A model generated the notes under the pieces. It was not told where the DNA came from, made no database searches, and was given only the letters and a program-made list of their open reading frames with translations. 33,755 nt of DNA from Planctomycetota bacterium. Its GTDB lineage: Bacteria > Planctomycetota > Planctomycetia > Pirellulales > Pirellulaceae. Position numbers and translations under genes: made by a program. Positions 1 through 33,755 of this stretch are shown piece after piece. The stretch is taken from NCBI GenBank assembly GCA_029977825.1, contig JAPOKD010000005.1, positions 1-33,755 of the forward strand, in the 5' to 3' direction. The first letter of the stretch is position 1, and every line of letters starts with the position of its first letter.

Positions 1-141
1 ACTAACTGTGGTTATATAGGACGCGCTGACCAAACAATTGCAGGTGGCGATACTGCAAACTTTGGCATCTCCACTGCTGGCGGCGATCTTCTGTTTGGTT
101 CTGGTGGCACAACCGAGCGGATGCGTATCGACAGCTCGGGC
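1..141. repeat. 141-bp direct terminal repeat, copy 1 (identical to 33615-33755)
   Basis: Base-by-base match of 'actaactgtggttatatagg...atcgacagctcgggc' at both contig ends; implies a circular or terminally redundant genome of 33,614 bp unit length. Confidence 0.97.
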
Positions 142-1893
142 CGCTTAGGTCTGGGGACTAGTAGCCCTGGCTCGTGGAACGCCAATTTCAACGGTCCTAT
201 GGCCGTGATTGGAAGTACGTCAAACACAGCTTGCGGACTTGTACTGGCTTCATCCGCTAGCTCACGTCTTGACTTTTCTGATGGGACAGGTGCTTTTGAT
301 CAGGCACCAGGTGCCATTGTTTACAACCATACAAGCAATTCTTTCACGGTCAATACTAACAACAGCACGGCAATAACTGTTGACTCATCACAGCGCGTTG
401 GTATTGGCGGAAATGGCGTAGGCACTGGATTAGGTGTTTACCTGCAAAGATCTGGAAGTTCAACAAATTTTTATGAAGCTAGCGACGGCACAAAGAAAAT
501 GATCGCTGGTGTCGACAGTACTTTAGATTATGTCAAGATTGGCACGCTTTCATCGCATCCTTTAGGTCTTATTGCTGGCAACGGTGAAAAAGTCAGGATT
601 ACCACTGACGGGAAAGTAGGTGTTGGAACTAGTAGTCCATCTCAAGCTCTTACGCTACGTGGTGAACAGTTTATTGAAACCAACTCAACGTCTGCAGATT
701 CTGGTAATGGTATTTACTGGCAGTCAACTACTTCCGGTTGGGCTACAAGTGGCGCTCATGCTGCAATATATGGAAAAAGGGTAGATGGCAGTAATGGTTA
801 CCTTAGATTTGATACACGTTCTAGTGGTACTACCGCCGAGCGGATGCGTATCGACAGCTCGGGCAGGGTAGGGATTGGCACTACGAGTCCGGCAGCAAGC
901 CTTGAAGTTGTTAGCAATACGGTGCCACAGTTCAAAGTTGGCATGGCAAATGATGCTGACCGTGCAAGTTTGATGCATAACGGCAGCAATCTTTATCTGG
1001 ATACAACTGCTGGTTCTATTATTTTTCGCACTAATACTAATTCCGAAAAGGCACAAATAGATTCAAATGGCAGGCTGTTAGTTGGTACGTCTAGTGACAT
1101 TAGTGGTGGTTTAAGCACGACAATAATCCAAGCTGTAACAAGCGGTGGCGGATTTGTTGGCTGCGGGCGTAATGATGATGTTGTAGGTACTGGAAACAAT
1201 ATTGGTGGCTTGCGTTTTTATTCCAATGATCCGACTGCAAGTACTTATAACGACGTGGCCGTTATTCAATGTGTTGCCGACGGTGATTTTGCTGCAGGTG
1301 ATTACCCAACACGTCTAGAGTTCTCCGTTACTGCGGATGGTGCGTCTTCTCCGACTGAGCGGATGAGGATTGCGCAAGATGGTAGGCATTTTACTTTTAG
1401 CCCTGGGGCGCTAACTCATAGAAGTCCTAATGGAGCCAACAGTAGCGATGCTTTATTTGTTGGTATTTATAGCGGAACGTCGACTACAAGCGGTGGAACA
1501 GCCTCTTTCTATGTAAGAACAAACGGCAACGTCGAAAACACCAACAACTCCTACGGCGCTATCTCTGACATCAAGCTGAAGGAGAACATCGTTGATGCCA
1601 GTTCTCAATGGGCTGACCTGAAAGCGTTGCGAGTTGTCAACTACAATTTCAAACCTGAGACAGGTGCCGAGACTCACAAGCAGCTCGGTTTGATTGCCCA
1701 AGAAGTTGAACTTGTTTCTCCTGGTCTCGTCAGCGAATCTCCTGACCGCGATGCAGAAGGCAACGACCTTGGCACCGTAACCAAGTCGGTGAACTACTCG
1801 GTGCTTTACATGAAGGCAGTGAAGGCACTTCAAGAAGCAATGGAACGCATTGAACAGCTTGAAGCCAAAGTTGCTGCCCTTGAGGCGTCGTAG
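1..1893 (+). CDS. Tail fibre/spike, C-terminal part (continues from 32688-33755 across the circular junction); C-terminal Peptidase_S74 intramolecular chaperone
   Basis: Frame open from base 1 (the 121..1893 ORF is only the Met-initiated part); repeated 'ERMRIDSSGRxGIGTxSP' units; C-terminus 'SDIKLKENIVDASSQWADLKALRVVNYNFKPETG..QLGLIAQEVE' plus coiled coil is typical of S74. Confidence 0.93.
   Translation, partial: TNCGYIGRADQTIAGGDTANFGISTAGGDLLFGSGGTTERMRIDSSGRLGLGTSSPGSWNANFNGPMAVIGSTSNTACGLVLASSASSRLDFSDGTGAFDQAPGAIVYNHTSNSFTVNTNNSTAITVDSSQRVGIGGNGVGTGLGVYLQRSGSSTNFYEASDGTKKMIAGVDSTLDYVKIGTLSSHPLGLIAGNGEKVRITTDGKVGVGTSSPSQALTLRGEQFIETNSTSADSGNGIYWQSTTSGWATSGAHAAIYGKRVDGSNGYLRFDTRSSGTTAERMRIDSSGRVGIGTTSPAASLEVVSNTVPQFKVGMANDADRASLMHNGSNLYLDTTAGSIIFRTNTNSEKAQIDSNGRLLVGTSSDISGGLSTTIIQAVTSGGGFVGCGRNDDVVGTGNNIGGLRFYSNDPTASTYNDVAVIQCVADGDFAAGDYPTRLEFSVTADGASSPTERMRIAQDGRHFTFSPGALTHRSPNGANSSDALFVGIYSGTSTTSGGTASFYVRTNGNVENTNNSYGAISDIKLKENIVDASSQWADLKALRVVNYNFKPETGAETHKQLGLIAQEVELVSPGLVSESPDRDAEGNDLGTVTKSVNYSVLYMKAVKALQEAMERIEQLEAKVAALEAS
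115..141 (+). repeat. 27-bp identical intragenic repeat (GAGCGGATGCGTATCGACAGCTCGGGC), copy 1; copy 2 at 838-864
   Basis: Direct sequence comparison; 723 bp apart (241 codons, in frame). Confidence 0.95.
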
Positions 1894-1925
1894 TCCTACT
1901 CTCTACTTTCCCTAGCGCGTAAACC

Positions 1926-1951
1926 GCCCCGTGGCAACGCGGGGCTTTTTT
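1926..1951 (+). terminator. Rho-independent terminator downstream of tail fibre
   Basis: GCCCCGTGGCAACGCGGGGC stem (6 GC pairs plus T.G and G-C) closed by a GCAA tetraloop, followed by TTTTTT. Confidence 0.9.
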
Positions 1952-1979
1952 ATTACAATTCAAACATCGCCTTTCATCC

Positions 1980-2318
1980 ATGACTGATTCACAACCTGGC
2001 ATCGACTTTCCTTTTACAGTTTGGAAGGTCGCCAACATGGACCGCAAACTAGATGACATTGGAACCGTCTACACCGTTCACTGGACTGTGAATCGTTTCA
2101 AGGATGGCGAGCAGGCTGGAGCCTATGGATCGATTGGCCTTGAAGCTCCAGAGCCTGACGATGCAATTCCTTACGCTGAATTGACAGAAGAAACCGTCAT
2201 CGGCTGGGTCACGGCACATTTCGGGGAAGAAAAGGTGGAAGAAATCACAGCAGCACTAGATGCCCAGATTGCTGAAAAATTGACACCAACCCATAGCGCC
2301 GGAGTGCCGTGGCAGTAA
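1980..2318 (+). CDS. Conserved hypothetical, cyanophage-type small protein (MTDSQPGIDFPFTVWKVANMDRKLDDIGTVYTVHWTV...)
   Basis: 112-aa ORF right after the terminator; good coding character. Confidence 0.75.
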   Translation: MTDSQPGIDFPFTVWKVANMDRKLDDIGTVYTVHWTVNRFKDGEQAGAYGSIGLEAPEPDDAIPYAELTEETVIGWVTAHFGEEKVEEITAALDAQIAEKLTPTHSAGVPWQ

Positions 2319-2428
2319 AAGTTAAAACTGGCGTCAATCCACGAAAGCCAAAGAAAACCCGACAGGGGCAATCGCCACGATCCAAACCCCGGCACAATAA
2401 AAAAATCTATCGGGGTCAAGGAAAATAA
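2309..2428 (+). CDS. 39-aa highly basic peptide, GTG start (VAVKVKTGVNPRKPKKTRQGQSPRSKPRHNKKIYRGQGK)
   Basis: Hand translation; absent from the ORF track; overlaps 1980..2318 upstream and abuts the next ORF (TAATG). Confidence 0.5.
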   Translation: MAVKVKTGVNPRKPKKTRQGQSPRSKPRHNKKIYRGQGK

Positions 2429-2556
2429 TGGATAGCCACACGCTTGAAAACTGGAGAAAAGTTAAGCAGGCCCTTGAAAAGGCAGGCAAAACTGACTCTA
2501 TGTTTTACAGGCGTGCGGTCATGATTTTGGCGGGCAAAAAAGATCCTTTAGAATAG
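2428..2556 (+). CDS. 42-aa hypothetical protein (MDSHTLENWRKVKQALEKAGKTDSMFYRRAVMILAGKKDPLE)
   Basis: Hand translation; TAATG start/stop overlap with the preceding ORF; absent from the ORF track. Confidence 0.65.
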   Translation: MDSHTLENWRKVKQALEKAGKTDSMFYRRAVMILAGKKDPLE

Positions 2557-2580
2557 GGTCAGAAGTCCGGAGACCCTGCC

Positions 2581-2778
2581 GTGGATGTATTCTCCGGCGT
2601 TGCTACTGTCATCATTGCCTCTGCGACTGGTGCCCTCTGGCGACTTGACAAGCGTTCGAGCGTCATGGATGCCAGGATCACACTGGTCTTAGAGCAGATC
2701 ACAGCATTACGGTCAGACCACAAAGAACGCCTCGATGATCATGAAGCACGGTTGAGAGCAATAGAGGGCAGACATTAG
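2581..2778 (+). CDS. Small N-terminal TM plus coiled-coil protein; lysis-accessory or holin/spanin-like candidate
   Basis: GTG start with upstream GGAG; hydrophobic N-terminus 'VATVIIASATGALW' then charged helix 'EQITALRSDHKERLDDHEARLRAIEG'. Confidence 0.6.
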   Translation: MDVFSGVATVIIASATGALWRLDKRSSVMDARITLVLEQITALRSDHKERLDDHEARLRAIEGRH

Positions 2779-2802
2779 AATTCAATCAACAGCATCAACA
2801 AC

Positions 2803-2940
2803 ATGGACCCCACCACTGCCGCGATGATTGCTGTTGGCCTCGCCGCCGCGTCTGAAATCATTGCGCTGTCTCCACTTCGCAGCAACAGCATCATTCAGAT
2901 CATCATGGAAGTGCTGCTGAAAGTGTTCCCAAAAAAGTAG
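2803..2940 (+). CDS. 45-aa membrane peptide, holin-like (MDPTTAAMIAVGLAAASEIIALSPLRSNSIIQIIMEVLLKVFPKK)
   Basis: Hand translation; two hydrophobic stretches; just upstream of the endolysin; below ORF-track size cutoff. Confidence 0.75.
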   Translation: MDPTTAAMIAVGLAAASEIIALSPLRSNSIIQIIMEVLLKVFPKK

Positions 2941-2990
2941 ACATCTGGACGCCACCGGACAGCCAATGGTTATTGCGTCTTGGCGATCCA
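2931..2990 (+). promoter_or_regulatory. Candidate -1 programmed ribosomal frameshift element
   Basis: In-phase A AAA AAG (2931-2937) before TAG; 8-nt spacer; stem TGGACGCCA (2946-2954) with TGGCG(A)TCCA (2981-2990), one bulged A. Confidence 0.5.
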
Positions 2991-3209
2991 CATTGGACCA
3001 ATCGTCTCAAACAGGCAGCGCAGGATCATAAATTTCACACCACCTTGTCTCCTCGATTGGATCGTGAAATCGAGGATTGGCATAAGGCGCAAACTAGTCA
3101 TCAGTCGAAGGTGATCTATAAAGAAGAGGCCGGGACCAGCCAGCTAGGCGGGCCGATTAGCTTTCACCATGATTTTGGCGATGGAAAAAACACCGATTCG
3201 GCTGACTGA
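2937..3209 (+). CDS. ATG-less -1-frame ORF, about 90 aa beyond the frameshift (VDIWTPPDSQWLLRLGDPHWTNRLKQAAQDHKF...)
   Basis: The 2973..3209 ORF has a TTG as its only plausible early start and no Met; its frame is open back to the slippery site. Confidence 0.5.
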   Translation, partial: VDIWTPPDSQWLLRLGDPHWTNRLKQAAQDHKFHTTLSPRLDREIEDWHKAQTSHQSKVIYKEEAGTSQLGGPISFHHDFGDGKNTDSAD

Positions 3210-3909
3210 TTTGTTCCGTTATTACAAAGCACTGCCACATCAGATCGCAGCTCTGGGGGAACTTGAGCAGCAAATCTTGCATTTTTGCCCTGATTGCTTT
3301 GATCGCAATCAAGAATGGTATTCAACATGGTGTCATGCGGTGGAGCCACCGTCCGCAGTGGACTGGCTAATTAGTCGCTATCAGGTGTCGAAGGTATCAG
3401 GACACAATGAGGCGTTGTTTGATGACGTATTTATGAACGATCTCAACATGCTGGTTCACTCGGCAAAAATGACAAGCGTGAATCAGCGAATCATGCTTTT
3501 GGCTCAGACATGCCATGAAACAGGTGGCTTTCGCTGGATGAAAGAATTGGCTGACGGAACTGATTACAACAACAGAGCAGATCTAGGAAATGGTCCCAAT
3601 GATGGACCAAAATTTAAGGGCGCTGGAGCCATAATGCTCACCGGCCGATATAACTATCAACGCTTTTATCAATGGCTAAAATCAACGAAGGGCATTGATG
3701 ATTCTAAAATCATGGAGATCGGGTGCGATTATGTTGCTGACACATATCCATTCACGAGTGCTATTTGCTGGATTGAAGAGAATAAATGGGCAGCGGCCTG
3801 TGATCGTGGAAGCATTTATGAAACAACGCGAATTCTTAACGGTGGCTACAACGGAATGAATGACCGTCTGAAGTATCATAAGCTTGCCTGCCAGTACATC
3901 AAAGAATGA
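3181..3909 (+). CDS. Endolysin, glycoside hydrolase family 19 (chitinase/lysozyme-like)
   Basis: 'AQTCHETGGFRWMKELADG.DYNNRADLGNGPNDGPKFKGAGAIMLTGRYNYQRF' GH19-type catalytic region. Confidence 0.85.
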   Translation: MEKTPIRLTDLFRYYKALPHQIAALGELEQQILHFCPDCFDRNQEWYSTWCHAVEPPSAVDWLISRYQVSKVSGHNEALFDDVFMNDLNMLVHSAKMTSVNQRIMLLAQTCHETGGFRWMKELADGTDYNNRADLGNGPNDGPKFKGAGAIMLTGRYNYQRFYQWLKSTKGIDDSKIMEIGCDYVADTYPFTSAICWIEENKWAAACDRGSIYETTRILNGGYNGMNDRLKYHKLACQYIKE

Positions 3910-4433
3910 GCGTGTTGTGTGATTGGCAAATAAAGGAACGCTGCGAAAAGCGGCAGATGATCTGGCCGTTTCGGGTAAATTTATTGAATCCTGCCAGTCT
4001 TGACGTGGTGATCGGCACGCAGTTAATGATCGAGGTGGCAGATACAGAAGAGCTACAGCGAATTGACATCAGCGAAAAAACAGCAGAGGATCCTTATCAG
4101 CTAGCTCCTGGTGAATTTATTTTGGCTGAGACCATGGAGACAATGAATATACCGCCAGACCTTGCGGTTCAATTTGTATTGAAGTCCAGCCGTGCGCGAG
4201 AAGGTTATCAGCACATGCTCGCAGGCTGGGCAGATCCTGGATTTGTGGGTCGTTTAACTTTGGAGATTCAAAACGTAAAAAGACATCATGAGTTGCCAAT
4301 CTATCCGAATCTAAAAATAGGGCAGCTCGTTTTTTTTGAAATGAGTAGCATTCCGCAGCATGATTATGCTGTGACGGGCAGATACAACAACAGCCTGCAC
4401 GTCATGCCAAGCGTTGATCATATCGCGGCTTGA
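3906..4433 (+). CDS. dcd: dCTP deaminase / dUTPase-superfamily protein
   Basis: 'NPASLDVVIG', 'LKSSRAREGYQHMLAGWADPGFVGRLTLEIQN' match Dcd-family motifs; ATGA overlap with endolysin. Confidence 0.8.
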   Translation: MSVLCDWQIKERCEKRQMIWPFRVNLLNPASLDVVIGTQLMIEVADTEELQRIDISEKTAEDPYQLAPGEFILAETMETMNIPPDLAVQFVLKSSRAREGYQHMLAGWADPGFVGRLTLEIQNVKRHHELPIYPNLKIGQLVFFEMSSIPQHDYAVTGRYNNSLHVMPSVDHIAA

Positions 4434-4573
4434 GTGAACAGAAAAATCACATAAAAATCATCGGCTTTCCTTAGGTCAAAGTTCTGATAACCATTGGCCT
4501 CGGCCCAGTTGATCGCTGATTCATAGTCGGCAAAAACACGGGTTGAGATGATGTCAAATTTGAAATGCATCAT
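4418..4573 (-). CDS. 51-aa hypothetical (MMHFKFDIISTRVFADYESAINWAEANGYQNFDLRKADDFYVIFLFTQAAI)
   Basis: Hand translation of the minus strand; fills an otherwise empty interval; below ORF-track cutoff. Confidence 0.6.
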   Translation of the reverse strand: MMHFKFDIISTRVFADYESAINWAEANGYQNFDLRKADDFYVIFLFTQAAI

Positions 4574-4730
4574 GAGATAGCTTCAAGATGGCCTGCTTCA
4601 GTTGTGATTTTTTTTGATCAACCAAGTGATGAGAGGAAACGAAGGAACAAACCTGTAGGCCGTCAGATTCAAGACATACTTTGAGCATGTCGTCATCAGT
4701 CGGCTGGATGCTTAGAGATGATGGGTCCAT
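4554..4730 (-). CDS. 58-aa hypothetical (MDPSSLSIQPTDDDMLKVCLESDGLQVCSFVSSHHLVDQKKSQLKQAILKLSHDAFQI)
   Basis: Hand translation; overlaps 4418..4573 by 20 nt like an operon; below ORF-track cutoff. Confidence 0.55.
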   Translation of the reverse strand: MDPSSLSIQPTDDDMLKVCLESDGLQVCSFVSSHHLVDQKKSQLKQAILKLSHDAFQI

Positions 4731-4767
4731 AGGTGGGCGTTAGAATTGAGTCAGCATTCGGAGATTG

Positions 4768-4989
4768 ATGCGGACATACATAGTCGAAATTACCGCAAAA
4801 CTCATCAGTCAGTCAGACGCAGCGCCTGAGGATTATCCGGAAGACATCTATGCGCAGCTTTCGGAATTTCTGCCATCAGAAGATCAACTGCTCGACCTAG
4901 AAGTTTCAACGTTTGCATTGCCTGAGAGGTTTTGTGAATCATCAAATCGATCAAACGATTCTGATTCCGAAAAAACAAGTCAAGTATAG
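4768..4989 (+). CDS. Hypothetical acidic small protein
   Basis: ORF MRTYIVEITAKLISQSDAAPEDYPEDIYAQLSEFLPSEDQL... Confidence 0.6.
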   Translation: MRTYIVEITAKLISQSDAAPEDYPEDIYAQLSEFLPSEDQLLDLEVSTFALPERFCESSNRSNDSDSEKTSQV

Positions 4990-5245
4990 ACTTAGAGATC
5001 AGATTTTTCTGGCTTGGGGTTGGTGTTGCGCATACTGCGGCAGCATGTTGGGAGAGAAGGACGCGACTTTGGATCATGTCCTCGCAAAGAAAAAAGGAGG
5101 ATTGACAATTAAAAAAAATCTTGTAGCTTGCTGCTTTGGCTGTAATTCAGGAAAGTCAGCAACTGATTGGAAGCAGTGGTTTCGGAGTCGGCCTTATTGG
5201 TCAGAAGTGCGTGAGCGTTGGATCGAAGAATGGCTTGAGCAATAA
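4934..5245 (+). CDS. HNH endonuclease
   Basis: 'CCAYCGSMLGEKDATLDHVLAKKKGGLTIKKNLVACCFGCNSGKS'; GTG start preceded by GAGAGG. Confidence 0.85.
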   Translation: MNHQIDQTILIPKKQVKYRLRDQIFLAWGWCCAYCGSMLGEKDATLDHVLAKKKGGLTIKKNLVACCFGCNSGKSATDWKQWFRSRPYWSEVRERWIEEWLEQ

Positions 5246-5344
5246 AAGAAATGAGCCAGATTTTGAGCTTTTACCTCGCAGTGGGTATCAACGCAAACAT
5301 CATCGCTTGGCCTGCAAACACGCCATAATTTCGGGCCTGTTTGC

Positions 5345-5668
5345 TCAATCTTTAATCGGCAAATACAGGTCACAGCACTGAGCAAATTTACCCCCAGTCT
5401 GACGGCATTCCGGGACACCTAGGTCACAAAGCCTTTGCCGTGGTTTGTATTGCTGACAATCCCAACAGGTAACGGAGCTGGTGGCGTGCATTGCTTTGAA
5501 CTGCTTGTAAAAGGCGAAGGCTGAATCCTTTGCCACTTGCAGGTCTTGGGTGCCCAATTCCAGCGACTCACTATGTTCTTTTTTGGGGCCGACAATGACG
5601 TCGGCGATCCATTGGCGTGAGATCAGATCGAATCTGAGTTTGAGGCGGCCTGCAAACAAAGAAAACAT
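5345..5668 (-). CDS. Hypothetical Cys-containing protein (CWDCQQY...CDLGVPECRQTGGKFAQCC)
   Basis: ORF; several CxxC/CC motifs. Confidence 0.6.
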   Translation of the reverse strand: MFSLFAGRLKLRFDLISRQWIADVIVGPKKEHSESLELGTQDLQVAKDSAFAFYKQFKAMHATSSVTCWDCQQYKPRQRLCDLGVPECRQTGGKFAQCCDLYLPIKD

Positions 5669-5913
5669 CAGTTGATTGGTGGGCAGTCGTCGATTAGATC
5701 AACGTAAGTCGTCTGGCGAAAACCGGCAAACGAAACACGTTGATCCACGACCACTTGTTCAACTTGCTGTTTTGTCCAAAATCTAAACCCACAGTCGACA
5801 CAAAACCGACGGCGAATGTAATCTTTGGTTTGCTTTTCACGAAAGACTGAACCGGTTAGCTTTGTTCTTTCTCCACAGACTGGGCAGGCGTAAAATTCAT
5901 TACGTCCGGGCAT
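5668..5913 (-). CDS. Zinc-ribbon protein (Ogr/Delta- or NrdR-like finger)
   Basis: 'FYACPVCGERTKLTGSVFREKQTKDYIRRRFCVDCGFRFWT' CxxC...CxxC. Confidence 0.7.
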   Translation of the reverse strand: MPGRNEFYACPVCGERTKLTGSVFREKQTKDYIRRRFCVDCGFRFWTKQQVEQVVVDQRVSFAGFRQTTYVDLIDDCPPIN

Positions 5914-6062
5914 TGATCAGGGGTGTCGCGATAGTGTGCTCCAAGTTCAAGGCAGTATTCCTCCCAAAGGCCAGTGAACAACTGATTATCACGGCCTGAG
6001 GCTTGATAAAGACGCTTCATAAAATCAGCCCGGCGCTGATCGAGTTTTGTCTGTGGAGTCAT
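5856..6062 (-). CDS. Hypothetical protein
   Basis: 68-aa ORF in the minus operon; overlapping neighbours. Confidence 0.5.
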   Translation of the reverse strand: MTPQTKLDQRRADFMKRLYQASGRDNQLFTGLWEEYCLELGAHYRDTPDQCPDVMNFTPAQSVEKEQS

Positions 6063-6243
6063 GAAGGAGATTGATGATAAAGATTAGTTCATTTCGAGCT
6101 TGGTCCATGTGAGGCATGTCGCCAAGCTCCTGCAGTCTGGCTCGAATCTGTTGGATCAGCAAGTCACGTTCATACGCTCGTCCGATGCCAAACGCAGAAT
6201 TCTCATTAATCAAAGTCAACAGTCGATCTCTTTGTTCAGTCAT
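6025..6243 (-). CDS. Hypothetical helical protein (MTEQRDRLLTLINENSAFGIGRAYERDLLIQQIRARLQELGD...)
   Basis: 72-aa ORF in operon context. Confidence 0.6.
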   Translation of the reverse strand: MTEQRDRLLTLINENSAFGIGRAYERDLLIQQIRARLQELGDMPHMDQARNELIFIINLLHDSTDKTRSAPG

Positions 6244-6469
6244 GAAGAATTACTTTTGCTTCGGGCCAACGATTTTTGACATAAAGCATCGCTGCTTTTT
6301 TGTTTTCCGCTGGGATGATTAAGCGCATCGGGAACGTAGCATCGTTGGCCTTTATCGTGAAAACAAATGGTTTTGTTTTGCTGCCAGATTTTGCACGACT
6401 GACCCCTTCACCGAATGGCGTTTGCAGGTAGGTGTGTTCACGGAATTCTTTGAGTTTGGTGTCAGACAT
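6236..6469 (-). CDS. Hypothetical protein (MSDTKLKEFREHTYLQTPFGEGVSRAKSGSKTKPFVFTIKAND...)
   Basis: ORF 6236..6514 with preferred internal ATG (MSDTKLKEF). Confidence 0.6.
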   Translation of the reverse strand: MSDTKLKEFREHTYLQTPFGEGVSRAKSGSKTKPFVFTIKANDATFPMRLIIPAENKKAAMLYVKNRWPEAKVILHD

Positions 6470-6647
6470 TAGGTAGGCGAACTTTTTTAACAGTGTCCGG
6501 TGTGAGCCATTCAATCTGAGACCAAAGGCTTGACCATTCAGCGAAGGTTTTTTGCTTGGCCTCTTTTAGATTCTCGGCGTGAACAACCTCAACGACATGG
6601 GCTGAGGGGATTTTGAAATAGAACGGTTTCACTTCAACGCCTCGCAA
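6462..6647 (-). CDS. Hypothetical protein (MRGVEVKPFYFKIPSAHVVEVVHAENLKEAKQKTF...)
   Basis: 61-aa ORF. Confidence 0.55.
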   Translation of the reverse strand: MRGVEVKPFYFKIPSAHVVEVVHAENLKEAKQKTFAEWSSLWSQIEWLTPDTVKKVRLPNV

Positions 6648-6769
6648 GCTTTGACAATTCCAGCTTGACAGTCGCGGGCGGTCATCTGATCAAGGGTTGA
6701 CGTGAGGCTGTGCCATGCGGCAAGGCCAAACACGACACAAAAGGTGGTGGAAAGAAGAAAGTGTTTCAT
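6629..6769 (-). CDS. 46-aa small membrane/secreted protein (MKHFLLSTTFCVVFGLAAWHSLTSTLDQMTARDCQAGIVKACEALK)
   Basis: Hand translation; signal/TM-like N-terminus; below ORF-track cutoff. Confidence 0.6.
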   Translation of the reverse strand: MKHFLLSTTFCVVFGLAAWHSLTSTLDQMTARDCQAGIVKACEALK

Positions 6770-6841
6770 CTAGGATTTGAAGGCAAAATTCATTTTGCAC
6801 TTAGGTCGGAGCTGATGGGGACCTGCTCCGTAATCAAGGGT

Positions 6842-7078
6842 CTAGGGTGCGAGAGCCCTAGGCTCGTCCTCATCTAATTGATTGGCCATGTGATGGTCGA
6901 TGTGATTTGAAACGGCTTGAACGTCATAGACAAAGGCTGGGACCAGTCCGCGAAATTGAATCTTCTTGTAGTGGATTCCTGGGACAAGCCAGCCATTTTG
7001 TCTCCAGCGAAGCAAAGTGCGCTGACTGATTGAAAGCTGCTTTGCTGCATCCTTAGCGCTCGCCCATTGATCACTCAT
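6842..7078 (-). CDS. HTH DNA-binding protein (MerR/excisionase-like)
   Basis: 'MSDQWASAKDAAKQLSISQRTLLRWRQNGWLVPGIHYKK'. Confidence 0.75.
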   Translation of the reverse strand: MSDQWASAKDAAKQLSISQRTLLRWRQNGWLVPGIHYKKIQFRGLVPAFVYDVQAVSNHIDHHMANQLDEDEPRALAP

Positions 7079-7265
7079 GAATAAAGTCAGGCGAAGGACG
7101 AGAGACAATGCGAAAGAGATGACGATCGTTTGGCTGGCAGCGTGAAATTTTTTTCATCTGTCGCCGGGCCAATTCTTCGGTGTGGTGCTGGCTAACGAAT
7201 CGCCAAGAACCATTCCGGAAGGCATGGACTTGAAAGGGGAGGTGATGGTGAAAGACTCTGGGCAT
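7071..7265 (-). CDS. Hypothetical protein
   Basis: 64-aa ORF in operon context. Confidence 0.45.
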   Translation of the reverse strand: MPRVFHHHLPFQVHAFRNGSWRFVSQHHTEELARRQMKKISRCQPNDRHLFRIVSRPSPDFIHE

Positions 7266-7310
7266 TGCTCCTCTGAACTGACGACATTGTGCCGAGGTTG
7301 GCAGGGGATG

Positions 7311-7403
7311 TCAACGATCTCGATGAGTCAATATGAGACCCATCACGACTCCATAGATCAAAAGGCCCGTGAGTACCTCGGGCACGATCATCAGGTCGCC
7401 CAT
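7311..7403 (-). CDS. 30-aa TM micropeptide (MGDLMIVPEVLTGLLIYGVVMGLILTHRDR)
   Basis: ATG overlapping the end of the 7391..7570 ORF; strongly hydrophobic core. Confidence 0.45.
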   Translation of the reverse strand: MGDLMIVPEVLTGLLIYGVVMGLILTHRDR

Positions 7404-7570
7404 CGTCTGACGGTAGAAATACTCACACCAAACTTTGTTGCAATGCGGCCCCAGGTCCAGCCGTTCGTCCGCATTCGCTGAATCTTGACTGATCGATCCT
7501 CTGTGATGCGAAACAACAGCACCACCGGAAGGGTGATCAACGCCAAGACCCACGCAAGAAAGCAGGTCAT
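7391..7570 (-). CDS. 59-aa protein with N-terminal TM helix and C-terminal resolvase/homeodomain-like HTH
   Basis: 'MTCFLAWVLALITLPVVLLF' + 'KIQRMRTNGWTWGRIATKFGVSISTVRRWAT'. Confidence 0.6.
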   Translation of the reverse strand: MTCFLAWVLALITLPVVLLFRITEDRSVKIQRMRTNGWTWGRIATKFGVSISTVRRWAT

Positions 7571-7767
7571 GTTTTTAAGTTGTGAATAGTGGTGGGCGGG
7601 TCTGTTGTACCGCCCCCGGCACTTGCCGACAGTCACCTCTCTTGTCTAGGGACCGAGAATCCGGGGCACGCTATCCGGCTTGTGGCCTGCGGAGATTTTA
7701 CGTCAGTTGTCAGGGGTTGTCACGCCTGGGCTGCTAGTTGGCCGCTCCGCACTGTTATCCCCCGCAA

Positions 7768-7962
7768 TCACGCTAAATCGTCGATCAACCAGTCCAGGTA
7801 CTGCTTAGCTTTCGTCAAATCCACCACACCATGGCGGTGACGATAGCGCCAGACATACTTGACGACGTTGCCTGCGCAGAATCCGCGAAATCCTTCAGGC
7901 CCTAAAGCTGAGCGCAGCGCATCAATGCACTCAATTTCACCATGCTGGTAGTGGTCACTCAT
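7768..7962 (-). CDS. DUF3310-like protein
   Basis: 'HYQHGEIECIDALRSALGPEGFRGFCAGNVVKYVWRYRHRHGVVDLTKAKQYLDWLI' matches the DUF3310 pattern. Confidence 0.85.
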   Translation of the reverse strand: MSDHYQHGEIECIDALRSALGPEGFRGFCAGNVVKYVWRYRHRHGVVDLTKAKQYLDWLIDDLA

Positions 7963-7995
7963 TAGCGGTCAAAATGAGACAACTGCATTCTTCTC

Positions 7996-8187
7996 ATGGA
8001 ATGGTTAATGGCTCCAATCCCATTGGAAACTGAAATAGAAATCGAACAAGAGGCCAGACGTGCCGCGACGCATCCAAACTCTGGAGAAATTGCAAGCATG
8101 ATGGTGCGTCATGCTTACAAGCTCCAGCATTTACTGAACTGCGCTGTTCATGAAATCGCCCGGCTCGAAGCCGAGCAGATCGACTAG
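7996..8187 (+). CDS. Conserved hypothetical, plus-strand gene embedded in the minus operon
   Basis: 63-aa helical ORF 'LETEIEIEQEARRAATHPNSGEIASMMVRHAYKLQHLLNCAVHEIARLEAE'; no competing minus ORF. Confidence 0.65.
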   Translation: MEWLMAPIPLETEIEIEQEARRAATHPNSGEIASMMVRHAYKLQHLLNCAVHEIARLEAEQID

Positions 8188-8621
8188 AAAATCACGTCTC
8201 CATCAGTGGCGCTGGCAAGGCTCTCAGCGGCTTCCTGCACTTGCTGTGGCTGAGCATCAAGCTTCTCCTGATGCTGCTGAATCTCGTGAGCGTCCTTCGC
8301 TTGTTCCGCTTGCGTCTTTGTCTTGTAATCCGGCGAAAGAGACAGGCTCAAAAATTTCTTGCCGGACTTTGATTCCTTGGCCCAGCCGCTGATCTTGATC
8401 GGGATGACCTGTTCCTCCATATAATCGTTCGTTTTTAGCTCAGCTCCTTGAGACCAAATGAAATACTCACAGAAGGCAGTCACTTGGCTCAAGGGAACTT
8501 CAGCCGTTCCGGTGAACTCAGGATACTTTTTCCCGGCGTCATATTTATCGCCATAAAGACGCCGATGGTCTTCATCACTGTTCTTAAACACGGCGGCGCC
8601 TAGCTTGAAATCCATGGTCAT
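8184..8621 (-). CDS. Putative ssDNA-binding (OB-fold-like) protein
   Basis: 'KYPEFTGTAEVP...IPIKISGWAKESKSGKKFLSLSLSP' and acidic C-terminal tip 'DGDVIF'; adjacent to recT. Confidence 0.6.
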   Translation of the reverse strand: MTMDFKLGAAVFKNSDEDHRRLYGDKYDAGKKYPEFTGTAEVPLSQVTAFCEYFIWSQGAELKTNDYMEEQVIPIKISGWAKESKSGKKFLSLSLSPDYKTKTQAEQAKDAHEIQQHQEKLDAQPQQVQEAAESLASATDGDVIF

Positions 8622-8809
8622 TTGTCTCCGAGTATGGTGGTGTTGGCCTGTTCGTATTGCTCCACATCGGCCAGCTTGTAGAGCACGCGGGCGCCGATCC
8701 TTGTGAAGGATGGCCCGCATTGAGCCTTCCGCCAGTGGTTCAGCGTTGATTCGCCCATCTGCCAACGCTGCGCTAGTTGCTCAGTTGTCAAAAATTCAGA
8801 AGATTTCAT
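8618..8809 (-). CDS. HTH protein (MerR/excisionase-like)
   Basis: 'FLTTEQLAQRWQMGESTLNHWRKAQCGPSFTRIGARVLYKLADVEQYE'. Confidence 0.85.
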   Translation of the reverse strand: MKSSEFLTTEQLAQRWQMGESTLNHWRKAQCGPSFTRIGARVLYKLADVEQYEQANTTILGDK

Positions 8810-9422
8810 CAGTCACCGGCTCCTTTTCTGGCTCGGACGTTTCCTCGCTGATTGTGATCGGCTCAATGTCCATCACCTCCTCCTGGCTGTAGGTGATGCC
8901 CACCAGTAAATCAGGAATATGCAATCGGCCAAACATCGACGCCGCCCGGTAACGAATCATCAGATCCGGCATTGTGCGCCATTTGCTGCCAGATTTTGTA
9001 GACCATCCTTCGGCCTTAGCCATCGCCATGGTCACGGTCGGACCTTCTAGCTCTGCGCCAGTATTGATCTCCTTTGCAGTGCATCTACATGTCAAATCGT
9101 CGCCTTTGCCTGTCATCTTGTATTGCAGCGGCTCAAAGCGTCCGCAACCGTTGATCAGCGCAATGATGAACTGACTGCTCCAGCTTGGCCTTCCATGAAT
9201 AATGTGCAGGTTTTGCATCACCTGCAGCGGGCTCAAGTTCATTCGGCCAGCCATCTCCAAAGCCACCAAACAGTTTGCATATCCTGCCTGACCTTGGAAC
9301 TGAGTTGGAACCAGTGAGCTGCTAGCCAGCGACTTGGCGATGCGTTGCGCGTTATCGAACGCTTCCGCTCCTGCATAAATTGAGCCTGTTCGTTGTGTTG
9401 TTGTTAGCGCTGAGTCAGTCAT
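8796..9422 (-). CDS. recT: RecT-family single-strand annealing protein
   Basis: 'YANCLVALEMAGRMNLSPLQVMQNLHIIHGRPSWSSQFIIALIN...'; paired with nuclease. Confidence 0.88.
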   Translation of the reverse strand: MTDSALTTTQRTGSIYAGAEAFDNAQRIAKSLASSSLVPTQFQGQAGYANCLVALEMAGRMNLSPLQVMQNLHIIHGRPSWSSQFIIALINGCGRFEPLQYKMTGKGDDLTCRCTAKEINTGAELEGPTVTMAMAKAEGWSTKSGSKWRTMPDLMIRYRAASMFGRLHIPDLLVGITYSQEEVMDIEPITISEETSEPEKEPVTDEIF

Positions 9423-10267
9423 CAGAAACCCTCAATCTCAGTGGTTAGCGCCAAGTCCGGCGCAGTTGCATCGCCGGTCATCCATCCCGGCAGGCTGATC
9501 GATTCCACGTCGTCGCTGTAACTTGGCCAATGGTCCGCAGCCTTGCACTCCGCAAGCTTCTGTAAATCCTCCCGCGCTTGTTCCATGCCGCGTTGAATCA
9601 TCGCGTCATCTGCGCAGTAAACCCCAACGCCATACGGTGGTTTTTTCTCAACCGCCACAAATACAAACCGATCCGGACGTTTCCCGGTCGCTTGCTCAAC
9701 ACCGTGCAAATACCAAGCAGCCTGCACCCAATAGCGCCATCTCAGGAGTGACCCACGGAACCCCCGAGGGCTAGCGTCCTCAGTCGTTTTCAGATCCACC
9801 ACTGTGGATCCATCGGCGAATATGTAATCCGGCCTGCACTTGCACTGGAGCCCAGTCGCTTTGTCAGTCCACATATATGTCGCCTCAGGCTTGCCATCAG
9901 CGCCAAGCAACGCAGCAGCCGCACGATGGCCCCATACAGCGCGGCCCATCTTCATCACTTGGTCCGCTTCAGTCCAGCTCAAAATTGACCGGCCTTTCGC
10001 TGCAGTTTGAAATACTCGCCACTCATCTTTTCCCTGCTTGGTTCTCCGATCAATCCCAGTGGGGGCCACCGCATAACGCTTGTCCCATTGGTCCAGCTCT
10101 AAGACGTGGGTATGAACTGCCGAGCCGATCACCATGGCTTGCGTTGGGTCACGCTCCTCACGATTTGGATCCACATAGGCCGACCAATAATGCAGACCGC
10201 TGCGATTGATCTGATCCAAATGGCTTTTGCTGATCGCCGGGTGGCGATGATACGCCTCGTTTTCCAT
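9422..10267 (-). CDS. PD-(D/E)XK exonuclease (RecE/DUF3799-like)
   Basis: 'AISKSHLDQINRSGLHYWSAYVDP', 'CKCRPDYIFADGSTVVDLKTTEDASPRGF'; start set at MENEAYHRH. Confidence 0.88.
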   Translation of the reverse strand: MENEAYHRHPAISKSHLDQINRSGLHYWSAYVDPNREERDPTQAMVIGSAVHTHVLELDQWDKRYAVAPTGIDRRTKQGKDEWRVFQTAAKGRSILSWTEADQVMKMGRAVWGHRAAAALLGADGKPEATYMWTDKATGLQCKCRPDYIFADGSTVVDLKTTEDASPRGFRGSLLRWRYWVQAAWYLHGVEQATGKRPDRFVFVAVEKKPPYGVGVYCADDAMIQRGMEQAREDLQKLAECKAADHWPSYSDDVESISLPGWMTGDATAPDLALTTEIEGF

Positions 10268-10392
10268 GCATTGCGGCGACTTGCAAACAGATGCTAGCGG
10301 GCATCGCGGATTGCTGCTATGTTCAATCCGGAGCCGGAGTACTGGGCCGCCTTGGCGTCTTAGGCCGATCCCGGCTCCATCCAACTAATGGC
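10268..10392. promoter_or_regulatory. Divergent intergenic region with stem-loop (GGAGCCGG 10330-10337 / CCGGCTCC 10371-10378)
   Basis: Lies between divergent recombination and replication operons; perfect 8-bp inverted repeat, inner GGCC/GGCC. Confidence 0.55.
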
Positions 10393-11745
10393 ATGAACCT
10401 CCGCGACTATCAGCAGCAGGCAATCAGGGACATCCGCGAGGCATTCCGTACCGGATCACGTACCGCACTCCTGCAGCTCCCGACTGGTGGTGGCAAAACC
10501 GTGATCTTCTCAGAAGTCACACGTCTCGCTAATCAACGCGGTCACGCCGTCCTGATCCTTGTTCATCGTCGAGAGCTAATCGATCAGGCATCCGACAAGC
10601 TGTCTCGCATCGGCGTCGATCACGGCATCATCTGCTCTGGTTACAAACCCAAGCCATCCAAGGTGCAGGTCGCATCAGTGCAAACCCTTGCGCGACGTCT
10701 CAAGCTTCAACCCTTCAAACCTCGACTGATCATCATCGACGAGGCTCATCACGCCGTACCGGGCAACACCTACGGCAAGGTCCTGAACTATTGGCCAGAT
10801 GCCCTATGGCTTGGAGTTACCGCCACACCCTGCAGGCTCGATGGCCGTGGCATGGGGCAGATGTTCCAAACGCTGATCCGTGGCCCTTCAGTGCAAGATC
10901 TCACCGCACGCGGTCACCTCTCAACCGCTCGATTCTTTGCGCCACCAATCACCGCTGATCTCTCCAAACTTCACAGCCGCGCTGGTGACTTCATTCAATC
11001 CGAAGCATCAGAAGCCCTTAACCGCTCCACAATCACCGGCGACGTAATCACCCATTACCAGCGCCATGCTGACGGCTTGCCTGCTGTCGCATTTTGCTGC
11101 GACACCAAACACGCTGAAGATGTCGCCGCATCCTTCAGATCCGCAGGCATCACCGCTCAGACATTGCTTGGATCCACAAAAGCATGTCACCGCTCTGCAT
11201 TGGTTCAGGACTTCGCCCATGGGAAGCTGCAAGTCCTAGTGACTGTTGATGTTGTATCAGAAGGGTTTGACTGCCCAGCCGTTGCCTGTGCAATCCTTCT
11301 GCGCCCCACAAAATCGGAGGCTCTATACCTTCAGCAGGTTGGAAGAGTATTGAGGCCATCGGTCAATAAATCTCATGCGGTCGTACTGGATCACGTACGC
11401 AACATCTCGCGTCATGGCTTCCCAGATGATGAACGTGATTGGACTTTGAATGATCGGGAAAAACGCGGCAGTAAAGGAGGCCCACCAGCTCCAGCGGTGA
11501 GGATGTGTCCTGACTGTTTCGCGGCTTTCAAACCAGCCCCAGTATGCCCGGAATGTGGCCATGAGTTCCAAGCCGATCGCACCATTGCACAAGCTGACGG
11601 TGAGCTAGTGGAACTCCAACGCCGCAACAAACGCCGCCAGGTCGGCAAAGCCCGGACACTCGATCAACTGCTAGCCGTCGCCAAGGAACGCGGATACAAA
11701 CCGGGTTGGGCGTATAGACTCCACGCAGCCCGCCGCCATAATTAA
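10393..11745 (+). CDS. SF2 (DEAD/DEAH) helicase with C-terminal zinc finger
   Basis: 'QLPTGGGKTVIFSEV', 'LIIIDEAHHAV', 'GVTATPCRLDG', 'QQVGRVLRP', 'MCPDC...CPECG'. Confidence 0.92.
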   Translation: MNLRDYQQQAIRDIREAFRTGSRTALLQLPTGGGKTVIFSEVTRLANQRGHAVLILVHRRELIDQASDKLSRIGVDHGIICSGYKPKPSKVQVASVQTLARRLKLQPFKPRLIIIDEAHHAVPGNTYGKVLNYWPDALWLGVTATPCRLDGRGMGQMFQTLIRGPSVQDLTARGHLSTARFFAPPITADLSKLHSRAGDFIQSEASEALNRSTITGDVITHYQRHADGLPAVAFCCDTKHAEDVAASFRSAGITAQTLLGSTKACHRSALVQDFAHGKLQVLVTVDVVSEGFDCPAVACAILLRPTKSEALYLQQVGRVLRPSVNKSHAVVLDHVRNISRHGFPDDERDWTLNDREKRGSKGGPPAPAVRMCPDCFAAFKPAPVCPECGHEFQADRTIAQADGELVELQRRNKRRQVGKARTLDQLLAVAKERGYKPGWAYRLHAARRHN

Positions 11746-11794
11746 GGCGGAAGAGGCGATCAGGGCTGGGTGATGGGGATCTGGCCCGTTTTTT

Positions 11795-12145
11795 ATGGCC
11801 AACGCTGAAACCACACTCCAGCAGCACATTCGCCTAGCAGTCGGGCAGCGCTCTGACGTGCGACTCTTCCGCAATAACACCGGCACCCTGCCAGATCCAC
11901 GCACCGGCCGCCCGATCCAATTCGGCCTAGCCAAAGGCTCCGCTGATCTTATCGGAATCAAACAAATCACCATCACCCCCGACATGGTCGGTCAGACCAT
12001 TGGTGTCTTCACGTCCATCGAAGTCAAGACACCAACCGGCCGAGTCACGCCTCAACAACGCAACTGGCTTGCGATGGTCCGCAAACTTGGCGGCATCGCT
12101 GGGATTGCTCGCTCAATACGAGACGCAAACGAAATCTTGGGATAG
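11795..12145 (+). CDS. VRR-NUC domain nuclease
   Basis: 'RLFRNNTGTLPDPRTGRPIQFGLAKGSADLIGI...FTSIEVKTPTGRVTPQQRNWLAMVRKLGGIAGIAR'. Confidence 0.85.
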   Translation: MANAETTLQQHIRLAVGQRSDVRLFRNNTGTLPDPRTGRPIQFGLAKGSADLIGIKQITITPDMVGQTIGVFTSIEVKTPTGRVTPQQRNWLAMVRKLGGIAGIARSIRDANEILG

Positions 12146-12198
12146 GTGGGCAAGGTTGACTAGGCAGGGCATCATGCGCGGGCCTGAGCAGCCTCGCA

Positions 12199-14241
12199 AT
12201 GAGCACAATCGCCCAAACCATCGACCAGCTCCCTGACTCCTGGGCTTTTGTCGCCGTGGGTAATGACAAGCGGCCATATATGCCGCAGTGGCAGAAAACC
12301 CCTCTCGACAAGCCACGCCTTCGAGCTGAACTTGACTCCGGCCGTGCCGTTGCCGTTGGTGTCCTCGCAGGCCCTGCATCCGGTGGCCTGCTGTTCGTCG
12401 ATCACGATGGCCTCGGCGCATCCGAAGTGCTCCAATCCCTCGGGACCTCACTCCAAGAACTCCCCAAGTCTTGGGCCGTAACCTCCGGCCGCGATGGCCG
12501 CCTTCAAATCATCTACCAAGTCCCACAACCGTTCTGGGACAAAATCAAAACCACAAAACTTCGCTCATCAGTCAAAGGCGAGCAACTCGAACTCCGCTGG
12601 ACCGGCTGCCAGTCCATCGTCCTTGGCAAACACCCCATCACCGGCTCCTATCGCTGGCTCAAGGATCGAGCACCTAGCGACCTTCAACTAGCCGAAGCAC
12701 CATCAGTGCTGCTCGCTGCAATGCAACGCATCGAGCAGACCCCACTGCTCAGCACACCGTCAGACGTAGACGAAACCGAACGAGCCCGCGCCTATCTCGA
12801 CAACATCCCAAGTTCATTCGCAGATGATTACGACGAATGGCTCAAAGTCGGGATGGCTTTGCATTCTGTCGGTGACGACGCATTGCTCGCTGATTGGATC
12901 CAATGGTCAGCAGCATCAGGCAAGTTCAAAGCCGGTGAATGTGAGCTGAAGTGGAAGACATTCAAATCCGACAATGGTGGCGTCGGCATGGGCACACTCC
13001 ACCACATGGCAGGTGGAATCAGCCCCCGCCAAGTTGCAATCAATGCCCTTAAAGGTGCGTTAGGCCCAGATCATCCAAAGGTCGAACAATCCAACAGCGG
13101 AAAACTCATAAAACTTGAAGCCAATGAACTCCTTACGCTGCTTCGCCAACAATTAGGCGGGCGCGTAAGACACAACATCTTCACACAAACCATCGAACGC
13201 GATGGTCAACCAATCAAAGATCTCGATCATTACTATCTCGAACTTGCTGAGCATGGCGTCAAGGTTTCCAAAGAGCTCGCCGCTGACGCAATCGTGCATG
13301 TCGCGCGTGAGTCTCCATTTGATCCGGTCCGGGCTTATCTCGATCGGGTAGCTGATGAGGTCGTGCCTGGCTGCATCGATGCCCTGAGCACCGCCTACCT
13401 GCGCCTACAAGACGCCTCAGGGTCGCTTTACGACCAGATGCTCAGATGCACCCTCATCGGCGCTGTGAGGCGCATTTACGAGCCAGGTTGCAAGCATGAC
13501 GCCGCCACCGTGCTCCTCGGCCCCCAAGGCTGCGGCAAGTCCACCTTCTGGCGTGCCCTCGCTGGCCCCTTCTTTTCCGACTCTCTGCGCGACTGCAGCA
13601 GCAAGGACGATCTGATGGTGCTCCACCGCTCGTGGCTCATGGAGTGGGCCGAGCTGGACTACATCACCGGCAAGCGACACGCCGGGCAGGTCAAAGCCTT
13701 CCTCTCACAGCAGACCGACACCTTCCGCGTGCCTTACGGCAAGGCCACCGAAGAATTCCCACGCCGCGGAATCATCGTCGGTTCCACGAACAAAGACACC
13801 GGGTTCCTGATTGACGACACCGGCAACCGTCGCTTTTGGGTCATTCCCACGATCGTGCCGGACATGATCAACATCGACGGCCTGCTGCTCGAACGCGATG
13901 CCCTCTGGTCTGCAGCAGTTCACGCCTATCGCTCCGGGGCCAGCAACCACCTATCTCGCGAGCTGAGCCAACAGGTCGAAGCAGAGAACGGCGCCTATCT
14001 GGTGGACTCACCGTGGCTCATGCCCGTCCGCGAATGGATCGAGGCGCCACGCAATGCCGGAGCAGTCATCACAACGGAACTGCTCCTGACTCAAGCGATC
14101 GGCAAACCAGTCGAGCGCCAGTCTCGCGCGGATCAAATGCAGATTGCGTCCATCTTGAGATCGCTGGGATACGTCAAACAGCGCCTCACCCACGCTGGTG
14201 GGCAGAAAAGGGTCTGGTGCCAACCTCCGGCCAAAGGTTGA
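12199..14241 (+). CDS. Primase/helicase: N-terminal prim-pol-like plus C-terminal VirE/VapE ATPase
   Basis: 'WAFVAVGNDKRPYMPQWQ', 'GLLFVDHDG', Walker A 'LLGPQGCGKSTFW', 'GSTNKDTGFLIDDTGNRRFWVIP'. Confidence 0.9.
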   Translation: MSTIAQTIDQLPDSWAFVAVGNDKRPYMPQWQKTPLDKPRLRAELDSGRAVAVGVLAGPASGGLLFVDHDGLGASEVLQSLGTSLQELPKSWAVTSGRDGRLQIIYQVPQPFWDKIKTTKLRSSVKGEQLELRWTGCQSIVLGKHPITGSYRWLKDRAPSDLQLAEAPSVLLAAMQRIEQTPLLSTPSDVDETERARAYLDNIPSSFADDYDEWLKVGMALHSVGDDALLADWIQWSAASGKFKAGECELKWKTFKSDNGGVGMGTLHHMAGGISPRQVAINALKGALGPDHPKVEQSNSGKLIKLEANELLTLLRQQLGGRVRHNIFTQTIERDGQPIKDLDHYYLELAEHGVKVSKELAADAIVHVARESPFDPVRAYLDRVADEVVPGCIDALSTAYLRLQDASGSLYDQMLRCTLIGAVRRIYEPGCKHDAATVLLGPQGCGKSTFWRALAGPFFSDSLRDCSSKDDLMVLHRSWLMEWAELDYITGKRHAGQVKAFLSQQTDTFRVPYGKATEEFPRRGIIVGSTNKDTGFLIDDTGNRRFWVIPTIVPDMINIDGLLLERDALWSAAVHAYRSGASNHLSRELSQQVEAENGAYLVDSPWLMPVREWIEAPRNAGAVITTELLLTQAIGKPVERQSRADQMQIASILRSLGYVKQRLTHAGGQKRVWCQPPAKG

Positions 14242-14322
14242 CTAACTGAGATCCAGCTGCTGGCCTGCCGTCTTCCATCCTTGCCTACCTGACTACCTTT
14301 CTATAAGATTATATTTATATAA

Positions 14323-14352
14323 GGGGGAAGAGGGGGTATAGGGGGAAAAGGG
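14323..14352 (+). promoter_or_regulatory. G-quadruplex motif GGGGGAAGAGGGGGTATAGGGGGAAAAGGG
   Basis: Four G-tracts with three 4-nt loops; adjacent to AT-rich ataagattatatttatataa. Confidence 0.75.
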
Positions 14353-14379
14353 CTTATATAGGAAACAGATGACTAAGGT

Positions 14380-14430
14380 TGGACGTTGGCAAGCTGATGG
14401 CACGTCCAGCCGCTGTCTCATGTGAGACAG
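14380..14430 (+). promoter_or_regulatory. Tandem inverted repeats upstream of 14455 ORF
   Basis: TGGACGT(14380-14386)/ACGTCCA(14402-14408); CTGTCTCA-TG-TGAGACAG (14413-14430). Confidence 0.55.
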
Positions 14431-14454
14431 GTGAGACGGATTTAAGCTTTAGGT

Positions 14455-15141
14455 ATGGGCATCAACCTGACAATCGATCACGATCTCAACCGGGCATCCG
14501 CCTGGTCCACCGCGATCGGCAAGCAGCTTCCATTTGCCACCAGCGTCGCCCTTAACGACACTGCATTTGATGCGCGTCAGGCCCTGAACAACGGCACAAA
14601 GGGAGCCTTCCACAAGCCCGTCAAGTTCACGCAGACAGCCTTCCTCGTTCAGAAGTCAAATAAGCGTGAGCTGATCGCCCTGGTCTATGCCCAAGACAAG
14701 CAAGGCAAGGACCGCGCGCGTTACCTACGGTTCGGCATTGCAGGCGGCTCACGTCCTCAGAAGGGCCTTGAACGATATTTCGAGAACGCAGTTCCGAACG
14801 ATGGCACCATCCCATCTGGCGCCTACTTCATGCCGACATCCTTGGTGAAAACCAACGCATCCGGCAACGTCACCCAAGCCACCCTCAAGCGCATCACCAA
14901 GGGCATCAGCGGCGACAAGCGCGGTGGCTTCTTTATCGGCACTCCACGCGGAGGCAACCGCCCGCCTGGTATCTATCGCCGTTCACGCGAGCAGTTGTTC
15001 CCATACTTCATCGCAACCACAGACCGACCCGACTACACAGGACGATTCAACATCCAGCAGATCGGGGAGAAGGTTGTAGAGCGACGCTTTAACCAGCACT
15101 TCCAGACCGCATTAAGCAAAGCACTTGCGTCTGCTCGCTAA
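14455..15141 (+). CDS. Hypothetical, possible virion morphogenesis/minor structural protein
   Basis: 228-aa ORF at the start of the late module; no confident family recognised. Confidence 0.7.
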   Translation: MGINLTIDHDLNRASAWSTAIGKQLPFATSVALNDTAFDARQALNNGTKGAFHKPVKFTQTAFLVQKSNKRELIALVYAQDKQGKDRARYLRFGIAGGSRPQKGLERYFENAVPNDGTIPSGAYFMPTSLVKTNASGNVTQATLKRITKGISGDKRGGFFIGTPRGGNRPPGIYRRSREQLFPYFIATTDRPDYTGRFNIQQIGEKVVERRFNQHFQTALSKALASAR

Positions 15142-15200
15142 TGTGATGGCCTGGCGCAGTGCTACCTGCCCAGACCGTGACCACCTAAACCACCTAGGCG

Positions 15201-16202
15201 ATGGATTTAGTGTATTCCTTTGACCCTGCCAGATGGCACCTAGGCGTGTTGTGCAAGCGCCAGCACGCATGGCCTGGCACTAATCAAAGTCTTAGGCGAA
15301 ACCATGTAAAGGCAACTGCCTGCGCTGGATGCACATCAACAAAAGCAAATTGGTTAGACAGTTTTATAGATAACGAAGCAATGGGCTTGTCGCCTAACAA
15401 GCTTGGGAAGCTATGCCCACATGGCCACCGATGGGGCAACATCTCTTTAACTCTCCGCAATAAACACGGCAAATGCATTTACTGCGAAAAGTCAAGAACA
15501 CGCAGCATAAGCAAAGAATATAGAAAAAATTACTACAAAAAGAACAAAGAAAAAATTTTGCAAAAGCTAAAAACGCCAGAAGCAAGAAAAAAAAGAGCTG
15601 AATACGCAAGAAACAATCGACCATCAAGGGCAATTCATACTGTTGAGTGGCATGAAGTTAGGCGCCTCAATGCAGCAATTAAGCGTGCAGGCAAATTGCC
15701 ATCTGTTGCTTTCTTAGTGCAACAACAGCAGGCACAGCATTGGGCAACGAATCCAGACGACAAACGCGCAACCATGGCGCGTTGGAATGCTCAACAGGCG
15801 CAATGGCTATATCTCACAGATCACAGCTATCGCCTATATCACCGGCAAAAGTCCAAACACTACAAAGCAATAAAGCGCGGGAATCATTCCGCGTTGATAC
15901 CAGGCGCTCAACTGCTCAAAAGATGGGCAGAGTTCGGCCATGCCTGTGCTTACTGCGGCAAGCCAGACCATCGGGCACACGAGCTGGAGCTAGAGCACGT
16001 TATCCCTATCAGCAAAGGCGGCGGCCATCACCTCGGCAACATCGTGCCCGCTTGCTCTCAGTGCAACAGCAGTAAGCGATCGAGCGATGCTCTTGCCTGG
16101 TATCAGAAGCAGTCTTTTTATAGCGACGCAAGATGGAAAAAAATTTGCGCCATTCTCAATAAGAAATTGCCGGAATGGCAGCAGATGCGCCTGATCGCAT
16201 AA
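15201..16202 (+). CDS. HNH endonuclease with duplicated N-terminal Cys/His fingers
   Basis: 'CAYCGKPDHRAHELELEHVIPISKGGGHHLGNIVPACSQCNSSKRSSDA'; 'CKRQHAWPG...CAGC' and 'CPHGHRWGN...CIYC'. Confidence 0.88.
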   Translation: MDLVYSFDPARWHLGVLCKRQHAWPGTNQSLRRNHVKATACAGCTSTKANWLDSFIDNEAMGLSPNKLGKLCPHGHRWGNISLTLRNKHGKCIYCEKSRTRSISKEYRKNYYKKNKEKILQKLKTPEARKKRAEYARNNRPSRAIHTVEWHEVRRLNAAIKRAGKLPSVAFLVQQQQAQHWATNPDDKRATMARWNAQQAQWLYLTDHSYRLYHRQKSKHYKAIKRGNHSALIPGAQLLKRWAEFGHACAYCGKPDHRAHELELEHVIPISKGGGHHLGNIVPACSQCNSSKRSSDALAWYQKQSFYSDARWKKICAILNKKLPEWQQMRLIA

Positions 16203-16349
16203 AAGCTGTTTTTGGTAATCGCTGAGATTCCTTGCAGCGCAAGAGATTAGGTTCTTTGTAGCCTCTTTTATATGGGTCGTTCGTTCGCGCACGCTTTGGC
16301 CACCGTCAGCGATCGAAGCTTGTTATTGAGAATAGCTGCGAGGGATGGT

Positions 16350-16409
16350 TGACGCAATTTTCCCGTATCCCATAACTTCAAATTAAGCTGTTATGGAGTT
16401 TAGTTATGG
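16350..16409 (+). promoter_or_regulatory. Promoter-like TTGACG-N16-CATAAC plus three GTTATGG half-sites at terS start
   Basis: CCCATAAC 16369-16376 (inverted), GTTATGG 16390-16396 and 16403-16409. Confidence 0.45.
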
Positions 16410-16959
16410 GCAGTTGCTTGTCACTTTCACCGAATTGGCGCTGATTAAGGGCTGCAGTCAGGCGGCAGTGAGTCATGCGGTGAGAAGAGGCCGCATTAGC
16501 GAAGCAGTTGTAGAGAAAGACGGTAAACGCTGGCTGGATCGGGATTTGGCGTTGGAGCTATGGGACAAGAACACAGTGAACACAGCGAACAGCAAGGTCC
16601 GGAATGCAGACCCGGTGGAACCTGAGCCAAGGGACGCCGAAGAGCTTGAAGCAGCGATTAACAAGTTGCCAGAGGATGCAATCCCTGAGCTGAATGAGAG
16701 CAGGGCAAGGCGTGAGCATTATCAGGCGGAGCTGGCAAAGCTGCAGGTGACGCAACAGCGCGGCGAATTGGTGCCGGTTGATGAGGTGAAAAAGGAAGCG
16801 TTTAACATCGGCCGAGCTGTACGGGAAGCGCTGTCAAATTTGGCGGATCGGTTGAGCCATCAGTTGGCGGGTGAAGTTGACCCAGTGGTGATTCATAAAT
16901 TGCTGACGGATGAGCACCGTGCGGCGCTGCTGGAGCTTGCTGGAGGTGAGGAGGGATGA
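16393..16959 (+). CDS. Terminase small subunit (Nu1-like N-terminal HTH)
   Basis: HTH 'LALIKGCSQAAVSHAVRRGRISEAVVEKDGKRWLDRDLALELWD', immediately before TerL. Confidence 0.75.
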   Translation: MEFSYGQLLVTFTELALIKGCSQAAVSHAVRRGRISEAVVEKDGKRWLDRDLALELWDKNTVNTANSKVRNADPVEPEPRDAEELEAAINKLPEDAIPELNESRARREHYQAELAKLQVTQQRGELVPVDEVKKEAFNIGRAVREALSNLADRLSHQLAGEVDPVVIHKLLTDEHRAALLELAGGEEG

Positions 16960-18818
16960 GTGCATGGGCGGATGGTTTCCGGGATGGGTTGCGACCTGAG
17001 GCTGAATTGACGGTGAGTGAGTGGGCGGATCAGTATCGAATGTTGAGCAGCAAGGCGAGCGCGGAGCCTGGGCAATGGCGAACGAGTCGGACGCCGTATT
17101 TGCAGGAACCGATGGATTGCTTGAGCAGCAGCAGCACGGTTCAGCGTGTTGTGATGATGTTCGCGGCGCAGACAGGGAAGACGGAAGCAGGTAGCAACTG
17201 GCTGGGATATGTGATTGACCATGCGCCGGGGCCGATGCTTTGTGTGCAGCCGACGGTTGAGATGGCGAAGAGGCTGAGTAAGCAGCGGCTGGAATCGATG
17301 ATTAGCGAGACTCCATGCCTGAACAAAAAGATCGCACCGGCCCGCAGTCGGGACAGTGGCAACACGATGTTCAGCAAAGAGTTTCCCGGCGGGATGATGC
17401 TGCTGACGGGTGCAAATAGTGCAACGGGTTTGAGGTCAGCACCGTGTCGATATATTTTCGCGGATGAGATCGATGCGTTCCCGGCTGATGTGGATGGCGA
17501 AGGTGACCCGGTGAGCTTGGCGGAAAAACGGGCTACCACGTTTGCCAGGCGAAAGGTCTTGTTAACGAGCACGCCGACCGTCAAGGATCACAGCCGAATT
17601 GAAATCGAATATGAGCGAAGCGATCAGCGAAAATTTTATGTGCCCTGCCCAAAGTGTGGCGAGATGCAGTGGCTGAAATGGAGTCAGGTGAAGTGGGAAG
17701 ACAATGATCCGAAAACGGCAGAGTATGAATGTGAAAAATGTAAGGAGAGATTTCCGGAACTCCATAAGCCAGCCATGCTTAGAGCGGGCGAGTGGCGAGC
17801 CACTGCTCCCGGTGATGGAAGGACAAGGGGTTATCAGCTCAGCGGGCTTTACAGCCCATTGGGCTGGTTTTCTTGGTCAGATATGGTCGAGGAGTTTCTG
17901 AGGGCAAAGAGTGACGCACCGGCTCTAAAGACTTGGCTGAATACTCGCTGCGCTGAGACGTGGGAGGAGGATTATGCGAGCAAGGTGAGTGCGGATGGAT
18001 TGCGTGAGCGGTGTGAGGCGTATGCGATGGGAACGTTGCCGGATGGCAGTTTGGCGCTGACGTTTGGGATTGATGTCCAGGACAACCGGCTCGCGATTAG
18101 CGGCTGGGCATGGGGCAGGGATGAGGAAGGCTGGCTGATTTATCACCAGGAGATCTATGGCGATCCGAGCCGAGCAGATTTGTGGAAGCAGGTTGATGAA
18201 GCGGTGCTGAAGGAATGGCCCCATGCAAGCGGCGCGAAGTTACGGCCGGATGCGGTGGCGATCGACTCTGGCGGCCACTTCACGGCTGAGGTTTACCAGT
18301 TCGCGAGGGAAAGGGCCAGGCAGGGCGTGATTGCGATTAAGGGTGCCAGCCAGAGGAATAAAGCGGTAATCGGCAAGGGGGCGAAGGTTGACATCAACAG
18401 CAGAGGTCGAACGATGAAGCGCGGTGCCATGGTTTTCAGTGTTGGCACTGATACGGCGAAGACAACGCTGTTCGCAAGGTTGAAACACAACGAGCCTGGG
18501 GAAGGCTATTTGCATTTTCCGATGGATGTGTCTGAGGAGTATTTCAAGCAGCTGACAGCAGAAAAGCAGGTGATGAAATACAACCGCGGAGGGTTTCCGA
18601 TTCGGGAATGGGTAAAGAAACCAAACGCAAGGAATGAGGCGTTAGATACGTTGGTCTATGCCTATGCGGGGTTGAATTATTTGTATCAACGCAGGGATCG
18701 CCGAACGATTTGGGATCAGTTTGAGCGGAGGCTAGAGGAACCAAATGCAGCACCGCTAAGATCAAGGAAAGCAGTTGTGGCTAAGGCCGCGGCGTCGTCA
18801 TTCGTGCAGAACTGGTGA
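16956..18818 (+). CDS. Terminase large subunit (lambda GpA-like)
   Basis: 'FAAQTGKTEAGSNWLGYVIDHAPGPMLCVQPT', 'YIFADEIDAFP', 'LTSTPTVKDHSRIE..Y..SDQRKFYVPCPKCGEMQWLKW'. Confidence 0.95.
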   Translation: MSAWADGFRDGLRPEAELTVSEWADQYRMLSSKASAEPGQWRTSRTPYLQEPMDCLSSSSTVQRVVMMFAAQTGKTEAGSNWLGYVIDHAPGPMLCVQPTVEMAKRLSKQRLESMISETPCLNKKIAPARSRDSGNTMFSKEFPGGMMLLTGANSATGLRSAPCRYIFADEIDAFPADVDGEGDPVSLAEKRATTFARRKVLLTSTPTVKDHSRIEIEYERSDQRKFYVPCPKCGEMQWLKWSQVKWEDNDPKTAEYECEKCKERFPELHKPAMLRAGEWRATAPGDGRTRGYQLSGLYSPLGWFSWSDMVEEFLRAKSDAPALKTWLNTRCAETWEEDYASKVSADGLRERCEAYAMGTLPDGSLALTFGIDVQDNRLAISGWAWGRDEEGWLIYHQEIYGDPSRADLWKQVDEAVLKEWPHASGAKLRPDAVAIDSGGHFTAEVYQFARERARQGVIAIKGASQRNKAVIGKGAKVDINSRGRTMKRGAMVFSVGTDTAKTTLFARLKHNEPGEGYLHFPMDVSEEYFKQLTAEKQVMKYNRGGFPIREWVKKPNARNEALDTLVYAYAGLNYLYQRRDRRTIWDQFERRLEEPNAAPLRSRKAVVAKAAASSFVQNW

Positions 18819-19384
18819 TCAAGCATCCCGCCGAGATAAGAATAGGGGACACGGTGATTTTTGATGTGCCGTCATTTGCGAATAGCATCGGCGACACAAT
18901 CGACAACACTTACACCCTGACTTGGTACGGGCGGACAAATACGGCAGACAAGGGCGCATCAGTCACGGCGACAAATCAGGGCGATGGCTGGCGGGTGACG
19001 ATTCCATCGACCACTACAGCTGATTGGGTCGCTGGTAATTGGTATTTCCAAATCGTTGCTGTTAGTGGCAGCACTGAATACATCGCGGGTGAGGGCCAAT
19101 TCAAGGCGATTGCAAGCCTTGCCTATACCGGAACGCCTGGCGCGTTTGATGGCCGAAGCCGAGCGCAAGTTGATCTAGATCAGGTACAGGCTGCGATCCG
19201 CACGATTCTTGATGGCGGTGCAGTTCAGAGCTATTCAATCGCAGGCCGCAATCTGTCGAAGTATGCGCTGGCTGATCTATTGACACTTGAAACTAAGCTC
19301 AAAGCTGAGGTCAAGCGTGAGCAGACTGCTGATCTGATCCGCAATGGCCACGGCAACCCCCACAACTTGTTCGTGAGATTCTGA
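18815..19384 (+). CDS. Putative Ig-like fold plus gpW-like head-tail connector
   Basis: GTGA overlap with TerL; N-terminal beta-rich domain; C-terminal 'YSIAGRNLSKYALADLLTLETKLKAEVKREQ'. Confidence 0.6.
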   Translation: MIKHPAEIRIGDTVIFDVPSFANSIGDTIDNTYTLTWYGRTNTADKGASVTATNQGDGWRVTIPSTTTADWVAGNWYFQIVAVSGSTEYIAGEGQFKAIASLAYTGTPGAFDGRSRAQVDLDQVQAAIRTILDGGAVQSYSIAGRNLSKYALADLLTLETKLKAEVKREQTADLIRNGHGNPHNLFVRF

Positions 19385-20931
19385 TGGGCGTTCGATCTGC
19401 ATTTCGCGAGCTGTTCCGTAGAGAAGAGCCCCGTCGTCGCCGCCGCGCTTATGGCGGTGCGAGATTGAGTCGCCTTACGGCTGATTGGGTCACCAGCAGC
19501 ACTAGCGCGGATTCGGAGATCAAGAGCAGCTTTAAGGTGCTGCGGAATCGTGCGCGTCAGCTATGCCGGGATAACGACTACGCAAAGCAAGCGCTGCGGA
19601 GCATTACAAATAATGTGATTGGACACGGCATCAAGCATCAGTCACAGGTGCGGATGCAACGCGGTGGAAAGTTAGATGAGGTGGTGAATGCCCGGATTCA
19701 TGAGGCATGGTTGCACTGGAGCCATAAGAGCCGCTGCGATGTGAGCGGGACTTTGGGATTCCATGACATCGAACGGATGGCTTGTCGGAGCTTGGCGGAG
19801 TCTGGCGAAGTGTTTATCCGTTTCATCCGCCGTCCGTTTGGTGACAGCCGGGTGCCATTGGCCCTGCAGGTGTTGGAGTCGGATTATCTAATCGATGACG
19901 ACGTACCGACTGCCATGAAGGGCAACACGGTGCGAATGGGTATTGAGGTTGATCATTATCTGCGGCCTCAGGCTTATCACTTCTACGCCAACCATCCGGG
20001 TGATGTGTATGCGGGCAACACCCGCACCGCTCGCCGGATCCGAGTGCCGGCTGAAGATGTAATTCATCTGTTCATGCCTGAGCGTCCGGGCCAGACCCGT
20101 GGCGTGACGTGGTTCGCATCGGCATTGATGCGGCTGCACATGCTGCAGGGCTACGAGGAAGCCGAGGTCGTCAGGGCACGCGCCAGCAGCGCATTGATGG
20201 GATTCATCACCAGCCCCGAAGGTGAGCTGATCGGTGATGAGGTGGTCGATGGTGAGCGGGTCTCGCAGTTTGAGCCTGGGGTGTTTAAGTATCTGGACCC
20301 AGGCCAGAGCGTGACGGTGCCTGATATGAATGCGCCTGATGGCCAGCTGGAGCCGTTCACGCGGTCAATGTTGAAGGCTGTGGCGGCTGGCCTGGGAACG
20401 TCTTTTGAATCGGTCAGTAAGGACTTTTCGCAGACCAATTATTCATCCAGCCGGTTGAGCCTGTTGGAAGAGCGCGACACCTATCGGGTGCTTCAGCGGT
20501 TTTTTGTCGAGAACTTCCACCAGATCATTTTTGACAAATGGCTCGACATGGCGGTGTTGAGTGGTGAGCTAAGCCTGCCGGGGTACGAGACCAACCCTGA
20601 GCGATATAAGGCCAGCAAGTGGGTTCCGCGTAGCTGGGAGTGGGTGGATCCGCAGAAAGAAGTCGCGGCATATAAGGCAGCGGTACGGTGCGGCTTCAAG
20701 ACGCTTGGCCAGGTGATCAGTGAGCAGGGCGGTGATTTAGATGATGTGCTGCTGATGCGTCAAGCCGAGTTGGCAATGGCTGATGAGATGGGTCTGGTGT
20801 TGGACACTGATCCAAGCGAAGTGAACGGCGGAGGTGGATCACAGCCAGCGATGGGGTTAGGTTCTGAGCCTGCCTTTAACGAGACTGAGCTGCCAATGGC
20901 AGAGGAGGCTGAGGAAGATGGCGACGATTGA
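19384..20931 (+). CDS. Portal protein (lambda family)
   Basis: 'RARQLCRDNDYAKQALRSITNNVIGHGI', 'VIHLFMPERPGQTRGVTWFASALMRLHML'. Confidence 0.93.
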   Translation: MGVRSAFRELFRREEPRRRRRAYGGARLSRLTADWVTSSTSADSEIKSSFKVLRNRARQLCRDNDYAKQALRSITNNVIGHGIKHQSQVRMQRGGKLDEVVNARIHEAWLHWSHKSRCDVSGTLGFHDIERMACRSLAESGEVFIRFIRRPFGDSRVPLALQVLESDYLIDDDVPTAMKGNTVRMGIEVDHYLRPQAYHFYANHPGDVYAGNTRTARRIRVPAEDVIHLFMPERPGQTRGVTWFASALMRLHMLQGYEEAEVVRARASSALMGFITSPEGELIGDEVVDGERVSQFEPGVFKYLDPGQSVTVPDMNAPDGQLEPFTRSMLKAVAAGLGTSFESVSKDFSQTNYSSSRLSLLEERDTYRVLQRFFVENFHQIIFDKWLDMAVLSGELSLPGYETNPERYKASKWVPRSWEWVDPQKEVAAYKAAVRCGFKTLGQVISEQGGDLDDVLLMRQAELAMADEMGLVLDTDPSEVNGGGGSQPAMGLGSEPAFNETELPMAEEAEEDGDD

Positions 20932-23302
20932 AGGCGTTGAGATTGATCTGATGCCGACTGAAGGCATGAGGGAGGAGGCTCAGCGTTATCGCGATTGGAA
21001 GGCTGATGGTGAGGCTGGCGGCACTGAGGTGGCAGCTAGGCGAGCCAGTCAGATTTTGAGCGGTGATGAGCTGAGCGCCGACACGGTGCTGCAGATGAAC
21101 TCGTTTTTTGCACGCCATGAAGTTGACAAGCAAGCCGAAGGGTTCAGCCCTGGGGAAGATGGTTATCCATCTCCTGGCCGTGTTGCTTGGGCCGCTTGGG
21201 GTGGTGATGCTGGTCAGAGTTGGTCGGAAAGCAAAGCGGATAGAATTAAGGAAATCCAAGATAGAAGTATGGACACGAATCGCGCGGACCCTGGTGAATT
21301 GAGCGTCGGCGATTTTGTCGAATGGCAATCATCTGGTGGGAAATCACAAGGGAAGATTGATCGTATTGAGACTGATGCTCAAATCGACGTCCCTGAGTCA
21401 GATTTCACTATTACCGGGACAGAAGAGAATCCAGCGGCCTTGATTACTGTTTATCGCGAAGGCGATGACGGCTGGGAGGAGACTGATGTGCAGGTTGGTC
21501 ATTTGTTCTCTGCTTTGACCAAAATTGAAAATCTGCGTAGCTTAACTGGTAAGTATCAACGCGCAGAGATGACCACCTTTGACGAGGTGGAAGATCGGAC
21601 TTATGAGTTTCCGTTCAGCTCTGAATACCCTGTTGCCCGGTATTTCGGCAATGAGATTCTGAGTCATGAAATCGATGCTGCAGATTTCAGTCGCTTGAAT
21701 GATGGAGCGCCATTGCTGTTCAACCACAATCCCGATCGTGTGATTGGTGTTGTCGAGCGTGCATATATGGACAAGAAGAAAAAGCGCGGATATGCGCGGG
21801 TGCGGTTTAGCCGCAATCCATTCGCTCAGGAAGTCTTGAGCGACGTGAAAGATGGCGTTCTTCGGAACGTATCTTTTGGCTATTCCATTGACAAAATGGA
21901 AGAGCGAGAAGGTGGCGATTTTGTCGCCACTTCTTGGGCTCCTTATGAAGTAAGCGTTGTTTCCGTGCCGGCTGACCCCGGCGTAGGAATCGGGCGATCT
22001 TTAGAGGAGCCCGAAACCAAACCCGCTGCCTCGGCAGCACCATCCACTGATCCCATTCCTGCAATGGAAAACACCACCCCCGATATGGAAGTGGTGCGGG
22101 CCGAGGCCGTTGAGGCTGAGCGCACCCGCATCGCAGAAGTGACCAGCCTGTGCTCGAAGCACGGCATGGAAGATTTGGGCCGTCAGCTGGTCGAATCTGG
22201 TCGTTCTATCGACGAGGCTCGCGCTGCTGTGCTCGACAAACTCAACATCAAAGAAGAGCCTGTGACCATGCAAGCCGCTGAAATCGGCCTGAGCGAAAAG
22301 GAAGCCCGCAGCTTCTCCTTCCTCCGTGCCATCAACTATCTCGCCAACCCCACCGACCGCGCAGCACGCGAGGCCGCTGGATTTGAAATCGAAGCTTCTG
22401 AGGCTGCAGCCGCCAAGCTCGGCCGCACTTCCCGCGGCATCACCATCCCAATGGATGTGATGACCCGCGATCTGAACGTCGGCACTGCAACTGCTGGCGG
22501 CAATCTGGTGGAAACTCAACTGGATTCCGCCAACTTCATTGATCTGCTGCGGAACGCTTCCGCTCTGGATCAAGCTGGCGCAACTGTGCTGACTGGCCTG
22601 ACCGGCAACGTCAACATCCCCCGCCAGTCCGGTGCTGCTACCGCTTATTGGGTCGCTGAGTCTGGCTCACCTACCGAGTCGCAGCAGACCATTGATCAAA
22701 TCAGCCTGACGCCTAAAACCTGCGGCGCCTTCACTGATTACAGCCGCAAGCTGATGATCCAGTCCTCCATTGATGTGGAGAACATGGTCCGCAACGATCT
22801 AGCCCGTGTGCTGGCTCTTGAGATCGACCGCGTTGGTCTTTATGGCTCCGGGTCTTCTAACCAGCCTTTGGGTCTGAAGGACACCACCGGCGTGCTGACC
22901 GAAGACTTCGCAGCTGACACCCCGACATTCGCTGAGGTGGTCGCTCTTGAGTCTGACGTCTCCGGCGCCAACGCTCTGCTGGGCAGCCCTGTATACCTGA
23001 TGAATTCCGCAATGCGCGGAAACCTGAAGACCAAGGCAAAGGATTCTGGCTCGGGTCTGTTTGTCATGGAAGGCGGCTTGGTGAATGGTTATGAGGGCGT
23101 GCTCTCTAATCAGGTCGCCTCTGGTGATCTGTGGTTCGGCAACTTCGCTGATCTGATCATCGGCTATTTCTCTGGCCTTGATCTGATGGTTGATCCTTAC
23201 ACCGGCAGCACTTCCGGCACCATCCGCGTGGTGGCTCTGCAGGATGTAGACATCGCCGTTCGTCATCCCGAGAGCTTCAGCCGCGGTAACAACACCCTCT
23301 GA
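20918..23302 (+). CDS. Head maturation protease fused to HK97-fold major capsid protein, with N-terminal XkdF-like and Tudor-like (DUF2945-like) domains
   Basis: Motifs 'MNSFFARHEVDK...GYPSPGRVAWAAWGGDAGQSW', 'SVGDFVEWQSSGGKSQGKI', 'FGYSIDKMEE..SWAPYEVSVVSVPADP', 'LVETQLDSANFIDLLRNAS..W.AESG'. Confidence 0.9.
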   Translation: MATIEGVEIDLMPTEGMREEAQRYRDWKADGEAGGTEVAARRASQILSGDELSADTVLQMNSFFARHEVDKQAEGFSPGEDGYPSPGRVAWAAWGGDAGQSWSESKADRIKEIQDRSMDTNRADPGELSVGDFVEWQSSGGKSQGKIDRIETDAQIDVPESDFTITGTEENPAALITVYREGDDGWEETDVQVGHLFSALTKIENLRSLTGKYQRAEMTTFDEVEDRTYEFPFSSEYPVARYFGNEILSHEIDAADFSRLNDGAPLLFNHNPDRVIGVVERAYMDKKKKRGYARVRFSRNPFAQEVLSDVKDGVLRNVSFGYSIDKMEEREGGDFVATSWAPYEVSVVSVPADPGVGIGRSLEEPETKPAASAAPSTDPIPAMENTTPDMEVVRAEAVEAERTRIAEVTSLCSKHGMEDLGRQLVESGRSIDEARAAVLDKLNIKEEPVTMQAAEIGLSEKEARSFSFLRAINYLANPTDRAAREAAGFEIEASEAAAAKLGRTSRGITIPMDVMTRDLNVGTATAGGNLVETQLDSANFIDLLRNASALDQAGATVLTGLTGNVNIPRQSGAATAYWVAESGSPTESQQTIDQISLTPKTCGAFTDYSRKLMIQSSIDVENMVRNDLARVLALEIDRVGLYGSGSSNQPLGLKDTTGVLTEDFAADTPTFAEVVALESDVSGANALLGSPVYLMNSAMRGNLKTKAKDSGSGLFVMEGGLVNGYEGVLSNQVASGDLWFGNFADLIIGYFSGLDLMVDPYTGSTSGTIRVVALQDVDIAVRHPESFSRGNNTL

Positions 23303-23304
23303 TC

Positions 23305-23541
23305 ATGAAAATCCAGATCCGTAAGCAGACAACGCTGTCGGGTCAGGTTGTCAGAGTTGGGGAAGTTCATGATGCTTCCCCCTCTGATGGCAATTTTCTG
23401 ATCGGCATCGGTTTCGCAATCTTGGCCCCTGAAAAGGAGCCTGAAGCACCCAAACCCAAATCAAAACGCCGGAGGAATCCAACCAATGACCATCCAGAAT
23501 CTGGGGACCAAAACCACGCTCCTGTCGCTCTCGGCAAGTGA
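23305..23541 (+). CDS. Small head-module protein, hypothetical
   Basis: ORF directly following MCP. Confidence 0.6.
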   Translation: MKIQIRKQTTLSGQVVRVGEVHDASPSDGNFLIGIGFAILAPEKEPEAPKPKSKRRRNPTNDHPESGDQNHAPVALGK

Positions 23542-23863
23542 TGTGGTTACTGCAAGTGCTAACCGCACTGGCGTCGATCTCGTTGACTACGAGGGCGACA
23601 TTATGGCCGTTCTTGATGCTGAGGCCGGTGGCGCTGGCATCACCTACGCCGTAAAAATCCAAGACTCCGCAGATAACAGCACCTTTGCTGATGTCTCTGG
23701 TCTGGCCTTTACGACTACGACTGCCAACACCGCACTAACTGAGACCCTTCGCATTAACAGCGATGAGGTCAAGCGCTACATCCGCGCCGTCATCACCGTT
23801 GCTGGTGGTACTGGGGCAGGTGCTCTTAGCGTTGTTGCTCTCGGCTCTAAAAAGTACGGCTGA
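23486..23863 (+). CDS. Putative head decoration/stabilisation protein
   Basis: Position after MCP; beta-rich sequence. Confidence 0.6.
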   Translation: MTIQNLGTKTTLLSLSASDVVTASANRTGVDLVDYEGDIMAVLDAEAGGAGITYAVKIQDSADNSTFADVSGLAFTTTTANTALTETLRINSDEVKRYIRAVITVAGGTGAGALSVVALGSKKYG

Positions 23864-23865
23864 TC

Positions 23866-24144
23866 ATGGCAATCACTGAGGATCTCGACGTTTTTATGGC
23901 TGACTTTGGCGTTAGCTGCACAGCTGGCGCCACAACTGCCAAAGGAATTCTCGACATGCCCGGTGAGGTGGTGGCTGGGGGGATGGTCTTGTCAACGGAC
24001 TATTCCCTCACCACTCGTTTTTCAAATTTTGGAACACTTATTAGTGGTGACTCGATCACCGTTGATGGAACTGCTTACACCGTAAGAGAGAACCGCCCTA
24101 TCGGCGACGGCAAATTCGTCGAGATCTCATTGCAGAAAACCTAA
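23866..24144 (+). CDS. Head-tail joining protein (gpFII-like candidate)
   Basis: Size and position; 'GDSITVDGTAYTVRENRPIGDGKFVEISLQKT'. Confidence 0.6.
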   Translation: MAITEDLDVFMADFGVSCTAGATTAKGILDMPGEVVAGGMVLSTDYSLTTRFSNFGTLISGDSITVDGTAYTVRENRPIGDGKFVEISLQKT

Positions 24145-24779
24145 TGGCCATTCAAAAAGTTGACAGTCGAGCGGGTTGGGCAGCTAGGAACCCTCTGCTG
24201 CTGTCAGGTGAAATTGGCCTTGAGGAAGAGACTGGCAATCAAAAAATCGGGAATGGTCGCCAGGAGTGGAACAGGCTCCAGTATTTCGGCAGCCCTGGTT
24301 ATTGGGCTGAGTTCTCAAGCGATACAGATCAAACGACAACGGCAGACACGCCTACAGAGGTCACGTTCAACAAAGCAAATGAAGACAACATTGGCGTCAA
24401 GGTGATTTCTGACAGCAGGCTGACGATTGACCATCCAGGTGTTTACGTTTTTGAGATCAATCTGCAGCTCTCAAATAACGACACGCAAATCCATGATGTG
24501 CATTTCTGGCTGCGTAAAAACAATGCCGGCGATGCAGGCAACTTGGATTTAACGACGAACGTTGCCAGTGTGATTGAAAAGCATGGCGGCATCCAAGGCG
24601 CAAATAATTTGCTGCTTGACCATACCCTCAAGCTTGCGACCGGGGACTACATCCAAATCATGTGGGCGCCTACAGACGCCAACATTTCACTGAAAGCAGG
24701 AGCTGCAGGATCTAGTCCTTACGTCCGGCCTTCAAGACCTAGCGTGGTTTGCAACGTCTTTCAGATTGCTGGGGCCTAG
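24144..24779 (+). CDS. Fibre-like protein: Mtd-N-like N-terminus plus C1q/TNF-like jelly-roll C-terminus
   Basis: 'NPLLLSGEIGLEEETGNQKIGNGRQEWNRLQYFG'; 'HPGVYVFEINLQLSNNDTQIHDVHFWLRKNN...LKLATGDYIQIMW'. Confidence 0.75.
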   Translation: MAIQKVDSRAGWAARNPLLLSGEIGLEEETGNQKIGNGRQEWNRLQYFGSPGYWAEFSSDTDQTTTADTPTEVTFNKANEDNIGVKVISDSRLTIDHPGVYVFEINLQLSNNDTQIHDVHFWLRKNNAGDAGNLDLTTNVASVIEKHGGIQGANNLLLDHTLKLATGDYIQIMWAPTDANISLKAGAAGSSPYVRPSRPSVVCNVFQIAGA

Positions 24780-24781
24780 TC

Positions 24782-25207
24782 ATGACGACAAAGCGCGAAT
24801 CAATCCTGGCTGATATTGCCTCAAGCCTTGCAGGCACGGTCCAGGTAGGCTCGCGCATCTATCGCAGCCGTGTTGTGCCGCTGGCCCGTGGGGAAAGCCC
24901 GGCCATTGTTATTGAGCCCATCAGCGATACGGCTGAACAGGTCACAGCATTACCAACGCTTGACTGGAGCTTGACGGTGAGAGTTTCAGTGATTGTTCGC
25001 AGCGCTGTTCCTGATCAAGCTGCTGATCCGATTATTGAAGACATGCACTCGAAAATTGTCTCAGATTTGACGCTCGGCGGTTATGCGATCGATGTCCAGC
25101 CGCAATCAGTCAACTTTGAGCTAGTTGAAGCTGACCAGCCTGCTGGTGTGATCTCTTGCGATTATGTTGTCCGCTATCGGACATCAGTGTCAGACTTGAG
25201 TAGTTAA
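24782..25207 (+). CDS. Tail terminator/completion protein candidate (gpU-like)
   Basis: Start MTTKRESILADIASSLAG; position between connector and tail tube genes. Confidence 0.6.
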   Translation: MTTKRESILADIASSLAGTVQVGSRIYRSRVVPLARGESPAIVIEPISDTAEQVTALPTLDWSLTVRVSVIVRSAVPDQAADPIIEDMHSKIVSDLTLGGYAIDVQPQSVNFELVEADQPAGVISCDYVVRYRTSVSDLSS

Positions 25208-25219
25208 GGCATCGCTACG

Positions 25220-25387
25220 ATGGAAAGTGAAAACAACGGGCAAGGCGGCTCTTACCTGCTGAACCCAAAAACTGGCAAACGGACGCTGTTACAGCGGACT
25301 GAGCCAGCCTCTCTCTCTCATCCCTTGCCTGAGGATCTGAACAATGAGCGTGAAATCTCGGAAGCGCCTGTTAAGGGCAAAAATTGA
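25220..25387 (+). CDS. 55-aa hypothetical (MESENNGQGGSYLLNPKTGKRTLLQRTEPASLSHPLPEDLNNEREISEAPVKGKN)
   Basis: Hand translation; overlaps the tail tube start; below ORF-track cutoff. Confidence 0.55.
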   Translation: MESENNGQGGSYLLNPKTGKRTLLQRTEPASLSHPLPEDLNNEREISEAPVKGKN

Positions 25388-26273
25388 ATCAACCTATGGG
25401 ACCGATCCGACGCCTGCTGGCACTGATGCAGTTTTGGTTCGCAGCTTAGAGGTTACTCCGCTGCAATCTGATGTCGTTGAGCGGGAACTGATCCGCCCCT
25501 ATTTCGGCAACTTTGAGCAACTGCTGGCCAATCAACACGTTGAGATCACCTTTGAAGTTGAGCTGGCTGGTTCCGGCACTGCAGGCACTGCACCAAAGTG
25601 GGGGCCAATCTTCCGCGCTTGCGGGATGGGTGAAACCATCGTGGCATCGACATCTGTCACTTATGCACCGGTGAGCAGCAGCCTAGAAAGCTGCACGATT
25701 TATTTTGATAATGACGGGATCCTTCATAAGATCACCGGCTGTCGGGGTTCTTATTCAATGACCTGCGAGGTCAACGAAATTCCTGTCATCAGCTTCACGA
25801 TGATGGGCATTTACAATGCACCCACTGACACGGCGTTGCCTACCGCGACCTATACGGATCAAGCGTCTCCGCTTCTGTTCCGCACTGGCAACACCAGCAG
25901 CTTTTCAATCTTCAGCTACAGCGGGATTCTGCAGTCGATCAGTCTTGATATGGCGAATGAGACCGTCTATCGCGAATTGATCGGCGCCACCAAGGAAGTG
26001 CTGATCACTGATCGCAAGCCAGCCGGTGAAGTTGTGGTCGAAGCTGTGAGTCTCGCTACTCATGATTTCTTCACTGATGCAACCAGCACCAGTACCGGTG
26101 GCTTGTCGTTTACACATGGGACAAGTGCTGGCAACATTGTGGCATTCAGCTCCCCTCAAACCGATCTTGGCGCTCCAAGCTATTCGGATCAGGATGGCAT
26201 TCAGATGATCACCCTGCCCTATACAGCAACGCCGTCATCAGGCAATGATGAGCTGACGTTTACCTTCACCTGA
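25344..26273 (+). CDS. Major tail (tube) protein
   Basis: 'RKRLLRAKIESTYGTDPTPAGTDAVLVRSLEVTPL' and position. Confidence 0.85.
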   Translation: MSVKSRKRLLRAKIESTYGTDPTPAGTDAVLVRSLEVTPLQSDVVERELIRPYFGNFEQLLANQHVEITFEVELAGSGTAGTAPKWGPIFRACGMGETIVASTSVTYAPVSSSLESCTIYFDNDGILHKITGCRGSYSMTCEVNEIPVISFTMMGIYNAPTDTALPTATYTDQASPLLFRTGNTSSFSIFSYSGILQSISLDMANETVYRELIGATKEVLITDRKPAGEVVVEAVSLATHDFFTDATSTSTGGLSFTHGTSAGNIVAFSSPQTDLGAPSYSDQDGIQMITLPYTATPSSGNDELTFTFT

Positions 26274-26278
26274 TCTTC

Positions 26279-26650
26279 ATGGCTTTTGTCCTCAGTCAAT
26301 CTGATTCCTACACTTGGCCCGTCACCTTGGTGATTCCTGTTGATGGGGGACGGCGTGAAAAACACAGCTTTGATGCTGAGTTCAAACGCCTTCCTCAAAC
26401 GCGTATCAATCAGATTGTTAGGCAGGCGAAAGGAATCAGCGAGGACGGCTCTGATGAGTCTGTAATGCTTGAGGATCAAGCAGCCTGCGCTGAGCTTTTG
26501 GTCGGTTGGTCAAACGTTGTTGATGATGCTGGTGAGCAAGTACCCTTTAGTGCTAAAGCTCTCGCGCAGCTGTTAGAACTGCCGACTATAGCGGCGCAAA
26601 TTATCCGCGCATGGTCTGAAAGTCTTGAGGTCGCAAAAAGAAAAAACTGA
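26279..26650 (+). CDS. Tail assembly chaperone, zero-frame product (gpG-like)
   Basis: Position between tail tube and tape measure; ends at slippery site. Confidence 0.85.
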   Translation: MAFVLSQSDSYTWPVTLVIPVDGGRREKHSFDAEFKRLPQTRINQIVRQAKGISEDGSDESVMLEDQAACAELLVGWSNVVDDAGEQVPFSAKALAQLLELPTIAAQIIRAWSESLEVAKRKN

Positions 26651-27015
26651 CTGGCGCTGTTGATCATTGGTTCAAAGATGAGAGCAGCGCAAACGACGAG
26701 CTAAGACGTGATGCCGAACGGCTCAACATTGATTTGCCGGGTCATTTGTTTGAGTCAAGCAACTTTGAGATATGGCCAGAGAATGTTGAAGCTTTCTCAA
26801 TGTTCATGCGTTGTCAGACTCAATGGAGGCCTGGTCCAAACGGCATGATTGGCCTTGATTATGGCGTGGTGCTGCAGCTTTGCCCCCTTTATGATGTAGA
26901 AGATCAAAAAGCTGTTCTCGAAGATTTGCAGATCATGGAAGGCCATGCACTTCAACTGATCGCAGAAGCTGCAGAGAAGCAGCAAAAAGCAGCACAACGC
27001 AAGGGGAAGCGCTGA
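26279..27015 (+). CDS. Tail assembly chaperone, -1 frameshift product (gpGT-like), about 245 aa
   Basis: Frame 26734..27015 is open back to the slippery site (join 26279..26647, 26647..27015). Confidence 0.85.
26641..26690 (+). promoter_or_regulatory. Programmed -1 frameshift site: A AAA AAC slippery heptamer plus stem
   Basis: 26641-26647 A AAA AAC in phase; 6-nt spacer; GCGCTG 26654-26659 / CAGCGC 26685-26690. Confidence 0.88.
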
Positions 27016-27018
27016 CCC

Positions 27019-29103
27019 ATGGCTATGAACCTTGAAACGGTCCTAAAAATTAAGGCTCAAGTCACAGGGAATGAACAGATCAGAACCCTTAGCGGGAGCA
27101 TGGGTACGCTCGACACCAACACGAAAAAAACAGCAACATCCTTTGGCAGGTTAAAGACCGCAACTTCAGGATTGACCGGTGTTTTAGCTAGCCTCGGGAT
27201 TGGTGCCCTTGCTACTAAATTTGGCGAAGCTGCCATCAAATCGCAAAGATTGCAAACAAGGGTCAACACGCTTGCCGGTCCGTTAGGAGAGGCTGGAGAC
27301 CTTTTAGCATTTGCCGCTGATGCCGCTGAAAAATATGGCATTGGTCAAAACACTGCAACTGCAGCAGTGGCCGACCTTTATGGAAGATTGAGGCCAACGG
27401 GAATTGGCCTAGATGAAATTAAAACAGCATTTGAAGGGGTTCAAAATGCTGCGGCAAGTGTAGGGTTGAGCGCTGCTGATACTGACGGCGTTTTGCTGCA
27501 GTTAAGTCAGGCTTTAGGCTCGGGCACATTGCAGGGTGACGAGTTCCGGTCTGTAATGGAAAGATTGCCAGCCGTAGGCCAAGCGTTAGCTGACAGTCTT
27601 GGCGTTTCAGTCGGCGAGTTGAAAAAGATGGGTGCTGATGGAAAGCTTACAACTGATGTTGTCTTGAATGCTTTAGACCAATTAAAAGACAAGGAGCCGC
27701 CGCCGCCGGATGCATATAAAAAATTCACTGCAGCAGTTGAAAATTTAAGCATTGCGTTCGGTGAGCAGCTTTTGCCTGCCTTCACTCCTTTAGTTGAATT
27801 GGCTACAAGGGCTTTAAGTATCTTTGGCCAGCTCCCTGGTCCTGTGCAAACTGTTGTTGTCGCTATTGCTGGCATTGCAGGCGCAGCGGTAATTATTGCA
27901 CCCCTGGCAACTGCCTTGGCCGGATTGGGCCCAATAATTACGGCGTTGGTCGGGGTAATTGGCCCTGCCATCACAGGTATTGTTGCTCTGTTGACTGGCC
28001 CCGTAGGTATCGCCATTGCTATCGGCGCAGTCCTTGCGGCTATCTATGTGTTCAGGGATGAGATCGGAGAATTTTTCGTAACGTTAGGTGAAGCGTTCGC
28101 TATTTTCGGTGAAACTCTCTATGACATTTTTGTTCAACCATTTATCGATGCGTTTCAAGCTGTTATTAGTTTTGTTGCTGATTCTTGGGTTGGCGAGTTG
28201 ATTGGAAAGATCGGCGGTGTCCTTACATGGTTTAAAGAAACATTTACAAGTATCACGGATTTGATTTTGTTTCCGTTCAGGCTGGCGAACAAAATGTTCA
28301 TGGATGCGTTTGTCGATCCAGTCGTCGATATGATTACCGGTGCTAGGGATGATCTAGGAAGTGCTTGGACAAAATTAGGAGAATTGCTCCTGGCTCCATT
28401 TGATGCCGCATTGGTTTTTGTGAATGACAAGTTTGTTGACCCGATCAAAAAAACAATCTCTGCATTAGCTTCAGGATTGTCTGAGGTTTGGAAAAAATTA
28501 AAAGATACATTTATTGGCCCATTTAAAGCAACTATTGATTTCCTGAGAGAAGGCTGGGCGACACTTCAAGAGGTTGTCAGCGCACCATTTATCGCGGCTG
28601 CAGAGATCATCAGAGAGGTGCTGAACAATGTCATCAGCGGAGTCGAAAACACAATTAACGGCGCAATCTCTGCAATCAATCGACTGATCGCTGGAGCCAA
28701 CAGAATCAGCGGCGTTGTTGGTATTCCAGCAATTCAGCAAATCAGCGCCGTTGAGCTGCCACGGTTTGCAAATGGTGGCTTAGTTACTGGTCCGACGATG
28801 GCGATCGTTGGCGAGGGGGGCCAGCCGGAATACATCATTCCGCAGAGCAAAGCTGATGGTTTTGCACAGAATTGGATGGCCGGAATCCGTGGTCCTGCTG
28901 CTATCCCACGTTTTGCTGATGGTGGCATGGTTGTCCCCGCAAATGCAAATGTCAGCATTCAGACCGGTCCAGTTACGCAGATGAATGGCACCAACTATGT
29001 CACTACGCAAGAAATGAGCGCAGCGGTACAGGCTGGCGTCAAACAAACGCTTGACCTTATCCGCAGAGACGGCAACACTAGGGCGAGTCTTGGGTTTGCA
29101 TGA
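27019..29103 (+). CDS. Tail tape measure protein
   Basis: 'TASGLTGVLASLG', 'SQALGSGTLQGDEFRSVMERLPAVGQALADSLGVSVGELKKMGADGKL', hydrophobic segments, 'FANGGLVTGPTMAIVGEGGQPEYIIP'. Confidence 0.95.
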   Translation: MAMNLETVLKIKAQVTGNEQIRTLSGSMGTLDTNTKKTATSFGRLKTATSGLTGVLASLGIGALATKFGEAAIKSQRLQTRVNTLAGPLGEAGDLLAFAADAAEKYGIGQNTATAAVADLYGRLRPTGIGLDEIKTAFEGVQNAAASVGLSAADTDGVLLQLSQALGSGTLQGDEFRSVMERLPAVGQALADSLGVSVGELKKMGADGKLTTDVVLNALDQLKDKEPPPPDAYKKFTAAVENLSIAFGEQLLPAFTPLVELATRALSIFGQLPGPVQTVVVAIAGIAGAAVIIAPLATALAGLGPIITALVGVIGPAITGIVALLTGPVGIAIAIGAVLAAIYVFRDEIGEFFVTLGEAFAIFGETLYDIFVQPFIDAFQAVISFVADSWVGELIGKIGGVLTWFKETFTSITDLILFPFRLANKMFMDAFVDPVVDMITGARDDLGSAWTKLGELLLAPFDAALVFVNDKFVDPIKKTISALASGLSEVWKKLKDTFIGPFKATIDFLREGWATLQEVVSAPFIAAAEIIREVLNNVISGVENTINGAISAINRLIAGANRISGVVGIPAIQQISAVELPRFANGGLVTGPTMAIVGEGGQPEYIIPQSKADGFAQNWMAGIRGPAAIPRFADGGMVVPANANVSIQTGPVTQMNGTNYVTTQEMSAAVQAGVKQTLDLIRRDGNTRASLGFA

Positions 29104-29615
29104 TGGCCAACTACGACATCATGTGTTTTTTGGAGTATTACTCGGACCGAACGAACATTGTTGATGGGAGCGGCAACCGAGTGCCGACGCGGCAGTGGCA
29201 AAACTTCTTCCCGACACCGCAAACACTGAGCATTGACTCGGCGGCCACTGGATCCTATGGCTACTTGCCATTTGAGATTGATGGATTTGGATCGACAGAA
29301 GCTAAGCAGATCAATGATCTGATGGTGAACGTTGCGGCATCTGCTGATGTTATGGACGTAAGCGAAGAAGCTATTGGCTCTGAGAATTATGTGATCGCAA
29401 GTCTTTACTTACAGACTGCAGGCTTCGACTCTTTCAATGCTGGCAGTGCTCAACTAATCGCAAGGTATGGAGGCAGCATTGAAAGCGTCTCGGCTAATGA
29501 CACAGCTGTCGACTGGACGATAAATCCAGCGATCAGTAAGATTGACGCACAGGTGCCTAGCAAAAAGATTTCTTCAGGCATGGTTCAATCTCCTTTCCTA
29601 TCTGGCTATGCATGA
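29103..29615 (+). CDS. Minor tail protein
   Basis: ORF after tape measure. Confidence 0.7.
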   Translation: MANYDIMCFLEYYSDRTNIVDGSGNRVPTRQWQNFFPTPQTLSIDSAATGSYGYLPFEIDGFGSTEAKQINDLMVNVAASADVMDVSEEAIGSENYVIASLYLQTAGFDSFNAGSAQLIARYGGSIESVSANDTAVDWTINPAISKIDAQVPSKKISSGMVQSPFLSGYA

Positions 29616-29820
29616 AACCGAACGCTACGTCGCAGAGTGCTCGATTGAATGTGACGATGGATGTTGTGTTGACAACGTAAAGGTTTACAAAAGCGCTAAT
29701 GGTTGCAAGTACATCGACCCTGATGGGAACCAGCGGTGCATGGCGAAAATTTTAAAGGCAAAAATTTTCGTTCTTGCTCAGGAGTTCACTCCTGATTTTT
29801 TTGATAACTGCCCTACCTGA
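29608..29820 (+). CDS. 70-aa Cys-rich tail-module protein
   Basis: 'MHETERYVAECSIECDDGCCVDNVKVYKSANGCKYIDPDGNQRCMAK...'. Confidence 0.65.
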   Translation: MHETERYVAECSIECDDGCCVDNVKVYKSANGCKYIDPDGNQRCMAKILKAKIFVLAQEFTPDFFDNCPT

Positions 29821-29825
29821 ACGCA

Positions 29826-31817
29826 ATGATCGGCTATCCCTATTTCTTTTTCCCCCGCTGGGGTGGCAGGCAACCGAAGGGTGAGGTCGGATCTCGGCAG
29901 ACGAATAAAGACAGCAGCCCTAACAGCAGCAAAAAACCATCCCCTGAAGTCAACAGGCCGCAAACCAAAGCAACTGGTGGTGACACCTTGCCGTTGGTTT
30001 TTGCCAAGAAGTCGTCAACTTGCGGCACTGGTGGAACTTGGGTCCAGCCACAGATCATCAAAAAAAGTGTTTGGAAAGGAAAGACTAAATACTTGACGGC
30101 AATTTCTCAAGGCAACCTGGCCGCGACGCCAACAGTCGCATCAATTTATTACAGAGGAGGTTCACTTTCGGGCAGCAGGTCAACCCCTAGCGTCACAAAA
30201 TTCTTTAAGAGCAACGCGGATCTAACAACAAATAAACTTGATTGTCCTATCACTGGCGAAGATTACTCTTGTCGTTTTGACCTAAAAACGATCGTTCTTG
30301 AGATCGCCGCTGGCGGATCAAGAGGATTTAAATCTTTCAGCATCCCTATTGGATATTATTATCAAGCAGTGATTTCAACTCACGGCTCAGGAGATACAAC
30401 AAACACGGCGCTTGAAATGCCAGGGACTGGTCTGCAGGTTATCGACCAAGACAGTGGAGATGACATCACAGACGATTGGTGGGATGCAAGGCCAGCGGAA
30501 CCAGAAACTACGACGTTCACCCGAAATGTTTCCGCTGCCGGATCTGCAACACCTTGTTCGCCAGTTGGATTCGTTTCAGACCCATTTCCCACTGATCTCT
30601 ACGGCCCCTGGAATGGCTACAGTGATGTGACTGGATACACCGGAAACAGAGTTTTTGTTTACAATCAAGTGACCGTCAATAATCAATACGACACAAGTGT
30701 CAGCGCAACCAATGGCACGCTTGATTATGTGAGGGCTGAATATAGGATCGCCGCAGTTGCAGATCCCAGCAGTCCACCAACAACGGACCCAATAACAAAT
30801 CAACCGACAGACTACACAAGCTTTGCCGACACATCATTTGTCGAGATCGCTGGGGATCTAGAAGATTACGAATCCACGGTTTCGACAGAGATCAGGCCGA
30901 AAAACGAACAAATCACAATGTTTGTGGAGGAGGGAATCAGCGTCACAAAATGGAGCGAACCAAAAAGTGGCGGAGTTTACACAACTGGATCGTCAAACAA
31001 GTTTGTTGATCTTGTGCTGTTCTTTTTTGAACTACTTAAGCGTCAGGATCCAGCATCAACAACGACTCTCGGGCAGGCTGTAGAAGAAAGCAATCTTCAG
31101 TCTTTGGCAGCCTTCGAGGATAATTATAAGCTTTGGTTCAATGGCGTGATTGAGCAGCAGGTCAACGCGATTGACTATGCATCGACGGTTGCCGAGTTTT
31201 TCCTCATGAGCTTCGTCTCAAGGAATGGAGTCTATACTTTGCGGCCGCTATTGCCATTGAATGGAAGCAATCAAATCGATGTCACGACTCTGACCCCATC
31301 GGCAACCTTTACTGATGACGACATCTTGCCTGGCTCGTTTGCCAAGCAATTCATTGACAATAATGAACGACGCGACGTGAATGCAAGCATTGCATGGAAT
31401 TACACAACTTGCGATGATATTGGATCAGAAAACTCTACGATTGTCCGATATTCCACGACAGCTATTGATGCGCCATTGATTCAGTTCGACATGACTGATT
31501 TTTGCACCCATATCGATCATGCGATCATCTATGGCAAATTCTTTTTAGCAAGACGCAAGCATTCGACACATCAAATTGCGTTTCAAGTCCCGATCCTGAC
31601 GTCTGAGTTAATCCCCACGCAAATCATTAAGGTCGTTCGTCAGCGTGTCACCAGCAGAGGTGATAATCGCACTGAAACCGAGTGGTATCAGGTTACAGAG
31701 GTAAGGCACAGCACGGACGGCATCAGCACAATCCAGGCGGCACACTTCCCGGTGAACGCTAGCAGCATTGCAAAAATCAGCGATGATGTGGTTAATGGCA
31801 GTTTCACCGTGGCCTGA
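29826..31817 (+). CDS. Tail hub/baseplate or host-specificity (gpJ-like position) protein
   Basis: 663-aa ORF in tail module preceding minor tail proteins and fibre. Confidence 0.75.
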   Translation: MIGYPYFFFPRWGGRQPKGEVGSRQTNKDSSPNSSKKPSPEVNRPQTKATGGDTLPLVFAKKSSTCGTGGTWVQPQIIKKSVWKGKTKYLTAISQGNLAATPTVASIYYRGGSLSGSRSTPSVTKFFKSNADLTTNKLDCPITGEDYSCRFDLKTIVLEIAAGGSRGFKSFSIPIGYYYQAVISTHGSGDTTNTALEMPGTGLQVIDQDSGDDITDDWWDARPAEPETTTFTRNVSAAGSATPCSPVGFVSDPFPTDLYGPWNGYSDVTGYTGNRVFVYNQVTVNNQYDTSVSATNGTLDYVRAEYRIAAVADPSSPPTTDPITNQPTDYTSFADTSFVEIAGDLEDYESTVSTEIRPKNEQITMFVEEGISVTKWSEPKSGGVYTTGSSNKFVDLVLFFFELLKRQDPASTTTLGQAVEESNLQSLAAFEDNYKLWFNGVIEQQVNAIDYASTVAEFFLMSFVSRNGVYTLRPLLPLNGSNQIDVTTLTPSATFTDDDILPGSFAKQFIDNNERRDVNASIAWNYTTCDDIGSENSTIVRYSTTAIDAPLIQFDMTDFCTHIDHAIIYGKFFLARRKHSTHQIAFQVPILTSELIPTQIIKVVRQRVTSRGDNRTETEWYQVTEVRHSTDGISTIQAAHFPVNASSIAKISDDVVNGSFTVA

Positions 31818-32188
31818 TGGCTAACTTCCCATCCTTGGAACCGATGACGCGGGCTCTCGTATTGGGCGATTACCCGCAACAGATCTACAGAGGCGCAAGT
31901 GGTGGGGAGGTGCGATTCAAGCAGGGTAGCGATCGAGTCTCTCAGTCTCTAAGTCTTGGGTATGAATATCTGAGTGAATCGGAAGCGCAACAAATTCTTG
32001 ATCATTACGAGACGCAGCAGGGCAGCTTGATTGCCTTTGATCTTCCAAGCATTATTTGGTCTGGCTATACAACGCCACCTGTAAGTTCGTCCGATTATCA
32101 ATGGCGATACAGGTCTACCTTCCAAATCAGTAATGCTGGCCCGCTCAGCTACAACATCATGGTTGAGCTCGAAACAGTTCCGATCTAA
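31817..32188 (+). CDS. Minor tail protein, paralogue A
   Basis: Shared 'SLSLGYEYLSESEAQQILDHYETQQGS..WSGYTTPP..SDYQWRY' pattern with the next gene. Confidence 0.75.
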   Translation: MANFPSLEPMTRALVLGDYPQQIYRGASGGEVRFKQGSDRVSQSLSLGYEYLSESEAQQILDHYETQQGSLIAFDLPSIIWSGYTTPPVSSSDYQWRYRSTFQISNAGPLSYNIMVELETVPI

Positions 32189-32190
32189 TC

Positions 32191-32691
32191 ATGGCTTTTC
32201 CTAGTCTTGTTCCGTCAGTAAGAACGTTTACGCCTGGCGACATTCCGCAAACAAGCCAGGCGAGCATGACTGGCGTGCGCACTGGATTCAGACGGGGCAA
32301 CCGGCGAACAGACCAAACGCTATCGCTGAGCTACACAAACCTGACAGAGACTCAGCTTAATCTGATCAAAGATCACTATATCGACAGGCAAGGTTCATTT
32401 GATATTTTCTTTTTGTCGTCATCAGTGTGGAGTGGCTACACAACACCACCGATCGCGCTGTTGAGCGATTATGCGTGGCGATATGCGGCCCCGCCAACGA
32501 TTGCTGATGGTGTCGTTGGTCGTTGGGGTGTTGAGGTCCAGCTCGTCGCGTATGCCATCGATATTGGTGATCTGGTGTTTGATGCTGAAAGTGCTAGCGC
32601 AACTCCTGCTAGAACTTACACTTTGAACGCAGGGGGAGCATCAGCAACACCGGCTAGGGATTACATCATCAACCCAATCGCAGCATCATGA
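32191..32691 (+). CDS. Minor tail protein, paralogue B with C-terminal ASATPARxYxxN repeats
   Basis: 'TLSLSYTNLTETQLNLIKDHYIDRQGS..WSGYTTPP..SDYAWRY'. Confidence 0.75.
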   Translation: MAFPSLVPSVRTFTPGDIPQTSQASMTGVRTGFRRGNRRTDQTLSLSYTNLTETQLNLIKDHYIDRQGSFDIFFLSSSVWSGYTTPPIALLSDYAWRYAAPPTIADGVVGRWGVEVQLVAYAIDIGDLVFDAESASATPARTYTLNAGGASATPARDYIINPIAAS

Positions 32692-33755
32692 GCATTGAAC
32701 TGACCGCGCTTCAACAGCAACGCCGCGACACTGCTGCGAATTGGACTGGAGCTAATCCGACCTTACTGACTGGTGAGCTGGGATATGAAACCGACACCGG
32801 CAAATTTAAGATTGGCGATGGCTCGACAGCATGGACGAGTCTGAGTTATTTGCCGATCCCTGACGTCAATGGTCTGATTCCTATTGATCAGTTATTGCTG
32901 CCTGCAGGGACAGCGGCCGCACCATCACTGACCTTCACAGGTGATGTGAACACCGGAGTCTATTCATTGGGGGCGGATCAATTTGGGATCGCAACTGCTG
33001 GCACTGCAGCGCTGACGATTGATTCATCGCAGCGTGTGGGGGTCGGCACTATAAGTCCTAATGCAAACGCAAAACTTGCGGTTTCAAACAACAATGCTGA
33101 AACTTTTGAATTTCAAGTCGGTGTTACCGCAGGGAAAAATACACTTCTATCCTTTAACAGATCTACCTCTACCTGGGTTGAACAAAACTACATAGGATCG
33201 GCACATACCTTTAATATCTCAGGAAGCAGTAGTGAAAAAATGCGCCTCGACGGCTCCGGACGCCTCCTAGTGGGGACGTCTAGTGCAATCAGTGGAAGTA
33301 GCACAAACGATAATCTTCAGTTAGTAAATAGTGCAGGCTCAATTCTTAGTATTGCTACAAGTGACACAACTATTAGTAATGGCACCCGAATTGGTGAAAT
33401 TGAATTTTGGGGACAGCCTGGTTCGACGTGGGGTCATTTTGCCAGCATCACCGTAAAAGGAGATGCAACGGCTAATGCAAATGACAATCCAGGTCGCATT
33501 GAATTTTCTACCACTGCGGATGGTGCGTCATCACCAACCGAACGGATGAGAATTCTAAGCAACGGAATTATTCAGCATAACGTTTATGACCGCTGGCTGC
33601 GTTCTGACGGAACCACTAACTGTGGTTATATAGGACGCGCTGACCAAACAATTGCAGGTGGCGATACTGCAAACTTTGGCATCTCCACTGCTGGCGGCGA
33701 TCTTCTGTTTGGTTCTGGTGGCACAACCGAGCGGATGCGTATCGACAGCTCGGGC
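32688..33755 (+). CDS. Tail fibre N-terminal part (Mtd-N-like domain); continues at base 142 to 1893; full protein about 939 aa
   Basis: Hand translation: 356 codons without stop to the contig end, then in frame with 142..1893; missing from ORF track because no stop lies before the edge. Confidence 0.93.
   Translation, partial: MSIELTALQQQRRDTAANWTGANPTLLTGELGYETDTGKFKIGDGSTAWTSLSYLPIPDVNGLIPIDQLLLPAGTAAAPSLTFTGDVNTGVYSLGADQFGIATAGTAALTIDSSQRVGVGTISPNANAKLAVSNNNAETFEFQVGVTAGKNTLLSFNRSTSTWVEQNYIGSAHTFNISGSSSEKMRLDGSGRLLVGTSSAISGSSTNDNLQLVNSAGSILSIATSDTTISNGTRIGEIEFWGQPGSTWGHFASITVKGDATANANDNPGRIEFSTTADGASSPTERMRILSNGIIQHNVYDRWLRSDGTTNCGYIGRADQTIAGGDTANFGISTAGGDLLFGSGGTTERMRIDSSG
33615..33755. 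repeat. 141-bp direct terminal repeat, copy 2
   Basis: Identical to 1-141. Confidence 0.97.

Follow-up and report, generated by a model that had tools for sequence, protein, structure and literature searches.

What does a phage genome keep in the 213 bp (14242-14454) between the stop codon of its primase-helicase gene on the left and the start codon of a minor tail protein gene on the right? The first-pass annotation of this gap named a G-quadruplex, an AT-rich tract, and inverted repeats, all of which are present base for base, and proposed a candidate replication origin or a late-gene switch. The stretch of DNA analyzed here (the window, 33,755 nucleotides) has ends that overlap by 141 bp and therefore represents a whole circular genome, that of an S-LBS1-like cyanosiphovirus of 33,614 bp. 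Its gene content is of the cyanosiphovirus type and related to that of Synechococcus phages S-LBS1 and S-CBS1, and it forms contig C519 of a 6.4 Mb assembly of 1025 contigs. Rfam and tRNA searches of the whole window gave no matches. Coordinates of all features in and around the gap are in Table 1.

Table 1. Features of the gap and the adjoining primase-helicase gene, in window positions.
Feature	Position	Strand	Remarks
Two tandem iterons AGGTGGGCAA (12144) / AGGTTGACTA (12153)	12144-12162	+	proposed autoregulation operator
PrimPol-PriCT_2-VapE-like AAA+ helicase-C-terminal winged helix	12199-14241	+	proposed initiator
C-terminal part with winged helix	13918-14238	+	proposed iteron-reading domain
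Iteron AGGTTGGCAC	14217-14226	-	last codons of primase gene; 8.2 bits
Iteron AGGTTGACTA	14235-14244	+	spans primase stop codon; weaker, 6.4 bits
Small palindrome CCAGC-T-GCTGG	14252-14268	.	inside weakly conserved ATCCanTGC block
Iteron AGGATGGAAG	14272-14281	-	10.6 bits
Iteron AGGTAGGCAA	14281-14290	-	12.1 bits
Iteron AAGGTAGTCA	14290-14299	-	weaker, 5.7 bits
AT-rich tract ATAAGATTATATTTATATAA	14303-14322	.	proposed DNA unwinding element; region's lowest-GC 18-mer, with a single G/C
G-rich C-free tract with canonical G-quadruplex GGGGGAAGAGGGGGTATAGGGGGAAAAGGG	14323-14352	+	loops all 4 nt
Iteron AGGTTGGACG	14376-14385	+	12.1 bits; overlaps first arm of TGGACGT inverted repeat
Inverted repeat TGGACGT/ACGTCCA	14380-14386/14402-14408		spacer 15 nt
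Inverted repeat CTGTCTCA/TGAGACAG	14413-14420/14423-14430		
TGTCTCA-TG-TGAGACA-GGTGAGAC	14413-14438	+	three TGAGAC copies; third fits iteron motif
Iteron AGGTGAGACG	14429-14438	+	9.0 bits
Additional GTGAGAC	14431-14437		

Missed by the earlier annotation was a cluster of iterons that starts within the 3'-terminal codons of the primase gene and runs through the gap. The iteron consensus is AGGTTGG with C, A, or G as the next base, and copies occur on both strands. Bit scores come from a position weight matrix trained on relatives, with the window and its nearest relatives left out; a motif search without a limit on site number gave poly-G and was discarded. In this held-out scan no other 275-bp piece of the genome was as dense in sites as this region, where 5 sites scored 8 bits or more vs 0.3 expected, and the result held with G-run sites excluded. 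The three copies at 14272-14299 adjoin at 9-bp spacing, and CCTACCTTCCTACC-type repeats like these were also found in relatives. Near the 3' end of the primase gene, TTGCCWACCT (the 14217-14226 site) and GGTWGG (the position of the 14235-14244 site) were each kept in 7/7 aligned relatives, and few parts of the region were as well conserved as the TTGCCAACCT and AGGTWGGCAA arms there.

Across a set of 68 non-redundant loci, window included, the iteron cluster lay directly 3' of the PrimPol-VapE primase-helicase with a mean of 8-9 sites per 300 bp vs a background of 0.30. An unbiased count agreed: around the primase stop codon of 97 loci, the top 8-mer had a mean of 6.4 copies vs 4.1 in control pieces, and most of the winning 8-mers were versions of AGGTWGG. 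Relatives with the same gene pair shared a gap plan of CCTACC/CCAACC repeats, an AT tract, a G-rich tract, and GGTTGGCA-type repeats, in that order. The AT tract was present in most relatives, about 55-90 bp past the primase stop, and iteron orientation differed on its two sides over the 68 loci, with 261 minus and 97 plus copies to the left and 220 plus and 65 minus copies to the right. Purine content rose from 0.35 to 0.67 across it. The isolate S-LBS1 shared this arrangement and contained four tandem GGTTGGGCA plus CCTAACC repeats following its primase gene. By eye, many relatives also had a short hairpin-like block resembling the ATCCanTGC palindrome block of the window. The iteron motif was not found in three distant relatives (L014, L015, and L018), two of which carry other repeats.

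A cluster between a replication gene and a tail gene could serve either. The iterons might be bound by a regulator that activates the downstream structural genes. The minor tail gene follows the gap immediately, and in the closest clade TGTCTCA-TGAGACA-GGTGAGAC is retained close to it, both in line with this view. However, the cluster persisted where the tail gene was missing: it was found in 38/38 loci in which the tail gene follows the primase gene (mean 8.8 sites/300 bp) and in 27/30 loci in which it does not (mean 8.0 sites/300 bp). Upstream of tail genes without an adjacent primase it was nearly absent (mean 0.87 sites/300 bp vs the background of 0.30), and the S-CBS1 tail gene had 0 motif sites in its preceding 300 bp. 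The cluster tracks the primase rather than the tail gene. This assigns it to the replication module and speaks against a late-gene switch. Neither a sigma-70-like promoter nor a terminator was found in the gap. With the cluster following the primase and the gap having no detected promoter or terminator, the late-gene switch proposed by the earlier annotation did not hold up as the main role, and we regard it as very unlikely. A late-gene promoter/operator region was rejected as a candidate, since the element was not retained beside the late gene in loci with a different upstream gene. Two tail-gene relatives without a detectable primase relative (L042 and L050) had GTAACGG-type repeats preceding the tail gene, which may serve another initiator as its origin.

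The elements that first drew attention to the gap varied in their conservation. The window contains the only canonical G-quadruplex motif of the genome; shuffled genomes contained 0.37 per genome, and one arose in 40/2000 dinucleotide shuffles of the gap (2%). The motif might itself be functional as a replication pause, an origin strand marker, or a transcription control element, and its being the sole one in the genome would fit such a role, as would the enrichment of the G-rich C-free tract (two or more GGG runs in a stretch lacking C) in 47/68 regions vs 3/1223 control pieces. Yet the canonical four-run motif was present in 7/68 loci only, though the rest of the region was kept. Based on these comparisons the G-quadruplex appears mostly specific to the window phage, not the conserved element, and we consider a function of its own quite unlikely. 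A speculative and rather unlikely reading of the G-rich C-free tract is that it is a Prim-Pol priming zone, whose C-rich complement would be the preferred template for a G-started primer after AT melting. If this were true, one protein would set the opening site, the start of synthesis, and the strand.

At least three short inverted repeats arose in 25/2000 dinucleotide shuffles of the gap. TGGACGT-N15-ACGTCCA was absent from the closest relatives, and in the alignment the TGAGAC element was kept within the closest clade but not beyond it. TGTCTCA-NN-TGAGACA-GGTGAGAC was kept upstream of the minor tail gene in L003, L004, L025, L030, L038, L081, and L085, and may be a clade-specific operator or additional initiator sites. 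A different sequence, CCTACCCTTGGnnC, was conserved immediately 5' of the minor tail ATG in many relatives, L027, L030, L038, and L046 among them; the window did not contain it.

The protein encoded next to the cluster has the domains of a candidate initiator. Pfam identified Prim-Pol, PriCT_2, and VapE-like (8.5e-64) domains. The fold of the helicase plus C-terminus matched PriRep1-dsDNA (7pds; Foldseek E ~1e-15), as did its profile, with a weaker match to the C-terminal region of NrS-1. The last ~75 residues form a winged helix (wHTH) in a high-confidence prediction: AlphaFold2, run with the S-LBS1 row left out, placed HTH helices followed by a beta-hairpin wing, with pLDDT >85 over residues 31-100 of a 107-aa fragment. 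A Foldseek search of the isolated C-terminal domain against the PDB gave weak generic winged-helix matches, none at E <=0.001.

Iteron type varied with this domain. GGTWGGG repeats accompanied wings GKR and RQW/SRxY in 15/15 cases, GGTTGGAC accompanied wing GRRR in 5/7, and the KWV-type wing mostly had GGTTGGCA/AA (34/41). Given the AAA+ domain, the partial correlation of iteron type in non-coding DNA with the C-terminal domain was 0.25-0.27 vs 0.08-0.13 for controls. Shared ancestry inflates all of these figures, the wing counts included, and linkage contributes in part to the co-variation. An earlier run in which the final primase codons were included gave 0.38; these codons alone could create a correlation. 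The columns co-varying most with iteron type were mainly in the wing hairpin, in a column analysis that included these codons.

The motif also occurred in front of the primase gene. Sites upstream of the primase start were found in 49/64 loci (background 0.19 per 190 bp), in most of these as a single copy or two between roughly -43 and -63. The 10-mer AGGTTGACTA occurred twice in the window genome, once in the upstream pair (12153) and once spanning the primase stop codon (14235). The simplest reading of the upstream pair is autoregulation. An alternative is that the iterons are operators only, autoregulating the primase-helicase operon while replication begins elsewhere. The iteron pair upstream of the gene in most relatives and a GC-skew minimum to the right of the gap are compatible with such a role. 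The main cluster, however, is 3' of the gene, around the AT tract and in opposed orientation, an arrangement that is origin-like rather than operator-like, and we judge the operator-only explanation highly improbable. The cumulative GC-skew minimum was 0.3-2.8 kb from the iterons and on the right in 11/12 related genomes; in these 12 genomes it followed the packaging-gene start rather than the iterons, and is only loosely consistent with an origin at the iterons. In S-LBS1 it was <0.3 kb from the iterons. The window minimum was at 16059-16071, and in most of the related genomes examined the minimum preceded the large terminase gene by about 0.5-1.2 kb rather than lying at the iterons.

We therefore consider it highly probable, on comparative grounds, that 14217-14438 is an iteron-type replication origin combined with an autoregulatory operator, bound by the adjoining primase-helicase. 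Conservation, clustering, orientation bias, primase linkage, the predicted wHTH fold, and co-variation were all obtained by computation. The candidate origin of the first-pass annotation is well supported, on grounds that differ from those originally given: conserved iterons, an AT tract, and a primase-helicase with a predicted wHTH. By analogy with known systems, we infer iteron binding, AT melting, initiation, and autoregulation by the primase-helicase. Its C-terminal winged helix would bind AGGTTGGCA-like iterons, and the opposed arrays would place helicase hexamers around the AT tract. The tract would then melt, and the fused PrimPol domain would prime synthesis. Through the upstream pair, the primase-helicase could sense and repress its own synthesis. 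Wing sequence would set specificity, with the GKR wing (L047) favoring GGTTGGGCA and the GRRR wing (L045) GGTTGGACGG.

Parts of this arrangement are known elsewhere. Phage P4 alpha is a single primase-helicase that recognizes short origin iterons, and P4 has two iteron-bearing sites, ori and crr. The cyanophage system is similar in having one primase-helicase protein, iterons at the proposed origin that this protein would recognize, and two iteron-bearing sites. P4 has another primase type and another iteron, and its second site is the large crr, whereas in the cyanophage genome a short iteron pair ahead of the initiator gene makes up the second site. Iteron plasmids with an autorepressing Rep have iterons, an AT-rich tract, and a related site before the initiator gene, all three of which the cyanophage region shares; by contrast, Rep in these plasmids is no helicase and depends on DnaA/DnaB. 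A close likeness is also seen to SaPI Rep/PriRep1. PMC7581432, citing Ubeda et al. 2007, describes SaPI Rep as binding iterons just 3' of its own gene through its C-terminal domain, and the isolated C-terminal domain of SCCmec Cch2 binds short direct repeats that lie between genes, immediately past the helicase gene (PMC7581432). The putative Cch2 origin differs from the cyanophage region in having three 5-nt iterons only and a separately encoded primase. In common with SaPI Rep/PriRep1, the cyanophage protein has a VapE-like/D5 AAA+ helicase and a C-terminal DNA-binding domain (predicted here), with short iterons directly downstream. Of the traits of the SaPI Rep/PriRep kind, we found the AAA+ SF3/D5/VapE helicase, the predicted C-terminal wHTH, the downstream iterons, and an AT tract by the arrays. 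Unlike in SaPI Rep/PriRep1, the genomes here are phage-size cyanosiphovirus genomes, the helicase is fused to an AEP Prim-Pol, the iteron sequence is another, a G-rich C-free tract lies beside the AT tract, and an iteron pair is also present upstream of the gene.

In the literature searched, we found no description of a cyanosiphovirus replication origin, and the two papers containing both 'iteron' and 'cyanophage' did not, judging by title and abstract, deal with such an origin. The words 'repeat' and 'iteron' were both absent from the S-LBS1 genome paper. Our result points to an origin in a widespread group of marine and freshwater cyanobacterial phages, and to an initiator and origin whose specificities vary together in nature, with repeat type matched to wing sequence. 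It would also make initiation by a Prim-Pol/VapE helicase testable in an isolate, S-LBS1.

Two further observations concern the surroundings of the iterons. In S-LBS1 (L077), an iteron-bearing stretch of ~120 bp was present twice at the record end (34236-34641), which may be a genuine duplication or an artefact of assembly across the repeats. In the window, an A-rich HNH endonuclease gene (15201-16202) lies between the minor tail protein gene and the terminase small subunit gene. Composition at 15001-16000 (GC 0.48, AT skew 0.27) suggests that this gene is a later insertion.
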